A DNA stretch of 64,000 nt. Origin: Williamsia maris. GTDB taxonomy: Bacteria > Actinomycetota > Actinomycetes > Mycobacteriales > Mycobacteriaceae. Numbering within the stretch: the first letter of the stretch is position 1; every line of letters starts with the position of its first letter. Below, one piece after another: positions 1 to 64,000 of this stretch. Under the pieces are notes generated by a model. It did no database searches. It saw only the letters and a list, made by a program, of their open reading frames with translations, and had not been told where the DNA came from. The translations under genes were made by a program, and so were the position numbers. Location: assembly GCF_024171815.1 (NCBI RefSeq), contig NZ_JAMTCJ010000002.1, positions 1,178,001 through 1,242,000 on the forward strand. Reading direction: 5' to 3'.

Positions 1-1595
1 TTCTTCGACGATCGGTCCGAGAGGCCCTCGGCGAGGTCGAGTTGGCGCAGCACGCCGCGCAGCACCTCGTCGTCGATGCGGCCCGCGTCGCGTTCGTTGA
101 TGAACACCTCGCGCTGCACTTGCAGCAGCTCGGTACGCATCCGCCCGAACGCCACCGTGGGGCTCTCGCCGAGCTCCTCCTCGCCGCGGCCGAGTTCCTC
201 CCACGCGAGGTTCTTGCGTGATCGGATCCAACGCTGCAGGATCTGGACCTGCTCTTTCATGGCGTCGCTGTCGGGAATCTCCTCGGCCATCTCCTCGAGA
301 CGTTTCCCGGCCGCACGTCCGGCGCGGTCCTGCGCCGCGGCGAGCGCGAGCAGGTCGGTCCGTCGTTCGTCGCTGTGCACACCGAGGACCCGGATCAGCA
401 ACGGCAACGTCGTCCCCTGGATCAACAGCGTGCCGACCACCACGACGAACGTCAGGAAGATGATCTCGTCGCGCGCGGGGAACGGCATGTTGTCGTCGGT
501 GGTCAGCGGGATCGCGAACGCGGCGGCGAGGCTGACCACACCGCGCATGCCCGACCATGCGATGACGAAGACCGAACCGGGCGTCGGCGCCGGCTCGCGC
601 TCACGTATTCGGCGCGAGAGCAGCCGCGGCAGATACGTGGCCGGGAACATCCACACGATGCGCACGACGATCACCGTGGCCAGGACCGCGACGCCCGACC
701 AGATGATCACCCCGACCGAGCGGCCCTTCAGGCCGTCGAGCACCTCGGGGAGCTGCAGACCGATGAGCAGGAACACGAACGACTCGAGCATCACGTCGAT
801 CGAGCGCCATACGGCGTTGTCCTGTAGTCGCGTCGCGTAACCCTCACGCGCCGAGCGCTGGCCGAGATAGAGGCCGACCACGACGACGGCGATGACGCCC
901 GAGGCGTGCACCTCCTCGGCGACGAAGTAGGTCGCGAACGGGATCACGATGCCGAGCGCGGTCTCCATCGGCGGATCGGTGAGCCACTGGCGCACCTTGG
1001 CGATGACGACGCCCGCGACCAGTCCGACCAGCACGCCGCCGAACGCGGCCTCGGCGAAGAGCACGATGCCGCCCCATGCGGTGGTGGTGGCACCGACCGC
1101 AGCGCCCAGCGCCAGCCGGTAGGCGGTCAACGCGGTCGCGTCGTTGAGGAGGCTCTCGCCGCCGAGCAACGTCGTCATCCGACGCGGCAGGCCGAGTCGA
1201 CGACCGATGGCGGTGGCCGACACGGCGTCCGGGGGAGCGACGACAGCGCCGAGGACAAACGCCGCGGCCAGCGGCAGCTGGGGCAGCGACCAGTAGGCCA
1301 CGAACCCCACGACCACCGCGCTGAGCAGCGGCAGCGCGACCGCGAGCAGTCCGACCGCGCGCATGTTGCGGCGCAGTGCGACGTAGGAACTGTCCTGGGC
1401 GGCCGAGTACAGCAGGGGCGGCAGGATCACGAACAGCACGACGTCGGGGTCGAGTTCGGGGGTCGGCAGACCGGGGATCCAGCACACCCCGAGTCCGCAC
1501 AGGACCAGTACGAGCGGCGACGCGAACTGATATCGGCGCGACAGCGCGGCGATGGCCAACGACACCACGATGACGACGAGCAGAGCGGAATCCAC
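1..1595 (-). CDS. Na+/H+ antiporter, CPA1 family (3' end cut by window)
   Basis: Monovalent cation/proton antiporter of the inner membrane. The protein starts at a GTG (1595) behind an AGAGG-type ribosome binding site and begins with a membrane segment (SALLVVIVVSLAIAALS). About a dozen hydrophobic segments follow, with the family signature around VVAPPDAVSATAIGRRLG and, later, GMRGVVSLAAAFAIP. A charged cytoplasmic C-terminal tail (ALAAAQDRAGRAAGKRLEEM onward) begins about 390 residues in and continues past the window edge, so the end is missing. At least 531 codons are present, normal for the bacterial Na+/H+ exchangers of this family. It is divergent from the zinc-finger gene. Ion specificity cannot be read from the sequence. 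Confidence 0.88.
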   Translation of the reverse strand, partial: MDSALLVVIVVSLAIAALSRRYQFASPLVLVLCGLGVCWIPGLPTPELDPDVVLFVILPPLLYSAAQDSSYVALRRNMRAVGLLAVALPLLSAVVVGFVAYWSLPQLPLAAAFVLGAVVAPPDAVSATAIGRRLGLPRRMTTLLGGESLLNDATALTAYRLALGAAVGATTTAWGGIVLFAEAAFGGVLVGLVAGVVIAKVRQWLTDPPMETALGIVIPFATYFVAEEVHASGVIAVVVVGLYLGQRSAREGYATRLQDNAVWRSIDVMLESFVFLLIGLQLPEVLDGLKGRSVGVIIWSGVAVLATVIVVRIVWMFPATYLPRLLSRRIREREPAPTPGSVFVIAWSGMRGVVSLAAAFAIPLTTDDNMPFPARDEIIFLTFVVVVGTLLIQGTTLPLLIRVLGVHSDERRTDLLALAAAQDRAGRAAGKRLEEMAEEIPDSDAMKEQVQILQRWIRSRKNLAWEELGRGEEELGESPTVAFGRMRTELLQVQREVFINERDAGRIDDEVLRGVLRQLDLAEGLSDRSSK

Positions 1596-1707
1596 GAGTG
1601 CTGCCTCTCCATACGGCGACCGCTCGGACCCGGGGGTGGTCACCGGGTGGCCGAACCCGTCAAAGATACGGGACAATGGCGGAGTGCGATCTATCAGACG
1701 GTCGGTG

Positions 1708-2016
1708 ATGCACCGACTCATCAGCCCCAGCGATGTCGAGCCCGAGGGGTGCGACGACCTACGCGCCACGGCGGCCGATCCCGCGGACGACCCGATGCCG
1801 GGCCCGCAGAACGCGTGTCAGGGCTGTGCGGAGGAGGGCGTCGAGCACTGGGCGCATCTGCGACGCTGCCTGAGCTGCGGATACATCGGTTGCTGCGATT
1901 CGAGCCCGCGGAAGCACGCGACCGCCCACCACAAGTCCACCCACCACCCGGTGATGCGATCGGCGGAACCGGGCGAGACCTGGCGCTGGTGCTACGTGCA
2001 CGCGCAACTCGGATGA
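1708..2016 (+). CDS. UBP-type zinc finger protein
   Basis: Small 102-residue protein consisting almost wholly of a UBP-type zinc finger. Cys and His ligands are spaced as in that family: [16 protein letters not shown], then [12 protein letters not shown], ending WRWCYVH. In eukaryotes the domain binds ubiquitin C-termini; in actinobacteria its role is unknown and I infer none. The ATG at 1708 is chosen because homologues begin shortly before the finger; the open frame continues upstream into the antiporter promoter. The gene lies 10 bp before purT and may be cotranscribed with it. Confidence 0.72.
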
Positions 2017-2026
2017 CCCAGATCGG

Positions 2027-3742
2027 ATGACACCCGAACCCATGAACACTCCCGACGGACCGAAGGCGGGCCCGCCCCGTCCCGCGCCGCAGCCGCCCCG
2101 CCCTCCTGTGCGCCCGGGGCCGCCTCCCGGCCCGGCCCCCACGGGGATCTCGCCTCGGATCGGCACGCCGTTGTCGCCGTCCGCGACCCGCGTGATGCTG
2201 CTCGGTGCCGGTGAGCTCGGCAAGGAGGTGGTGATCGCGTTCCAGCGTCTGGGCGTCGAGGTCATCGCCGTCGATCGGTACCACAACGCGCCGGGCCATC
2301 AGGTCGCCCATCACGGCTTCGTCATGGACATGACCGATCCCGACGCGCTGCTCGGACTGATCGAGGACCAGCGCCCCGACTACGTCGTCCCGGAGATCGA
2401 GGCGATTGCCACCAGCGCACTGGTCGAGGCCGAGCGTCGCGGCATCACCGAGGTCATCCCCACCGCGCGGGCGACGTCGTTGACGATGAACCGCGAGGGG
2501 ATCCGCCGTCTGGCCGACGAACAGCTCGGCCTGCCGACGTCGGCGTACGCGTTCGCCGACTCACCCGAGCAGCTGGCCTCGGCCGCCGAGCGGGTCGGGT
2601 ACCCGTGCCTGGTGAAGCCGACGATGTCGTCGTCGGGCAAGGGGCAGTCGATGCTCCGCGGCCCCGAGGATCTCGACGCGGCGTGGCAGACCGCCGCATC
2701 CGGCGCGCGGGTGTCCGGCGGGCGGGTCATCGTCGAGGGTTTCGTCGACTTCGACTACGAGATAACACTTCTGACCGTGCGTGCGGTCGATCCGGCGACG
2801 GGCCGACTCACGACGCACTTCTGCGCGCCCATCGGGCACCGACAGGAACGTGGCGACTACGTCGAGAGCTGGCAGCCGCAGGCGATGAGCGCGGCCGCCC
2901 ACGGTGCGGCGATGTCGATCGCCGCTCGGATCGCGACCGCTCTGGGTGACGGAAAGCTCGGTGGCCGCGGCGTTTTCGGCGTCGAGATGTTCGTCAAGGG
3001 TGACGACGTCTACTTCTCCGAGGTCAGCCCGCGTCCACACGACACCGGTCTGGTCACCCTGGCGACGCAGCGACTCTCCGAGTTCGAGATGCACGCGCGT
3101 GCCATTCTCGGGCTGCCCGTCGACGTCACCCTGGCCAGCCCCGGAGCGTCGGCTGTCATCTACGGCGGTCGCGACGAACAGGGGATCGCGTTCGAGAACG
3201 TCGCTGCGGCACTGACGATTCCGGAGACCGACATCCGTCTGTTCGGCAAGCCGGAGAGCTACCAGCGACGTCGCATGGGCGTGGTCGTGGCCACGGCCGA
3301 CGACGTCAACGGCGCCCGTCGTCGCGCCACCGACGCGGCCGCCCTGGTGCGCCCGATCAGCGGTGTGCGTCCCCCGGCCCCGTCCGCACCGCCGGTGTCG
3401 GCGACGGCGACGACCACCGCGACCCATCGGCCGCCCCCGCCCGCACAGCCGCCCGCCCCGGCCACCGACCGGATCTCGGTCGAGATGATCGCCCGGCGGG
3501 CCCAGGCCGGTGACCCGCCCCGTGTCGATCCTCCCCGTCCCGATCCCGCCCGGTCCGATGCTGACGGCACGTCCGACGCCGCCGACGCACCAGTCGAACG
3601 GACGGACCGTCCCGCCGATCGTGCCGATCAGCCGACCGAGCGCTCCGAGCTGCCCCGGTGGGACGACGACGAGGACGCCGCGACCGAACCGACCGACACC
3701 GACGAGGACATCTCGTCGGGTCGCATCAGCGTGGAGAAGTAG
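2027..3742 (+). CDS. purT: formate-dependent GAR transformylase PurT with long disordered tail
   Basis: Phosphoribosylglycinamide formyltransferase 2, the ATP- and formate-dependent route for the third step of de novo purine synthesis. The N-terminal preATP-grasp fold starts near residue 47 ([20 protein letters not shown]). ATP-grasp features follow ([15 protein letters not shown], then [24 protein letters not shown]). PurT is usually about 390-400 residues; this protein has 571. The surplus is a Pro-rich N-terminal leader of about 45 residues and a Pro/Asp/Arg-rich tail of about 130 residues that looks disordered and contains two related peptides (TDRISVEMI and SGRISVEK). Start could be 2027 or the ATG at 2042. 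The DUF456 gene follows 3 bp later, so the two probably share a transcript. Confidence 0.92.
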
Positions 3743-3745
3743 CCT

Positions 3746-4225
3746 GTGTCGGCGGTCGGTGAGCTGCTGATCGCCCTGGTGATCCTGATCGGGCTGGTGG
3801 GGACGATCGTCCCGATGCTGCCCGGCCCGTCGTTGGTGCTGGCCGCCATCGCCATCTGGGCGATCTTCGTCGGTGGGTGGGCGTGGGCGGTCGTCGTCGG
3901 CGCTGCCGTGCTCATCGTCGGCGCCGCGGTGCTGAAGTATCTCGTCGCCGGCCGGTCGATGAAGCGGTCGGGAATCTCGAACCGGACGGTCCTCATCGGT
4001 GGACTGGTGGGCATCGTCGGATTCTTCGTCATCCCGGTGATCGGTCTGCCGATCGGGTTCCTGGCGGGTGCGTTCGTCGCCGAGTGGGCCCGCGATCAGG
4101 ACGTGCGGGCCGGGTGGAGGGGTGCGCTCGCGGCGATGCGGGCCGCCGGGGTGGCCATCCTCATCGAGCTGACGGCGTCACTCTTCGCCGCCGCCGGATG
4201 GCTCACCGGCGCGATAGCCCTCTGA
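3746..4225 (+). CDS. DUF456 membrane protein
   Basis: A 159-residue inner-membrane protein of the DUF456 family, with four to five hydrophobic segments. The typical sequence LVGTIVPMLPGPSLVLAAIAIWA lies in the first 45 residues, and a Gly-rich segment (IGGLVGIVGFFVIPVIGLPIGFLAGAF) follows the cytoplasmic loop KYLVAGRSMKRSG. Starts with GTG, 3 bp after the purT stop. No catalytic motif is visible and function is unknown. Convergent with the siderophore transporter operon across repeat array A. Confidence 0.75.
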   Translation: MSAVGELLIALVILIGLVGTIVPMLPGPSLVLAAIAIWAIFVGGWAWAVVVGAAVLIVGAAVLKYLVAGRSMKRSGISNRTVLIGGLVGIVGFFVIPVIGLPIGFLAGAFVAEWARDQDVRAGWRGALAAMRAAGVAILIELTASLFAAAGWLTGAIAL

Positions 4226-4441
4226 CGCCACGGCGCCAGTTGGGCACGTACGCCCATCACTTGGGCACGTAAACACGTCGACTGGGCGGATACGGACAAC
4301 TCTGACCACCGCGACCGCCGGATGAACGGGTGCAGGTGCCCAACTGGCGGTGTTACGTGCCCAACTGGCGTGTTTACGTGCCCCAACTGACGGTGTTAGG
4401 TGCCCAACTGGCGTGTTCACGTGCCCAACTGGCGGGTGGGG
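4226..4441. repeat. intergenic repeat array A (TTACGTGCCCAACTGGCG family)
   Basis: Non-coding gap between two convergent genes, filled with short repeats. Inverted-orientation copies (GCCAGTTGGGCACGTA) sit at 4235-4250 and 4261-4272. Five copies in the other orientation (ACGTGCCCAACTGGCG and variants) sit at 4336-4349, 4354-4370, 4374-4392, 4398-4413 and 4419-4434, about 21 bp apart. The two orientations are complementary, so a transcript from either side could fold into a large stem. The same family recurs at 16.1 kb. A role as bidirectional terminator or REP-like element is inference. Confidence 0.85.
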
Positions 4442-5266
4442 TCAGCGACCGGATCGGCCGACCGGGACGATCAGCGGACCACCCGACACCGGGTCGGTGA
4501 GCACCATCGACTGCAGACCGAACGCGGCGTCGAGCAACTCGGGCGTGATGACGTCGCGCGGGGCGCCCTCGCGGATGATGGCCCCGTCGCGCATGACCAC
4601 CAGTGAATCGCTGTAGCGCGCAGCCAGGTTCAGGTCGTGCAGCACCATCACGACCGTCTTGCCGTGCTCGGCGCTGAGGTCGTTGACGAGGTCGAGCACG
4701 TCGACGGCGTGAGCGAGGTCGAGGAACGTCGTCGGCTCGTCGAGCATCACCAGATCGGTCTCCTGGGCCAGGGTCAACGCGATCCACACGCGCTGACGCT
4801 GACCGCCCGACAGCGAGTCGACCGCACGGTCGGCCAACTCGGTGGTCGACGTCAGATCCAGTGCGTGCGCGACCGCCTTCTCGTCGTCGCGCGACCACTG
4901 CCGATACCAGGACTGATGCGGGTGGCGTCCGCGGGAGACGAGGTCGATGACCGTGAGACCCTGCGGCGCAACGGGATTCTGCGGCAACAACCCCAACGTC
5001 CTGGCGACGTCTTTGGACTTGCGGGAGGCTATGTCGGCGCCGTCGAGGATGACTGTCCCGGCGCGCGGGGTCAGCAGACGGCCCAGGGTGCGCAACAGCG
5101 TCGACTTCCCGCAGCCGTTCGGCCCGATGACGGTGGTGACCTGGCCGGTGGGGATGGTGACGTCGAGGTCGGTGATCACCGGGTCCGCGGCGTAGCCGAC
5201 GGTCAGTCCCGACGCAGAGAGACGGTCGGCCGGTGCCGACGTGTCGTGCGTGTCGACGGTGTTCAT
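4442..5266 (-). CDS. iron-siderophore ABC transporter ATP-binding protein
   Basis: A 274-residue ATPase of the FecE/FepC type that powers ferric-siderophore uptake. Visible motifs are Walker A GPNGCGKST, Q-loop LLPQNP, signature LSGGQRQRVWIA, Walker B DLVMLDEPT and switch HDLN. The ATG at 5266 overlaps the upstream permease stop by 4 bp (ATGA), which sets the start although the frame stays open further upstream. Last gene of a three-gene operon with two permeases. No substrate-binding protein lies in this operon; one is encoded at 12.1-13.1 kb. Ends at repeat array A. Confidence 0.93.
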   Translation of the reverse strand: MNTVDTHDTSAPADRLSASGLTVGYAADPVITDLDVTIPTGQVTTVIGPNGCGKSTLLRTLGRLLTPRAGTVILDGADIASRKSKDVARTLGLLPQNPVAPQGLTVIDLVSRGRHPHQSWYRQWSRDDEKAVAHALDLTSTTELADRAVDSLSGGQRQRVWIALTLAQETDLVMLDEPTTFLDLAHAVDVLDLVNDLSAEHGKTVVMVLHDLNLAARYSDSLVVMRDGAIIREGAPRDVITPELLDAAFGLQSMVLTDPVSGGPLIVPVGRSGR

Positions 5267-6369
5267 GCGGACGCCTTTCGCGATACGGCGATCATCAGAT
5301 AGATCAGGAACGGCCCGCCGACGCCCGCGGTCACGACACCGACGGGGATGCCGTCGGGCAGCCAGTGCCTGCACAGCAGATCGCCACCGACGACGAGGAC
5401 CGCGCCGATCAGCCCGCTCACCACCGGCGGCGGGGTCGCCACGCGGGCGATGCGTAGCGCGATCTGCGGGGCGAGCAGGGCGACGAACGCGATCGGTCCG
5501 GCGGCCGAGACGCAGATCGCCGCCATCGCGACCGCGACGACGAGACCGAGGGCCGAGACGGCGTCGGCGCGGACGCCGAGCCCCTGGGCCATGTCCCGGC
5601 CCAGGCTCAGCGTCGACATCGCGCGGTTGACGAACCCCAACACGACCGCGGCGACGGCCAGCGTGATCGCCACCGGCACCACCGACGACCACGACGCGTC
5701 CGAGACCGACCCGACCAGCCAGCGCTGGGCCCGACCGACGTCGTTGATCGCCGCGCGGGTCAGCGCGTATCCCGTCAGGGCCTGGAACACCCAGGTCAGG
5801 GCGACTCCGATCAGCACTAGCCGGAACGCGTCGATCCCGCCCCGCCAGGCCAGCAGGTACATCAGACCGGCGGCCAGGGTGCCGCCGACGAGCGCGGCGG
5901 CCGGGATGCCGATGTCGGCGAACCACGATCCCCAGCTCGAGCCGAACGCGATGGCGGCGACCGCGGCGGTGCTGGCGCCCGCGGTGATGCCGAGGACGTC
6001 GGGCGTCGCCAGCGGGTTGCGGGCGATGGTCTGCGTGAGCGCGCCGGAGGCGCCGAATCCGATGCCGACGAGGACGGAGATCAGCGCGCGGGGCAGCGCG
6101 ACGTCGAAGACGACGACGTTCTCCACCCGGGTGCCGCCGCCGAGCAGGATGCGGCCGACGTCGAGGGGGCTGAGCGGGTAGTCACCGGTGCCGACGCTCA
6201 ACGCGAACAACACCAGCGCGACGACGGCGGTCACCAGACCGACCGCGACCACCCGCGGTCGCACGATGAACGACGCCGACCCCACCCGGAGCACGCTGCG
6301 CCGCAACGACGATCGCACCTCCTCGACCGGCGGTGCGGCCGAGGTGCGGTCGGCCGCGGTCGCGCTCAC
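5263..6369 (-). CDS. FecCD-family siderophore permease
   Basis: A 368-residue polytopic permease of the BtuC/FecCD family. A hydrophilic leader of about 35 residues is followed by roughly ten hydrophobic segments. Family features are LPRALISVLVGIGFGASGALTQ, RNPLATPDVLGITAGAS and, near the end, CVSAAGPIAFVALLAPQIALR, the region contacting the ATPase. It starts at a GTG overlapping the stop of the upstream permease (GTGA) and ends overlapping the ATPase start. With the neighbouring permease it should form the heterodimeric channel. Confidence 0.93.
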   Translation of the reverse strand: MSATAADRTSAAPPVEEVRSSLRRSVLRVGSASFIVRPRVVAVGLVTAVVALVLFALSVGTGDYPLSPLDVGRILLGGGTRVENVVVFDVALPRALISVLVGIGFGASGALTQTIARNPLATPDVLGITAGASTAAVAAIAFGSSWGSWFADIGIPAAALVGGTLAAGLMYLLAWRGGIDAFRLVLIGVALTWVFQALTGYALTRAAINDVGRAQRWLVGSVSDASWSSVVPVAITLAVAAVVLGFVNRAMSTLSLGRDMAQGLGVRADAVSALGLVVAVAMAAICVSAAGPIAFVALLAPQIALRIARVATPPPVVSGLIGAVLVVGGDLLCRHWLPDGIPVGVVTAGVGGPFLIYLMIAVSRKASA

Positions 6370-7394
6370 ACCGCCACCAGACGTCGAGCCCGCACGAGCT
6401 TGATCAGGAACGGCGCCCCCAGCACGGCCAACACCACGCCCGCCTGGATCTCACCGGGACGCGCGATGACGCGGCCGATGACGTCGGAGAGGAGCAGCAT
6501 GATGGCGCCGAGCAGCGCCGAGTACGGGACCACCCAGCGGTAGTCGGGGCCGACGATGAACCGCGCCAGGTGCGGGACGACGAGGCCGAGGAACACGATC
6601 GGGCCGCATGCCGCGGTGGCCGCGCCGGCCAGCAGGGTGATCGCGGCGATGCCGACGACGCGCACCACCGCGATCCGCGATCCGAGCGAGCGGCTCATGT
6701 CGTCGCCGAGGCTGAGCACGTTGAGGAAGAAGCCGCTGCCGAGAGCGAGCACCAGGCCGATCGCGATGAAGGGGGCCGCCGCGTAGAGGACGTCGGTGCC
6801 GCGCCCGGTCACCGACCCGACGTTCCAGAACCGCCACGCGTCCAGCGACGCGGTGTCGGTGAGGACGATCGCCGAGGTGATCGCCAGCAACATCGCCGAC
6901 AGGCCGGTGCCCGCGAGGACCAAGGTGATCGGCGACGAGCCGCGGGTCATCGCGGCGGCACCGAACACCAGACCGGCGGCCACGACCGCCCCGAGCAGTC
7001 CGAAGCCCATGTACTCGATGGGGGTGCTGATGCCGAGCAGGTAGACGCCCGCGACCACCGCGCAGGCCGCGCCTGCGTTGACGCCGAGCAGTCCGGGGTC
7101 GGCCAGGGGGTTGCGGGTGTGCGCCTGCGTGAGGGCTCCGGCGGCGCCGATGGCCAGCCCGACGACCACGCCGAGTGCGGTCCGCGGGATGCGCAGGTCG
7201 CGCACGATGCCGACGACGTCACGGGCGGCGTCCTGTGGGGCGAACAACGCGTCCCACACCTCGCCGAGGCCCAGTGCGCGTGACCCGATCGCGATGGACG
7301 CGACCACGAGAGCGAGCAGTACGACCACGAGTGCGACGACACCGGTGGTGCGTCGGCGGGGGACCGCGGAGGACAATCGACTGCTCGCTTTCAC
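6366..7394 (-). CDS. FecCD-family siderophore permease, first gene of operon
   Basis: A 342-residue FecCD permease paralogous to the downstream gene, with the same landmarks: IPRTALGVVVGLAIGAAGALTQ, RNPLADPGLLGVNAGA and CGPIVFLGLVVPHLARFIVGPD. It has about ten membrane segments. GTG start at 7394. First gene of the operon: an IdeR-like iron box lies just upstream, and the next gene (small secreted protein) is divergent. Substrate is probably a ferric siderophore; which one is not evident. Confidence 0.92.
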   Translation of the reverse strand: MKASSRLSSAVPRRRTTGVVALVVVLLALVVASIAIGSRALGLGEVWDALFAPQDAARDVVGIVRDLRIPRTALGVVVGLAIGAAGALTQAHTRNPLADPGLLGVNAGAACAVVAGVYLLGISTPIEYMGFGLLGAVVAAGLVFGAAAMTRGSSPITLVLAGTGLSAMLLAITSAIVLTDTASLDAWRFWNVGSVTGRGTDVLYAAAPFIAIGLVLALGSGFFLNVLSLGDDMSRSLGSRIAVVRVVGIAAITLLAGAATAACGPIVFLGLVVPHLARFIVGPDYRWVVPYSALLGAIMLLLSDVIGRVIARPGEIQAGVVLAVLGAPFLIKLVRARRLVAV

Positions 7395-7408
7395 ACCCCG
7401 TTCGGGGT

Positions 7409-7427
7409 CTCGGCAAGGGTACCCTAA
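7409..7427 (-). promoter_or_regulatory. candidate IdeR/DmdR iron box
   Basis: On the minus strand TTAGGGTACCCTTGCC (7412-7427) resembles the IdeR iron box TTAGGTTAGGCTAACCTAA at about 11 of 17 positions, with a palindromic GGGTACCC core. It lies 15-33 bp upstream of the first permease start, where repression by iron-loaded IdeR would act. The match is partial, so this is a candidate only. Confidence 0.45.
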
Positions 7428-7581
7428 GTAACAATTTGGCGATCATTGGTAACCGATTTGCTCGATTCACCGATGCAATCGGTAGCCGTGCATTGCACTT
7501 GAGACGTAGCGGATTGGCCGTGACGTCGACAACGGGCGGCTGATTCGACCAACGACGGCTGATGGAGAAGGTGGGACACCC

Positions 7582-7974
7582 ATGAAGATGAACGTGCACA
7601 ACCTCAAGCGTGTGGCGGCTGCGACCCTGGCGACGGCCGCGGTCGGCACCGCCGGGATCATCGGCGCGGCCCCGGCCAACGCCGTGGCTCCGCCGGAGCT
7701 GCGCCTGACCGGTGTGGTCTATTGCGACAGGACCGAATTCGTGGGCACCCTGGTCCGCTCGATGACCGCAACCAACGTCGGCGGAGTGACGATGCGCAAC
7801 ACGACGTTGCAGGAGTTCAACGGCCAGCGTCGCTTCTCCGCCGCGCTCAAGCCGGGCGAGCGACTCAACATCACCACCAAGCAGCGCGGCTGCTTCCCGT
7901 CGTCGATCAGCGGTTACACGATCTCCGACATCCGCGAGAACGTCTTCGACAACATCGGCTACTACCGCAACTGA
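7582..7974 (+). CDS. small secreted protein of unknown function
   Basis: A 130-residue protein with a clear Sec signal peptide: MKMNVHNLKR, a hydrophobic Ala/Gly stretch and a probable cleavage after APANA near residue 34. The mature part is about 95 residues with two cysteines (VVYCDR, QRGCFP) that could form a disulfide. It has a beta-rich look similar to other small exported actinobacterial proteins. Preceded by GGAGAAGG, a good ribosome binding site. Family not recognised. A strong hairpin terminator follows at 8014. Confidence 0.7.
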   Translation: MKMNVHNLKRVAAATLATAAVGTAGIIGAAPANAVAPPELRLTGVVYCDRTEFVGTLVRSMTATNVGGVTMRNTTLQEFNGQRRFSAALKPGERLNITTKQRGCFPSSISGYTISDIRENVFDNIGYYRN

Positions 7975-8305
7975 CGCTCCTCAGCCCAGACACGAACGGC
8001 CCTGACACGAACGGCGGCGATCCCCGAGAGGGGGTCGCCGCTGTTGCTTTGCGTCGCACCTGCGCGGTCGGTCTCTGGAGCGATGTGACGACAATGACTC
8101 GGGTTTGTACAGCAGGACTCGCCCGCTGCTGAGTTGTGGTCGCCTGTCAGCTCTCCCCTGGACGGCGCAGTTTAAATCGTTGAGTGAGGTCGGACAAACC
8201 TGCTCATCGCCGGCGCCCGCTCGCCCTTACCTCGCGATACCGCTAGTTCTATACGCCGCGCCAACGATGCGCGGTGTCCTCCGCCAGGAGCGGCTAGGTG
8301 CAAAG
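7975..8305. other. non-coding stretch at the left edge of the AT-rich cassette
   Basis: 331 bp without a convincing gene. It starts with two copies of GACACGAACGGC (7989-8013) and the terminator at 8014-8041. Base composition shifts from about 8100 onward toward AT-richer sequence (for example AGTTTAAATCGTTG near 8170). The frame of the ATPase gene stays open back to 8105, but its upstream part lacks family similarity. The promoter of the cassette should lie here; I see no clear -35/-10 pair. Confidence 0.5.
8014..8041 (+). terminator. hairpin terminator with GNRA loop
   Basis: A 12-bp stem: GCGGCGATCCCC (8014-8025) pairs with GGGGGTCGCCGC (8030-8041), with one T-G wobble and loop GAGA. It is followed by CTGTTGCTTTG, a weak T-rich tail. 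Lies 40 bp past the secreted-protein stop. Confidence 0.72.
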
Positions 8306-9649
8306 ATGTATCTCGTGACTGACACGATCTCGCTGAAACTGCTGCGCGCAACGGTGACTGGTGTGCTAGACAGTTATGACCACAGTATTGACTTTAATGT
8401 GAATGATGATTACGTCATAATTTACGGACCTAATGGGGTCGGAAAGACCAAGACTCTCGAGATAATTCACGCGTTGTGCAGAATTGACGGACGAGCCCTC
8501 TCCGGTCTGCCGTTCGAATATGCCGAGGTTTTGTGTTCTGAGGGATTTCGAATAGCCGCGGAGAATGGGCGCGGATCCGAAAAGGGCCTAGTGTTCCGGT
8601 TGTACAGAGACGCAGAGCTGTTACGCGCATGGGAGTACGAGGACTCTGAGGGAATCGACTGGTTAGTCGAAAACACCTCTTGGCGACCGCTCGACAACGG
8701 TCTGTGGGAAGATCGACGCGACGGAGAAATCGTTGCGTATGGCGACCTCGAGATGCAGTTCGGATCTGAGCTGAGCGGGACAGATGCCAGTCAGCTTCCT
8801 GAGGAAATGCAAGACTTTAAGGAACGTATTCCCGTCTATCTGATTGAGACCCAACGTCTCAGAACGGTGAGTTTCGCGAACCGAAGACTGCGCAAAAGCG
8901 TAAATCTAAGTCGGCTCCGCCGGGCCGCCGCAAATCCATCGCGAATCAACGCGCAAGCGGATGTAATGAGAACGCTTATTAATCAAGCGCAGACCGAGCA
9001 CTCACGCATTACGCAGCAACTCGACAGAACGTTCCCTAATAGGGTCCTAGAGGCCTCCCCGGGGAAGCCGGAGCTTGTGGACGAGGTAATTCGCGAAAAG
9101 TACGATCGGCAGAATGAGTTCCGATCTAGACTCGGCCGGGTCGTTTCGGTACCACTAGAGAACGAGTTGTCGCTTCCGCAGAAGTCCCTTGTTGGCTGGC
9201 AGCTAAGACTGCTCGACCTGTATCTGAGTGATGCTGACCAAAAACTCGCCCCATTCGAAGGACTCCTCAGGCGTATTGAGCTTTTGGAGGAGATAATCAA
9301 TCATCGATTGCTCCGGAAACGGGTGCAAGTCAACGCGGCGGATGGATTGGTCGTGCTAGATCAGACAAACGAAAGACTGATAGCGCTGGATGCGCTGTCG
9401 TCCGGAGAGCAGCATGAGACGATCCTCATGTTCGACCTGTTGTTCACAGTGCCAGAGGGTGCGCTCGTCCTCATCGACGAGCCGGAGATATCACTTCACG
9501 TCGGCTGGCAAGTAGCGTTTATGCCGGATATTCGGAGGATCGCATCTATTCGTGGTTTGCGGTTTATCGTGGCCACCCATTCTCCACAGATAATCAACGG
9601 CGAGTGGGATAAAGCTGTGCGTCTTGGTCCTCCGGAATCTGAATTCTAA
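8306..9649 (+). CDS. ABC/AAA-type ATPase, probable defence protein (PARIS AriA-like)
   Basis: A 447-residue ATPase of the AAA15/AAA21 SMC-like type. Walker A is GPNGVGKT (about residues 41-48). A long middle region with helical stretches (RRAAANPSRINAQADVMRTL) follows, then signature-like LSSGEQ (364), Walker B LVLIDEPE (388-393) and H-loop ATHSPQ (about 425). The gene is followed by a DUF4435/TOPRIM gene with overlap TAATG. That pairing is the architecture of PARIS (AriA ATPase plus AriB DUF4435) and relates to OLD-type ATPase-TOPRIM systems. A defence role is inference from architecture and from the AT-richer base use unlike all neighbours, which suggests recent transfer. ATG 8306 is chosen over the open frame back to 8105 because it precedes the ATPase fold; GTG 8315 is an alternative. 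Confidence 0.82.
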   Translation: MYLVTDTISLKLLRATVTGVLDSYDHSIDFNVNDDYVIIYGPNGVGKTKTLEIIHALCRIDGRALSGLPFEYAEVLCSEGFRIAAENGRGSEKGLVFRLYRDAELLRAWEYEDSEGIDWLVENTSWRPLDNGLWEDRRDGEIVAYGDLEMQFGSELSGTDASQLPEEMQDFKERIPVYLIETQRLRTVSFANRRLRKSVNLSRLRRAAANPSRINAQADVMRTLINQAQTEHSRITQQLDRTFPNRVLEASPGKPELVDEVIREKYDRQNEFRSRLGRVVSVPLENELSLPQKSLVGWQLRLLDLYLSDADQKLAPFEGLLRRIELLEEIINHRLLRKRVQVNAADGLVVLDQTNERLIALDALSSGEQHETILMFDLLFTVPEGALVLIDEPEISLHVGWQVAFMPDIRRIASIRGLRFIVATHSPQIINGEWDKAVRLGPPESEF

Positions 9650-10512
9650 TGCTAGAGTACCTGAATTCGAACACCCTTTTCAATACCATTGCTATGCTTC
9701 GCCCCGAGAGGCGTGGCTCATTTATCGTTGTTGAAGGCAGTGACGACCAATATGTTTTCAGACAACACGCCGATGAAACTGTGACCATTCTAGCGGGTCT
9801 CGGGGGCAAGTCTGACCTTCTGGTTGCCTCTTCCAAGGTCGATGAGCATGCGATTTCAAGTGTGTACTTTTTCGTTGATCGTGACTACGACAATTATTTG
9901 TCAACGACAATTCCATACGGACGTACAGTCGTAGCTTCGGATGGTCACGATTTAGTTATGGATCTTGTCTTGTCGGATCAAACCATTGTTCGTAAGGTAA
10001 TCGAATCGCATGCTAGAGGGCAGGTAGCTGAGGGCGGTGCCGGTATAGTTGCCAGCGTTATAATTGAGAAAGCGCTAGCGTTGGCGTTCTCGGTGGGTGT
10101 CCTTAGATTAATCAGCGTAGAAAATAACTGGGGACTGAATCTGAGGAACTACCCGTTTGGCAAACTCTCGTCCGATACTCCCGACGATTCCGAGCTAGTT
10201 CAGCTTGCATTAAACTGGTCCGCCCCGTCTGGGCTCGAAGGTACTATACGCAGCGAGCACGGAAGGTTTGTCGAGACTTATAAGGACCAGAAATTATCGC
10301 TTGTAGGTGATCACGACTTCTTCGCCGCAGCGGCTCAAGTGATGCGAGGTTTCGGATGTAAGAGCGTCAGCGGAGAAAATTTGACGGCGAGCTTTCTTGC
10401 TGCCTTTTCTTGCAATACTTTCACTCGATCTGAATGGTTCGACACGCTGGCGTCCCTTTCAAGTACCGATTCGGGTGCTACATGCTTCGGATGCCCATGC
10501 GAGGCGGCTTGA
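9649..10512 (+). CDS. DUF4435 (TOPRIM-fold) protein, probable effector of the ATPase (PARIS AriB-like)
   Basis: A 287-residue protein of the DUF4435 type. The two acidic clusters expected of a TOPRIM metal site are present: FIVVEGSDDQYVF with E29, and SVYFFVDRDYDNYL with D77 and D79. The next conserved element is DGHDLVMDLVLS. Its start shares one base with the ATPase stop (TAATG), so the two are translationally coupled. In PARIS the DUF4435 subunit is the toxic nuclease released when the ATPase senses phage proteins; that activity here is inferred. The C-terminus has a Cys cluster (CFGCPCEAA), possibly a metal site. Codon use is AT-rich throughout, unlike fprA downstream. Confidence 0.8.
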   Translation: MLEYLNSNTLFNTIAMLRPERRGSFIVVEGSDDQYVFRQHADETVTILAGLGGKSDLLVASSKVDEHAISSVYFFVDRDYDNYLSTTIPYGRTVVASDGHDLVMDLVLSDQTIVRKVIESHARGQVAEGGAGIVASVIIEKALALAFSVGVLRLISVENNWGLNLRNYPFGKLSSDTPDDSELVQLALNWSAPSGLEGTIRSEHGRFVETYKDQKLSLVGDHDFFAAAAQVMRGFGCKSVSGENLTASFLAAFSCNTFTRSEWFDTLASLSSTDSGATCFGCPCEAA

Positions 10513-10565
10513 ATGGGCAATAAATCGGTTTCGCTGAAGTTTTCAACCTAGGGAGCAACAGTCAC

Positions 10566-10586
10566 GAACGCGGGTGGATCCCGTTC
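10566..10586. terminator. possible bidirectional hairpin
   Basis: GAAC-(GC bulge)-GGG pairs with CCC-GTTC around loop TGGAT, between the convergent DUF4435 and fprA genes. The stem is only seven pairs with a bulge and no T tract, so this is weak. Confidence 0.3.
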
Positions 10587-10618
10587 GCGACAGTCGAGAC
10601 ATCCTGGAAGGGGCTAGT

Positions 10619-12007
10619 TCAGGCCTTGGTGACCTTGTCGGGTTCGGCGGCGGCGAGCATGGCGTCGCGTTCGACGACCTTGACGCGTTCGCGGCCCTCG
10701 GCCTCGCCGAGTGCGCGTTCGTGTTCGTCGAGTCGGTACCAGCCGTCCCAGGTGGTGAACGGGATGTTGCGTGATTCGAGTAGTTCGATGACCGCGGATT
10801 CCTCGGGCGTGGCGGGGGCGTTGAGGTTGTCGGCTTTCATGTCGTCGAGGATGCATTCGACGGTCTCGTTCGCGTCGCCCTTGGTGTGCCCGATCAGGCC
10901 GATGGGGCCGCGTTTGACCCAGCCGGTCGTGTAGAGCCCGACGAGGTGTTCACCGTTGTCGAAGATGCGTCCGGCCTCGTTGGGGATGACGCCGGCCTGC
11001 TCGTCGAACGGGATCTGCGGGAGGTTGTCCGAGAGGTACCCGACGGCGCGGTAGACCGCGCCGAGATTCCAGTCGGTCATCTTGCCGGTCGGCTTGACGT
11101 TGCCGGTCCCGTCGAGCTGGGTGCGCTCGGTACGCAAGCCGACGACCGCGCCGTCGGCGCCCAAAATCTCCACCGGGGATTCGAAGAAGTGCAGGAACAG
11201 CTTGTGCGGGCGGTCGCCGGGCTCGCGAATGGCGTAGTTCTCGATGATCGTGGCGACCTGGTCAGTGATCTTCGACCCACGCCGCGCGACCGCGGAGCCC
11301 TCGTCGTAGTCGATGTCCTCGGGGTCGACGATGACCTCGATGGTCGGGGAGTGGTCGAGTTCTTTGAGTTCGAGCGGGGTGAACTTGGCCTGGGCGGGTC
11401 CGCGGCGTCCGAAGACGTGGACCTCGACGGCCTTGTTGTTACGCAACCCGTCGTAGACGTTCGGCGGGATCTCGGTGGGCAGGAGTTCCTCGCCGGTCTT
11501 GGCCAACACGCGCGCGACATCCAATGCGACGTTGCCGACACCGATGACCGCGACCTTTTCGGCCTCGAGCGGCCAGGTGCGGGGGAAATCGGGGTGACCG
11601 TCGTACCAGGCGACGAACTGCGCGGCACCGTACGAGCCGTCGAGGTCGATGCCGGGGATGTCCATCACCCGGTCATCAGTCGCACCGGTCGAGAAGATCA
11701 CCGCGTCGTACAGCGTGCGGAAGTCATCCAGGGTGATGTCGGTGCCGTAGTCGACGTTGCCCAACAGGCGGACCTGCGGCTTGTCGAGGACCTTGTGCAG
11801 GGCGGTGATGATGCCCTTGATCCGCGGATGATCCGGGGCGACGCCGTACCGGATCAGCCCGAACGGTGCGGGCATCCGCTCGTAGAGATCGATGCTCACC
11901 CCGCGCTCCTTGGCGGTGTCCGACTTCATCAGCGCGTCCGCGGCATAGATACCGGCGGGGCCGGCACCGACGATGGCGACTCGCAGCGGGCGGTTCTCAG
12001 CGCTCAT
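10619..12007 (-). CDS. fprA: NADPH-ferredoxin reductase FprA
   Basis: A 462-residue FAD- and NADP-dependent reductase of the adrenodoxin-reductase type, passing electrons from NADPH to ferredoxins for P450s and other enzymes. The N-terminal FAD site is VAIVGAGPAGIYAADAL. The NADP-binding dinucleotide fold follows near residue 150 (VAVIGVGNVALDVARVL). The C-terminal ATGWVKRGPIGLIGHTKGDA motif is typical of FprA. Length matches the family. ATG at 12007. It lies downstream of the siderophore-binding lipoprotein on the same strand with a 127-bp gap that shows no obvious regulatory site, so it may be separately transcribed. Confidence 0.93.
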   Translation of the reverse strand: MSAENRPLRVAIVGAGPAGIYAADALMKSDTAKERGVSIDLYERMPAPFGLIRYGVAPDHPRIKGIITALHKVLDKPQVRLLGNVDYGTDITLDDFRTLYDAVIFSTGATDDRVMDIPGIDLDGSYGAAQFVAWYDGHPDFPRTWPLEAEKVAVIGVGNVALDVARVLAKTGEELLPTEIPPNVYDGLRNNKAVEVHVFGRRGPAQAKFTPLELKELDHSPTIEVIVDPEDIDYDEGSAVARRGSKITDQVATIIENYAIREPGDRPHKLFLHFFESPVEILGADGAVVGLRTERTQLDGTGNVKPTGKMTDWNLGAVYRAVGYLSDNLPQIPFDEQAGVIPNEAGRIFDNGEHLVGLYTTGWVKRGPIGLIGHTKGDANETVECILDDMKADNLNAPATPEESAVIELLESRNIPFTTWDGWYRLDEHERALGEAEGRERVKVVERDAMLAAAEPDKVTKA

Positions 12008-12134
12008 GTGCTCAGACTTACTTTCTGATCGGGACGGGTGACTGCTCGCGCAGGCCTCCTACCACGGTAGGCGTCGGGATGCACCCTATGCCAACCGCGG
12101 GTGAGTGGATTTGCCCACGTCGGGGCGAGGGCGC

Positions 12135-13142
12135 TCAGCTCGCGAGCTGCGGCACCAGCTTGTCGAGCACCCACGGGATCGTCAGGACCGTCGGCACCGA
12201 CATCGCGCTGCCGGTCTCGGCGTCGACGTAGACCACGTCGCCGCGCTTGACGACGTCGAGGTTGGCGAACGCCGGATTGGCCTTCAGCTTCTCGGTCGAG
12301 CCCGCGTAGTCGGTCACCACGAGCTTGTCGAGACCACTCAGCAGGTTGAGGTTCTCATCGGAGATCGACCCGTAGAAGCCGTTGGTGATCGTGTTGTCCA
12401 ACGAGGCCGGGAACGTCATCCCGAGGTTGGTCAGGATCTGGCCGCGACCGTCGCCGGGGCTGTAGATGTCGACGCCGCCGCCGGTCGATCCGATCACGAC
12501 CGCGCTGGTGCGGCCGGCCAGCTGCGGGTTGGCCGCCTTCGCGTCGGCGAACTTCTGCTGCGTGGCGGCGACGAGCTTCTGGGTCTCCTCCGGCTTGCCG
12601 ACGGCCTTGCCGATCTCGGTGGTCGACGCGGTCCAGGGGACCTGCCAGTCCTCGTACTGCGCCGGACGGACGACGGTGTCGGTGACCTTCGCGAGGTTGT
12701 CGTAGACGTTCTGCGTGACCGCGTTGTTGACCGCGACGATCAGCTGCGGGTTCGTGGCGATCGCCTTGGTCACCGCACTCGCGAGGTCCTGCGAGGCGCC
12801 GGCGAGGATCACCGGGCGGTTCTCGCCGAGGAGGTCTTTGTTCCACGGCGTGACGACGGTCTTCTCTGTCGGGTCCGAGAACGGCACCATCGTGGTGGGC
12901 GTGATGCCCAGCGCCAGCAGGGTGTCGGCGTCGCCCGGGCCCAGCGTTGCGACGCGGGAGGCCGCGGTGTCGATCGTCGTCGTGCCGTAGCGGTGGTCGA
13001 TTGTCACCGGCAGGGCGCCGGGTTCTGCCGAGGCCGAGCTCCCGGTCTCGGCGTCCTCTGCGGGGGCCGAGCACGCGGCCGACACCCCCATCACGAGGCT
13101 CGCCGCGAGGGCGGTGACGGCAACGCTCAGACGACGATGCAT
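12135..13142 (-). CDS. iron-siderophore ABC transporter substrate-binding lipoprotein
   Basis: A 335-residue periplasmic-binding lipoprotein of the FepB/FhuD class. The signal peptide ends in lipobox VSAAC with the lipidated Cys at residue 24, followed by a Ser/Ala/Glu linker and the binding domain. Features include YGTTTIDTAASRVATLGPGDADTLLALGI and TNPQLIVAVNN. ATG 13142 is preceded by AAGGAGT. It is the natural partner of the ABC importer at 4.4-7.4 kb, which has no binding protein of its own; both have iron-box-like sites upstream. Confidence 0.9.
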   Translation of the reverse strand: MHRRLSVAVTALAASLVMGVSAACSAPAEDAETGSSASAEPGALPVTIDHRYGTTTIDTAASRVATLGPGDADTLLALGITPTTMVPFSDPTEKTVVTPWNKDLLGENRPVILAGASQDLASAVTKAIATNPQLIVAVNNAVTQNVYDNLAKVTDTVVRPAQYEDWQVPWTASTTEIGKAVGKPEETQKLVAATQQKFADAKAANPQLAGRTSAVVIGSTGGGVDIYSPGDGRGQILTNLGMTFPASLDNTITNGFYGSISDENLNLLSGLDKLVVTDYAGSTEKLKANPAFANLDVVKRGDVVYVDAETGSAMSVPTVLTIPWVLDKLVPQLAS

Positions 13143-13168
13143 CGGTACTCCTTCGATCCCGGTACGGC

Positions 13169-13187
13169 TAAGGCAAGGCTGCACTCA
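13169..13187 (-). promoter_or_regulatory. candidate IdeR/DmdR iron box
   Basis: The plus-strand sequence TAAGGCAAGGCTGCACT matches TTAGGTTAGGCTAACCT at 11 of 17 positions, including both AGG blocks and GGCT. It sits 27 bp upstream of the siderophore-binding protein start. Same score as the site before the permease operon, supporting joint iron control. Confidence 0.5.
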
Positions 13188-13259
13188 CTTTCTACACTGA
13201 CACCGTCGCGCGGATCGGGGCAAATCGGACGTGGCGCCGCGCTCGATAGAATCGCGCCC

Positions 13260-13754
13260 ATGGCAACGACCGACTCCTCTGTGAACCCGTCCGGACCGGA
13301 TGCACCGGACGACCCGGGGTGGAAGGCGGCCTGGCCGTTTCTGGTCGCGGTCGTCATCGTGATCCTGGCCCTGGGCGCGATCGGCCTGTTCCACGTCCTG
13401 CGACCCGCGTCCGAGCGGCTCACCGACACCGCCAAGATCACCCACGCGATCAACGACTACTACACGGCGAAGAACTCGATCACCTACGACAAGTTCCGTG
13501 ACGCGAGCTGCGAGACCGATCAGAAGGCCTCGACCTTCCCGTCGGCCGCGACCTTCCGCGACGCCGCGCAGCGTTCGCGCGACGAGCACGGCAACATCGT
13601 CGTCACCGACATCACCGAGACCGCGGTCAACGGTTCGTCTGCGACGGCGAACATGCACTGGAACTACAACAAGAACCCGTCGAACCAGATCCTGCCGTTG
13701 GCGCTGGTGAAGCAGGGTGACGACTGGAAGATCTGCGGACCGAAGGGTCCGTGA
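13260..13754 (+). CDS. Rv0361-like single-pass membrane protein
   Basis: A 164-residue protein. A short hydrophilic N-terminus rich in Pro/Asp is followed by one membrane segment (AWPFLVAVVIVILALGAIGLF, about residues 24-45). The external domain has an NTF2-like look (TDTAKITHAINDYYTAKNSITYDKFRDASC ... GDDWKICGP). Two cysteines in the external domain could pair. It resembles the mycobacterial Rv0361 group of unknown function. The ATG at 13260 is clear; the open frame upstream is antisense to the lipoprotein gene. Confidence 0.68.
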   Translation: MATTDSSVNPSGPDAPDDPGWKAAWPFLVAVVIVILALGAIGLFHVLRPASERLTDTAKITHAINDYYTAKNSITYDKFRDASCETDQKASTFPSAATFRDAAQRSRDEHGNIVVTDITETAVNGSSATANMHWNYNKNPSNQILPLALVKQGDDWKICGPKGP

Positions 13755-13799
13755 GAATCTGATGTGCGGGGCACGCGGGGTCTGTGCCACTCTTTTGGG

Positions 13800-14213
13800 G
13801 TGAGTTACGCAGGCGATCTGTCACCCCAGCAGGCGTGGGACATCCTCGCCGAGGACCCGAACGCGGTTCTCGTCGACGTCCGCACCCGTGCCGAATGGTC
13901 CTACGTCGGAGTTCCCGAGCTGTCCGAGCTCGGCAAGGAAGTGGTCCTCATCGAGTGGGTCAGCTTCCCCGACGGTCAACGCAACCAGTACTTCGTCGAG
14001 CAGTTGCGCGACGCGGGCGTCACCGACGACAACCAGGTGCTGTTCCTGTGTCGGTCCGGTCAGCGTTCGGTCGGTGCGGCACAGACCGCCACCGCTGACG
14101 GTGTCGCGAAGGCCTACAACATCAGCGAGGGTTTCGAGGGCGCCACCGACGCGAACGGACACCGCGGCGTCGTCGGTTGGAAGGCGCAGGGACTGCCCTG
14201 GCGTCAGTCGTGA
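13800..14213 (+). CDS. rhodanese-like sulfurtransferase
   Basis: A 137-residue single-domain rhodanese, very like mycobacterial Rv0390. It contains VLVDVRTRAEW, the active-site loop FLCRSGQRS with catalytic Cys, and C-terminal GHRGVVGWKAQGLPWRQ. GTG 13800 (MSYAGDLSP) is chosen because homologues begin there; the frame is open a little further upstream. It lies 10 bp before metZ, so it likely shares the transcript and supplies or channels sulfane sulfur for homocysteine formation (inference from the conserved pair Rv0390-Rv0391). Confidence 0.85.
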   Translation: MSYAGDLSPQQAWDILAEDPNAVLVDVRTRAEWSYVGVPELSELGKEVVLIEWVSFPDGQRNQYFVEQLRDAGVTDDNQVLFLCRSGQRSVGAAQTATADGVAKAYNISEGFEGATDANGHRGVVGWKAQGLPWRQS

Positions 14214-14223
14214 CCGCGAGGTC

Positions 14224-15432
14224 ATGGTGATCCCGCAGGGTCGTGACCTCCCACCCGGCGTCTCCCCGGAGACGATCGGGGTTCGTGGGGGTCTCGTGCG
14301 ATCGGGATTCGACGAGACGTCCGAGGCGATGTTCCTCAACTCGGGGTACGTGTACTCCTCGGCCGCCGCGGCCGAGCGGGCGTTCACCGGCGAGGACCAG
14401 CGCTTCGTCTACAGCCGGTACGGCAATCCGACGGTCGCGATGTTCCAGGAACGTCTGCGTCTGCTCGACGGCGCCGAGGCCTGCTTCGCCACCGCGAGTG
14501 GCATGGCCGCGGTGTTCGTGTCGTTGGGCGCGCTGCTGAAGGCCGGCGACCGGTTGGTCACCGCCCGCAGCCTGTTCGGTTCGTGCTTCGTGGTGTGCAA
14601 CGAGATCCTGCCGCGCTGGGGTGTCGAGACCGTCTTCGTCGACGGTGAGGACCTCGCGCAGTGGGAGGAGGCACTGTCGGTGCCGACCACGGCGGTGTTC
14701 TTCGAGACGCCGTCGAACCCGATGCAGTCGCTCGTCGACGTCGCGAAGGTGTCGGAACTGGCGCACGCGGCCGGCGCACAGGTGGTGTTGGACAACGTCT
14801 TCGCGACGCCGCTGCTGCAGCGTGGCTTCGAACTCGGCGCCGACGTGGTCGTCTACTCGGGCACCAAGCACATCGACGGCCAGGGTCGGGTGATGGGCGG
14901 CGCGGTGCTCGGTTCCAAGGAGTACATCGACGGCCCGGTGCAGACCCTGATGCGCCACACCGGGCCGGCCATGAGCCCGTTCAACGCGTGGACGCTGCTC
15001 AAGGGCCTCGAGACGCTGCGCCTGCGGGTCGATGCTTCGACCGCCTCGGCGCTGCGGATCGCGCAGTTCCTCGAGGACGACCCGCGGGTCAAATGGGTCA
15101 AATACCCGTTCCTGCAGTCGCATCCGCAGTACGAACTGGCGACATCGCAGATGACCGGCGGCGGCACCGTGGTCACGTTCGAACTCAACGACCGCGACGA
15201 CGTCACCGGCAAGCTGCGCGCCTTCGAGGTGCTCGACAAGCTCGCGATCGTCGACATCTCCAACAACCTGGGTGATTCGAAGTCGCTGATCACCCACCCC
15301 GCGACCACCACCCACCGGGCGATGGGGCCCGACGGGCGCGCCGCGATCGGACTCTCGGACAGCGTCGTCCGACTCTCGGTGGGCCTGGAGGGCGTCGAGG
15401 ATCTCGTCGGCGACCTGAGCCAGGCCCTGTAG
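14224..15432 (+). CDS. metZ: O-succinylhomoserine sulfhydrylase MetZ
   Basis: A 402-residue PLP enzyme of the Cys/Met metabolism family that converts O-succinyl- (or acetyl-) homoserine and sulfide to homocysteine. The PLP lysine is K215 in VVYSGTKHIDGQGR. Other landmarks are YSRYGNPTV, ASGMAAVF, FFETPSNPMQSLVD and the C-terminal SLITHPATTTHRAMG. Closely follows the mycobacterial MetZ sequence along its whole length. ATG 14224, shortly after the rhodanese stop. Confidence 0.93.
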   Translation: MVIPQGRDLPPGVSPETIGVRGGLVRSGFDETSEAMFLNSGYVYSSAAAAERAFTGEDQRFVYSRYGNPTVAMFQERLRLLDGAEACFATASGMAAVFVSLGALLKAGDRLVTARSLFGSCFVVCNEILPRWGVETVFVDGEDLAQWEEALSVPTTAVFFETPSNPMQSLVDVAKVSELAHAAGAQVVLDNVFATPLLQRGFELGADVVVYSGTKHIDGQGRVMGGAVLGSKEYIDGPVQTLMRHTGPAMSPFNAWTLLKGLETLRLRVDASTASALRIAQFLEDDPRVKWVKYPFLQSHPQYELATSQMTGGGTVVTFELNDRDDVTGKLRAFEVLDKLAIVDISNNLGDSKSLITHPATTTHRAMGPDGRAAIGLSDSVVRLSVGLEGVEDLVGDLSQAL

Positions 15433-15448
15433 CCAGGAGGACGCGGCG

Positions 15449-16084
15449 ATGCAGTCGGTGATCGATTGGCTGATCGGCGTCATCGAGACGACTCCGCCGT
15501 GGGTGGTGTACCTGTTGGTGTGGACGTTGGTCTACACCGAGTCGGCCGCGCTGCTCGGGCTGATCCTGCCCGGCGAGACCGCCCTGCTGACCGGTGGTGT
15601 CGCGGCCGCGATCGGATCGACCAACATCGGCTGGCTCATCGCGGGTGCGTGTGTCGCAGCGATCGCCGGGGACGCAACGGGTTTCACGCTCGGTCGACAC
15701 TTCGGGCCGCGAGTGGTCAACTCCCGCTTCGGCCGGAGGATCGGTGCGCAACGGTGGGACAAGGTCTCGCGGGCGGTCAAGCACCGGGGTATCCCGGCGG
15801 TCATCGCGGCACGGTGGATCGGGTACGTCCGCACCCTGACTCCGTTCGTGGCGGGGATGTCGCGGATGCCGGTGAAGCTCTATCTCACGGCCAACGTGAT
15901 CGGTGGGCTGGTCTGGGTCATCGCGGTCGGGATGCTCGGATACCTGGTCGGCGCCGCGGTCGGTGCGCGGCTGCTGCTCTACGGCGGCCTGATCGTCGGC
16001 GTGCTGGTGCTGGCATACTTCGCGCTCGCATGGTGGCGCGAGCGTCGTCGGCAGGGAGCTGTCCCGGTCGACGAGACCGTCTGA
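15449..16084 (+). CDS. DedA family membrane protein
   Basis: A 211-residue DedA/SNARE-associated (VTT domain) membrane protein with about five hydrophobic segments. Family motifs are ILPGETALLTGGVAA near the N-terminus and the G[FY]xxGR-type GFTLGRHFG, then RWIGYVRTLTPFVAGMSRM. DedA proteins are implicated in undecaprenyl-phosphate or phospholipid flipping and membrane homeostasis. A CCAGGAGG ribosome binding site precedes the ATG. Ends at repeat array B. Confidence 0.88.
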   Translation: MQSVIDWLIGVIETTPPWVVYLLVWTLVYTESAALLGLILPGETALLTGGVAAAIGSTNIGWLIAGACVAAIAGDATGFTLGRHFGPRVVNSRFGRRIGAQRWDKVSRAVKHRGIPAVIAARWIGYVRTLTPFVAGMSRMPVKLYLTANVIGGLVWVIAVGMLGYLVGAAVGARLLLYGGLIVGVLVLAYFALAWWRERRRQGAVPVDETV

Positions 16085-16238
16085 CCGCCAGTAAACCCGC
16101 CAGTTGGGCACGTAACTCCGCCAGTTGGGCACCTTCACTCGACTGGGCGTTTGCGGACCGATTGGTGGACTCAACTGCCCAACCAAACGATTTACGTGCC
16201 CAACTGATGGACTTACGTGCCTAACTGGGGTGAGGGGG
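16085..16238. repeat. intergenic repeat array B (same family as array A)
   Basis: Between the convergent dedA and isochorismate synthase genes. Copies in one orientation are GCCAGTTGGGCACGTAA (16099-16115) and GCCAGTTGGGCACCTT (16120-16135). Copies in the other are TTTACGTGCCCAACTG (16191-16206) and TTACGTGCCTAACTGG (16213-16228), with a degenerate CAACTGCCCAACC (16172-16184). As in array A, the orientation switches midway, so arms nearest each gene are complementary. Confidence 0.82.
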
Positions 16239-17339
16239 TCAGGTGAGCAGGTCCGGGCAGCCCAGGGCCCGCAGCACCGTGGCGAACTTCGCCGACGTCT
16301 CGGCCAACTCCTCCGCCGGATCCGACTGCTCGACGATGCCGCCGCCGGACCAGGCGCGGATCGTGCGCCGGTCCTCGAACACCTCGGCGCATCGGATGCT
16401 GACCATCCACTCGCCGTCACCGTCGGTGTCGCACCATCCGACCGCACCCGCGTAGAAGCCGCGCGGCTCCTCGGTCTCGAGGATCATCGTGCGCGCGGCC
16501 ACGGTGGGGGTGCCGCAGATCGCCGGGGTGGGGTGCAGCTGCATCGCCAGATCGAGCGACGTCGCGTCCGGATCACGCAGCACCCCCTCGATCGGCGTCG
16601 CGAGATGCCACATCTCGCCGGTGCTCAGCAGGATCGGCTCCTCGGGCACCGACAACGTCGTGCACAGCGGGGCCAGCACCGACGTCAGGTAGGCGACCAC
16701 GATCTGGTGTTCGTAGTGGTCCTTGGCCGACGCGAGCAGTGCCGCCGCCCGCGCCGCGTCGACGTCGGGATCGTTCGAGCGGGGGGCCGACCCGGCGTAC
16801 GGCCGGCACGTCACACGGTCACCGGTCTTGCGTACCAACGACTCCGGGCTCGCGCCCACCAGGGTGTGGCCGACGAAGCCGGTCCCGGCCGGCGTCAGGT
16901 CGACCCGAAATCCGTTGTGCTCGTGGTTGCCTGCGGCCAGTGCGGCGACCACCGCGTCGATGTCGACGTCGGTGCCCGCGAGCATCTCGATCGACCGTGC
17001 GAGCACCACCTTGTCGGCCTCGCCGGCGGTGATGCGGTCGATGACGGCCGCGACCCGCGCGCGGTGGACCTCGGGAGTGGGAACCGAGGCGGTCAGCGTC
17101 ACCGGCACCGACAGCGGCTCGGCGCCGGACTCGGACGGGCCGCCGTGCTCGAGCGCGCCGACGGCAACGAGCGCGTCGGGGGCGGCCGCGTCGAACGACA
17201 ACGCGCCGACCACCGCGATCCGACGACCCGTCGCCCGTCCCGCGGCGATGGCGTCGACGGCATCCGACGCCGAGGAGAACTGCGCCACGGGCACACCCGC
17301 GCGGACCGATCCGTGCGGTCGGGACAGGTGGAAGGACAC
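16239..17339 (-). CDS. isochorismate synthase
   Basis: A 366-residue chorismate-utilising enzyme of the EntC/DhbC/MenF group, making isochorismate for menaquinone or siderophore synthesis. The N-terminal part is poorly conserved; from about residue 110 (DRITAGEADKVVLARSIEM) the chorismate-binding fold is clear. Landmarks are VGASPESLVRKTGDRVTCRPYAGSAPR, LHPTPAICGTPT and RGFYAGAVGWCDTDGDGEWMVSIR. GTG 17339 is a likely start but has no strong ribosome binding site; a GTG about 40 bp further upstream is possible. Close to entC of mycobacteria. Divergent from the SAM-IV-controlled operon. Confidence 0.85.
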   Translation of the reverse strand: MSFHLSRPHGSVRAGVPVAQFSSASDAVDAIAAGRATGRRIAVVGALSFDAAAPDALVAVGALEHGGPSESGAEPLSVPVTLTASVPTPEVHRARVAAVIDRITAGEADKVVLARSIEMLAGTDVDIDAVVAALAAGNHEHNGFRVDLTPAGTGFVGHTLVGASPESLVRKTGDRVTCRPYAGSAPRSNDPDVDAARAAALLASAKDHYEHQIVVAYLTSVLAPLCTTLSVPEEPILLSTGEMWHLATPIEGVLRDPDATSLDLAMQLHPTPAICGTPTVAARTMILETEEPRGFYAGAVGWCDTDGDGEWMVSIRCAEVFEDRRTIRAWSGGGIVEQSDPAEELAETSAKFATVLRALGCPDLLT

Positions 17340-17477
17340 ACCGGCAACGCTACCCGGGGGCTTTGCGATCACCGTGACCGCAATTCCGCCCACGATGGCG
17401 CGCCGCGTCGAGACGGTGAGTGTGGCGCACGCCACACCTCGATTGACACCGTGACCGGTCGGCGAGCATTCTTCTGC

Positions 17478-17590
17478 CAGGTCATGAGTATCAGCGCACA
17501 GCCCCGGCTTGCTGATCGGCAACCCTCCAACCGCGGTGGGGTGCTCCGGGTGACGACCAGGCACACGTACGAGATCGACGTGTGCAAGCG
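17478..17590 (+). promoter_or_regulatory. SAM-IV riboswitch
   Basis: The core begins AGGTCATGAGTATCAGCGC (17479-17497), continues with GCCCCGGCTTGCTGATCGGC and AACCCTCCAACCGCGGTGGG, then GTGCTCCGGGTGACGACC ending near 17558. This is the S-adenosylmethionine aptamer organisation found in actinobacteria (SAM-IV): the same core as SAM-I plus a 3' hairpin, here a perfect 8-bp stem GCACACGT/ACGTGTGC (17561-17585). It lies directly upstream of the class V aminotransferase gene, so excess SAM should reduce that operon's expression. Confidence 0.85.
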
Positions 17591-17591
17591 C

Positions 17592-17608
17592 GGACTCCTT
17601 GCGAGTCC
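17592..17608 (+). terminator. hairpin in the riboswitch expression platform
   Basis: A perfect 6-bp stem GGACTC-CTTGC-GAGTCC between the aptamer and the ribosome binding site (GAGAGGA, 17619-17625). It has no T tract. Whether it terminates transcription or hides the ribosome binding site cannot be told. Confidence 0.35.
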
Positions 17609-17636
17609 CACACGACTCGAGAGGACTGCCACTTCC

Positions 17637-18968
17637 ATGACAGCTGTAGCCCCCACTCCCATCACGTTCCCGCGTGCGGACACCGTCTTCGAACCCGTGC
17701 GGGTGCGGCGGACCGCGCCGGCCGGGCCCGGCCCGATCGCCGACCTGGTGGGCGCCGACATCACCACCGCGCTCGACGGCAGTGGACGTTCGGTCCGCTA
17801 CGTCAATCTCGACTACGCGGCCAGCGCGCCGGCGTTGTCGGCCGTCGCGGCCGAGATCGCGGAAGCGCTGCCGCAGTACGCCAGCGTTCATCGCGGCGCC
17901 GGGTACCTGTCGCAGCTGACCACCGATCGGTACGAGAAGGCGCGTGTCTCGGTGCGCAGGTTCATCAGGGCCCGCGCCGACGACCACGTGATCTTCACCC
18001 GCAACACCACCGACGCGATCAACCTGCTCGCCGGAGCCACCCCCGGCGACACCGTCGTCCTCGACATCGAACACCACGCGAACCTGTTGCCGTGGAAGCG
18101 TTCTGGGGCTCGCGTGGTCGCTTGCCGTCCGACGTTGGCCGAGACGATCACCGCCCTGTCGGAGGAACTGCAGCGTTCGCCCGCGGCTCTGCTGGCCGTG
18201 ACCGGCGCCTCCAACGTCACCGGCGAGGTGCTTCCGCTGACCACCCTCGCCGACATCGCGCACAGCGCAGGCGCACGCATCCTGGTCGACGCCGCGCAGC
18301 TGGCCCCGCACCGCGCGCTGAACATGGTCAGCCACGGCATCGACTACCTCGTCTTCTCCGGACACAAGCTCTACGCGCCGTTCGGCTGCGGCGTCCTGGC
18401 CGGACGCGGCGACTGGCTCGACGCGGCCGCGCCCTACCTCGCGGGCGGGGGAGCCACCCTCGACGTCCGCGGGTCGGACGCAGCGAGCGACGACGGTTCC
18501 GACACCGGCGTGCAGTGGGCCACCGGACCGGCACGCCACGAGGCCGGCACCCCCAACGTGCTCGGCGCGGTCGCGATCGCCGCGGCGTGCGAGGCGGTCA
18601 CCGAGCTCGGCCACGAGCGCATCGGTCTGCACGAACACGCCCTGCGGTGCCGTCTCGACGCCGGTCTCGACTCCATCTCCGGGGTCGAGCCGCTCTCGAT
18701 CTGGTCCGACACCTCCGATCGCGTGGGCATCGCCGCGTTCACCGTCACCGGGCGCACCCCACGCGCGGTGGCCGAGTTCCTCAACGACTCGCACGGCATC
18801 GGCGTCCGCGATGGACGGTTCTGCGCCCATCCGTTGTTGAACCATCTGGGTCACCCCGAGGGGGCGGTCCGCGTCAGCTTCGGCCTCGGAACCGGCGCCG
18901 ACGACATCGACCGACTCCTCTACGCCCTGCGGGAACTCACCGCGACAGCATCGGAAGGCTCCAGATGA
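17637..18968 (+). CDS. class V aminotransferase, cysteine desulfurase-like
   Basis: A 443-residue PLP enzyme of the aminotransferase class V/cysteine desulfurase family. The PLP lysine is K244 in FSGHKLYAPFG. A SufS-like substrate loop with a cysteine is kept: VRDGRFCAHPLLNHL, C396. The start is the ATG at 17637 after GAGAGGA; the open frame far upstream is chance. It is controlled by a SAM-IV riboswitch and overlaps the next gene (ATGA). The regulation points to methionine or cysteine salvage, for example a desulfurase or C-S lyase, rather than general Fe-S assembly. Exact substrate unknown. Confidence 0.82.
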   Translation: MTAVAPTPITFPRADTVFEPVRVRRTAPAGPGPIADLVGADITTALDGSGRSVRYVNLDYAASAPALSAVAAEIAEALPQYASVHRGAGYLSQLTTDRYEKARVSVRRFIRARADDHVIFTRNTTDAINLLAGATPGDTVVLDIEHHANLLPWKRSGARVVACRPTLAETITALSEELQRSPAALLAVTGASNVTGEVLPLTTLADIAHSAGARILVDAAQLAPHRALNMVSHGIDYLVFSGHKLYAPFGCGVLAGRGDWLDAAAPYLAGGGATLDVRGSDAASDDGSDTGVQWATGPARHEAGTPNVLGAVAIAAACEAVTELGHERIGLHEHALRCRLDAGLDSISGVEPLSIWSDTSDRVGIAAFTVTGRTPRAVAEFLNDSHGIGVRDGRFCAHPLLNHLGHPEGAVRVSFGLGTGADDIDRLLYALRELTATASEGSR

Positions 18969-19432
18969 CCATCACCGCCCGGCTCCGCCCCGAACTCACC
19001 GTCGCGATCGACGGCGAAGACCATCCGATCGCGTGGAGCGGGCCTCGTCCGGCCGACGCCCACCCCGCCCGCGTCGTGCGTATCCGTCGTTCGACGCTGA
19101 GCGAGTCGATCCGTGAGCGGGCCCGCCTGCGTGCCGATGCCGTCGACGACCCGGCCGATCTCGTGGTCGCTCTCGAAGTCGAGGCGCTCATCGCGCCCGA
19201 GGCGTCCACCGCCCGCGCAGAATTGCTGCGTCGCGGGGAGACCCTGACGTCGGACACCCTGCGCTACGTCGGTACGCCCAACGGTCTGCGCACGCTGATC
19301 GAGGACCTCTACGTCGCGGAGGTCGCCGACGCCGTGATCATCACGCCGATCGACGGCCTGGCCACCGCGGTGCTCGTGGCTGACGAGGTGTTGCCGCGGC
19401 TGCGGGAGTCCTCCGCCCGTCGCGCCGCCTGA
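18965..19432 (+). CDS. small protein resembling the end of luciferase-like monooxygenases
   Basis: A 155-residue protein whose start overlaps the aminotransferase stop (ATGA). The C-terminal half (YVGTPNGLRTLIEDLYVAEVADAVIITPIDG, then VLPRLRES) resembles the last 60 residues of bacterial luciferase/LLM flavin oxidoreductases, where a GTP motif and a final barrel strand occur. The N-terminal half is not recognised. At 155 residues it cannot form a full TIM barrel. It could be a reduced LLM relative or a partner of the aminotransferase. Coupling to a SAM-responsive gene suggests sulfur metabolism. Family uncertain. Confidence 0.6.
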   Translation: MTITARLRPELTVAIDGEDHPIAWSGPRPADAHPARVVRIRRSTLSESIRERARLRADAVDDPADLVVALEVEALIAPEASTARAELLRRGETLTSDTLRYVGTPNGLRTLIEDLYVAEVADAVIITPIDGLATAVLVADEVLPRLRESSARRAA

Positions 19433-19450
19433 CCGACCTCAGTCCAGAGA

Positions 19451-20515
19451 TCAGTTGTCGCCCGACGACCACCGTCGGTCGACCTCGGCGCGGCCGGTGT
19501 CGGTGAGCGCGCCGAACAGGCGGAACCGTGCCATGCCCCCGTCGGGATAGATGTCCACCCGGGCCTCGGTCATCGGGCCGACACCGTCGATGACGAAGCG
19601 ATGACGTGTGTCGGGTTGCAGCACAGTGTGTTCGAGCACGTCGAACCACTCGCCGTCACCGTTGCGACCCTGTACGCGGGCCGCGCCCGGCGCGTTGCCG
19701 AGGAAGTAGCTGGTGTCGAGTTCGACGAGGCCGGGTACGCCCTCGTCGGCCAGGCGCACCTGGACCCAGTCGTTGCCGTCGTCGCGACGCCGGGAGGTCT
19801 CCCATCCCTCGCCCATCGACCGGGCGCGACCGGGCATCAACAGATTGTTCGGTGAGCCGTAGAACATGTTGGAGCAGTCGGTGATCATCCCGCCGTTCTC
19901 GAGTGCGGCCAGGTCGAAGCTGCCGTGCCCCAGCAGGGCCGGTTCGGGGACGCCACGTCCGTGCACGCGGAGTCGGGCGACACCGCCGTCGGGATAGATC
20001 GACAACCGGACGTGGGTGAACAGGTCCTTCGACTCGACCGCGAACGGATTCGGCCGGTCGCCGCCGACCTCGCTGCGCTCGACGATGGTCTGCCACTGCG
20101 CCGTCTGCGCCACCTCGTCGGCGCTGGGATGCCCGGCGACGGTCGCGGCTTCGACCGAGACCGACGGCGGGTAGTTGCCGACGAACCACGAGGTGTCCAC
20201 GACGACGCCGTGGATGATCCCCGGGACCCCCAGCCGCACGATGGCCTGGTCCCCCCCGGTCGGGGCACCCGGGGCGCTGCCGGCGGGCGGGCGCCGACGT
20301 CGCGTCTCCCACCCGTCGTAGATCTGGCCGCGGTGCCCGAACGTGGACGGGCGGTACTCGGCAGGCGCCGGGGTGATGAGGTTCTCCACCTCGGCGAACA
20401 GGTCGTCGTTGGTCCAGACCGCGGCCCCGCCGAGGCTGCGCAGCGCGAGATCGGGCATCGCGGTGAAGTCCGGTCGCGCGGGCGGGGTGGGCGAGGTGGC
20501 GGCAGAGGTGGTCAC
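19451..20515 (-). CDS. alc: allantoicase
   Basis: A 354-residue protein made of two tandem allantoicase repeats. Each repeat contains a characteristic DGWETxRRR block (YDGWETRRRR and GEGWETSRRRDDGNDW), an LG.PG.[IV]..[IV]..DT..F.GN block (GIIHGVVVDTSWFVGNYP; GLVELDTSYFLGNAPG) and a YPDGGVARLR/YPDGGMARFR block. It hydrolyses allantoate to ureidoglycolate and urea in purine catabolism. No other ureide genes adjoin it; the urea product could feed the carboxylase/allophanate pathway at 58-62 kb. GTG 20515 chosen; a TTG lies 9 bp further upstream. Confidence 0.93.
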   Translation of the reverse strand: MTTSAATSPTPPARPDFTAMPDLALRSLGGAAVWTNDDLFAEVENLITPAPAEYRPSTFGHRGQIYDGWETRRRRPPAGSAPGAPTGGDQAIVRLGVPGIIHGVVVDTSWFVGNYPPSVSVEAATVAGHPSADEVAQTAQWQTIVERSEVGGDRPNPFAVESKDLFTHVRLSIYPDGGVARLRVHGRGVPEPALLGHGSFDLAALENGGMITDCSNMFYGSPNNLLMPGRARSMGEGWETSRRRDDGNDWVQVRLADEGVPGLVELDTSYFLGNAPGAARVQGRNGDGEWFDVLEHTVLQPDTRHRFVIDGVGPMTEARVDIYPDGGMARFRLFGALTDTGRAEVDRRWSSGDN

Positions 20516-20613
20516 GACGCACAAGGTTACTGAGGCCGCGTCGCGTCACCGGGACGGCACGTGCCCGCGCGGCGGGAATGTCGTGTTTGCACTCGCCCCG
20601 ACGCCGAGGGCAT

Positions 20614-20630
20614 ACTTGCACGGTTCAAGT
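20614..20630. promoter_or_regulatory. candidate MarR operator
   Basis: Inverted repeat ACTTG-N7-CAAGT 36-52 bp upstream of the marR start, in the promoter region shared with the divergent allantoicase gene. Autoregulation by the downstream MarR protein is the likely role. Confidence 0.4.
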
Positions 20631-20665
20631 AGTTGTAACCGGAAACTCATTCGAGGTGAGAATCA

Positions 20666-21163
20666 ATGTCGCGTCTCGCGCATGTCGACGAACTCATCGC
20701 GGTGCTCTCGCGGTACGGGCGGATCAAAGAGCGGCTCGCCGTCACCAAGCTCAAGACCCCGGAAGGGATCGTCGAGACCGCGGCCTATCAGTGTATGTTC
20801 CGGCTCGCGATCGCACCCCTGCGTTCGGGTGAGTTGGCCGAGCAGATCTTCGCCGACCCCTCCACCGTCAGCAGGCACATCGCCCACCTCGTCGACCTCG
20901 GCTACGTCCGACGCGAAGCCGATCCCCGCGACGGCCGCGCGACGATCCTCGTCCTCACCGACACGGGGAAACGTCAGGTCGAGGCCGTGCGCAAGCACCG
21001 GTTGCACGCGCTCGAGGCGATGCTCGACGAGTTCTCCGACGACGAGATCGACAACCTCACTTCTCTGATGGCCCGTTTCGTCGACGCCGCCGAGGTGCTC
21101 GCCAACCGGGTCGACGACACCGTCACACCAGATCAACCACGACACGAAGAGGCAACACGATGA
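20666..21163 (+). CDS. MarR family transcriptional regulator
   Basis: A 165-residue winged-helix regulator. The recognition helix region is LAEQIFADPSTVSRHIAHLVDLGYVRREADPRDGRATILVLTDTGKRQ, with the wing DPRDGRA typical of MarR. It overlaps the exporter gene start (ATGA), so regulator and pump form one operon; the usual logic is derepression of the pump by its substrates. Ligand unknown. Confidence 0.9.
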   Translation: MSRLAHVDELIAVLSRYGRIKERLAVTKLKTPEGIVETAAYQCMFRLAIAPLRSGELAEQIFADPSTVSRHIAHLVDLGYVRREADPRDGRATILVLTDTGKRQVEAVRKHRLHALEAMLDEFSDDEIDNLTSLMARFVDAAEVLANRVDDTVTPDQPRHEEATR

Positions 21164-23070
21164 GCAGCGACGCAGCAGTGTCGAGAGGGGCCGCGACCGC
21201 GGTCGCGTCGGACAAGGATCCGGGCGGCCTGACCCATCGTCAGATCCTGACGATCATGGGCGGGTTGATGATCGGCATGTTCCTGGCCGCACTCGACCAG
21301 ACGATCGTCTCCACCGCCATCCGCACGATCGCCGACGATCTGCACGGCTATTCGCTGCAGGCGTGGGTCACCACGGCGTACCTCATCACCTCGACGATCG
21401 TCACGCCGCTCTACGGCAAGCTCTCCGACATGTACGGCCGCAAGCCGTTCTTCATGACGGCGATCACGCTGTTCATCATCGGCTCGCTGCTGTGTTCCAC
21501 GGCGACGTCGATGTACGAACTGGCCGGGTACCGCGCCCTGCAGGGTCTCGGCGCGGGTGGCTTGTTCTCGTTGGCGCTCACCATCATCGGCGACATCGTG
21601 CCGCCCCGTGAGCGTGCGAAGTACCAGGGCTACTTCCTCGCCGTGTTCGGTACCTCCAGCGTGCTCGGCCCGGTGCTCGGCGGCCTGTTCGCCGGCCAGA
21701 GCAGCATCCTGTTCATCACCGGCTGGCGCTGGGTGTTCCTCGTCAACGTGCCGATCGGTCTCATCGCGCTCGTCGTGGTGTTCAAGGTTCTCGACTACAA
21801 CCAGATCAAGGGCGAACGACGTCGGTTGGACTGGTGGGGCGCACTGGCTCTCGCGCTGGGCGTGGTGCCGCTGCTGATTGCCGCGGAGCAGGGCCGCGAG
21901 TGGGGCTGGGGCGACTACAAGACCATCGTCTGCTACATCGTCGGCGTACTCGGCATCGCCGCGTTCATCTCGGTGGAGAAGGCCATGGGCGAGGCCGCGA
22001 TCATCCCACTGCGGGTGTTCAAGAACCGCATCTTCAGCCAGGGCATCGTCATCTCGGTGGTCATCGGTGCGGTCATGTTCGGCGCCATCTCGATTCTGCC
22101 GCAGTACTTCCAGGTGATCCGCGGGTCGAGCCCCACGGTCGCCGGTCTGCAGTTGCTGCCGATGGTGGTCGGCCTGATGAGCGCTTCCATCCTCTCCGGT
22201 CAGACGATCTCCCGCACCGGTCGCTACAAGATCTTCCCGATGATCGGCGTCGTGCTGATCACGGTGGTGACGTTCCTGATGCACTACGTGAGCGTCGGGA
22301 CGCCACTGTGGCTGGTCATGGTGATGGCGTTCTTCCTCGGCTTCGGCCTCGGTAACCTGATGCAGCCGCTGACGCTGGCGATGCAGAATGTGTTGCCCGC
22401 GAAGGACATGGGCATCTCGACGTCGTCGGCGACGTTCTTCCGCCAGATCGGTGGCACGTTGGGTGTGGCCGTGTTCTTCTCGGTCCTGTTCTCGGCCATG
22501 GGTCCGAACATCGCCGACCAGATCGAGAAAGCTGCGCCTACAGCGGAATTCAAACAGGGTGTGGCCGAGGCCGCTCGCAGCGGCGACGCCACGGTAGCCC
22601 AGTTCGGGCAGGGACTCGCCTCGGGCAACCCGGGGGCATCGAGCTCGGTGCTCAACGACACCTCCTTCATCCCCAAGTTGCCGTCCGCGGTCGCCGAGCC
22701 CCTGAAGGTCGGGTTCGCCGACTCGATGGACCTGGTGTTCCTGTCGGTCTCGATCATGTCGATCATCGCGCTGGTCGCGGTGTTCACCTGGAAAGAGGTG
22801 CCGTTGCGTGGCAGCTCCGGATCGCAGGCCGCGGCGCAGGACCTCGCCGACGAGAAGGCTCTGAACGACACGAACTCCGGCGGCAGCGTGGTGGCGGGGG
22901 ACGTGTCCGTGGCCGACTCGATCGCCGAGGCCACCCCGGCTCCCGACCACGGCCGACACGAGGTGGACACCGGTGGACCGGGCCGCCACGAGGTGGGTCG
23001 CGCACCCGGCGCCGACAACGTGCCGCCCCTGGGCGGCTCCGAGGAGAACCCGGGCCGACACGAGGCCTGA
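21160..23070 (+). CDS. DHA2-family multidrug MFS exporter
   Basis: A 636-residue proton-coupled drug exporter of the 14-TM EmrB/QacA type. Landmarks are LDQTIVSTAIRTIADDL in TM1, GKLSDMYGRKP in the TM2-3 loop and ALQGLGAGGLFSLALTIIGDIVPPRERAKYQG. The last 75 or so residues are a soluble tail with four GRHE tetrapeptides (HGRHEVDTGG, PGRHEVGR, PGRHEA and a related DHG copy), a His-rich feature not usual in the family. The tail ends just before a strong terminator. Translationally coupled to marR. Confidence 0.9.
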   Translation: MSSDAAVSRGAATAVASDKDPGGLTHRQILTIMGGLMIGMFLAALDQTIVSTAIRTIADDLHGYSLQAWVTTAYLITSTIVTPLYGKLSDMYGRKPFFMTAITLFIIGSLLCSTATSMYELAGYRALQGLGAGGLFSLALTIIGDIVPPRERAKYQGYFLAVFGTSSVLGPVLGGLFAGQSSILFITGWRWVFLVNVPIGLIALVVVFKVLDYNQIKGERRRLDWWGALALALGVVPLLIAAEQGREWGWGDYKTIVCYIVGVLGIAAFISVEKAMGEAAIIPLRVFKNRIFSQGIVISVVIGAVMFGAISILPQYFQVIRGSSPTVAGLQLLPMVVGLMSASILSGQTISRTGRYKIFPMIGVVLITVVTFLMHYVSVGTPLWLVMVMAFFLGFGLGNLMQPLTLAMQNVLPAKDMGISTSSATFFRQIGGTLGVAVFFSVLFSAMGPNIADQIEKAAPTAEFKQGVAEAARSGDATVAQFGQGLASGNPGASSSVLNDTSFIPKLPSAVAEPLKVGFADSMDLVFLSVSIMSIIALVAVFTWKEVPLRGSSGSQAAAQDLADEKALNDTNSGGSVVAGDVSVADSIAEATPAPDHGRHEVDTGGPGRHEVGRAPGADNVPPLGGSEENPGRHEA

Positions 23071-23086
23071 CCTCCGCACCCACGAA

Positions 23087-23126
23087 CGACTCGACCCCGA
23101 CAGCAGCCGCTGTCGGGGTCGAGTCG
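23087..23126. terminator. bidirectional terminator
   Basis: An 18-bp perfect stem, CGACTCGACCCCGACAGC with loop AGCC, between the convergent MFS and ppa genes. No T tract on either side, as is common in high-GC actinobacteria. Confidence 0.85.
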
Positions 23127-23141
23127 TGTGCGGGGGAGGTG

Positions 23142-23654
23142 TCAGCCGCGAGCGGGCTGGGAGACCTCTTCGGGGTGCTCCTTGAGGCGCGCGATGGCCT
23201 CCTCGGCGACCTTCTCGGCCTCGGCCTTCCCGGTCCAGCCGCCTGCGGTGACGTCCTTGCCGGGCTCGAGGTCCTTGTAGTGCTCGAAGAAGTGGGCGAT
23301 CGCGTCGAGTTCGAACTTCGAGACGTCGCCGATGTCCTGGATGTGGTCCCAGCGGACGTCCTTCGCGGGCACGCACAGCAGCTTGTCGTCGCCGCCGGCC
23401 TCGTCGGTCATCCGGAACATGCCGACGATGCGTCCGCGGACGATGACGCCGGGGAACACCGACTCGGGCAGCAGCACCATCGCGTCCAGCGGGTCGCCGT
23501 CCTCACCGAGGGTGTTGTCGATGAATCCGTAGTCGGCGGGGTAGCCGAACGCGGTGTAGAGGTAGCGATCCAGATAGACCTTGCCGGTCTCGTGATCGAC
23601 CTCGTACTTGTTGCGCTGGCCCTTAGGGATCTCGATGGTGACGTCGAACTCCAC
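23142..23654 (-). CDS. ppa: inorganic pyrophosphatase
   Basis: A 170-residue family I soluble inorganic pyrophosphatase, hydrolysing PPi to phosphate. It has the signature [10 protein letters not shown] with metal-binding aspartates, substrate residues in [10 protein letters not shown], and [17 protein letters not shown]. Length equals mycobacterial Ppa. GTG start at 23654 with AGGAGG upstream. Divergent from dacB. Confidence 0.96.
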
Positions 23655-23798
23655 GACTGCGTCCTCCTAGCTGGTGGGGAAGCGGCCGATCGCTCGGCCA
23701 CCAGGTTCTCGAAACGAGTCAACGATACTGTTGGTTGACGGTGCGCCGACCGCGGGCGGTGCGATACGAGACACGAGTGAAGTTCGAGGGGGAGCCGC

Positions 23799-25184
23799 GT
23801 GAACGCACGACGGGTCAGGCGCGTGAGCGTGTGGTGGACCGTTGTCCCCGTGTTGGCGATCGTGGTGGTCGCCGCCGTGCTCGTCGTGGTGGCCCTGGCC
23901 GTCGACACCAGCGGTTCCTCGTCCGCGTCGAACGCGCCGGTCCGGCCCCCGCTGGTCTCAGCCGATCCCGCAGTCCGCGCGGTCGCCGCGAACGCACCCG
24001 AGCCCACGGCGGCCGGGATCACCGCGCAGATCGCCGCGGCGGCACGCAACCCGGCGCTCGGTGAGCTGACCGGCGAGATCTCCGACGCGATCACCGGTCA
24101 GACCCTCTGGTCGCGTTCCCCCGACCGCGCCATGGTCCCGGCGTCGACCACCAAGGTCCTCACCGGTGCCGCGGCCCTGCTGACGCTGCCGCTGGACAAG
24201 CGGATCACCACGAACGTGGTCGCCGGCCAGAACGGTCAGGTCGTGCTCGTCGGAGCCGGCGACCCCACGCTGTCGTCGCAGCCGTCGGGCACCGATACCT
24301 TCTTCACTGACGCCGCGCGCATCTCCGACCTCGCCGACCAGATCAAACGCAGCGGTACCCCCATCACCTCGGTGGCCGTGGACACCTCGCTCTACAGCGG
24401 GCCCTCGCTCGCGCCGAGCTGGGAGGTCGCCGACATCGCAGGCGGCAGCATCGCCCCGATCCAGTCGGTGATGACCGACTCCGGCCGCATCAACCCCTCC
24501 GAGCTGTACTCGCCGCGCACCCCGACCCCGGCGATGGCCGCGGCGACCGCACTCGCCGTCGATCTCGGGGTGCCTGCCGACACGGTCACCACCGCCACCG
24601 CCACCCCCAACGCGCGCGTCCTCGCCTCGGTGCGATCGGCGCCGCTCGAGACGCGCCTGCGCGACATGCTCGGCGACAGCGACGACGTGCTGGCCGAGAC
24701 GATGGCCATCGAGGTCGCGCAGGCGACCGGCGGACAGTCCAGCCTCGACGGCGGCGTCGCCGCGGTCACCTCGGTGCTGGCCTCGGCCGGCGCGAGCATG
24801 AACGGCGTCGCACTGAAGGACACCAACGGACTCTCGGTCGACGACCGCATCCCGGCGTCGACACTCGACGGCATCCTGCGGGCCGCCGCGGGCGCGGGTG
24901 ACGCCAAGCTACGGCCGCTGTTGGAGATGCTGCCCATCTCCGGTGCGACGGGCACCCTGGCCGACCGGTTCGCCACCACGGGCTCCGGCGGGGTGTCGGG
25001 GGCCGGCTGGATCCGAGCCAAGACCGGAACGCTCACCGGCGTCAACACTCTCGCCGGGATCGTGCAGACGAAGGAGAACCGCGTGCTCACGTTCGCGATG
25101 ATGTCGAACGGCACCGACCCGAACGCCGCCCGCCCGGCGCTCGACGCGCTGGTGACCGCGCTGCGCGGCTGCGGATGCCGATGA
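23799..25184 (+). CDS. dacB: D-alanyl-D-alanine carboxypeptidase/endopeptidase (PBP4 type)
   Basis: A 461-residue low-molecular-weight penicillin-binding protein that trims peptidoglycan peptides. An N-terminal membrane anchor (WWTVVPVLAIVVVAAVLVVVAL, about residues 12-34) precedes an Ala/Pro linker. Catalytic motifs are S116-T-T-K119 (SxxK), DTNG in the SxN position and AKTGTLTG (KTG). GTG start at 23799. First gene of a run dacB-protease-tilS with ATGA coupling, the order also found in mycobacteria (Rv3627c-Rv3625c). Confidence 0.92.
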   Translation: MNARRVRRVSVWWTVVPVLAIVVVAAVLVVVALAVDTSGSSSASNAPVRPPLVSADPAVRAVAANAPEPTAAGITAQIAAAARNPALGELTGEISDAITGQTLWSRSPDRAMVPASTTKVLTGAAALLTLPLDKRITTNVVAGQNGQVVLVGAGDPTLSSQPSGTDTFFTDAARISDLADQIKRSGTPITSVAVDTSLYSGPSLAPSWEVADIAGGSIAPIQSVMTDSGRINPSELYSPRTPTPAMAAATALAVDLGVPADTVTTATATPNARVLASVRSAPLETRLRDMLGDSDDVLAETMAIEVAQATGGQSSLDGGVAAVTSVLASAGASMNGVALKDTNGLSVDDRIPASTLDGILRAAAGAGDAKLRPLLEMLPISGATGTLADRFATTGSGGVSGAGWIRAKTGTLTGVNTLAGIVQTKENRVLTFAMMSNGTDPNAARPALDALVTALRGCGCR

Positions 25185-26227
25185 GCACCGACGACCCGAC
25201 ACCTCCGGGCGCCCGGATCGACTGGTCCCTCGCGGCCTCGGTGGGCCGCCGCGTCGCCCGCCCGGGCCCCATCACCACGACGTACACCCTCGACGCCGCG
25301 CGGGCCGAGCTGGCGGCCTCGGCCGCCGCGGCCGAGGCCCCGGTGCGCGCCGTGACCGGTCTGGCCGACGGACTGCCCGTCCCCGCGGCCACCGTCCTCG
25401 ACCGCGGCGAGTGGATCGGCGCTGCGGCGCAGTCGATGTCGGCCATGCTCGGCGGCGGCGACCCGACGACCAAGCCCGGCATCGCGGGCCGGATCAGCGG
25501 CGTGCAGGCGGGCGGTCTGCTCGCGTTCATGTCCGGCGCGATCCTCGGCCAGTACGACCCGTTCACCCCGGACCCGCACACCGGCGCCGACGGGGTGCTG
25601 ATGCTGGTGACGCCCAACATCATCGCGGTCGAGCGCTCGTTGAAGGTGGTGCCGTCGGACTTCCGGCTGTGGGTGTGCCTGCACGAGGTCACCCACCGCG
25701 TCCAGTTCTCCGCCAACCCGTGGCTGCGCGGCTACATGCTCGACAACATCGCGCAGCTCAGCGAGGACACCGGGGAGTCGGGAGCCGAACTCGTGAACCG
25801 GATCTCGTCGGCGCTGCGGTCGGGCAAGCCCCGTGAGAAGGGCGTCATGGGCGCCATGCAGCTGCTGCAGACGCCCGAGCAGTACGAGGCGTTTTCGCGA
25901 CTGATGATGCTCGGCACCCTGCTCGAGGGTCACGCCGATCACGTGATGGATGCGGTCGGACCCGAGCAGGTCCCGACCGTCGAGACGATCCGGGCGGCGT
26001 TCGACGCCCGGCGCACCCGTCCGCAGAACCCGGTGCAGCGCATCATCCGGTCGTTGATCGGGATGGACGCCAAACTAGCGCAGTACATCCGGGGCAAGGC
26101 GTTCACCGACGAGGTGGTCGCGACCGTGGGCATGACCCGGTTCAACGCCATCTGGTCCGGGCCCGACACCATGCCGCGCCCCGAGGAGATCGACGAGCCG
26201 CGTCGATGGATCGACCGCGTCCTGTAG
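25181..26227 (+). CDS. zinc-dependent metalloprotease, DUF2342 family
   Basis: A 348-residue protein of the actinobacterial zincin-like family (Rv3626c type). A single HExxH motif, HEVTH in LWVCLHEVTHRVQFSANPWLRGY, gives the zinc site; a downstream glutamate in LLEGHADHVMDAVG is a plausible third ligand. ATG 25181 overlaps the dacB stop by 4 bp. Substrate is not known. Ends 2 bp before tilS. Confidence 0.88.
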   Translation: MSTDDPTPPGARIDWSLAASVGRRVARPGPITTTYTLDAARAELAASAAAAEAPVRAVTGLADGLPVPAATVLDRGEWIGAAAQSMSAMLGGGDPTTKPGIAGRISGVQAGGLLAFMSGAILGQYDPFTPDPHTGADGVLMLVTPNIIAVERSLKVVPSDFRLWVCLHEVTHRVQFSANPWLRGYMLDNIAQLSEDTGESGAELVNRISSALRSGKPREKGVMGAMQLLQTPEQYEAFSRLMMLGTLLEGHADHVMDAVGPEQVPTVETIRAAFDARRTRPQNPVQRIIRSLIGMDAKLAQYIRGKAFTDEVVATVGMTRFNAIWSGPDTMPRPEEIDEPRRWIDRVL

Positions 26228-26229
26228 AC

Positions 26230-27201
26230 ATGGCCGACCCGGGACGTGTCGGCGATCGAACCGCCGAGATCGCCCGTGCGGTGCGAGTATTCGCCGATGA
26301 CCACCTCGGCGGTCCGGAGGTGTGCGTCGGTCTCTCCGGTGGGGCCGACTCCCTCGCCCTGACCGCGGGCGCCGTCCGCGCCGGGCTGTCGGTGACCGCG
26401 GTCGTCGTCGACCACGGTCTGCAACCGGGCTCGGATGAGGTGGCCCGGATCGCGGCCGCTCACGCCGACGCGTTCGGTGCGTCCACGACCGTGGTGCGCG
26501 TCGAGGTCGGGACCGGCGGGGGACCGGAGGGGGCCGCGCGTCGGGCGCGCTACGCCGCCCTGGACTCGGTGCGCGCCGGTCGGCCGGTCCTGCTCGCCCA
26601 CACCCTCGACGACCAGGCGGAGACCGTGCTGCTCGGCCTCGCCCGCGGCTCGGGCCCGCGATCGATCGCCGGCATGGTGGCGTGGGCCCGTCCGTGGGGA
26701 CGACCCCTGCTCGACCTGCGGCGGTCGACGACGTTGGCCGCGTGCGCCGAACTCGGCGTCGCGCCGTACGTCGACCCGCACAACAGTGACCCGCGGTTCA
26801 CCCGCTCCCGACTGCGCACCGAGGTGTTGCCGCTGCTCGAGGACATCCTGCAGGGCGGGGTCGCGTCGGCGCTGGCCCGGACCGCGACGCAGCTGCGCGC
26901 CGACTCCGACGTCCTCGACGACCTCGCGGCGCAGGCCCGTGCGTCGGCGGTCCGCGGCGATCGGCTCGCCGTGGATGCGCTCGCCGCCGCGCCGCCGGCG
27001 ATCCGGCGACGGGTGGTGCGGCAGTGGGTGATCGGGAACGGCGCCACCGAACCGACCGAACGCCTGATCCTCGCCCTCGACGAACTGGCGGTCACGCCGG
27101 GCTCGCGCGCCCGAGTCGCCATCGGGGGCGATGACCGTCATCGGTCGGTGGTGGTTCGTGACGGCGACCACCTCGCGGTGGTGTCCGACCCGCGCGGCTG
27201 A
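26230..27201 (+). CDS. tilS: tRNA(Ile)-lysidine synthase
   Basis: A 323-residue N-type ATP pyrophosphatase that converts C34 of the CAU anticodon of tRNA-Ile2 to lysidine. The PP-loop SGGADS occupies residues 36-41. Further landmarks are VVDHGLQPGS, AHTLDDQAETVLLGLARGSG, RPLLDLRRSTT and DPRFTRSRLR. Size matches the shorter actinobacterial form. ATG 26230. Followed by a strong terminator although hpt, its usual neighbour, lies 960 bp on. Confidence 0.94.
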   Translation: MADPGRVGDRTAEIARAVRVFADDHLGGPEVCVGLSGGADSLALTAGAVRAGLSVTAVVVDHGLQPGSDEVARIAAAHADAFGASTTVVRVEVGTGGGPEGAARRARYAALDSVRAGRPVLLAHTLDDQAETVLLGLARGSGPRSIAGMVAWARPWGRPLLDLRRSTTLAACAELGVAPYVDPHNSDPRFTRSRLRTEVLPLLEDILQGGVASALARTATQLRADSDVLDDLAAQARASAVRGDRLAVDALAAAPPAIRRRVVRQWVIGNGATEPTERLILALDELAVTPGSRARVAIGGDDRHRSVVVRDGDHLAVVSDPRG

Positions 27202-27228
27202 GTCGGCACCGACACCCCGACAACGACA

Positions 27229-27260
27229 AACGGCGCCGACCCAGCAGGGTCGGCGCCGTT
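27229..27260. terminator. bidirectional terminator
   Basis: A 14-bp perfect stem, AACGGCGCCGACCC with loop AGCA, between convergent tilS and the secreted-protein gene; A- and T-rich ends flank it. Confidence 0.88.
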
Positions 27261-27278
27261 CGTGTGGTCCTGTGGTCG

Positions 27279-27746
27279 TTACCGGGCCGGAGTCAACGGG
27301 ATGGTGATCGACTTCGGAGGGGTGAACGGGGAGTTGATCGTCTTGATGTACTGGTCGACGGCGCCGGCCAGTGTCGGGCCGCCTGCGCCGATGGTGCCGA
27401 CGATGCCGCCGAACCCTGCGCCGGTGATGACACCGGGGATGCAACCGACCGCGGGGATGATGATGCCACCGATGATGCAACCGGCCACTGCGCCGACCCC
27501 GGTGCCGGCGAGCGCGCCGATGGAGACGGCCGTGCTGACCGACGAGCCGAGCTGGTTGAGTGCCTGCTGGTCACGCTCGGCGCGGGTCAACGGCTGGTCG
27601 ACCTGAACGCGTCCGGGCGCCTGAGCGGCGGCAGAGGGCTTGGTGGGGGTGGCCGGCGCGGCCGAGGCCTCGCCTGCGGCCGCGACGATTCCTGCGGTGC
27701 AGGCGATCGTGGCCACCGCAGAGACGAATGCTTTGCGTAGGTTCAT
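27279..27746 (-). CDS. secreted glycine-zipper protein
   Basis: A 155-residue exported protein. The signal peptide ends at ASAAPA near residue 30. A Pro/Gln/Ala linker follows, then a glycine-rich hydrophobic segment (GALAGTGVGAVAGCIIGGIIIPAVGCIPGVITGAG, about residues 76-112) of glycine-zipper type with two cysteines, and a short tail. Such segments insert into membranes or form oligomers. Family not recognised. It interrupts the tilS-hpt pair that is contiguous in mycobacteria. ATG at 27746. Confidence 0.68.
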   Translation of the reverse strand: MNLRKAFVSAVATIACTAGIVAAAGEASAAPATPTKPSAAAQAPGRVQVDQPLTRAERDQQALNQLGSSVSTAVSIGALAGTGVGAVAGCIIGGIIIPAVGCIPGVITGAGFGGIVGTIGAGGPTLAGAVDQYIKTINSPFTPPKSITIPLTPAR

Positions 27747-28163
27747 TCGGGTATTCCATTCACTTCGTAGAGCTATCCGGAATCAGCGCACCCCCCGCGA
27801 CGGTCATCTGATCGATCGACAATTGTCTCAGTCGATCGGCAACGACTCCCCTGTCGTTGCTGTGATTAACCGTCTCGTGCATTCGTCCGGGTAGTTAGGG
27901 GCAAAGTGATATTAGCGTTATGAAATCTGGTGCCGATGGTGATCTCTACAAATTCTTGTGATTGTTTTGTGATGTATTCGTCATCTGCAGGTCGCGATGG
28001 GTGCTGCCCGGAAAGGGGCCGGCTGCACACATCGTCGACCCCCCATCGAGCGGCGGCGGTGCGCTCGGCCCAACGCCCGCCCTTCGCGGACGCGGCATCG
28101 CATGGCAAGCTGCTAACACACCGGCGGGCGCGAGGCTTGTCCATTCGCGAAAGGCATTCACGG
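27747..28163. other. divergent intergenic region with two palindromes
   Basis: 417 bp between the secreted-protein gene and hpt, AT-richer than average. It holds a perfect inverted repeat CGATCGAC-N10-GTCGATCG (27813-27838) and a perfect hairpin CAACGAC-TCCCCT-GTCGTTG (27840-27859). Promoters for both genes should lie here. The open frame that runs through this region into hpt is not supported by homology. Confidence 0.5.
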
Positions 28164-28745
28164 GTGACCGAGAACGGTGATCTACTCCCAGCGCATCCCT
28201 ATGGCGACGACATCGAGGCGGTCGTCGTCACCGAAGCGCAGATCAAGCAGCGCACACACGATCTGGCCCAGACTGTCGGTGCGCGGTATGCGGGCATCGA
28301 CGAGGACCTGATCCTCATCGGCGTACTCAAGGGCGCGGTCATGTTCATGACCGATTTCGCGCGTGCGCTGCCGATTCCCACCCAGCTCGAGTTCATGGCG
28401 GTCAGCTCGTACGGCTCGGCGACCTCATCGTCCGGCGTCGTCCGGATCCTGAAGGATCTCGACCGCGACATCGCGGGCCGCGACGTGCTGATCGTCGAGG
28501 ACATCATCGATTCCGGGTTGACCCTGTCGTGGTTGATGAAGAACCTCAGCTCCCGCCAACCGAGATCCATCGCCGTGTGCACATTGCTGCGTAAACCCGA
28601 CGCCGTGCGCACCCAGGTCGAGGTGGCCGACATCGGATTCGACATCCCCAACGAATTCGTCGTCGGATACGGACTCGATTACGCCGAGCGATATCGCGAC
28701 CTGCCCTATATCGGCCGTTTGAACCCGCAGGTGTACACGGGATGA
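28164..28745 (+). CDS. hpt: hypoxanthine phosphoribosyltransferase
   Basis: A 193-residue type I phosphoribosyltransferase for purine salvage (hypoxanthine or guanine plus PRPP). The PRPP loop is [14 protein letters not shown]; other landmarks are [17 protein letters not shown] and the C-terminal [18 protein letters not shown] 28164 is chosen because the protein then matches family length. The stop overlaps the amidase start (ATGA). Confidence 0.94.
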
Positions 28746-30118
28746 GCACCGCGATCGAGCTCGCCGCCGACGTCGCGGCGGGACGCATCACCCCGCAGCA
28801 GACGGTCGACGACGCCATCGATCGCATCATCGAACGCGATCGCGGTATCGGGGCGTTCGTCACCGTCCGTGCGCGCCACGCCCGCGCCGAGGCCGCCGAA
28901 CTCGCGAACCGCACCGACCTCGCCACCCTGCCGTTGGCCGGTGTCCCGGTCGCGATCAAGGACAACGTCGCCGTGCGCGGCGAGCCCATGCGGATCGGTT
29001 CGCGGGCCACCCCGGACACCCCGCAGCCCACCGACCACGTCCTCGTCGCGCGACTCCGCGCGGCGGGTGCGATCGTCGTCGGCATCACCGCGGTCCCCGA
29101 GCTCTGCCTGTTCGGCGCGACCGACTCCCCGGACACCGTCACCCGCAACCCGTGGAACCGCGACCTGACCCCCGGGGGATCCTCGGGTGGCTCGGCCGCC
29201 GCGGTCGCGAGCGGGCAGGTCCTGGTCGCCCACGGCAACGACGGACTCGGTTCCATCCGCATCCCCGCGGCGGACTGCGGTCTGTTCGGGATCAAACCGG
29301 GCCCCGGCGTCGTGCCCCCACAGCCCGGCGGCAACGGTTGGTACGGCATGGCCGAGAACGGCCCGCTGGCCACCACCGTCGCCGACGCCGCCCTGATGCT
29401 CGGCGTCATGGCCGACGACATGTCGCTCGCCGCGGCCGGTGCCGGCACCGACCAGACGCCGGTGCGCATCGCACTGGCCGACAACTTCCCGCTCGCGGTC
29501 GGCTCCACCGACACGCACTGGGCCGCGGCATTGTCGCAGGCCGGGCAGGTGCTGACCCGGATCGGTCACCAGGTGACCACCCATCCGCTGCCGTATCCGA
29601 AGAACCCGGCGCCGTTGCTGTTGCGGTGGGTCGGCGGAGCGGCTGCCGACGTCGACGACATCGCCGCCCAGGGCGGCGACATCTCGCTGCTGCAGAAGCG
29701 CAGCCGACGACACGTCGCGATCGGACGCCAGGTCAACCGGCGCGGACTCGTCCGTGACTCCCAGAAGACGGCGCTGATCGCGTCGGTCGAGCGCTACCTC
29801 GAGTCGGTGGGCGCCGAGTTGATCATGACGCCGACACTCGCCCGTCCGCCGATCCGCGCCGCGCGGTGGAGTGAGAGGGGCTGGGCGGCGAACATGCTGG
29901 CCAACGTCTCGTACGCGCCGTTCGCCGGGTTGTTCAACGTCCTCGGGTGGCCGGCGATGTCGGTGCCGTTCGGGGTGCACCCGACCTCCGGCACCCCGAT
30001 GGCCGTGCACCTCGTGGGACGCCCGGGCAGCGAGGCCGTGCTCCTCGGTGTCGCGGCCCAACTCGAGAGCGCCCACCCGTGGCCGCGGGTGGCCCCGGGT
30101 TTCGCCACGCAGGCGTGA
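28742..30118 (+). CDS. amidase signature family enzyme
   Basis: A 458-residue amidase-signature hydrolase. The Ser-cisSer-Lys triad is visible: K73 in VAIKDN, S147/S148 in [10 protein letters not shown] and S171 in [10 protein letters not shown] Gly-rich C-terminal region gives [22 protein letters not shown]. Substrate cannot be told; relatives hydrolyse diverse amides. It overlaps hpt upstream and bluB downstream by 4 bp each, so the three form one operon. Confidence 0.9.
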
Positions 30119-30765
30119 GCACCGCGGCCTTCCCGCCCGCCGACCGTGACGCGGTCTACCGGGCGATCGCGCAGCGTCGCGACATGCGGCACTTCGCAGG
30201 CGGTCGGGTCCCCGACGACGTCCTGGCCCGGCTCCTCGGCGCCGCGCACCACGCGCCGAGCGTCGGTCTGATGCAGCCGTGGCGGTTCCTGCGCATCGTC
30301 GATCCGGCGGTGCGCGGCGGGATCCACGACCTCGTCGACGCCGAACGTCGCGCGACCGCCGAGGCACTCGGCGAACGTGCCGACGAGTTCATGACCCTGA
30401 AGGTCGAGGGCATCCTGGAGTGCGCCGAGCTGCTCGTCGTCGCGCTCGGCGACGATCGCGACCGACACGTCTTCGGCCGTCGCACGATGCCGCAGATGGA
30501 CCTGGCGTCGGTGTCGTGCGCGATCCAGAACCTGTGGTTGGCCGCCCGCGCGGAGGGCTACGGGATGGGCTGGGTGTCGCTGTTCGACCCCGTCGCGCTC
30601 GCCGACCTCCTCGGGATGCCCGCCGGTGCCGAACCGGTGGCCGTGCTGTGTCTGGGACCGGTGCCCGAGTTCTACACCCAGCCGATGCTGGTCGAGACGG
30701 GCTGGGCGCAGGAGCGTCCGCTGTCGGAACTGATCTCCACCGACCGGTGGGACGATTCTCCCTGA
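30115..30765 (+). CDS. bluB: 5,6-dimethylbenzimidazole synthase BluB
   Basis: A 216-residue flavin-destructase of the nitroreductase fold that cleaves FMNH2 to make the lower ligand of vitamin B12. Typical BluB sequence: AIAQRRDMRHFAGGRVPDDVL, LLGAAHHAPSVGLMQPWRFL, and the late VSCAIQNLWLAARAEGYGMGWVSLFDP. GTG 30115 overlaps the amidase stop (GTGA). No other cobalamin genes are nearby. Confidence 0.9.
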   Translation: MSTAAFPPADRDAVYRAIAQRRDMRHFAGGRVPDDVLARLLGAAHHAPSVGLMQPWRFLRIVDPAVRGGIHDLVDAERRATAEALGERADEFMTLKVEGILECAELLVVALGDDRDRHVFGRRTMPQMDLASVSCAIQNLWLAARAEGYGMGWVSLFDPVALADLLGMPAGAEPVAVLCLGPVPEFYTQPMLVETGWAQERPLSELISTDRWDDSP

Positions 30766-30880
30766 CGATTTTCCGGTGACGATGTCCGATCCGGGTCTCA
30801 TCATCGCGGCATGATCGATCATCTCGGTGTCCGATCGGCCGACGTCGAGACCGTCTGCCACACGTGAGCGGCGTTGCCGC

Positions 30881-31948
30881 TCAGGCCAGTTCGGTGCGGT
30901 TGCGCCCCGATGACTTCGCGCGGTACATGGCGGCGTCGGCCGCGGCCAGTGCCCCGGCGAACGCAGCCGACGGATCCGACCGGTCGGGGCGCGGGGCGCA
31001 CGCGCCGGCACTCGCGGTGACCACGACGGCGTCGCGCTCGTTGGTCAGACTCGTCCGCAGTCGCTCGGCGTAGCCGAACAGATCCGGCGACGCCTCGTCG
31101 GCGAGAACGACGAACTCCTCGCCGCCGAACCGCGAGACCACCGCGCCCGGGCCGGCGGCCACGGTCAGCCGGACAGCGACCAGGCGCAACACGTCGTCGC
31201 CCGCCGCGTGCCCGTGGGTGTCGTTGACCTGTTTGAAGTCGTCGATGTCGATGAGCACGAGGAACGGCGTCGTGTGCCCGACACCGAACCCGCCGGCGGC
31301 GTGCGACTCGATGCCGCGGCGGTTCAGCAGGCCGGTGAGTGGGTCGGTGACCGCGTCGGACAGATGCAGTCGGCTCGAGGCGAGGATGGCCGCGGAGAAC
31401 GCCGAGAGCAGGAACACCGCTCCGTTCATAACCAGGATGACCACCACCGCCTGCAGGACGAGCGCGGCCGGATCCTCGACCCCGTCGATCAGTGCGTGGG
31501 TCGCCAGCCCGAGGACGGTCGCGGTGCTCCACAGGACGTGGAACCGCAGCACGAGCGGGTTCGAGAAGTGCGCGGCGCAGGCGCCGACAAGAGCCAGGAG
31601 TCCGGCCCCGACGATCGCGACGGACGCATCGGCGAAGGTCAGCAGCACCGCGGTGACGCCGACCTCGGCGTAGACGATGAAGCCGTTGTTCACCCGTGAG
31701 GTGCGCGTCCACCATTCGTCGATGAACCTGGCCCGGCTGATCACGACAGCTGCGGGGACGGTGGTCGCACACACCACGTAGACGATCATCGTGCGCACGG
31801 TTCCCTGCGGCCCCGCGTCGCTGAACGTCGACAGGATCCCGATCAGACCGAACGCGATGGTCTGCACCGCGATCCCGATGCGCAGGACGGGTTCGGGAGA
31901 GGACCCGCCGCCGAGGATGTCCTGGCGAGAGAGCCTGCGATCGCTCAC
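30881..31948 (-). CDS. membrane-bound diguanylate cyclase (GGDEF)
   Basis: A 355-residue protein with about six hydrophobic segments in the first 190 residues, then a GGDEF domain. The active-site loop is RFGGEEFVVLAD (GGEEF variant, catalytically competent in the family). The substrate/metal region is LVLIDIDDFKQVNDTHGHAAGDDVL, and the domain start is DPLTGLLNRRG. It should make c-di-GMP in response to a membrane signal. No allosteric RxxD site precedes the GGEEF loop. GTG start at 31948, 34 bp after the PPOX gene. Confidence 0.92.
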   Translation of the reverse strand: MSDRRLSRQDILGGGSSPEPVLRIGIAVQTIAFGLIGILSTFSDAGPQGTVRTMIVYVVCATTVPAAVVISRARFIDEWWTRTSRVNNGFIVYAEVGVTAVLLTFADASVAIVGAGLLALVGACAAHFSNPLVLRFHVLWSTATVLGLATHALIDGVEDPAALVLQAVVVILVMNGAVFLLSAFSAAILASSRLHLSDAVTDPLTGLLNRRGIESHAAGGFGVGHTTPFLVLIDIDDFKQVNDTHGHAAGDDVLRLVAVRLTVAAGPGAVVSRFGGEEFVVLADEASPDLFGYAERLRTSLTNERDAVVVTASAGACAPRPDRSDPSAAFAGALAAADAAMYRAKSSGRNRTELA

Positions 31949-31982
31949 CGGACGGCTCGTCTCACCGCGCAGGCGGGAGGCC

Positions 31983-32459
31983 TCAGGCGTCGAGTTTCGC
32001 GGCGACGTCGGCCGGGAAACCGCCGGTGGCCACCGGACCCCATCGCGTGGGCGTGACGCGGATCAGCGACTTGTCCTGTGTCGCCATCGCCTCGCGGTAC
32101 TCGTCCCAGTCGGGGTGCTCGCCGGAGATCGACCGGAAATAGTCGACGAGCGCGTCGAGCGCCTCGGGCTGGTGCAGCACCTCCGCGGTGCCGTCGACCT
32201 GCACCCACGCGTCGTTGAACGCATCCGAGAGCACCAGCACCGACACCACCGGTCGGGCCTGCGCGTTGCGGGTCTTGGCGCGACCGGGGTAGGTCGAGAT
32301 CACGATGCGGCCGTCGGCGTCGACGCCCCCGGTGACCGGGGACAGCTGCGGGCTGCCGTCCGATCGCGTGGTCACCAGAATGAGCTGGTGACGCGGCCGG
32401 ATGAACTCGAGCAGCCCGTCGCGGTCGACGGTGTTGTTCTTCGCGATTGTGCGTGCCAT
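31983..32459 (-). CDS. PPOX-class F420-dependent oxidoreductase
   Basis: A 158-residue split-barrel flavin/F420-binding protein of the pyridoxamine-5'-phosphate-oxidase-like class. It shows LILVTTRSDGSPQLSPVTGGVDADGRIVIST, GRAKTRNAQARPVVSVLVL and WVQVDGTAEVL. Such proteins reduce quinones, biliverdin or other acceptors with F420H2. ATG 32459 is chosen; the open frame upstream lacks similarity. Divergent from ftsH. Confidence 0.85.
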   Translation of the reverse strand: MARTIAKNNTVDRDGLLEFIRPRHQLILVTTRSDGSPQLSPVTGGVDADGRIVISTYPGRAKTRNAQARPVVSVLVLSDAFNDAWVQVDGTAEVLHQPEALDALVDYFRSISGEHPDWDEYREAMATQDKSLIRVTPTRWGPVATGGFPADVAAKLDA

Positions 32460-32622
32460 GACGATCACGGTAAGCGATCGTTGATACGGGCCGCCGACAC
32501 CCGCCCCGACCTGCACAGGTGCAGCTCGGGAACGCGACGCCGCGCGCCGACGTTGACAGGTAGCCTGTTATGTCAGGTGTACCGACTTCGAAGGGACGCG
32601 CCGGCGCCGGCTGGGACGTGCA

Positions 32623-35103
32623 ATGAATCGAAAGACTGTTTTCCGCAATTTGGCCATTGTCGCCGTGATCGTGCTCGCGATCTGGGGTTTCACGGTTCTG
32701 CGTGGCGGTGACCGCGAGTACAAGAGTGTCGACACCTCGGTCGCGCTGACCCAGCTGAACACCCGCAACGCTTCCGAGGTGCAGATCGACGATCGCGAAC
32801 AGGCGATCCGCATCACGTTGAAGGACGAGGTCGACGGCACGAACAAGATCACCGCGAAGTACCCGGCGCGGTCGAGTGAGTTCGTCTTCGACAGCGTCAC
32901 CAAGTCGGGCGCGAAGTATCAGACCAACGTCACGCAGGAGTCCGTCCTGTGGCAGATGCTGATCTTCATCCTGCCGATGATCCTGCTGTTCGGACTCTTC
33001 TTCTTCGTGATGAGCCGCATGCAGGGTGGTGGCAAGGGCGGGATCATGGGCTTCGGCAAGTCGAAGGCCAAGCAGCTCACCAAGGACCACCCCAAGACCA
33101 CGTTCTCCGACGTCGCCGGTGCCGACGAGGCGGTCGAGGAGCTCTACGAGATCAAGGACTTCCTGCAGAACCCCGCGCGCTACCAGGCGCTCGGCGCCAA
33201 GATCCCGCGCGGTGTCCTGCTCTACGGCCCTCCCGGCACCGGTAAGACGCTGCTCGCGCGAGCCGTCGCCGGTGAGGCGGGCGTGCCGTTCTTCACGATC
33301 TCCGGTTCGGACTTCGTCGAGATGTTCGTCGGTGTCGGTGCGTCACGAGTGCGTGACCTGTTCGAGCAGGCCAAGGCCAACAGCCCCTGCATCATCTTCG
33401 TCGACGAGATCGACGCGGTCGGACGCCAGCGTGGTGCCGGCCTCGGCGGCGGGCACGACGAGCGCGAGCAGACCCTCAACCAGCTGCTGGTGGAGATGGA
33501 CGGCTTCGGTGAGCGTTCCGGCGTGATCCTGATCGCCGCGACCAACCGTCCCGACATCCTCGACCCGGCGCTGCTGCGTCCCGGTCGCTTCGACCGGCAG
33601 ATCCCGGTGGGCAACCCCGACATCGCCGGACGCAAGGCGATCCTCAAGGTGCACGCGGCGGGCAAGCCGATCGACGCCGACGCCGACCTCGACGGTCTGG
33701 CCAAGCGCACCCCGGGCATGTCCGGTGCCGACCTGGCCAACGTCATCAACGAGTCGGCGCTGCTGGCCGCACGCGAGAACCGCACGACGATCACCGCCGA
33801 ACTGCTCGAGGAGTCGGTCGACCGTGTCGTGGGCGGACCGCGCCGCAAGAGCCGCATCATCAGCGAGCAGGAGAAGAAGATCGTGGCCTACCACGAGGGT
33901 GGACACACCCTCGCCGCGTGGGCGATGCCCGATCTCGACCCGATCTACAAGGTCACCATCCTCGCGCGCGGTCGCACCGGCGGTCACGCCCTCGCCGTGC
34001 CGGAGCAGGACAAGGACCTGATGACGCGGTCGGAGATGATCGCTCGTCTGGTGATGGCGATGGGTGGCCGTGCCGCCGAGGAGCTCGTGTTCCACGAGCC
34101 GACCACGGGTGCGTCCTCCGACATCGACCAGGCGACCAAGATCGCCCGCGCGATGGTCACCGAGTACGGCATGAGCGCCAAGCTCGGTGCCGTCCACTAC
34201 GGCCAGGAGCAGGGCGACCCGTTCCTGGGCCGTTCGATGGGCGCGCAGGCGTCGTACTCCACCGAGGTCGCAGCCGAGATCGACGACGAGGTCCGTCGCC
34301 TCATCGAGGCCGCGCACACCGAGGCGTGGGCGATCCTCAACGAGTACCGCGACACCCTCGACGACCTCGCGACCCAGCTTCTCGAGCGCGAGACGCTGAC
34401 CCGCAAGGATCTCGAGGTCATCTTCTCGGGCGTGGAGAAGCGTCCGCGCATCACCACCTTCGACGAGTTCGGCGACCGCACGCCCAGCGACAAGCCCCCG
34501 GTGAAGACCCCGGGTGAGCTGGCCATCGAGCGCGGCGAGCCGTGGCCCCCAGAGCCGGCCCCGCGCCTGGTGAAGGAGACCGTCGGTGCCGGGTCGTCGC
34601 AGCCGAACCCGTACGGACCCGGCGGCTACAACGGCGGTCAGCCCAACGGCTACGGCCAGCCCAACGGCTACGGCCAGAACGGCCAGGGACAGCCCAACGG
34701 CTACGGCCAGAACGGCCAGGGGTCGAACGGGTACGGCCAGAACGGTTACGGCCCGGGGTCGAACGGCTACGGCCAGAACGGCTACGGCCAGAACGGTTAC
34801 GGTCCCGACAACCAGAACGGTTACGGCCCGAACGGCCACAACCAGCCCGGCCAGGGACAGGGATATCCCGGCTACCCGCAGGGCGGATCGGCTCCCGGCT
34901 ACCAGGGCCCGGGCTACGGCAATCCGGGTCACCAGCCCACGCCGCCGTCTGTCCCGCACGATCAGAACCCCGACGCCCCCGGTGCGAACCGTCCGGCGGG
35001 ACCCAACGGCGGGACCCGTCCCGACTACGGCGCCCCCGACGGCTGGTCGGCGCCGGGGTGGCCCCCGCGTGACGGGAACGGGTCGGGTCAGCCGCCCCGC
35101 TGA
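32623..35103 (+). CDS. ftsH: ATP-dependent zinc metalloprotease FtsH with Asn-Gly-Tyr-rich tail
   Basis: An 826-residue membrane AAA+ protease for quality control of membrane proteins. TM1 is near residues 7-24 and TM2 near 108-128, with a periplasmic domain between. Walker A GPPGTGKT lies at about residue 202, Walker B IIFVDEID at about 257, and the second region of homology [18 protein letters not shown] after 308. The zinc site is H424-E-G-G-H428, with the third ligand expected in the ASSDIDQA region. From about residue 654 a low-complexity tail of roughly 170 residues follows, dominated by NGYGQ repeats and Pro/Gly. Actinobacterial FtsH often has a tail, but this repeat content is unusual. 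First gene of the folate cluster. Confidence 0.96.
34627..34836 (+). repeat. tandem NGYGQ-coding repeats in ftsH
   Basis: Repeated coding units based on AACGGCTACGGCCAG, about fourteen degenerate copies coding [10 protein letters not shown] and NGYGP variants. They lie within the tail of ftsH and keep frame throughout. Confidence 0.85.
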
Positions 35104-35188
35104 CCGACCCCACACCCGACCTCGTCCCGGTCACGCACCGCGACGATCCACCTCCACCTCCGGGCACTCACAGAAGAGCGAGCTCCTG

Positions 35189-35785
35189 ATGACCAGAACC
35201 GAGAATCGGGGCGCCATCGCGCCCTTCGACCAGGGGCGAGCGGAGGCGGCGGTCCGCGAGCTGCTCGTGGCGATCGGAGAAGATCCCGACCGCGACGGTC
35301 TCAAGGAGACGCCCGCGCGGGTGGCCCGCGCCTACCAGGAGATGTTCGGTGGCCTGCACACCGAACCGGACGACGTGCTGGCCACGACGTTCGACGTCGG
35401 GCACGACGAGCTGGTTCTGGTCAAGGACATCCCCATGTACTCGACCTGCGAGCACCACCTGGTGTCGTTCCACGGCGTCGCCCACGTCGGATACATCCCC
35501 GGTGCGTCCGGGCAGGTGACGGGCCTGTCGAAGCTGGCGCGCGTCGTCGACCTGTACGCCAAGCGTCCGCAGGTCCAGGAGCGGCTGACCACACAGATCG
35601 CCGACGCCCTCGTGCGCAAGCTCGATCCGCGCGGCGTCATCGTCGTCATCGAGGCCGAGCACCTGTGCATGGCCATGCGCGGCATCCGCAAGCCCGGTGC
35701 GTCGACCACGACGTCGGCGGTCCGCGGCATCTTCAAGACCAGTGCCGTCAGCCGCGGTGAGGCGCTCGACCTCATCTCCCGGTAG
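35189..35785 (+). CDS. folE: GTP cyclohydrolase I
   Basis: A 198-residue FolE, first enzyme of tetrahydrofolate synthesis (GTP to 7,8-dihydroneopterin triphosphate). Zinc ligands and active site are kept: [42 protein letters not shown] and [22 protein letters not shown] 35189. Upstream open frame belongs to antisense or out-of-frame ftsH tail. Second in the ftsH-folE-folP-folB-folK order. Confidence 0.96.
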
Positions 35786-35811
35786 CCCCGAGCGCCCTGC
35801 TGCGGGTTCCG

Positions 35812-36729
35812 GTGTCCATCGCGCATACGGTTGACGGCGTGAACGCAGCCGTCAGCGTGGTGAGCTCCGGTCGGACCCGCGTCCTCGGTGTGCTCAACGT
35901 GACGGCCGACTCGTTCTCCGACGGTGGCCGCTACCTCGACACCGACGCGGCCATCGCCCACGGCCGTCGGCTCGCCGCCGACGGCGCCGATCTCATCGAC
36001 GTCGGTGGCGAATCCACCCGTCCCGGTTCGACCCGCGTGGATCCCGATCTCGAGGCCCGACGCGTCGTCCCGGTCATCGCGGCGCTCTCGGCCGAGGGCG
36101 TGTCGGTGTCGGTGGACACCATGCACGCCTCGGTGGCGCAGGCGGCGATCGAGGCCGGCGCCGTCGTCGTCAACGACGTCTCCGGCGGCCGCGCGGATCC
36201 CGCGATGGCCTCGGTGGTCGCCGACGCGGGTGTGCCCTGGATCCTGATGCACTGGCGGCCCGCGTCGAACCCGGCCGACAGTGCGACCCACTTCGCCCAC
36301 CGCGTCGACGATGTCGGCGGCTACCGCGACGTCGTCGCCGAGGTGAGCGGCGAGCTGCTCGCGCAGGTCGACGCGGCGGTCCGCGCCGGCGTCGACCCGG
36401 CGGCGGTGATCCTCGACCCCGGCCTGGGCTTCGCCAAAGCGGCCGAACACAACTGGGCGCTGCTCAACGCGCTGCCGACGCTGGTGGGTCTCGGCTTCCC
36501 GATCCTCGTCGGGGCGTCGCGCAAACGATTCCTCGGCACCCTGCTCTCCGGCGGTACGCAACCGCGACCCCCGGCCGGGCGTGAGGTCGCCACCGCGGCG
36601 ATCAGTGCGCTGGCCGCCGTCAACGGGGCCTGGGGTGTACGCGTGCACGACGTGACGTCGAGTCGCGACGCGATCGCCGTCGCCACGGCGTGGAACGATG
36701 GAGGACGGCGGGGGAGTGTCGATGGCTGA
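35812..36729 (+). CDS. folP: dihydropteroate synthase
   Basis: About 305 residues. Condenses p-aminobenzoate with hydroxymethyl-dihydropterin pyrophosphate; target of sulfonamides. Landmarks are [19 protein letters not shown] (first pterin-binding motif), [30 protein letters not shown] and [12 protein letters not shown] 35812 is possible; the GTG at 35839 (VNAAVSVV) is equally plausible. The stop is followed by folB 50 bp on. Confidence 0.95.
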
Positions 36730-36779
36730 GCGCACCCCCACCGCGGGCGCGACCGCGCCACGGAGAGACGGGACCTGCG

Positions 36780-37142
36780 ATGGCTGATCGAATCGAACTG
36801 CGCGGCTTGACGGTTCGAGGCAACCACGGTGTCTTCGACCACGAGCGCCGCGACGGACAGGACTTCATCGTCGACCTGATCCTGTGGCTGGATCTGCGAC
36901 GGGCCGCGGCCTCGGACGACCTCGCCGACACCGTCGACTACGGCGGTCTCGCGCAGCGCGCCGCCGACATCGTCGCCGGGCCGGCGCGCGACCTCATCGA
37001 GACCGTGTGCGCCGAGATCGCCGACGGCATCATGACCGACGAGCGCGTCGCCGCCTGCGAGGTGACGCTGCACAAGCCGTCCGCCCCCATCCCGTTGACC
37101 TTCTCCGACGTCGCCGTGGTGACGCGACGCTCACGGCGATGA
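36780..37142 (+). CDS. folB: dihydroneopterin aldolase
   Basis: A 120-residue FolB that releases glycolaldehyde from dihydroneopterin. It starts [27 protein letters not shown] with the conserved active-site region, then the tetrahydrobiopterin-fold landmarks [10 protein letters not shown] and [12 protein letters not shown] 36780; the preceding in-frame sequence is not conserved. Confidence 0.95.
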
Positions 37143-37152
37143 GTCGTCGGCG

Positions 37153-37731
37153 ATGAGTAGAGCCGTCCTGTCCATCGGGTCCAACATGGGCGATCGCCTC
37201 GACCTGTTGTGGTCGGTGCGTGAGCATTTCGCCGATCGACTCGTCGCGGCGTCCGCGGTGTACGCGACCCCGCCGTGGGGGCCGGTGGCGCAGGACGACT
37301 TCGACAACGCCGTCCTCGTCGTCGACGACGACTCGTGCGGGCCGATGGACTGGCTGAACGAGGGATTCGGACTCGAGGCTGCCGCCGCCCGCACCCGGCA
37401 ACAGCGCTGGGGCCCAAGAACTCTGGATGTGGACGTGGTCTCGGTGAGTGTCGACGGCCGCGTCGAGGTCAGTGACGATCCCGTCCTGACCCTGCCGCAT
37501 CCCCGAGCGCGCGAGCGGGCCTTCGTGCTCATCCCGTGGCTCGACGCCGATCCGGACGCACAGTTGTGGACCCCGGAGGGATCCCGGCCGGTCGCCGACC
37601 TCGTCGTCGCCCTCGACGAGTCCGACCGCGCCGGGGTGCGACGACAGGACATCCCGCGGTGGGATGCAGCGCAGGGGGACCGACCGCCGGGGGATGGACC
37701 TCAGCAGAACACGAAAGCGAGCCCTCGATGA
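37153..37731 (+). CDS. folK: HPPK, 6-hydroxymethyl-dihydropterin pyrophosphokinase
   Basis: A 192-residue FolK that pyrophosphorylates hydroxymethyl-dihydropterin for FolP. Landmarks are [42 protein letters not shown] and [13 protein letters not shown], with the HPPK signature ([10 protein letters not shown]). A short extra C-terminus (about 25 residues, polar) is present. It overlaps the DUF3180 gene (ATGA). Confidence 0.94.
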
Positions 37732-38243
37732 TGGCCCGGCGCCGCACACCACGTGACCACGACCCGGACGAGGGCGGGCTGGGCCCGACCCGGATCCGTG
37801 ACCTGCTGGGGATCGCGGCGTTCACCGCCGTCGTCGTCTGGCTGCTGGTGCGCGTCAGTTACGGACAGTTGCCGCCGCTGCCGCTGCTCGCCGGGATCGT
37901 GCTCTACGTGCTGGCGGCGCTCGAGGTGGTCATCGCGATCGTCGTGCGGTTGCGGGTGTCGCGTTCGGAGGTCGGTGCCAACCGCGACCAACTGCACCCG
38001 CTCACCGCCGCGCGGGTCCTCGCCTTGGCCAAGGCGTCGGCGATCCTCGCCGCCATCGCCACCGGGGTGTGGATCGGTCTGCTGATCTATCTTCTCGCGC
38101 AGACCGACTCGGCGGCGGCCGACCACGACACGCCCGCCGCGGTCGTCGGGTTGGTGGGCGGGGTACTCCTCGGAGTCGCAGCGCTGGTGCTCGAGTTCTG
38201 CTGTCGCACACCCGACGATCCCACCGACGAATCGGCCGCCTAG
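37728..38243 (+). CDS. DUF3180 membrane protein
   Basis: A 171-residue inner-membrane protein with four hydrophobic segments ([85 protein letters not shown]). DUF3180 proteins are consistently encoded after folK in mycobacteria and relatives (Rv3605c). The loop [19 protein letters not shown] is the most conserved part. Function unknown. Start overlaps the folK stop. Confidence 0.88.
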
Positions 38244-38281
38244 CTGCACCGCGACAGGAACGCCGCAGGTGGGGAGAATGC

Positions 38282-39589
38282 GTGACTCTCCGAACCGGCT
38301 CGCACGCCGCACCGACAAACGCAGGTATGTTGACCGACATGACGACCACCGGCCGCTCGGCTGATTCCCGCCGCGTTCGTCGGGGGCCCGCCCAATGGTT
38401 GCTCGGTCTGCTGCTCGCGCTCGCGATCGGCGCCAGCATCGCCATGATGTTCAGCAACTCACGCAGCATCGCAGCGAGTCTGGCGGTGATCTCGGCACTG
38501 TGGGCCGCGGTCATCGGCGCGATCCTGGTGACCAAGTTCCGCAGGCAGGCCGACTCCGCCGAGTCCAAGGCGCGCGACCTGCGACTGGTCTACGAACTGC
38601 AGCTCGAGCGGGAGATCACCGCCCGCCGCCAGTACGAACTCGGGGTCGAGACGCAGGTCCGCCGCGAGGTGCACGCGGAGACGAACGAGGAACTCGGCGA
38701 ACTCAAGGCCCAGATCGAGGCGCTGCGCGCGAGCCTGGAACTCCTCGTCGGCGGTGACCTGCCCGAGCAGCGGGTCGCCCTGCGGTCCGAGCGTCGCCGG
38801 GAACTCGACCGCGCACGGTCGGGGTCCGGCGAGTCGTCGTACTCGTCCGCGGGGTCGTACTCCTCGTCCGACCCCGCCTTCGACGACCCTGCCTTCCACG
38901 ACCCTGCCTTCCACGACACCGCCTACGACGACGGTGCCGTGGCCGAACGCGACTTCGCCAGTACCGCGCCCGACGTCGGCGCCGACCAGGTGCCGATCGC
39001 CGAGCCCAACACCCTGACCGAGGTCATCCCGGTGGTCACCGACGACGAGCAGGGGCCGACGTCCGACGACGACGGCCTACGTGGCGCGCCGAGTCCGACA
39101 CCGTCGTCCCGCCACGGGGCCGCCGCGTCCGACCCCGCTCCCGCCGACGTCCCGAAGTTCGTCGACGAGACCCCGACCGACGAATGGGCGGTGGCGCCCG
39201 CCGAGGTCGTTCCTGAGCCGGTCCCAGCCGAACCGATCGCGGCCGAACCGATCGCGGCCGAACCGATCGCGGCCGAACCGATCGCTTCCGAGCCCATCGT
39301 GGCCGACGTCGTGACCGAGCCCCCGGCACCGTCGGCGACGTCGCATGCGAGCCAGGGCGGCGGTCGGCACGGTCGCGGCGCGGCCACGGCGCAGCCCGAA
39401 CCCACCCCGGACCCGGTCCCCGAGCCGCCGGTCGAGCCGACGCCCGCCCCGGCGCCGAGCCGCAACGACCGTCATCGCGCCCCCGATCCCGAGCCCGGCG
39501 CACACCAGTCGGGCCGATCGGCGTCCGAACTGATCGACCAGCTGCGATCGGGGACCGGCGGCGGTCGCCGCCGACGCCGCGAGGACTGA
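38282..39589 (+). CDS. DUF6779 protein with repetitive acidic tail
   Basis: About 435 residues. Two membrane segments (WLLGLLLALAIGASIAMMF and IAASLAVISALWAAVIGAILV) are followed by a charged, probably coiled-coil stretch (DLRLVYELQLEREITARRQYELGVETQVRREVHAETNEEL). A long disordered Pro/Glu/Ala/Asp tail follows. The tail contains DPAF-type repeats and four exact AEPIA repeats. Equivalent to Rv3604c by position. GTG 38282 has a good GGGGAG ribosome binding site, but ATG 38327 or ATG 38339 (MTTTGRS) are also possible starts. Function unknown; an envelope-associated role is inferred from topology. Confidence 0.75.
   Translation: MTLRTGSHAAPTNAGMLTDMTTTGRSADSRRVRRGPAQWLLGLLLALAIGASIAMMFSNSRSIAASLAVISALWAAVIGAILVTKFRRQADSAESKARDLRLVYELQLEREITARRQYELGVETQVRREVHAETNEELGELKAQIEALRASLELLVGGDLPEQRVALRSERRRELDRARSGSGESSYSSAGSYSSSDPAFDDPAFHDPAFHDTAYDDGAVAERDFASTAPDVGADQVPIAEPNTLTEVIPVVTDDEQGPTSDDDGLRGAPSPTPSSRHGAAASDPAPADVPKFVDETPTDEWAVAPAEVVPEPVPAEPIAAEPIAAEPIAAEPIASEPIVADVVTEPPAPSATSHASQGGGRHGRGAATAQPEPTPDPVPEPPVEPTPAPAPSRNDRHRAPDPEPGAHQSGRSASELIDQLRSGTGGGRRRRRED
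39227..39286 (+). repeat. 15-bp tandem repeat within the DUF6779 gene
   Basis: Four tandem copies of GCCGAACCGATCGCG, encoding AEPIA each, the last copy with one change. Near-perfect identity at DNA level indicates recent slippage expansion. Confidence 0.9.
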
Positions 39590-39703
39590 GACCCGGTGAG
39601 CCGCGTCACAGCGATTGGCTGAGGACGCCGACCGCGCCCTATCCTCGGCGCTGAACGTCCGGTACCCGAGTTCGGGCCTGGAACGAGCAGATGGAGGACA
39701 TCG

Positions 39704-40624
39704 GTGACCTCATCGGGCATCGCCAACTGGCCCGCGCCCGCGCGCCTGACCGTCGGCATCGTCTCGGCCGGCCGGGTCGGGACCGCGCTCGGAGCGGCCC
39801 TGGAATCCGCCGACCACGTCGTCGGTGCGGTCGTCGCCCGCTCGTCGCTCGCGCGCGACCGTGTCGCCCGACGCCTTCCTGAATCGCAGATTCTGCCCCC
39901 GCAGGAGGTCGCCGCCCGTTCCGAACTGCTCGTCATCAGCGTCCCCGACGACCAGCTCACCGGCGTGATCGCCGAGCTGGCCGCCTCCGGAGCGGTCCGG
40001 CCGGGCACCATCGTCGCCCACACCGCGGGCGCACACGGGATCGCGATCCTGGCCCCGCTGACCGAACTGGGTGTCACGCCCCTCGCACTGCACCCCGCGA
40101 TGACCTTCGTCGACACCGACGACGACACCACCCGGCTGCGCTCGACCTGTTTCGGCGTCACCGCCGCCGACGAGATCGGCTACGCCGTCGGATCGACGCT
40201 GGTGCTCGAGATGGGTGGTGAGCCGGTCCGTGTCCGCGAGGAGGCCCGCACCCTCTACCACGCCGCCCTCGCCCACGGCGCGAACCACCTCGTCGCTCTG
40301 ATCTCCGATTCCCTTGCCGCACTTCGGATCGCGCTGTCCGGCCAGGAGCTCCCGGGACAGGAGTTCATCGACGAGAACGCGGCGGGCCTGCCCGAGCGGC
40401 TGCTCGGACCGTTGGTGTCGGCAGCTCTGCAGAACACCCTCGAGCTGGGCCCCCGGGCGCTGACCGGACCGGTGGCCCGCGGCGATGCCGTGGCGGTCGC
40501 AGGCCATCTCGCCGTGCTGCGCGAGGCCGATCCCGACCTGGCCGAGACCTATCGCACCATGTCCCTGCGTGCTGCGTCCTACACCCGAGCGCCCGCCGCT
40601 CTGATCGAAGTGCTCGAAAGGTGA
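39704..40624 (+). CDS. Rossmann-fold DUF2520 protein
   Basis: A 306-residue protein with an N-terminal NADP-binding Rossmann domain ([23 protein letters not shown]) and a C-terminal DUF2520 helical domain, the layout of ketopantoate-reductase-like dehydrogenases. Its place directly before panC (overlap GTGA) is conserved in mycobacteria (Rv3603c), which suggests a role in pantothenate synthesis, possibly reduction of ketopantoate. That role is inferred, not shown. GTG 39704 follows GATGGAGGAC. Confidence 0.85.
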
Positions 40625-41523
40625 GCGAGAACATGACCACACCCACCCGCCCGTACGTGCCGGGTTCGTTGACCGTGCACCGCGACCCGGCTCAGATCAG
40701 CCGGATCAGCAAGGCGTTGCGCGCCACCGGCAAGCGAGTCGTCCTGGTGCCCACCATGGGTGCGTTGCACGACGGCCACCGGGAGTTGGTGGCCTCGGCC
40801 AAGTCCCAGGGCAACACGGTCGTCATCGTCTCGATCTTCGTCAACCCGTTGCAGTTCGGCGCCGGTGAGGACCTCGACGCCTACCCGCGCACCTTCGACG
40901 CCGATCGTGCCCTGCTCGAGGAGCTCGGCGTGGAACTCGTCTTCGCGCCGACGGTCGCGGACATGTACCCGAACGGCCCGCGTACGACGGTGATGTCGGG
41001 TCCGCTCGGTGCCGAACTCGAAGGGCAGTCGCGGCCCACCCATTTCGCGGGGATGTTGACCGTCGTCGCCAAGCTGCTGTCCATCGCGTCGCCCCATGCG
41101 GCCTTCTTCGGCGAGAAGGACTACCAGCAGCTCGTGTTGGTGCGCCAGATGGTCACCGACCTCAACCTGGGCATCGACATCGTCGGCGTCCCGACGGTGC
41201 GCGAATCCGACGGTCTCGCGATGTCGAGTCGCAACGCCTATCTCAGCCCCGAGCACCGGGAGGCAGCGACCACGTTGTCGGCGGCGCTCGTCGCGGGCGC
41301 CCACGCCGCGGCCGGTGGCGCATCGGCCATCCTCGCCACCGCATCCGCGGTCCTGGCCCACAGCCCGGAGGTCGACGTTGACTACCTCGAGGTGCGCGGG
41401 ATCGACCTCGGTCCCGCTCCCGAACACGGTGACGGACGGCTGCTCGTCGCCGCCCGCCTCGGGTCCACCCGCCTGATCGACAACGTCGGCGTCGCCGTCG
41501 GCACCGGCTTCCTATCCGAGTGA
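40621..41523 (+). CDS. panC: pantothenate synthetase
   Basis: A 300-residue PanC that joins pantoate and beta-alanine with ATP. Landmarks are [17 protein letters not shown] (HIGH-like), [36 protein letters not shown], and [15 protein letters not shown] (KMSKS-like). GTG 40621 overlaps the upstream stop; an ATG at 40633 is an alternative. Followed at 8 bp by panD. Confidence 0.95.
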
Positions 41524-41530
41524 GGTAGAC

Positions 41531-41956
41531 ATGTTTCGCACCATGATGACGTCGAAGATCCACCGCGCCACCGTCACCCAGGCCGATCTGCACTACGTGG
41601 GCTCGGTGACCATCGACGCCGATCTGCTCGACGCCGCCGATCTGCTCGAGGGCGAGCAGGTGACGATCGTCGACATCGACAACGGCAACCGTCTCGAGAC
41701 CTACGCCATCGCCGGTGAGCGCGGCTCCGGTGTCATCGGGATCAACGGCGCCGCAGCTCATCTCGTGCACCCCGGCGATCTGGTCATCATCATCGCCTAT
41801 GGCATCCTCAGCCCGGCCGAGGTCAACGGGTACGCGCCGCGCGTGGTGTTCGTCGACGAGCGCAACCGCATCGACGACCTCGGCTCCGACCCCGCGCACG
41901 CGCCGGTCGGATCGGGTCTGCTCGATCCCCGCGAGCCCGCACCGGCCCTGGGCTGA
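41531..41956 (+). CDS. panD: aspartate 1-decarboxylase
   Basis: A 141-residue pyruvoyl-dependent enzyme making beta-alanine from aspartate. The self-cleavage site is G24-S25 in [11 protein letters not shown], where Ser25 becomes the pyruvoyl group. [10 protein letters not shown] and [21 protein letters not shown] complete the fold. The C-terminal tail of about 25 residues is typical of actinobacterial PanD. Its stop is followed directly by coaX. Confidence 0.96.
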
Positions 41957-41957
41957 C

Positions 41958-42764
41958 GTGCTCCTCGCACTCGACGTCGGCAACACGAACATCCATCTCG
42001 GGGTGTTCGCGGGCAAGGGCGACAACGCGAAGCTGGTGCACGACTGGCGGATGCGCACCGAACCGAAGATGACCGCCGACGAGCTCGCGCTGTCGCTGCG
42101 CGGCCTCCTCGGGCCCGACGTCGAGCGGGTGGTCTCGGTGGTCGGGTTGTCCACGGTGCCATCTCTGTTGCGCGAGATGCGGGTGATGGTGTCCAAGTAC
42201 TTCGGGGCCGGCCCGCACGTGCTGCTCGAACCCGGTCTGCGCACCGGTGTGCCGTTGCTCGTCGACAACCCCAAGGAGGTCGGCACCGACCGCGTCGCCA
42301 ACGCCCTGGCGGCCCACGCGACCTACGGGGGCGCCTGCATCATCGTCGATTTCGGTACCACGACCCTCGTCGACGCCGTCTCGGCCGCCGGTGAGTTCCT
42401 CGGCGGCGCCATCGCCCCCGGTATCGACCTCGCCGTCGACGCTCTCGCCGTGCGTACGGTGACGCTGCGCCGGGTCGAGCTGCTGCCGCCCCGCAGCGTG
42501 ATCGGCAAGAACACCGTCGAGGCGCTGCAGTCGGGCATCCTCTACGGCTTCGCGGGCCAGGTCGACGGACTCGTCTCGCGGGTCCAGCGCGACGTGCCGG
42601 GATTCGCCGGGCCCGACGTCACCGTCGTGGCGACCGGATATCTCGCCCCGCTGGTGTTCGACGAGTGCCAGACCCTGACCGTGCACCACCCGTTCCTGAC
42701 CCTCGAGGGACTGCGGCTGGTGTTCGAACGGCAGCTGGAGGGCCCGCGCACCAAGAAGCGTTGA
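41958..42764 (+). CDS. coaX: type III pantothenate kinase
   Basis: A 268-residue ASKHA-fold CoaX that phosphorylates pantothenate in CoA synthesis. It has LLALDVGNTNIHLGVF (phosphate 1), GTDRVANALAA, IIVDFGTTTLVDAVSAAGEFLGGAIAPGIDL and VVATGYLAPLV. GTG 41958, 1 bp after the panD stop. Last gene of the pantothenate run; an attenuator leader follows. Confidence 0.93.
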   Translation: MLLALDVGNTNIHLGVFAGKGDNAKLVHDWRMRTEPKMTADELALSLRGLLGPDVERVVSVVGLSTVPSLLREMRVMVSKYFGAGPHVLLEPGLRTGVPLLVDNPKEVGTDRVANALAAHATYGGACIIVDFGTTTLVDAVSAAGEFLGGAIAPGIDLAVDALAVRTVTLRRVELLPPRSVIGKNTVEALQSGILYGFAGQVDGLVSRVQRDVPGFAGPDVTVVATGYLAPLVFDECQTLTVHHPFLTLEGLRLVFERQLEGPRTKKR

Positions 42765-42798
42765 CACCGGGGCGCGACGATGTGGCACACTTGTCCGC

Positions 42799-42837
42799 GT
42801 GATGACGCAGAGCGCACTGGAGTGTTGTCGGGGCTGA
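42799..42837 (+). CDS. cysteine-codon leader peptide (attenuator uORF)
   Basis: GTG/ATG start directly followed by ACGCAGAGCGCACTGGAG, two TGT codons, CGG GGC and TGA, giving MTQSALECCRG. A -10-like CACACT (42786-42791) sits seven bases upstream, so the transcript could begin at or next to the start codon and be leaderless. Mycobacteria use such leaderless polycysteine uORFs to sense cysteinyl-tRNA and control sulfur genes, including a rhodanese-like gene. The small size rests on this pattern rather than homology. Confidence 0.68.
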   Translation: MMTQSALECCRG

Positions 42838-42841
42838 TACG

Positions 42842-42879
42842 CCTCGCCATTCCCTGCTGTTCGCCTCTCACATTCGAGG
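42842..42879 (+). promoter_or_regulatory. possible anti-Shine-Dalgarno pairing after the leader peptide
   Basis: CCTCG (42842-42846), just past the leader stop codon, and a second CCTC (42864-42867) can pair with CGAGG (42875-42879), the ribosome binding site of the rhodanese-like gene. Ribosomes stalled at the Cys codons would cover or release this pairing. Mechanism inferred. Confidence 0.45.
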
Positions 42880-42885
42880 ACTCTC

Positions 42886-43395
42886 ATGTCTGCTGCTCTT
42901 CTGATCGATTCCCGTCCGCACTCGGCCGTCCGATCGGCTCGGCCCACCGCGCTCTCGTACCGTCCCCGCACCCCGGTCACCGCGACGGCCGTGCGCTCGG
43001 TGTCGGTGACCGTCGACGACTATGTGGCCGCCGTCGCCGCAGGTCACCGCGTCGTCGACATCCGCTCACAACGGCAACGCGACGCCGACGGCATCATCAC
43101 CGGCGCCCTGGCCATCGACCCGTCGGTGCTGCTCGACCGGCTCGTCCCCGGGTCGTCGAACGCGCTCCGCGCGGCCGCGTCGGACGCCCGCTGGATCCTG
43201 GTGAGCTCCGACGGCCACGACGCCGAGTGGTCGGCCTGGCACCTGCAGGCGCGTGGCGTCGCGGGCACCCGCTTCCTGCTGGGCGGTCTCGACGCGCTGC
43301 GCGAGCGCGCCCGCCGGGACGCGGCGGCCGGTCACGTGAGCCTGCCGCTGTCGGAGCAGGGCCACCGCGACCTGGCCATCATCGCTGCGCACTGA
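42886..43395 (+). CDS. rhodanese-like protein lacking cysteine
   Basis: A 169-residue rhodanese-domain protein: VTVDDYVAAVAAGHRVVDIRSQRQRDADGIITGALAIDPSVLLDRL, then WILVSSDGHDAEWSAWHLQARGVAGTRFLLGGLDALRER. At the active-site position (normally C in LVCSxGxxS) it has Ser-Ser, and the whole protein contains no cysteine, so classical sulfurtransfer is unlikely. A cysteine-sensing leader precedes it. It sits between coaX and lysS, where mycobacteria lack it in this segment as far as I recall. It may be a sulfur-binding or regulatory protein. Confidence 0.78.
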   Translation: MSAALLIDSRPHSAVRSARPTALSYRPRTPVTATAVRSVSVTVDDYVAAVAAGHRVVDIRSQRQRDADGIITGALAIDPSVLLDRLVPGSSNALRAAASDARWILVSSDGHDAEWSAWHLQARGVAGTRFLLGGLDALRERARRDAAAGHVSLPLSEQGHRDLAIIAAH

Positions 43396-43416
43396 GGTGC
43401 CGATAGGGTCGTCCGG

Positions 43417-44943
43417 GTGAGTGACGCAACGGCAACGCCCGGACCCGACAGCCCCTCGGACGACCAGATCCCCGAACAGCAGCGCATCCGTTCGGAGAAG
43501 CGCGCCCGGTTGCTGGCGGCCGGTGTGCAGGCGTACCCGGTGTCGATCCCGCGCACGCACTCGCTGGCCGAGATCCGCGGTCTGTACCCGGATCTGGAGA
43601 CCGACACCGCCACCGGCGACCACGTCGGCGTCGTCGGCCGGGTCATGTTCGTCCGCAACAAGGGCAAGCTGTGTTTCGGGACGCTGCAGGAGGGCGACGG
43701 AACGCAACTGCAGGTGATGATCAGCTTCAACGGGGTCGGCGAGGAGTCCCTGGCCGCCTGGAAGTCCGATGTCGACCTCGGCGACTTCGTCTTCGTGCAC
43801 GGCGAGGTCATCAGTTCGCGGACCGGTGAGCTCAGTGTCATGGCCGACGACTGGCAGATGGCGTCGAAGGCGCTGCGGCCGTTGCCGGTTGCCCACAAGG
43901 AGCTCAGCGAGTCCTCCCGCGTCCGGCAGCGCTACGTCGACCTCATCGTGCGGCCCGCGGCGCGGGCGACGGCACGGACCCGCATCGCCGTCATCCACGA
44001 ACTCCGCTCCGCACTGCGCGAGCGCGCTTTCCTGGAGGTGGAGACGCCGATGCTGCAGACCCAGCCCGGCGGTGCCGCGGCCCGCCCGTTCGTGACCCAT
44101 TCGAATGCGCTCGACATCGATCTCTATCTCCGCATCGCACCGGAGTTGTTCCTCAAGCGTTGCGTGGTCGGCGGAATGGAGCGCGTCTTCGAGATCAACC
44201 GCAATTTCCGGAACGAGGGTGTCGATTCCACCCACTCCCCGGAATTCGGGATGCTCGAGACCTATCAGGCCTACGGCACCTATGACGATTCCGCGGTGAT
44301 GACCCGGGAACTGGTCCAGGAGGTGTCGCAGCGCGCTCTGGGGACGCTCGCGCCCACGATGGCCGACGGCAGCACCTACGACCTGTCCGGTGAGTGGACG
44401 ACGGTGTCGATGTACCCGTCTCTCTCCGAGGCGCTGGGGGAGGAGATCACCCCGCGGACCTCGGTCGCCGACCTGATGTCGATCGCGGCCCGCGTGGGCC
44501 TGGATGTGCCCTCGGACAAGGGATACGGGCACGGCAAACTGGTCGAGGAGTTGTGGGAGAACCAGGTGGGCGAGCACATCGACTCGCCACTGTTCGTCCG
44601 CGACTTCCCGGTCGAGACGTCCCCGCTGACCCGCGATCACCGGTCCATCCCGGGCGTCGTCGAGAAATGGGACCTCTATATCCGTGGCTTCGAGTTGGCG
44701 ACCGGCTACTCGGAATTGATCGACCCGGTGATCCAGCGCGAGCGTTTCGCCGATCAGGCCCGCCTCGCATCCGCCGGCGACGACGAGGCGATGGTCCTCG
44801 ACGAGGAATTCCTGACCGCGATGGAGCACGGGATGCCGCCCACGACGGGCACCGGCATGGGTATCGACCGCCTGTTGATGGCGCTGACGGGATTGGGTAT
44901 TCGGGAGACGATTCTGTTCCCGCTGGTGAAGCCGAACGAATGA
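43417..44943 (+). CDS. lysS: lysyl-tRNA synthetase (class II)
   Basis: A 508-residue class II LysRS. The N-terminal OB anticodon-binding domain ([24 protein letters not shown]) is followed by the catalytic domain. Motif 1 is near [21 protein letters not shown], motif 2 is [21 protein letters not shown], and motif 3 is [18 protein letters not shown] 43417. Conserved position before lsr2. Confidence 0.96.
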
Positions 44944-45100
44944 ACCTCTAGGTCGTCGCAGACTTTCATGGTCGATTCGTCGATTTCCGGTTACAGTGGG
45001 GATTGATTGGGGGCTGGCGCTGGGGGTTTTCGATTTACCGGGGATTCCTGGGCTGTGGCTCCGATCACTTTCGGAAGTGTTCAACGATATGGGGCAAAAC

Positions 45101-45433
45101 ATGGCGAAGAAAGTGACGGTCACCCTTGTGGATGACGTCGACGACAGTAAATCCGCCGATGAAACCGTGGAGTTCGGCATCGATGGCGTGACCTACGAAA
45201 TCGATCTCTCGACCAAGAACGCAGCTCGTCTGCGGTCGGAGATCGACACCTGGGTCGAGCACGCACGTCGGGTCGGCGGCCGTCGGCGCAGCAAGGGCAT
45301 GACGCCCTCCGCTGCGATCGACCGTGGTCAGTCCGCGGCCATCCGGGATTGGGCACGGCGTAACGGCCACGGCGTCTCTGCGCGTGGACGTGTTTCGGGA
45401 GAGATCGTGGAGCTCTACAACGCCGCACACTGA
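45101..45433 (+). CDS. lsr2: nucleoid-associated protein Lsr2
   Basis: A 110-residue H-NS-like xenogeneic silencer that bridges AT-rich DNA. The N-terminal dimerisation domain is [37 protein letters not shown]. The C-terminal DNA-binding domain carries the minor-groove motif R-G-R ([18 protein letters not shown]). It probably silences AT-rich acquired DNA such as the cassette at 8-10.5 kb (inference). ATG 45101 fits the family N-terminus; the frame is open upstream. Confidence 0.96.
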
Positions 45434-45468
45434 TACACGGCGGGCCGGGTGAAGACCCGGTCCGCGTC

Positions 45469-45506
45469 GACGCCCGGTTGCCTGATCACAACGGCAGCCG
45501 GGCGTC
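45469..45506 (+). terminator. terminator after lsr2
   Basis: Outer stem GACGCCCGG (45469-45477) with CCGGGCGTC (45498-45506), plus an inner TGCC/GGCA helix. Followed by GTCGTTTGTGTG, a partial T tract. Confidence 0.82.
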
Positions 45507-45611
45507 GTCGTTTGTGTGAATTGAGCGGGCGAAAAGCTGTTTGCGCGAACAAAACTCGCGTCCCAACTTCGATTTGATATACCTTGCCGCGAATTAAGAA
45601 GATGATTTACA

Positions 45612-47189
45612 TCACTTCAGTGAAGAGAGTTCACGTTTGAGAATCTTTCCCGCGGCATTCCGGGGGAATTCGCCGATGACGACGACACTGCGCGGGACCT
45701 TGAAATTGGCGAGTGTCGAGCGGCAGTGGGAGATCACCTCCGCCTCGGAGATCGACGCCCCTCCCCGCAGCGTGAGGTAGGCCCGTCCGACCTCCCCCAG
45801 GCGTTCGTCGGGGACGCCGATCACGGCCGCCTCGGTGACCGCGCCGAGTCGTACGAGGGTCTGCTCGACCTCCGCGGGATAGACGTTGAAGCCCCCGCAG
45901 ATGTACATGTCCTTCAGTCGGTCGGTGATGCGCAGGTTCCCGCGGTCGTCGATCGTCCCGATGTCGCCGGTGTGCAACCACCCGTCGGCGTCGATGGTCT
46001 CGGCCGTGGCCGCCGCATCGTCGAGATAGCCGCGCATCACCATGTCGCCCCGCGCCAGCACCTCGCCGACGTCGGAGAGCGCGATCTCCATCCCCGCGAA
46101 GGCGCGGCCGCAGGTGTTCGCCACCGTCTCGTCGTCGTCATCGGGCGTGCAGGTCGAGACGAACCCGCTGGTCTCGCTGAGTCCGTACGCGGTGATGACG
46201 GTCTGCACGCCCAGGTCGCGCTGGATGCGTTCGACCAGGACGACCGGAACGATCGCCGCACCGGTGACGACCAGACGCAGGCTCGACAGGTCGTGGTCGG
46301 CGCGGGTGTCGGCGTCGAGGATGGTCTGGAAGATGGTCGGGGCGCCGGGGAAGACCGTGGCCCGCCGCGCCGCGACCAGGGCCATCGCAGCCTCGGCGGA
46401 GTACACCGCGAGTGGGAGCATCGTCACGCCGAACAGGGTGCAGGCGAGGATACCCGCCTTGTAGCCGAAGGTGTGGAAGTAGGGGTTCACCATCAGGTAC
46501 CGGTCGTCGGGGGTCAGCGCCCCGTTGGCGCCCCAGGCCCGGGCCCCGGCCACCGACTGACGGTGTTCGGCGACGACGCCCTTGCTGCGACCGGTGGTGC
46601 CCGAGGTGAACAGGATGTCGGAGACGTCGTCGGGACGGACCGCGTCGGCCCGCGCGTCGGCCTCGGCGCGGTCGGTGTCGGTCGCCGACGAGAGGAAGTC
46701 GTTCCAGTCGATGCCGTGCTCCGCGCGGGTGCAGTCGTCGGCGTCGAGGCGGATCCGGACGGCCGCGATCAGGTCGGTGTCGGTGCTCAGGTCGGCCAGC
46801 GCGGCGAGTTCGGCGAGGCGGTCGGCACCCAGGAAGGTCCCGGGCACCACGAGCGCGCGGGCGTGGGTGCGGATCAGGACGTCGAGGACCTCGGTGGCGG
46901 TGTAGCGGGTGTTGACCGGGACGAGTGTGGCGCCCACGAGGTGCGCGCCCAGAGCGGCGATCGGCCAGTGCACGCTGTTGGGCGCCCAGATGGCCACGCG
47001 ATCACCGGCGGCGATGCCCTGACGGACGAGGGCTCCCGCGAAGGTGCGCACCGCCTCCAGCAGCTCGGACCAGGTCAGCTCGATGTCCTCGCCCCACTGC
47101 GAGTCGACGATCGCGACCCGGTCGGGCCACAGGAGCGCCGCGCGACGCAGCGCCTGCGGCGTGGTCTGCACCAGGTCCAGGTCGGTCAC
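45612..47189 (-). CDS. fadD3: HIP-CoA ligase FadD3
   Basis: A 525-residue acyl-adenylate-forming CoA ligase. It closely follows mycobacterial FadD3, which activates the indanedione propanoate (HIP) left after removal of the steroid A and B rings. Motifs are ILFTSGTTGRSKGV (P-loop), AYGLSETSGFVSTC, GWLHTGDIG, RLKDMYICGGFNVYPAEVE and PRNAAGKILKREL with the catalytic lysine. GTG 47189 is the first start downstream of the KstR2 operator; longer upstream starts would cross the operator. Divergent from fadE30. Confidence 0.9.
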   Translation of the reverse strand: MTDLDLVQTTPQALRRAALLWPDRVAIVDSQWGEDIELTWSELLEAVRTFAGALVRQGIAAGDRVAIWAPNSVHWPIAALGAHLVGATLVPVNTRYTATEVLDVLIRTHARALVVPGTFLGADRLAELAALADLSTDTDLIAAVRIRLDADDCTRAEHGIDWNDFLSSATDTDRAEADARADAVRPDDVSDILFTSGTTGRSKGVVAEHRQSVAGARAWGANGALTPDDRYLMVNPYFHTFGYKAGILACTLFGVTMLPLAVYSAEAAMALVAARRATVFPGAPTIFQTILDADTRADHDLSSLRLVVTGAAIVPVVLVERIQRDLGVQTVITAYGLSETSGFVSTCTPDDDDETVANTCGRAFAGMEIALSDVGEVLARGDMVMRGYLDDAAATAETIDADGWLHTGDIGTIDDRGNLRITDRLKDMYICGGFNVYPAEVEQTLVRLGAVTEAAVIGVPDERLGEVGRAYLTLRGGASISEAEVISHCRSTLANFKVPRSVVVIGEFPRNAAGKILKRELSSLK

Positions 47190-47198
47190 ATCGGAAAA

Positions 47199-47218
47199 CC
47201 TAGCAAACGCTTGGTAGG
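47199..47218. promoter_or_regulatory. KstR2 operator
   Basis: Palindrome CCTAGCAAACGCTTGGTAGG in the 43-bp gap between divergent fadD3 and fadE30. Its core AGCAAACGCTTGGT fits the KstR2 consensus AnCAAGnnCTTGnT with one mismatch. It almost equals the site before kstR2 (52692-52707) read on the other strand. Confidence 0.82.
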
Positions 47219-47232
47219 TTAGGCTAGCTCGC

Positions 47233-48486
47233 ATGACTCCGACCAATCTCGCCGATCGGGGCGTCGACCTGGGGCGGTATCCGGGCGGCGCGGAGGATTT
47301 CGCGCTCTCGGTGCGAACCTGGCTCGGCGAGAACCTGACCGGCGACTTCGCGCACCTGGCCGGACGCGGCGGACCGGGCAGCGAGCACGAGTTCTTCGCC
47401 GGACGGCTGGCCTGGGATCGACATCTCGCCGAATCGGGATGGACCTGCCTCGGCTGGCCCACCGAGTACGGCGGCCGTAACGCCACGATCGGTCAGCGCA
47501 TCCTGTTCCACACCGAGTACGCCCGGGCCGACGCGCCCGCCCGGGTCAACCACCTCGGCGAGGAACTGCTCGGGCCGACGCTCATCGCCTTCGGTACCGA
47601 CGCGCAGAAGGAACGGTTCCTGCCGGGCATCGCCGACGTGACCGAGCTGTGGGCGCAGGGGTACTCCGAGCCCGGGGCGGGATCGGATCTTGCGAACGTG
47701 TCCACCACCGCCCAGCTCGTCGACGGCCGATGGGTCATCAACGGGCAGAAGGTGTGGACGTCGCTCGCGCACGTCGCGCAGTGGGTCTTCGTGCTCTGCC
47801 GCGTCGAGCGCGGGTCGGCCCGACACAAGGGGTTGGGATTCCTCCTCGTGCCGTTGGACCAGCCCGGCATCACCGTGCGTCCCATCCAACAGCTCACCGG
47901 CACATCGGAGTTCAACGAGGTCTTTTTCGACGACGCGGTCACCGACGCCGACCTGATCGTCGGCGAGCCCGGCGACGGGTGGAAGGTCGCGATGGGACTG
48001 CTCGAGTTCGAACGCGGGGTGTCCACGCTCGGGCAACAGGTCGGCTTCGCCCGTGAACTCGACCGGGTGGTGGCGCTGGCCAAGTCGAACGGCGCCGCCG
48101 CCGACCCGACGATCCGCGAGCGCATCATCACCGCCTGGGTGGGGTTGCGCGTGATGCGCGCGCACGCCGAGCGCACCCTGGCCGCGGTCGACACCGGCGG
48201 CGCGGGTGGGCAGGCGTCGGTGTCGAAGCTGCAGTGGGCCAACTGGCATCGCGACCTGGGCGAGCTGGCGATGGCCGTGCAGGGCGCGCCGTCGCTGATC
48301 GCCCCGGACGCCACGACCGAGGGTGTCGCCAACGACATCACCGCCCCCGACCGGGTCGAACTCGACGAGTGGCAACGCCTTTTCCTCTTCACGCGTGCCG
48401 ACACCATCTACGGCGGCTCGAACGAGGTCCAACGCAACATCATCGCCGAGCGGGTGCTCGGACTTCCGCGAGAGGCACGGCAGTGA
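47233..48486 (+). CDS. fadE30: acyl-CoA dehydrogenase FadE30
   Basis: A 417-residue flavin dehydrogenase of steroid C/D-ring breakdown. It closely follows mycobacterial FadE30 along its length, with GGPGSEHE, TCLGWPTEYGGR, YARADAPARVNHLGEELLGPTLIAFG, QGYSEPGAGSDLANV, GQKVWTSLAH and the final TIYGGSNEVQRNIIAERVLGLPREA. It likely introduces a double bond into HIP-CoA or a derivative. ATG 47233, 14 bp after the operator. Confidence 0.92.
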   Translation: MTPTNLADRGVDLGRYPGGAEDFALSVRTWLGENLTGDFAHLAGRGGPGSEHEFFAGRLAWDRHLAESGWTCLGWPTEYGGRNATIGQRILFHTEYARADAPARVNHLGEELLGPTLIAFGTDAQKERFLPGIADVTELWAQGYSEPGAGSDLANVSTTAQLVDGRWVINGQKVWTSLAHVAQWVFVLCRVERGSARHKGLGFLLVPLDQPGITVRPIQQLTGTSEFNEVFFDDAVTDADLIVGEPGDGWKVAMGLLEFERGVSTLGQQVGFARELDRVVALAKSNGAAADPTIRERIITAWVGLRVMRAHAERTLAAVDTGGAGGQASVSKLQWANWHRDLGELAMAVQGAPSLIAPDATTEGVANDITAPDRVELDEWQRLFLFTRADTIYGGSNEVQRNIIAERVLGLPREARQ

Positions 48487-49328
48487 CCACATCCCCCCAC
48501 CCTTCCTCGCCGCACGCCTCTACGCCCCACGCCTCTTCGCCGCTGTCGACGCCGCCGGAGGAGATCCCCGGACACGGTCTGCTGGCCGGCAAGAAGGTCG
48601 TCGTCACCGCAGCGGCGGGAACCGGCATCGGGTTCGCCTCGGCACGGCGCGCGCTGCTGGAGGGCGCCGACGTCCTCGTCAGCGACTTCCACGAGCGCCG
48701 ACTCGGCGAGACCGTGGAGAAGCTCGTGCTGGAGTTCCCGGATCAGACCGTGGCACAGACGGTCTGCGACGTGTCGAAGACCGATCAGGTGAACGAGTTG
48801 ATCGATGTCGCGGCACATGACCTGGGTCGGATCGACGTCCTGATCAACAATGCCGGGCTCGGCGGCGAGACCCCGATCGTCGAGATGACCGACGACCAGT
48901 GGGACCGGGTCCTCGACATCACGCTGACCAGCACGTTCCGTGCGACCCGGGCCGCGCTGCGCTATTTCGCCGCCGCACCCCACAACGGGGTCATCGTCAA
49001 CAACGCCTCGGTGCTGGGGTGGCGCGCCCAGCACGGTCAATCCCATTACGCCGCAGCCAAAGCCGGTGTCATGGCCCTGACCCGGTGCTCGGCGGTGGAG
49101 GCCGCGGAGTACGGCGTCCGCATCAACGCCGTCGCCCCGTCGATCGCCCGGCATCCGTTCCTGGCCAAGGTGACCAGCGAGGAACTACTCGACGACCTCG
49201 CCTCGCGTGAGGCCTACGGCCGCGCGGCCGAGGTCTGGGAGATCGCCGCCACCATCGCGATGCTCGCCAGCGACTACACCACATACCTGACCGGGGAGAT
49301 CGTCTCGATCTCCAGCCAACGAGCCTGA
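48483..49328 (+). CDS. ipdF: short-chain dehydrogenase IpdF
   Basis: A 281-residue SDR acting on a hydroxy-HIP-CoA intermediate in steroid C/D-ring degradation. It has the cofactor loop TAAAGTGIGFASARRAL, NNAGLGG, and the catalytic S-Y-K (NNASVLG, YAAAKAGVMAL). The ending TTYLTGEIVSISSQ is close to Rv3559c. GTG 48483 overlaps the fadE30 stop (GTGA). The N-terminal 30 residues (Ser/Pro/His-rich) are longer than in mycobacteria. Confidence 0.9.
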   Translation: MTTSPHPSSPHASTPHASSPLSTPPEEIPGHGLLAGKKVVVTAAAGTGIGFASARRALLEGADVLVSDFHERRLGETVEKLVLEFPDQTVAQTVCDVSKTDQVNELIDVAAHDLGRIDVLINNAGLGGETPIVEMTDDQWDRVLDITLTSTFRATRAALRYFAAAPHNGVIVNNASVLGWRAQHGQSHYAAAKAGVMALTRCSAVEAAEYGVRINAVAPSIARHPFLAKVTSEELLDDLASREAYGRAAEVWEIAATIAMLASDYTTYLTGEIVSISSQRA

Positions 49329-49348
49329 CCCGCACGAGGAGCCACACC

Positions 49349-50503
49349 ATGAGCACACCGCAGGCCTACATCGTCGATTCCCTGCGCACCCCGGTGGGCA
49401 AGCGCAACGGATCCCTGGCGAAGGTGAACCCGATCGATCTCGGTGCCCACGTCATGAAGGCGGTCGTCGAGCGCACCGGGATCGCCCCGGACGTCGTCGA
49501 CGACGTGGTGTTCGGCTGCGTCGACACCATCGGGCCCCAGGCGGGCAACGTCGCCCGCTCGTCCTGGCTGGCCGCAGGCCTGCCGCTGGCCGTCCCGGCG
49601 ACCACCGTCGACCGGCAGTGCGGATCGTCGCAGCAGGCAATCCATTTCGCCGCGCAGGGCGTGATGAGCGGGACCCAGGACGTGGTGATCGCCGGTGGGT
49701 TGCAGAACATGAGCGCCATCCCCATCTCGGCGGCGATGATCGCCGGGGCGCAGTACGGTTTCGGCAACCCGTTCCACGACTCCACCGGGTGGCAGGAGCG
49801 TTTCGGCGACGCCGAGATCTCGCAGTTTCGCGGCGCCGGGATGATGGCCGAGAAGTGGGGGATCAGCCGCGAGGACATGGAGGCGTGGGCGCTGCAGTCG
49901 CATCAGCGGGCGCGTACGGCCATCGCCGAGGGGCGTTTCGACAACGAGCTCGTCGCGCTCGGCGACTGCGTCGTCGACGAATGCCCCCGCGAGACGTCGT
50001 TGGAGAAGATGGCGTCGCTGCCGGTGCTCGAGGAGGGGTCGAGGTTGACCGCCGCCGTCGCATCGCAGATCTGTGACGGTGCCGCGGCCACGCTGGTGGT
50101 GTCGGAGGCGGCGTTGGAACGGTACGGCCTCACCCCGCGCGCGCGGATCCACCATCTCTCGGTGCGAGGCGACGATCCGATCATGATGCTGTCGGCGCCG
50201 ATCCCGGCCACCGCCTACGCGCTCGAGAAGACCGGGCTGTCGATCGACGACATCGACGTCGTCGAGATCAACGAGGCGTTCGCGCCCGTGGTCCTCGCGT
50301 GGCTGAAGGAGACCGGAGCCGACCCGGCCCGGGTCAACCCCAACGGCGGCGGCATCGCGCTGGGCCACCCGCTGGGTGCGACCGGTGCGAAGCTGTTCGC
50401 GACGATGCTCAACGAACTCGAACGCACCGGCGGGCGCTACGGGCTGCAGACGATGTGTGAGGGCGGCGGGACCGCCAACGTCACCATCATCGAGCGGCTC
50501 TGA
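49349..50503 (+). CDS. fadA6: acetyl-CoA acetyltransferase FadA6
   Basis: A 384-residue thiolase of the same pathway. The nucleophilic cysteine lies in VDRQCGSSQQAIHFAAQGVM; the C-terminal motifs are NPNGGGIALGHPLGATGAK with catalytic His, and ETMCEGGG-like MCEGGGTANVTIIE. Strong similarity to Rv3556c FadA6, which thiolyses the opened C/D-ring acyl-CoA. Ends at repeat array C. Confidence 0.92.
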   Translation: MSTPQAYIVDSLRTPVGKRNGSLAKVNPIDLGAHVMKAVVERTGIAPDVVDDVVFGCVDTIGPQAGNVARSSWLAAGLPLAVPATTVDRQCGSSQQAIHFAAQGVMSGTQDVVIAGGLQNMSAIPISAAMIAGAQYGFGNPFHDSTGWQERFGDAEISQFRGAGMMAEKWGISREDMEAWALQSHQRARTAIAEGRFDNELVALGDCVVDECPRETSLEKMASLPVLEEGSRLTAAVASQICDGAAATLVVSEAALERYGLTPRARIHHLSVRGDDPIMMLSAPIPATAYALEKTGLSIDDIDVVEINEAFAPVVLAWLKETGADPARVNPNGGGIALGHPLGATGAKLFATMLNELERTGGRYGLQTMCEGGGTANVTIIERL

Positions 50504-50506
50504 TCC

Positions 50507-50650
50507 GCCGACCGTGCCGTAACAACGCGCCCACCGTGCCGTTATGGCCCGCCGACCGTGCCGTAACAACGCGCCCACCGTGCCGTTATGGCCCGCCGAG
50601 CGTGCCGTAACCGCCCACCGACCGTGCCGTAACAACCCGCCGACCGTGCG
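50507..50650. repeat. intergenic repeat array C (CCGTGCCGTWAC family)
   Basis: Direct repeats between convergent fadA6 and a membrane-protein gene. A 44-bp unit built from GACCGTGCCGTAACAACG and CCCACCGTGCCGTTATGG is repeated at 50507-50550 and 50551-50594. Degenerate third and fourth pieces run to 50650. Core CGTGCCGTAA or CGTGCCGTTA occurs six times, about 21-22 bp apart, the same period as array A but a different sequence. Confidence 0.88.
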
Positions 50651-51037
50651 TCAGTAGGCGACGGTCTGGGCGATGGCGGTGACGACGAGGCCGGTCGACA
50701 ATGACACGAACGACAGGCCTGAGATCGCCTTGTAGACGATCATCTTCTGGATGTCGGCGTTGAAGCCGAGGGGGATGAACAGCAGCGGGTTCACGATGCC
50801 GCCGATGACGACGAGGACCAGCGCCCAGTCGGGGGTGTCCGACGCGACCGCCCCGACCGCGACCATGAGGATGCCCATGATGATCCAGTCGAGATGGGTC
50901 TGGAACACGCGTCGTTGATGGATCAGGCCGATCGCACGTAGTGCGTCCGGCTTCTCGACCACGAGCGTGACCGCGAACCCCGACACCGCCCCGACCGCGA
51001 TCGACCACAACCCGACCAGGATGAGTACGTCGGTCAT
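50651..51037 (-). CDS. four-helix membrane protein of unknown function
   Basis: A 128-residue protein with four hydrophobic segments (VLILVGLWSIAVGAVSGFAVTLVV; WIIMGILMVAVGAVA; WALVLVVIGGIVNPLLFIPL; LSFVSLSTGLVVTAIAQ). A conserved-looking HQRRVFQTHLDWIIMG links the first and second. Not recognised to family with confidence. It begins at ATG 51037; longer forms overlapping the aldehyde dehydrogenase promoter are not supported. Confidence 0.62.
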   Translation of the reverse strand: MTDVLILVGLWSIAVGAVSGFAVTLVVEKPDALRAIGLIHQRRVFQTHLDWIIMGILMVAVGAVASDTPDWALVLVVIGGIVNPLLFIPLGFNADIQKMIVYKAISGLSFVSLSTGLVVTAIAQTVAY

Positions 51038-51107
51038 GGGCTCGACAGTACGGTCCGGCCCACGGGCGGTGGCGCGAACCCTGTGATGTGGCGCATACTG
51101 CAAAGCA

Positions 51108-51125
51108 ACACATTGAACAATTTGT
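51108..51125. promoter_or_regulatory. inverted repeat upstream of aldehyde dehydrogenase gene
   Basis: ACACATTG-AA-CAATTTGT, matching at 7 of 8 arm positions, 30-47 bp upstream of the ATG. It lies in an AT-rich pocket. Probably a regulator site unrelated to KstR2, whose sequence it does not resemble. Confidence 0.45.
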
Positions 51126-51154
51126 TTCTTTGGGCGATCGAAGGAGATCGAACG

Positions 51155-52678
51155 ATGACCAAGCCCGCTCCGACCACATCCGGTACCGCGCACGCCGCCA
51201 CCGTCACGCCGCTGCACCGCTCCGCCGATGAGCGCAGCCTGACCGAGCTTCTCGATCTGCAGCGCGCGGCGTTCCTGCGGGACGGCATCCCGGACGCGGC
51301 CACGCGCATCAGCCGGATCAACCGGCTCTCGTCGCTCCTGCTCGACCACGCCGACGAGATCGCCGAGGCCCTCGACGCCGACTTCGGCACGCGTCCGCGG
51401 GATCTGTCGATCGCCACCGACGTCGCCGGATGCATGATCGATCTGGCACATCAGCGCAAGCACCTGCGTAGCTGGATGAAGACCGAGAAGGTCGCCAAGG
51501 CGATGGGCCTGGCCGGGTTCTCGCAGCGCATCCGGCACGATCCGCTGGGTGTCGTCGGCATCATCGGCCCCTGGAACTTTCCGCTCCAGCTGACGGTCGT
51601 CCCGGCCGGCTCGGCGTTCGCCGCGGGAAACCGCGTGATGATGCGCCCGTCGTCGGCGACAGCGCGAACCACCGCCGTGCTCGCCAAGTACGCGCCGAAC
51701 TACTTCTCGCTCGAGGAGTTCGCCGTCCTCACCAGCGCGCACGGATCGGGATCGGACTTCGCCAAGCTGAAGGTCGACCACATGTTCTTCACCGGATCCC
51801 CCGAGGTGGGCGCGTCGGTGGCCGCGGAGGCGGGCAAGAACCTTGTCCCGGTCACCCTCGAACTCGGCGGCAAGAACCCGGCCGTCGTCGACGTCGACGC
51901 CGACATCGACACCGCGGCCAAGCGCCTCGCCGACGCACGGATGGTCAACAGTGGTCAGGTCTGCCTGTGTCCCGACTACGCCTTCGTCCCCGAGGACAAG
52001 CTCGGCCAGTTCACCGATCGGGTGATGGCCCGCTGGCGCGAGAACTACGCGTCGGTGCTGCACAACGAGCAGTTCACCTCGACCATCAACGAGAAGAACT
52101 ACACGCGCATCGTCGGGCTGATCGACGACGCCGTGAGCCTCGGCGCCACCAAGCAGCAGCTCATCCCGGCCGGGGAGAAGCTGCCCGACGCGGCGTCGCG
52201 CAAGATCCCGCCGACGCTGCTGACCGGGGTCTCCGCCGGCATGAAGATCGAGGAGGACGAGGTCTTCGGTCCGGTGCTGACCGTCTACCCCTACCGCGAT
52301 CTCGGCGAGGCGATCAGCCACATCACCTCGCACAGCCACCCGCTGACGATGTACTGGTACGGCCCGGACAACGACCGCTACGAGTCGCTGCAGGACGCCA
52401 CCCGCTCGGGTTCGGTGAACGGCAACGACTTCGCCCTCAACCTGCTCAGCGCGGAACTGCCCTTCGGCGGTGTCGGTGCCAGCGGGATGGGCAGCTATCA
52501 CGGCAAATTCGGGTTCGCCACGTTCTCCCACGCCCGCGCGGTCACCCACTCGCGCATGCCGCTGAGCTTTGCCGAGCTGATGTCGGCGCCGTTCCGCAAG
52601 CGCGACACCCGCTCGACCAACATCCAGCTGGCGATGTGGCGGATGATCACGAAGCGGGCGAGCAAGAAGAATCGCTGA
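51155..52678 (+). CDS. aldehyde dehydrogenase, coniferyl-aldehyde dehydrogenase type
   Basis: A 507-residue NAD(P)-dependent aldehyde dehydrogenase. Catalytic glutamate is in TLELGGKNP and nucleophilic cysteine in NSGQVCLCPDYAF. The N-terminal WNFPLQLTVVP and C-terminal LPFGGVGASGMGSYHGKFGF match the coniferyl-aldehyde/class 3-like subgroup. ATG 51155 is set by AAGGAGA eight bases upstream. It lies inside the KstR2 block, immediately before kstR2, although an aldehyde dehydrogenase is not part of the usual mycobacterial arrangement. Confidence 0.88.
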   Translation: MTKPAPTTSGTAHAATVTPLHRSADERSLTELLDLQRAAFLRDGIPDAATRISRINRLSSLLLDHADEIAEALDADFGTRPRDLSIATDVAGCMIDLAHQRKHLRSWMKTEKVAKAMGLAGFSQRIRHDPLGVVGIIGPWNFPLQLTVVPAGSAFAAGNRVMMRPSSATARTTAVLAKYAPNYFSLEEFAVLTSAHGSGSDFAKLKVDHMFFTGSPEVGASVAAEAGKNLVPVTLELGGKNPAVVDVDADIDTAAKRLADARMVNSGQVCLCPDYAFVPEDKLGQFTDRVMARWRENYASVLHNEQFTSTINEKNYTRIVGLIDDAVSLGATKQQLIPAGEKLPDAASRKIPPTLLTGVSAGMKIEEDEVFGPVLTVYPYRDLGEAISHITSHSHPLTMYWYGPDNDRYESLQDATRSGSVNGNDFALNLLSAELPFGGVGASGMGSYHGKFGFATFSHARAVTHSRMPLSFAELMSAPFRKRDTRSTNIQLAMWRMITKRASKKNR

Positions 52679-52691
52679 TCGAACTCCTCGG

Positions 52692-52707
52692 CCAAGCGCT
52701 TGCTAGG
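52692..52707. promoter_or_regulatory. KstR2 operator before kstR2
   Basis: CCAAGCGCTTGCTAGG, reverse complement CCTAGCAAGCGCTTGG, one base different from the fadD3/fadE30 operator over 16 bp. The core fits the KstR2 consensus AnCAAGnnCTTGnT except for the last base. Located 34-49 bp before the kstR2 start, suiting autorepression. Confidence 0.8.
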
Positions 52708-52740
52708 GTTGGTGACCTGGCCGAGGAGGAGATCGCACAC

Positions 52741-53337
52741 GTGTCGCCGAATACTGCTTCGCGCTCGACGCGACGCGACGAACTGCTCGGGCTCGCCGGC
52801 CGCATGTTCGCCGAACAAGGGTTGCGCACCACCACCGTTCGCGACATCGCCGATTCGGCGGGCATCCTCTCCGGCAGTCTCTACCACCACTTCGATTCGA
52901 AGGAATCGATGGTCGACGAGATCCTCAGGGGGTTCCTCGACGCGCTGTTCACCCGCTACAACGCGATCGTCGACGCCGACCTGCCCGCCGACGAGACGCT
53001 GGTCCAGCTGATCGTCGCGTCGTTCGAGAGCATCGACGCCGACCATCACGCGGTGGCGATCTATCAGGACGAGGCCAAGCGCCTGTCGGGTCAGGAACGG
53101 TTCGACTACATCGCGGTGCGCAACACCGAGTTCCGCAAACTGTGGAAGACGGTGCTGCGCAAAGGAGTCGACGACGGCACGTTCCGCGCCGACCTCGACA
53201 CCGAGCTCGTGTACCGGTTCCTACGCGACACCGTGTGGGTGGCCGTCCGCTGGTACCGGCCGGGCGGTTCGCTGTCGGCGCGTGAGGTGGCAGACCAGTA
53301 CCTGAGCGTCGTCCTCGAGGGCCTGGTCCCGCGCTGA
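52741..53337 (+). CDS. kstR2: TetR-family repressor KstR2
   Basis: A 198-residue TetR regulator of steroid C/D-ring degradation genes. The helix-turn-helix is TTVRDIADSAGILSGSLYHHFDSKESMVDEIL, and the ligand domain carries AIYQDEAKRLSGQERFDYI and VYRFLRDTVWVAVRWYRPGGSLSAREVADQYL, nearly as in M. tuberculosis KstR2. Its known ligand is HIP-CoA. GTG 52741 follows GAGGAGGA. Both matching operators lie in this window. Confidence 0.92.
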   Translation: MSPNTASRSTRRDELLGLAGRMFAEQGLRTTTVRDIADSAGILSGSLYHHFDSKESMVDEILRGFLDALFTRYNAIVDADLPADETLVQLIVASFESIDADHHAVAIYQDEAKRLSGQERFDYIAVRNTEFRKLWKTVLRKGVDDGTFRADLDTELVYRFLRDTVWVAVRWYRPGGSLSAREVADQYLSVVLEGLVPR

Positions 53338-53338
53338 G

Positions 53339-54244
53339 TCAGACCACCTCGCCGACGATGTCGGCGAGACGATGCACCTGGTCCACGTCGGAGTCGGTGG
53401 GGATCAGGTGTACCTCGTCGGCGCCGACGTCGGCGAACGTCGCCAGCACCTCACGCAGTTGCGCCGGTGTCCCGACGAAACCGGTGGTCGGTGCCATCGC
53501 GTCGACGAGATCGACGGGCAGCCAGTTCATGTAGTGCCGGAGGTGGCGGTGGATCTGTCCGCGGCCCGAACCGTCGCCGTCGTCGAGGGCGACCCAGAAC
53601 GACGTGGTCAGCCGTGGCGACGGCCTGCCGGCCTCGGCCCATGCGGCGCGGGTGACGTCGAACAGATCGGCCACCCCGGCCGCCGCGAGATCCAGGGTCA
53701 CCCCGGCGAGGCCGTCGGCCCACGACGCCGCACTGCGGATCGTCTTGCGTCCGGTCGTCCCGACGAGTAACTCGGGACCGCCTGCCCGGACCGGCGGTGG
53801 ACCCACCGGAAGCGTTGCGCCGGTGACGTTCTCGCCACGCCACACCCGCTGCATCACGGCCACCCGATCGGCCATCCCACGCATCGTCTGAGTGGCCGGG
53901 TCCGCGCCCGCGGCGCGATAGTCCTCGCGACGCCCGCCGACACCGAACCCGACGGTGAGTCGGCCCCGGGACAGCTGGTCGCCGGTGGCGAGCGACTTGG
54001 CGAGCAGGACCGGATCGTGCAGTTGCGGCACGATCACGGTGGTCACCAAGCGAACGCGTGAGGTCCACGCCGCGACCGCGCCGAGCAGCGTGAGCGTCTC
54101 GGGGTTGTCGAAGGCCATCCGCTCGCCGAAACACAACGAGGAGAACGGACCCGCGTCGATCGCCCGGGCCCACGCCTCGAGCGTGGCGGGTCCGTCCGCC
54201 CAGACGTCGGGCTCCATGACGGGCAGGGTCAGACCGACGAACAT
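53339..54244 (-). CDS. LLM-class F420/FMN-dependent oxidoreductase
   Basis: A 301-residue luciferase-like TIM-barrel enzyme. Landmarks are VGLTLPVMEPDVWADGPATLEAWARAIDAGPFSSLCFGERM, VRLVTTVIVPQLHDPVLLAKSLATGDQLSRGRLTVGFGVGGRREDY, and late GFVGTPAQLREVLATFADVGADEVHLIP. The VGxGGRREDY block suits F420- or FMN-dependent members. Substrate unknown. Its stop lies 1 bp from the convergent kstR2 stop. Confidence 0.86.
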   Translation of the reverse strand: MFVGLTLPVMEPDVWADGPATLEAWARAIDAGPFSSLCFGERMAFDNPETLTLLGAVAAWTSRVRLVTTVIVPQLHDPVLLAKSLATGDQLSRGRLTVGFGVGGRREDYRAAGADPATQTMRGMADRVAVMQRVWRGENVTGATLPVGPPPVRAGGPELLVGTTGRKTIRSAASWADGLAGVTLDLAAAGVADLFDVTRAAWAEAGRPSPRLTTSFWVALDDGDGSGRGQIHRHLRHYMNWLPVDLVDAMAPTTGFVGTPAQLREVLATFADVGADEVHLIPTDSDVDQVHRLADIVGEVV

Positions 54245-54285
54245 GACGTCGTGAGCTCAGCCGACCGTGAGGTGTCCGCGTGCCG

Positions 54286-54573
54286 TCAGAACGGCTTGAG
54301 CGGGTGAATCGCGAGGTCACCGAGGTGCTGCCCGACCGCGCCCATGGCCTCGGTCAGCGCCGGTGCCTTCATGTGGGCGTCGAGGTGCTCCTGCGACTCC
54401 CACAGCTCGACGGTGACGAAAACACCCGGGGTGGAAGCGGACTCGAACAGCTCGTAGGAGATGCAGCCGGCCTCGTCCTGGGTGGCGGCGGCCAGACCCT
54501 TCAGTGCGTCGCCCACCTCTTTCTCGAAGCCGGGCTTGGCGGGAATCGTCGCGACCACATGCAGATCGGCCAT
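54286..54573 (-). CDS. antibiotic biosynthesis monooxygenase (ABM) domain protein
   Basis: A 95-residue dimeric alpha/beta-barrel protein: DLHVVATIPAKPGFEKEVGDALKGLAAATQDEAGCISYELFES, then FVTVELWESQEHLDAHMKAP. Members include cofactor-free quinol monooxygenases and enzymes of small-molecule turnover. ATG 54573 fits the family start. A 40-bp gap separates it from the LLM gene downstream on the same strand, so they may be cotranscribed. Confidence 0.85.
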   Translation of the reverse strand: MADLHVVATIPAKPGFEKEVGDALKGLAAATQDEAGCISYELFESASTPGVFVTVELWESQEHLDAHMKAPALTEAMGAVGQHLGDLAIHPLKPF

Positions 54574-54647
54574 CACACACTCACTCTCATCACGGTGCAC
54601 GTCGACCATCGGTGTCGACGCGTCACCCTCAAAGTACCTGCAGCGGC

Positions 54648-55277
54648 TCAGCGCAGGAGGCGTTCGGTCGCGTCGGCGATGGCCGCGACCACCGATGCGC
54701 GCGCGGCGGCCCCCTCCGGCGTACCCGGGTCGGTCAGCAGGCCGTCGGATCGCATGCTGATGACCGATTCCACGAGCCGGAAAGGCAGGTGGACCCGGCC
54801 GTCGGTCTGGTCTCCGACCACTTCGACGGCCAGAGCGCGATAGACGTCGCGCAGTTCGACACGGATGTCACGGAACGCGGTGAAGCGTTCGCCGCGGAGC
54901 TCGGGGAGCAGGTACAGCGCGCCGAGATTCCACCGCGACGCAGCGAGTTGTTCCGCGTCGTATCGAATGAGGTCGAGGAGTCGCGTGAGAGCGGGCGTGG
55001 CCGGATCCAACGCCCGTGCGACGTCGAGCGCGGGGGCGACGGTGTCCTGCAGGAGCGCGGCGAGGATGTCGTCCTTGGTCGCGAAGTGGTGATAGAGCGA
55101 GGCCTGCCGCATGCCGACCGACTCGGCGATCGCCCGTGTGGACGTCCCGGCGAACCCCTGGGTGGTGAACAGTTCGCCGGCGGCGTCCAGGATCTCCTCG
55201 CGCGGGTTGCCGCCGGTCCGGCGCTGTTCCACCAGGCGTGGACGTCCCCGTGCCGCCTGCCCTGACTCGGGACGCAT
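54648..55277 (-). CDS. TetR family regulator, divergent from the guanidine/urea operon
   Basis: A 209-residue TetR regulator: NPREEILDAAGELFTTQGFAGTSTRAIAESVGMRQASLYHHFATKDDILAALL, followed by a variable ligand domain. ATG 55277 is chosen for its GAGGAG ribosome binding site; a TTG at 55328 would add 17 residues. Divergent from the permease at 55487, so it is the obvious candidate controller of that operon. I found no clear palindrome in the 209-bp shared region. Confidence 0.86.
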   Translation of the reverse strand: MRPESGQAARGRPRLVEQRRTGGNPREEILDAAGELFTTQGFAGTSTRAIAESVGMRQASLYHHFATKDDILAALLQDTVAPALDVARALDPATPALTRLLDLIRYDAEQLAASRWNLGALYLLPELRGERFTAFRDIRVELRDVYRALAVEVVGDQTDGRVHLPFRLVESVISMRSDGLLTDPGTPEGAAARASVVAAIADATERLLR

Positions 55278-55486
55278 CGCGATGATCTCCTCGTCGGTCG
55301 GTGGTTGTCGGCGGGCCGTCCGCGGCAACTTTACCGAGACGAACGTCCCAACTGCACGGTGAGCACTCCGTCACACGCTCTTCACACTCGGGAAACCGCG
55401 GCAACAAATGCGACCGATACTTTTCGATCACTTGATAGATATACACCGCTCCGGCGAAGCAGCGGCCCCACCCAACAGGAGTCCTC

Positions 55487-57025
55487 ATGACCGCACTAGA
55501 CCGGTCGATCTCGTCGGCCGACGACGCCGACGCACTGTCCGAACTCGGGTACACGCAGGAGTTGCACCGGGGGATCGGCGGCTATGCGTCGTTCGCCTCC
55601 GGCTTCTCGTTCGTGTCCATCCTGACGACGGTGTTCGCGCTGTTCGCGCTCGGGTTCGGACTCGGCGGACCCGGCTTCTTCTTCACCTGGCCGATCGTGT
55701 TCGTCTGCCAGTTCTGCGTCTGTCTCGTCTTCGCCGAACTGTCCGGCAAGTTCCCGGTCGCGGGCGCCATCTACCAGTGGTCACGACGTCTGGCCGGCAA
55801 CGGCGTGGGGTGGTTCGCCGGCTGGTTCATGCTGATCGGCTACATCGTCAGCGTCGCCGCGCTGGCCATCGCGATGCAGAGTGTGTTGCCGTCGATCTGG
55901 TCGGGCTTCCAGCTCGTCGGCACCGACACCGCGCTCGCCTCCGTCTCCGGCGCGACGAACGCGATCATCCTGGGCAGCATCACCATCGCGCTCTGCACGG
56001 TGATCAGCGCGATGGGTGTCGCGTTCATGGGCAAGATCACCGTCATCGGCGTCACCATCGAGATCATCGGGGTGGTGCTCCTGGTCGTGTTGCTGTTCAT
56101 CAACGCCGAACGGTCACCCGCACAGGCGGTTCTCGACACCGGCGGACACGGGACCGGTCTCGGGTACCTCCCCGGATTCTTGGCGTCGATGCTGATGGCC
56201 GCCTACGTGATGTACGGATTCGACAGTGCGGCAGAGCTGTCCGAGGAGACCGCGAACCCGCGTAAGACCGCTCCCAAGGCGATCGTCAACGCCCTGCTGG
56301 TGTCGTTCCTCGGCGGCGGGCTGATGATCCTGGCCGCCCTGATGGCGGCCCCGTCGCTCGGCGCCCCGGAGCTCTCCGCAGACGGCATCGCCTGGGTCAT
56401 CACCAGCCAGCTCGACACGTGGATGGGCCGCACCCTGCTGGCGATCGTCGCGATCGCGATCTTCTCGGCCACCCTCGCGATCCAGGCCTCGGCGTCACGG
56501 GTGATGTTCTCGATGGCCCGCGACAACCGATTGCCGTTCGGGTCGTTCCTGGCGAAGGTCAACCCGCGCACCGGGACCCCGATCAACACCGGGATCGTCG
56601 TCAGCGCGCTGGCCATCGCGGTGCTGCTGGTCAATCTCGGTCAGGCCGGCGTCTTCGCCGCCATCACCAGCGTCTCGGTCGTCATCGTCTACATCGCCTA
56701 CCTGATGGTCACCGTCCCCGCGCTGATCCACCGGGTCCGCGGCACCAGCCTCAGCTTCGGCCGACCGGTCTTCGACCTCGGTCGCTGGGGAATCCTGGTC
56801 AACGTCATCGCAGTCGTCATGGGCACGCTGCTGATGATCAACATCGCCTGGCCGCGGGCCGAGGTGTACGACCCGGATGGCACGTCGTGGTTCCTGCACT
56901 ACTTCGCGATCATCTTCGTCGCCCTGACTCTCGTGGTCGGTGCCGCCGCCTACATGCGGGTGAAGGACCTTCCCGGCGCCCCGGTCCCGACCGACGCGCT
57001 CGTGCGCTCGAAGCGGTCGCGATGA
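55487..57025 (+). CDS. APC-superfamily amino acid/guanidine permease
   Basis: A 512-residue transporter with about twelve membrane segments. Landmarks are ELGYTQELHRGIGGYASFASGFSFVSILTTVFALF, VFAELSGKFPVAGAIYQWSRRLAGNGVGWFAGWFMLIGYIV, YGFDSAAELSEETANPRKTAPKAI and SRVMFSMARDNRLPFG. These place it among APC transporters of the amino acid/choline type that accompany urea- and guanidine-carboxylase operons. Start ATG 55487 follows ACAGGAG. It ends overlapping the first DUF1989 gene (ATGA). Guanidine as substrate is inferred from context. Confidence 0.84.
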   Translation: MTALDRSISSADDADALSELGYTQELHRGIGGYASFASGFSFVSILTTVFALFALGFGLGGPGFFFTWPIVFVCQFCVCLVFAELSGKFPVAGAIYQWSRRLAGNGVGWFAGWFMLIGYIVSVAALAIAMQSVLPSIWSGFQLVGTDTALASVSGATNAIILGSITIALCTVISAMGVAFMGKITVIGVTIEIIGVVLLVVLLFINAERSPAQAVLDTGGHGTGLGYLPGFLASMLMAAYVMYGFDSAAELSEETANPRKTAPKAIVNALLVSFLGGGLMILAALMAAPSLGAPELSADGIAWVITSQLDTWMGRTLLAIVAIAIFSATLAIQASASRVMFSMARDNRLPFGSFLAKVNPRTGTPINTGIVVSALAIAVLLVNLGQAGVFAAITSVSVVIVYIAYLMVTVPALIHRVRGTSLSFGRPVFDLGRWGILVNVIAVVMGTLLMINIAWPRAEVYDPDGTSWFLHYFAIIFVALTLVVGAAAYMRVKDLPGAPVPTDALVRSKRSR

Positions 57026-57861
57026 GCGCGGCCACCGGGTCCACGACCGGCGCCAAGGCCCATGCCCGCGCGCAGGCGGGTGCGCTGACCGACTCGATGC
57101 CGGTCGTCCCGGCGTCGCGCTGGCCGGATCCCCCGGCCGGCGTCGCACCGGAGGCGATGACCTGGGCGGAGACGGTCCCCGGCGGTCGCTACACCGTGAA
57201 GGTCCTGGCCCGCGGAACGCGCCTGCGTCTGCGTGACGTCGCGGGGAGCGCGTGTGCGCACGTGCTGCTGTGGCGGTCCGACGCCCCGTGGGAACGACTC
57301 AACGTCGCCGACACCGTGAAGGTGCCGTGGCAGGCCTACCTCACCGAGGGACATCCGCTGCTCAGCGACCAGGGGCGGGTGCTGGCGACCGTCGTGGCCG
57401 ACGACTCCGGACACCACGACGCGCTCTGCGGAACCACGACCCTGGTCGGCAACACCGGGAAATACGGCGCGGGACAGGTGCATTCGCAGAGCCCGGCCGG
57501 TCGGGAGCTGCTGGGTCTCGCCGCGGCCAAACACGGCCTGACCCCTGCGGACGTCGCGCCGTCGGTGTCCTTCTTCCACGGCGTGGTCGTCGAATCCGAC
57601 GGCACGCTCACGTCCAAGGGGTCGGCCGGTCTCGGCAAACACGTCGACCTGCTCCTGCACCTGCCGTGCATCGTCGCCGTGGCCAACACCGCGCACCCGC
57701 TCGACCCGTCGCCCGGCTTCGACACCGGCCCGCTGGAGGTGCTCGCCTGGCGGGCACCGGACGATCTGGCCGCCCTGCTGGCGACGGTCGACGATCGTGA
57801 CCCCGAATACCGACGCGCCGTGGCGAACTCCGAAGACGCCGTCGCCGCCGCACACCTGTGA
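57022..57861 (+). CDS. DUF1989 urea carboxylase-associated protein, probable carboxyguanidine deiminase subunit
   Basis: A 279-residue DUF1989 protein with an N-terminal extra segment of about 40 residues. Core motifs are GGRYTVKVLARGTRLRLRDVAGSACAHVLLW, LNVADTVKVPWQAYLTEGHPLLSDQGRVLATVV and DALCGTTTLVGNTGKYG, with the Cys/His metal-site residues of the family. Paired DUF1989 proteins form the CgdAB deiminase, which turns carboxyguanidine into allophanate. The second partner follows 11 bp later. The start overlaps the permease stop. Confidence 0.85.
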   Translation: MSAATGSTTGAKAHARAQAGALTDSMPVVPASRWPDPPAGVAPEAMTWAETVPGGRYTVKVLARGTRLRLRDVAGSACAHVLLWRSDAPWERLNVADTVKVPWQAYLTEGHPLLSDQGRVLATVVADDSGHHDALCGTTTLVGNTGKYGAGQVHSQSPAGRELLGLAAAKHGLTPADVAPSVSFFHGVVVESDGTLTSKGSAGLGKHVDLLLHLPCIVAVANTAHPLDPSPGFDTGPLEVLAWRAPDDLAALLATVDDRDPEYRRAVANSEDAVAAAHL

Positions 57862-57872
57862 GAGGAACCGTG

Positions 57873-58559
57873 ATGTCCACCCCCGTAGCCGTTCCCGCCG
57901 CCGAGGCGGCGCTGGTGCCCGGCACCGTCGTCCGCGACGTCGAGATCGGCGCCCGCGGTCCGTGGTCGGGCGTGATCGCCGCCGGCGACGTGCTGACGAT
58001 CGTCGACCTGTACGGCAACCAGGCCGTCGACACCCTGTTCTACGGGGTGACGGCCGCAGGCACACCCGACCCGGCCGCGCGCTATTCCGCGCAGGCGACC
58101 GTTGCCGCCCAGGGCAATCTGTTCCTCACCACCGGGTCGGTGATCCGCGATCAGGAGTCGAACCCGCTGATGACGATCGTCGCCGACGAGGTCGGTAACC
58201 ACGACACCGTGGGCGGTGCGTGCTCGCAGGAGTCGAACACCCTGCGCTACGGCCACCACACCAAGCACCAGCACGCCTGCGTCGAGAACTTCCTCATCGA
58301 GGGCGCCCGCCACGGACTCGGCAAGCGCGACATGGTCGGCAACGTCAACTTCTTCATGAACGTCCCCGTCGACCCGGACGGCAGCCTCGGCATCGTCGAC
58401 GGCCTGTCCGCCCCCGGCAAGCGGTTGGCGTTGCGCGCCGACGTCGACACCCTGGTGCTGATCTCGAACTGCCCGCAGATCAACAACCCGTGCAACGGTT
58501 TCGACCCGACGGCCGTCCGCGTCATCGTCACCCACCCGGACACCGAGATCGCCGCATGA
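57873..58559 (+). CDS. DUF1989 urea carboxylase-associated protein, second carboxyguanidine deiminase subunit
   Basis: A 228-residue DUF1989 paralogue. Landmarks are GPWSGVIAAGDVLTIVDLYGNQAVDTLFY, GNLFLTTGSVIRDQESNPLMTIVADEVGNHDTVGGACSQESNTLRYGHHTKHQHACVENFL and NPCNGFDP. The ATG 57873 after GAGAGGAA is preferred; a GTG at 57858 overlaps the previous gene. It overlaps the carboxyltransferase start (ATGA). Together with the upstream paralogue it should form the heterodimeric deiminase. Confidence 0.85.
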   Translation: MSTPVAVPAAEAALVPGTVVRDVEIGARGPWSGVIAAGDVLTIVDLYGNQAVDTLFYGVTAAGTPDPAARYSAQATVAAQGNLFLTTGSVIRDQESNPLMTIVADEVGNHDTVGGACSQESNTLRYGHHTKHQHACVENFLIEGARHGLGKRDMVGNVNFFMNVPVDPDGSLGIVDGLSAPGKRLALRADVDTLVLISNCPQINNPCNGFDPTAVRVIVTHPDTEIAA

Positions 58560-60553
58560 GCGCCATCGTCGTCGAGCGGGCCGGACCGATGGCCACGATC
58601 CAGGACTGGCCCGGACGTACCGGGTACTGGCACGTGGGCGTCCCGCCGTCGGGACCGATGGACGACCTGTCCTTCCGGCTCGCGAACATCGCCGTCGGCA
58701 ACCCGCAGGGCACCGCGGCGCTCGAGGCCACCATGGCCGGACCCACCCTGCGGTTCACCGTGGCCGCGACCATCGCGGTCACCGGCGCCCCGGTCCGGAT
58801 CAGTGTCGACGGGGTCGAACACGGCCAGTGCGAACCCATCTCGGTCGCAGCCGGGGCCCGGGTGACCATCGGCGCGGTCGAATCGATCGGTATGCGGATC
58901 TACATCGCGGTGGCCGGGGGACTGGCCGCCGAGAAGGTGCTGGGCAGCGCTTCGACGTTCACACTCGGTCGGTTCGGTGGCCACGGGGGTCGGGTCCTCA
59001 CCGACGGCGACGAGCTCGACCTCGCCGGTGTCGCGCCGAACGGCCCGCCCCGGCGAATCCAGCACGAGGAGGAACCCGCGATGGGAACCGCGTGGGACCT
59101 CGCGGTCACGGTCGGACCGCACAGTGCACCGGAGTTCTTCACCGACGACGACATCGCCACGCTGTACGCCACCTCGTATCAGGCGCACTTCAACTCCGAC
59201 CGGACCGGCATCCGGCTCATCGGACCCAAACCGCAGTGGGCGCGGACCGACGGCGGCGAGGCCGGCCTGCACCCGTCGAACATCCACGACAACGCCTACT
59301 CGGTCGGTGCGCTCGACTTCACCGGCGACACCCCGATCCTGCTCGGGCCGGACGGGCCGAGCCTCGGTGGATTCGTCTGCCCGGTCACCGTCACCACCGC
59401 CGATCGGTGGAAACTCGGCCAGATCGCGCCCGGCGACGCGGTGCGGTTCGTCCCGGTCCGGTCGTCGGCGGTGGCCGACTCCTCGGCCATCGGCAACGCC
59501 CGCCGCTCCCAGTACATCCCGGTGATCTCGACCGGCGGCGACCCCGACGGCGGCATCCTGGGTGTCGCCGACACCGCCGACGGAGGGTCCCGTGTCACCT
59601 ACCGCCGCAGCGGCGACGACAACGTCCTCATCGAGTACGGCGACATGGCCCTCGACCTCGCCTCGCGCGCCCGCGTCCACGCACTGGCCGAGCGGATCGC
59701 CGCCGACCGCCCGGCCGGGCTCGTCGACCTCACCCCCGGGATCCGTTCGCTCCAGGTCAAGTTCGATCCGTCGGCGATCAAGCAGTCGACGGTGGTCGAG
59801 TGGCTCCGTGAGTGCGAGGCCGAGCTGCCGTCGGTGCACGACCTCGTCGTGCCCAGCCGCACGGTCCACCTGCCGTTGTCGTGGGACGACCCCGCGACGC
59901 GGGAGGCGACCGAGCGCTACATGCTCGGCGTCCGCGACGACGCGCCCTGGTGTCCGTGGAACATCGAGTTCATCCGGCGAATGAACGGCCTCGCATCGCC
60001 CGACGACGTCCACCGGATCGTGTTCGACGCGGAGTACCTGGTCCTCGGTCTGGGTGACGTGTATCTCGGTGCCCCCGTGGCCGTTCCGCTCGACCCCCGA
60101 CACCGCCTGGTGACCACCAAGTACAACCCGGCCCGGACGTGGACCCCGGAGAACGCCGTCGGTATCGGTGGCGCCTACCTGTGCGTCTACGGGATGGAGG
60201 GGCCCGGGGGATACCAGTTCGTCGGCCGGACCACCCAGGTCTGGAACCACCGACATCCCCAGGCGACCGTCGGGTTCGATCCCGAACATCCCTGGCTGCT
60301 ACGTTTCTTCGACCGGATCAAGTGGTATCCCGTCGGCGCCGACGAACTTCTCGACATGCGGGCCGACGTCGCCGCGGGAGGCGGACACATGGACATCACC
60401 GACGGCGAGTTCTCGATCGCTGACCACCAGGCGTTCCTCGACGTCAACGCCGGTGAGATCGCGCGCACGCGTGGCGAGATGGAGACCGCACGTGACGCCG
60501 AACGGCAGCGCTGGTCCGACGGTGGAGAGGTCTCGAGAGGACGGGTCGCATGA
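58556..60553 (+). CDS. urea/guanidine carboxylase carboxyltransferase part (no biotin carboxylase or BCCP domain)
   Basis: A 665-residue protein containing an AHS2/KipA-like domain (about residues 1-310: GPMATIQDWPGRTGYWHVGVPPSGPMDDLSFRLAN ... PILLGPDGPSLGGFVCP) and an AHS1/KipI-like domain (about 350-600: VLIEYGDMALDLASRARVHALAERI ... LPLSWDDPATREATERYMLGVRDDAPWCPWNIEFIRRMNGL). The order and linker are those of urea/guanidine carboxylase. Typical enzymes (about 1200 residues) have a biotin carboxylase domain before this part and a biotin carrier domain with an AMKM-type motif after it. Both are absent: the start overlaps the DUF1989 stop and the end RWSDGGEVSRGRVA overlaps the hydrolase start. 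Biotin carboxylase and carrier must come from elsewhere, or the activity is changed. Confidence 0.88.
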   Translation: MSAIVVERAGPMATIQDWPGRTGYWHVGVPPSGPMDDLSFRLANIAVGNPQGTAALEATMAGPTLRFTVAATIAVTGAPVRISVDGVEHGQCEPISVAAGARVTIGAVESIGMRIYIAVAGGLAAEKVLGSASTFTLGRFGGHGGRVLTDGDELDLAGVAPNGPPRRIQHEEEPAMGTAWDLAVTVGPHSAPEFFTDDDIATLYATSYQAHFNSDRTGIRLIGPKPQWARTDGGEAGLHPSNIHDNAYSVGALDFTGDTPILLGPDGPSLGGFVCPVTVTTADRWKLGQIAPGDAVRFVPVRSSAVADSSAIGNARRSQYIPVISTGGDPDGGILGVADTADGGSRVTYRRSGDDNVLIEYGDMALDLASRARVHALAERIAADRPAGLVDLTPGIRSLQVKFDPSAIKQSTVVEWLRECEAELPSVHDLVVPSRTVHLPLSWDDPATREATERYMLGVRDDAPWCPWNIEFIRRMNGLASPDDVHRIVFDAEYLVLGLGDVYLGAPVAVPLDPRHRLVTTKYNPARTWTPENAVGIGGAYLCVYGMEGPGGYQFVGRTTQVWNHRHPQATVGFDPEHPWLLRFFDRIKWYPVGADELLDMRADVAAGGGHMDITDGEFSIADHQAFLDVNAGEIARTRGEMETARDAERQRWSDGGEVSRGRVA

Positions 60554-62226
60554 CGACCACCGCCGTGGGTACCGGCCGCGTGTCCGACATCCACCGGGAG
60601 ATCCAGTCGAGTGGGCGTACCGAGGTCTTCATCCACCTCCGACCGGTCGCCGAGGTCGAGGCCGAACTGGCCGCGTCGCTGGCGGCCGACGGCCCACTCG
60701 CCGGGGTGATCCTCGCCGTCAAGGACAACGTCGACGTGGCAGGCCTCCCGACCACCGCAGCCTGTCCGTCGTTCGCGACGGTGCCCGCCGTCGACGCACC
60801 CGTGGTCGCCGCGCTGCGGGCCGCCGGCGCGGTCGTCATCGGCAAGACCAACCTCGACCAGTTTGCCACCGGTCTGGTCGGTACGCGCAGTCCGTATGGC
60901 GCGGTCCGGGATTCACGCCGCTCCGACCACATCTCCGGCGGGTCGAGTTCGGGCTCGGCCGTGGCCGTTGCGCTCGGGTTCGCCGACATCGCCATCGGCA
61001 CCGACACCGCCGGGTCGGGCCGGATACCCGCAGGCCTGCAGGGCATCGTCGGGATCAAACCGACCCTCGGGGTCGTCTCCACCGACGGCGTCGTCCCGGC
61101 CTGCGCGAGCTATGACTGCGTGACCGTCTTCGCCCGCGACCTCGCGCAGGCGGACGCCGCGATGGCCGTCATGGCGACGGCCGCCGGTCCACGACCGTTC
61201 CCCGCCGACACCGCGCTGGCCGCGTCGACGGCTCCGGTGATCGCGATCCCGTCCGCCCTGCCGTCCCTCGACGAGAACTGGCGGGCGGCCTTCGCCCGGG
61301 CCGTCGAGGACGCGGTGGCCGCCGGGTGTTCGGTGCGCGAGATCGACCTCGGCGACTTCCTCGCGGCCGCGGTCCTGCTGTACGACGGTGCACTCGTGGC
61401 CGAACGCCACGATGCGGTCGGGCATTTCGTCGACGCCGGTCCGGACGGCCTCGATCCCACGGTGGCATCGATAATCTCGGCGGCATCGCGATGGTCGGCG
61501 ACCGATCTGTTGCGGGACCGCAGACGTGTCGACGAGTTGCGTTCCGCAGCAGTGGCGTTGCTCGACGGGGTCGATGTGCTGATGGTTCCGACCGCACCCG
61601 CGCACCCGACCCTGGCCGAGGTCGCAGCCGACCCGGTGGGCGTCAACGCGCGGATGGGGACCTACACCAACTTCTGCAACCTCTTCGACATGTGCGCCCT
61701 CGCCGTCCCGGCAGGAGAGGCCGACGACGGCGACTCGGGCACGGCGCAGTTCGGCGTGACGCTGCTGTCGACGGCCCATCGCGACGCCGTGCTGATCGAC
61801 GTCGCGCGTCGCCTCGCCCGCTCGGGTGACGGGCCGACATGGGTCGAGAAGGTGTCCGACGCGGTGGAACTCGCGGTCTTCGGCGCGCACCTGCGCGGGC
61901 AACCGCTCGACCACCAGCTGACCGACCGCGGCGCTCGGTGGGCGGGTGACGTCGTCACCGCACCTGCGTACCGGCTCGTCGAACTCGACACGACGCCGCC
62001 CAAGCCCGGGTTGGTGCGCGACGACGTGTCCGGGCGCGCGATCCGCGGCGAGACATGGGTGCTGTCGGCGGCCGCGCTGGGCAGCTTCCTCGCCGAGCTC
62101 CCGCCACCGATGCTGCTGGGGTCGATCGAGCTCGCAGACGGGACCACGACGGTCGGGTTCGGCGCCCAGGCTCAGGCGCTCGCCGGCGGCACCGAGCTGA
62201 CCGTCGACCATTGGCTCGCCCGCTGA
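60550..62226 (+). CDS. atzF: allophanate hydrolase AtzF
   Basis: A 558-residue amidase-signature enzyme that splits allophanate to ammonia and CO2. Catalytic Ser-cisSer-Lys: K58 in LAVKDN, S132/S133 in SGGSSSGSAV and S156 in DTAGSGRIP. A C-terminal domain of about 115 residues (VELAVFGAHLRGQPLDHQLTDRGARWAGDVVTAPAYRLVEL onward) matches the second domain of two-domain allophanate hydrolases, which handles the N-carboxycarbamate intermediate. Overlaps the carboxyltransferase stop (ATGA) and is the last gene of the operon. Confidence 0.93.
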   Translation: MTTTAVGTGRVSDIHREIQSSGRTEVFIHLRPVAEVEAELAASLAADGPLAGVILAVKDNVDVAGLPTTAACPSFATVPAVDAPVVAALRAAGAVVIGKTNLDQFATGLVGTRSPYGAVRDSRRSDHISGGSSSGSAVAVALGFADIAIGTDTAGSGRIPAGLQGIVGIKPTLGVVSTDGVVPACASYDCVTVFARDLAQADAAMAVMATAAGPRPFPADTALAASTAPVIAIPSALPSLDENWRAAFARAVEDAVAAGCSVREIDLGDFLAAAVLLYDGALVAERHDAVGHFVDAGPDGLDPTVASIISAASRWSATDLLRDRRRVDELRSAAVALLDGVDVLMVPTAPAHPTLAEVAADPVGVNARMGTYTNFCNLFDMCALAVPAGEADDGDSGTAQFGVTLLSTAHRDAVLIDVARRLARSGDGPTWVEKVSDAVELAVFGAHLRGQPLDHQLTDRGARWAGDVVTAPAYRLVELDTTPPKPGLVRDDVSGRAIRGETWVLSAAALGSFLAELPPPMLLGSIELADGTTTVGFGAQAQALAGGTELTVDHWLAR

Positions 62227-62277
62227 CACCGGTGCGGGTGTCGCATTTGCTAGCGTGGACGGCAGTCACAATGACCC

Positions 62278-62325
62278 TCGGACGAGCGCGCCGTACCCGA
62301 CCAGCGACAAGACGGTGCACAGGAG
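62278..62325 (+). promoter_or_regulatory. guanidine-III (ykkC-III) riboswitch
   Basis: CGGACGAGCGCGCCGTACCC (62279-62298), then GACCAGCGACAAGACGGTGC (62299-62318) and an overlapping ribosome binding site AGGAG. This keeps the conserved blocks of the ykkC-III aptamer: GGACGAG, GCGCCGUACCC, CAAGACGG. It forms a pseudoknot that binds guanidinium. It sits directly before a gdx-type exporter, the usual target. Guanidine should free the ribosome binding site. Confidence 0.87.
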
Positions 62326-62331
62326 CTCGTC

Positions 62332-62646
62332 ATGGCGTGGTCGGTTCTCATCATCTCCGGTGTCTTCGAAGCGATCTGGGCCACTGCGCTCGGTAGGTCC
62401 GAGGGGTTCACTCGCCTGACACCGTCTGTCGTCTTCGCGGTCGGACTCGTCGTCAGCATGGCCGGTCTGGCCTACGCGTTGCGCAGTCTCCCCATCGGTA
62501 CGGCCTACGCGGTGTGGGTGGGTATCGGGGCGGTGCTCACGGTGACCTACGCGATGCTGACCGGTGACGAGGCGGCGTCCTGGACGAAGATCGTGTTGCT
62601 GGCTGTCATCGTGGGAGGTGTGGTGGGACTGAAGGTCCTGCACTGA
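62332..62646 (+). CDS. gdx: guanidinium exporter Gdx (SMR family, SugE type)
   Basis: A 104-residue, four-helix small multidrug resistance protein of the SugE/Gdx clade, closely similar to E. coli SugE/Gdx. The essential proton/substrate glutamate is E13 (ISGVFEAIWA). The Gdx-type ALRSLPIGTAYAVWVGIGAVLT motif fits. It exchanges guanidinium for protons. Preceded by a guanidine-III riboswitch and lying just after a guanidine-degradation operon, so the function is well supported by context. Confidence 0.92.
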   Translation: MAWSVLIISGVFEAIWATALGRSEGFTRLTPSVVFAVGLVVSMAGLAYALRSLPIGTAYAVWVGIGAVLTVTYAMLTGDEAASWTKIVLLAVIVGGVVGLKVLH

Positions 62647-62654
62647 CTCCCGAC

Positions 62655-63122
62655 TCACCGAACGGCGAAGACGTCCAGTTCGACGGTGGTGGGAGTCCGT
62701 TCCCCGGCCGCGACGAACAACGTGTCGTCAAGCCAGGCGTAGTCGGGATGGGCGGTCGACAGACGCGGCTGGGTGCGGAAATAGATCCGGTTCGGATCGA
62801 CCGGTTCGTCGCGCAGCAGCGCCGCGACATCGGCCGCGCTGCCCACGCGCAAGCCGATGTTGTGCACCGCGATCCGTGCGCCGTCGTCGGTCTCCACGGC
62901 GTACCGTGCGTCGAGCTCGGTCACCCGATCCGACCGCAGGTACTGGTGGTCGGCGCCCGCGGGGAGGACCCGTCCGCGCAGCCGGGGCCCGGCGACGGTG
63001 CCACCCAGGATCGGCACCATGCGCCGGTGGCCGTTCGGCAGGGCGCCGAGGTCGATGGGTGTACCGACGGCGATCGAGAGGTGCGCGACGAACTCCAGCG
63101 GCGGCGCGGCGGGCGTGGACAT
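62655..63122 (-). CDS. DUF3237 family protein
   Basis: A 155-residue DUF3237 protein with the family sequence PLEFVAHLSIAVGTPIDLGALPNGHRRMVPILGGTVAGPRLRGRVLPAGADHQYLRSDRVTELDARYAVETDDGARIAVHNIG. Distantly similar proteins bind or modify small aromatic compounds. It starts at ATG 63122, sharing one base with the phenolic acid decarboxylase stop (TGATG), so the two form one operon. Catalytic role unknown. Confidence 0.85.
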   Translation of the reverse strand: MSTPAAPPLEFVAHLSIAVGTPIDLGALPNGHRRMVPILGGTVAGPRLRGRVLPAGADHQYLRSDRVTELDARYAVETDDGARIAVHNIGLRVGSAADVAALLRDEPVDPNRIYFRTQPRLSTAHPDYAWLDDTLFVAAGERTPTTVELDVFAVR

Positions 63123-63649
63123 CAGTTGGTGCGGTCGGCGAATCCGGCGGGGAGCTCCGACGGTCCCACCGAGATCACGGACTCGTCGTCGATCCCGACG
63201 TTCTCGAACAGCGTGATCGCGGCGAACTCGGGAACCACGTAGATCGGGTAGGTCGGGCCGGCGTCACGGTAGGTGCGCATCTCGTCGAGGTGGTCGTTCT
63301 GGAAGACCACGGTCTTGGTGCCCGCGTCCTCGACCCACTTGGGGAAGAAGATGGTGCCGTGCAGGCGGCGCTTGCCGGGCAGGACGTTGACCACGACGGA
63401 CGTGCCGGTGGGCTCGTTCCACGAGATCTTGAAGACGTCGTCGTCGAGCTGGACGAGGTCGACCTCCTGGTCCTTGACCCACCGCCCACCGACCATGCCG
63501 GTGTGGATCCGGTAGTCGATGGTGGTCGCGTTCTTCACATACATTTCGTACTGCCACGAGTTGGCGTAGGTGTAGATGAAGCGATGGCCGACAAGGCCGG
63601 AGAGGTCCTGCGCGGGGATGGGGTTCTGTACGTCGATGTGCTGAGTCAT
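63122..63649 (-). CDS. padC: phenolic acid decarboxylase
   Basis: A 175-residue non-oxidative, cofactor-free decarboxylase of ferulic and p-coumaric acid. Landmarks are [51 protein letters not shown] and IFFPKWVED. Length and sequence match the PadC/FDC family. Divergent from a MarR regulator with a palindrome between them, which suggests induction by phenolic acids. Confidence 0.93.
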
Positions 63650-63658
63650 GATTTGATT

Positions 63659-63684
63659 TTGTCACAAAACTAGTTTGCAGACAA
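63659..63684. promoter_or_regulatory. palindromic operator between padC and marR
   Basis: TTGTCACAAAACT and AGTTTGCAGACAA are near-perfect reverse complements (10 of 13) centred at 63671/63672, in the 61-bp gap between the divergent genes. It is probably bound by the MarR protein and would control both promoters. Confidence 0.6.
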
Positions 63685-63710
63685 TGGTGTGCAGGATGTC
63701 GGAGGTGCCC

Positions 63711-64000
63711 ATGACCGAGCTCGCCGCGGAGTTGAGCCGGACGATCGGTCCACTGCGTCGCGCCATGCTGCGCGCGGCGCGGTTGGCCGCCGGCCTCCCT
63801 GACCTCCCCGAGGCGCAGATCCAGGTGCTGCGGTCGTTGGCCGGGCAGTCCCCGCAGACGTCGGGGGATCTGGCCGCCGGCCTGCAGTTGGCCCGCCCCA
63901 CCGTGAGCAACGTGATCCGGGCGATGACCGCCGACGACCTCGTCACCAGGGTGCCGGGTGCCGACGATCTGCGACAGGTGCTGATCGCCCCGACCCCGCG
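63711..64000 (+). CDS. MarR family regulator of phenolic acid genes (3' end cut)
   Basis: The first 96 residues of a winged-helix MarR-type regulator: TELAAELSRTIGPLRRAMLRAARLAAGLPDLPEAQIQVLRSLAGQSPQTSGDLAAGLQLARPTVSNVIRAMTADDLVTRVPGADDLRQV. ATG 63711 is set by GGAGGT seven bases upstream. The gene runs off the window. Its divergent position beside padC and the shared palindrome suggest that it represses padC and DUF3237 in the absence of phenolic acids. Confidence 0.82.
   Translation, partial: MTELAAELSRTIGPLRRAMLRAARLAAGLPDLPEAQIQVLRSLAGQSPQTSGDLAAGLQLARPTVSNVIRAMTADDLVTRVPGADDLRQVLIAPTP

Follow-up and report, generated by a model that had tools for sequence, protein, structure and literature searches.

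In the E. coli PARIS system, an AriA hexamer holds three copies of AriB; once set free by Ocr or another phage protein, AriB dimerises (PMC11455837; excerpts of PMC12409363). It then cleaves the anticodon stem of tRNA-Lys and tRNA-Thr, at positions 40/41, through a two-metal TOPRIM site; an E26A mutant yields no cleavage fragments, and K60 and K64 are reported to hold the anticodon loop (excerpts of PMC12409363). According to excerpts of the original PARIS survey of Rousset et al., a DUF4435 score of more than 27 bits was required for two-gene systems, the AAA_15 cut-off was 32, the system occurred in 5.2% of genomes and, as reported, did not require a type I restriction system (PMC9122126). 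An ABC ATPase and a TOPRIM domain with a related fold are also found in OLD nucleases and Gabija GajA, where the two are fused in one protein, whereas the pair described here consists of two separate genes. The PtuA ATPase of Septu and retrons, on the other hand, shares the ATPase motifs but is named with the HNH protein PtuB as its partner (excerpts of PMC12409363), whereas the partner in our pair has the AriB/TOPRIM fold.

By our analyses, the Williamsia maris genome carries a PARIS pair that is real and intact, acquired and diverged; it lies within a stretch of 64,000 nucleotides that we refer to as the window. The two genes lie at 8306-10512 and overlap by TAATG, as the preliminary description had it; both are intact and on the + strand (Table 1), and the likeness to the PARIS architecture proposed in that description is borne out by the full-length AriA match, the AriB fold and the TOPRIM residues. 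The kinship draws on the intact genes, the conserved ATPase and TOPRIM residues, the AriB fold of a predicted model, purifying selection, an empty site in a relative, a sporadic distribution and the constant pairing of ariA with ariB in the full-length relatives retrieved (from genomes, the best 80 of 99), and it is very probable that the window pair is kin of PARIS and would, by analogy, share its general mode of action. The PARIS of the solved structures (PDB 8ux9 and 8v45-8v49, which we take to be from E. coli B185) has in common with the window pair the ariA-ariB order, full-length AriA homology, the AriB fold and the TOPRIM Glu and DxD, whereas the window AriB differs from the solved one in its low identity (13%), the lack of a profile match, a DUF4435 score under the cut-off, a CFxCPC tail and a DHD motif. 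The window pair also resides in a high-GC actinobacterial host, on the chromosome and in an insert free of prophage or satellite genes.

As regards the ATPase, PADLOC alone leaves the assignment undecided because its PtuA model scores level with AriA (6.4e-24 and 2.2e-23, both mainly over the C-terminal part), and it is the full-length comparison that decides. In a phmmer search against solved structures, AriA came first (1.6e-13), followed by the retron Ec83 ATPase (1.6e-5) and PtuA (3.1e-5), and a 58-row AriA family profile matched solved AriA at 7.1e-39 over 3-435 of its 441 positions, as against 3.2e-18 for PtuA, so that the full-length match to PtuA is the weaker one. A profile lacking the window protein and two close relatives, discussed below, recovered the window AriA over its full length (6.9e-103, 347.7 bits, at a set database size of 100,000). 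The motifs GPNGVGKT, LSSGEQ, IDEPE (390-394) and ATHSPQ, noticed at the outset, are present and family-wide in the 58 rows, where N43, G44, G46, K47, L364, S365, G367, E368, D391, E392, P393 and A423-S426 are invariant. The window AriA scores 61.9 bits with AAA_21 (cut-off 27) and 36.9 bits with AAA_15 (cut-off 32.1 in Pfam), which places it within the PARIS ATPase rule of Rousset et al. (AAA_15 or AAA_21 above their score). Gene neighbourhoods sort in the same way: among 132 loci found with AriA (80 genome loci, the best 80 of 99 relatives, and 52 from viral contigs, some of the 132 being near-copies), all 66 that score at least 174 bits with a nine-row AriA profile, which includes the window's own protein, have an adjacent AriB-like gene, as compared with one of the 66 that score below 139. 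These sequence comparisons identify the ATPase as an orthologue of AriA, as opposed to some other OLD-type ATPase.

The second protein had been read as a DUF4435/TOPRIM protein; this reading is correct, although its DUF4435 score of 19.8 bits (E 7e-4) is under the curated cut-off of 27 and leaves the pair outside the adjacent-DUF4435 rule (>27 bits), which is a published PARIS detection cut-off and not a biological feature. Up to E 1, Pfam nonetheless gives no match besides DUF4435, and up to E 10, PADLOC gives no family besides AriB, so that of the PADLOC check proposed earlier the part on the second protein came out as AriB and the part on the ATPase alone did not settle. The best structural match of the predicted window AriB is AriB itself, a TOPRIM nuclease, at 13% identity in the structure alignment and 6 Z units better than OLD, and the non-TOPRIM best match that would have spoken against the assignment did not appear. 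Neither the window AriB alone nor a 57-row AriB family profile finds the solved AriB chains by sequence, in the latter case even at E 10, so that it is by fold and not by sequence that the protein is tied to solved AriB; given how strict the published cut-off is, the kinship rests on fold and profiles and not on the DUF4435 rule. The earlier view of a diverged member holds. Within the family, a profile lacking the three clade members recovered the window AriB over its full length (4.2e-36, at a set database size of 100,000), and E29, D33, D77, D79 and D223 are invariant in the 57 rows, including the three acidic residues singled out in the preliminary description (E29, D77 and D79). By its position in the motif, E29 would be the counterpart of E26 in E. 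coli AriB. Lysine is found at K54 in 41 of 57 rows and at K63 in 8, and the solved AriB cannot be aligned to these columns by profile. DUF4435 is matched at E 1e-3 in 34 of the 57 rows and not in the other 23, all rows adjoining AriA homologues, and the PADLOC AriB model is matched at the same threshold in 49.

The alignments derive from 65 AriB and 65 AriA sequences before rows were dropped. The 57-row AriB set (A4) leaves out L116, L117, L121, L123, L130 and L131 (near-copies or low) and L048, L052 and L075 (low-scoring); for the 58-row AriA set (A5) eight loci are out, namely the same list minus L075 (too short). Insufficient length also kept L023 and L049 out of the AriB set, and L049 out of the AriA set. 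A search with the single AriB retrieved no relative in genome contigs, plasmids or phages, nor did a two-row AriB profile in viral contigs; relatives were found by searching with AriA and then reading the neighbouring gene, AriB sequence searches being too weak. All seven plasmid and phage records that were opened (6 of 22 plasmid, 1 of 2 phage) carry a protein of 262-297 aa beside the ATPase, annotated as DUF4435 in four and as hypothetical in three.

Taken with the end-to-end match of the AriA profile to solved AriA (7.1e-39, and 3.2e-18 for PtuA), the sole PADLOC family of the second protein and the distance of its fold from OLD make it very unlikely that the pair is another ATPase-TOPRIM defence (a split OLD/Gabija-like or AbiL-like system, or a retron type I ATPase-TOPRIM effector) that targets DNA instead of tRNA, for which the level PADLOC scores do not discriminate; moreover, every other ORF of at least 60 aa in the insert overlaps ariA, ariB or a flank, which leaves no separate gene there for a reverse transcriptase, a helicase or an HNH protein. 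The features of the pair are listed in Table 1.

Table 1. Features of the ariAB cassette, in window coordinates
Feature	Position	Strand	Remarks
Inserted cassette	8042..10609	.	AT-rich; outer limits approximate; from blastn of window against L103 (G005)
ariA	8306..9649	+	447-aa ATPase of ABC/OLD type; GTG 8315 may be the start instead
AriA Walker A, GPNGVGKT (residues 41-48)	8426..8449	+	
AriA ABC signature, LSSGEQ (residues 364-369)	9395..9412	+	
AriA Walker B, LVLIDEPE (residues 387-394)	9464..9487	+	
AriA H-loop, ATHSPQ (residues 423-428)	9572..9589	+	
ariB	9649..10512	+	DUF4435/TOPRIM nuclease-like, 287 aa; TAATG overlap with ariA
AriB E29, invariant TOPRIM Glu	9733..9735	+	57/57 rows
AriB D77-x-D79, invariant TOPRIM DxD	9877..9885	+	57/57 rows
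AriB D221-H222-D223 (family GHD, DHD in clade)	10309..10317	+	D223 invariant
AriB C-terminal CFxCPC tail (C279, C282, C284)	10483..10500	+	3/3 clade members

Close relatives of the pair are found in two genomes of another genus of the same family, G235 (AriA 70% and AriB 49% identical to those of the window) and G672 (62% and 49%), the three together forming a group that we take to be mycobacterial-family on the basis of kinship labels and gene content. The G235 AriB is matched by the PADLOC AriB model (5.4e-7), and the G672 AriB is not at E 0.01. The G235 pair lies about 0.9 kb downstream of a tmRNA gene (tmRNA at 5436-5806 in L006, ariA at about 6676), and the G672 pair lies between acyl-CoA-dehydrogenase-like and epimerase-like genes, named from their translations. 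Because the DNA similarity between the three cassettes ends where the two genes end (blastn, E 1e-2) and their neighbours differ, the comparison suggests a minimal cassette as the mobile form of ariAB. Fourfold-degenerate sites are saturated among the three pairs, with a near-random identity of 0.18-0.30, while the proteins are conserved (62-70% for AriA, 49-52% for AriB), which points to strong purifying selection on ariA and ariB; judged by these alignments, a chance origin of the pair is excluded. The ATG at 8306 has no in-frame counterpart in G235 and the GTG at 8315 has one, and the latter may therefore be the true start of ariA. A scan for the sigma-70 consensus gave 0 sites, as against 1.6 expected in shuffles, and a scan of 7500-10700 with Rfam gave no family at gathering score. 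Separately, an order-level relative (L165; 163-1305 and 1492-3749) carries a more distant ariAB pair beside a tyrosine-recombinase-like gene, again named from its translation, in contrast to the window cassette, which has no integrase.

In a tree of 65 AriA rows, with 12 loci named for exclusion, the three mycobacterial-family members group together (100/100), and the window pair lies beside Microbacterium sp. SS28 (99/97) within an actinobacterial group (100/97). The closest rows, Microbacterium sp. SS28 (L011), Frigoribacterium (L012), Acidimicrobiia (L013) and Streptomyces sp. JHD 1 (L014), all have an adjacent AriB, like the window; their AriA proteins are 37-38% identical to that of the window in the best segment, and they lack the CFxCPC tail. 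The join to four other actinobacterial rows is weaker (87/56), a proteobacterial MAG row (L058) is at the base of the branch (99/90) and a long branch elsewhere in the tree carries the actinobacterial G354 pair; the branch that includes the window is thus largely actinobacterial, the tree not being clean for that label.

Two features set the AriB proteins of the three-member group apart. All three end in CFxCPC followed by a few residues, whereas none of the 72 other AriB sequences, near-copies included, has CxxCxC in its last 40 residues, and the tail is also absent from two further order-level relatives. At column 221, which is G in 55 of 57 rows and S in one, D occurs in the window row only, and D221 is present in all three mycobacterial-family sequences. 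A four-cysteine zinc site formed by C255 and the tail was considered and set aside: all three clade members have C255, but it is not confined to them, its column being Cys in 4 of 57 rows and a Cys being found nearby in relatives without the tail, so that only the tail is called clade-specific.

The tail and the DHD motif could mean a changed target or control of AriB. A pair derived from PARIS but with an effector directed at a different RNA, or under another control through the C-terminal cysteines (metal or redox), would be compatible and overlapping with the best explanation, and the clade-only tail, the GHD to DHD change beside the invariant Asp and the distance from solved AriB fit it. 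However, the pair conforms to the family in its fold and catalytic residues, its operon layout and its AriA, and the model is poorly predicted at the end where the tail lies (mean pLDDT 67 in the last block), so that we consider such a change possible but unlikely. More doubtful still is the wider proposal of an actinobacterial PARIS branch partly missed by profiles, in whose mycobacterial-family subgroup the tail and the altered GHD would constitute a metal or redox switch or a retargeting to a different tRNA or RNA. The clade-only cysteine tail represents a concrete and testable difference between effectors.

As regards the PARIS reading, the pair has the parts needed for the sequence of events described in E. 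coli, from which ring assembly, trigger, release and tRNA cleavage are here extrapolated. The AriA ABC ATPase would form a ring that keeps AriB bound and inactive until a phage protein, presumably an anti-restriction protein or DNA mimic, binds AriA and frees AriB. As a two-metal TOPRIM endonuclease, AriB would, once free, form dimers that cleave the tRNAs of the host, so that translation in the infected cell would stop and phage growth with it. That the window AriB cleaves tRNA as such is somewhat favoured by this analogy. A logic by which PARIS acts as a second line behind restriction is not obvious in this host, since no HsdR (PF04313) was found in the genome of the window, in a search that recovered PF04313 in 9 of 14 known genomes as a control.

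Together, these data extend PARIS to a high-GC actinobacterial branch with an effector under the published detection threshold. Surveys that follow the DUF4435 rule undercount PARIS where effectors fall under that threshold, as illustrated by the 23 of 57 rows without a DUF4435 match, and in view of the strict cut-off the figure of 5.2% of genomes (excerpts of PMC9122126) is likely a lower bound. Among the matches listed in our literature search, no paper title concerned this branch or the tail, and in the main text consulted of 'Genomic characterization of the antiviral arsenal of Actinobacteria' (PMC10482375) 'Paris' occurs as a whole word once, in the funding paragraph.

From a genomic point of view, the pair is chromosomal and horizontally acquired, as shown by an empty site in a relative, a sporadic distribution and a low GC3. 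The preliminary description had already called the cassette AT-richer than its neighbours and acquired, and both statements hold. The GC and GC3 of ariA (0.531 and 0.588) and ariB (0.497 and 0.505) are below the minima of 40 other window ORFs (GC 0.693, sd 0.027, minimum 0.621; GC3 0.876, sd 0.042, minimum 0.771), a comparison set biased to high GC3 because it was picked mechanically (at least 150 aa, high-GC-type codon-position GC pattern, non-overlapping) and not from annotation. The contrast in 1-kb sliding windows is independent of this bias, GC being 0.50-0.56 for starts 8001-9501 and at least 0.61 in all windows off the cassette. To the left of the cassette are a 130-aa protein (7582-7974) with no Pfam match at E 1e-5 and, beyond it, two FecCD permeases and an ABC ATPase; to the right are a pyridine-nucleotide oxidoreductase-like gene, named fprA in the preliminary description, and a periplasmic binding protein. 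The cassette follows the small left gene and its terminator-like hairpin. In G005 (L103), whose fprA protein is 95% identical to that of the window, the site is empty: the left blastn match stops at window position 8041 and the right one restarts at 10610, with a gap between the flanks of 13 bp by the blast matches or 22 bp by eye, from the terminator to the fprA stop. The adjacency of the flanks in G005 makes the cassette an insert of about 2.57 kb. Four further relatives (G001, G002, G004 and G007) keep the two flanking neighbours, with roughly 0.1-0.7 kb between matches, and in G006 other genes separate fprA from the FecCD genes. The left side of fprA in G003 (L102, about 1-7.0 kb) is occupied by other genes, with no blastn match to window 3001-10618; its fprA protein is 97% identical to that of the window, and the junction is thus variable among close relatives.

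The fprA gene is present in all eight genomes of the genus and ariB in one of them, by search with the AriB protein, so that the pair, for which a presence/absence comparison had been proposed, is not conserved in all relatives. In larger samples, ariB occurs in 2 of 301 family genomes, 2 of 59 genomes of the genus of G235, 3 of 397 order genomes (three-row profile) and 2 of 394 class genomes (two-row profile); the genus, family, order and class samples overlap, and all but that of the G235 genus include the window's own genome. As stated earlier, no integrase or transposase gene is found among the insert ORFs of at least 60 aa, and there is no room for one because every such ORF other than ariA and ariB overlaps one of these or a flank. 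Comparison of 7981-8330 with 10481-10640 gave three direct repeats of 8 bp and one inverted repeat of 9 bp, and no exact direct repeat of at least 9 bp. These absences, and the presence in one of eight genomes, would suit a mobile-element remnant in decay and without function, but both genes are intact with all active-site residues present and the three pairs have been under strong purifying selection, which speaks for the past and not for the window copy today, and we regard a remnant as extremely improbable.

It is also of note that several repeats occur in the window. Intergenic tandem repeats with a 21-nt unit around GTGCCCAACTGGCGNGT are present at window 4318-4445 and 16157-16241, and the genome contains 20 exact matches to their 17-nt core and none to the reversed control. 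In G002, repeats similar to the 21-nt unit are found in the interval flanked by the small left gene and fprA, which is the site of ariAB in the window. Tandem 22-nt repeats (CCGTGCCGTAACAACGCGCC and variants), with a unit different from the 21-nt one, are found at window 50488-50671 near the end of an ORF at 49349-50503, and repeats coding for NGYGQ-like runs are found at window 34600-34870, near the 3' end of an ORF at 32623-35103.
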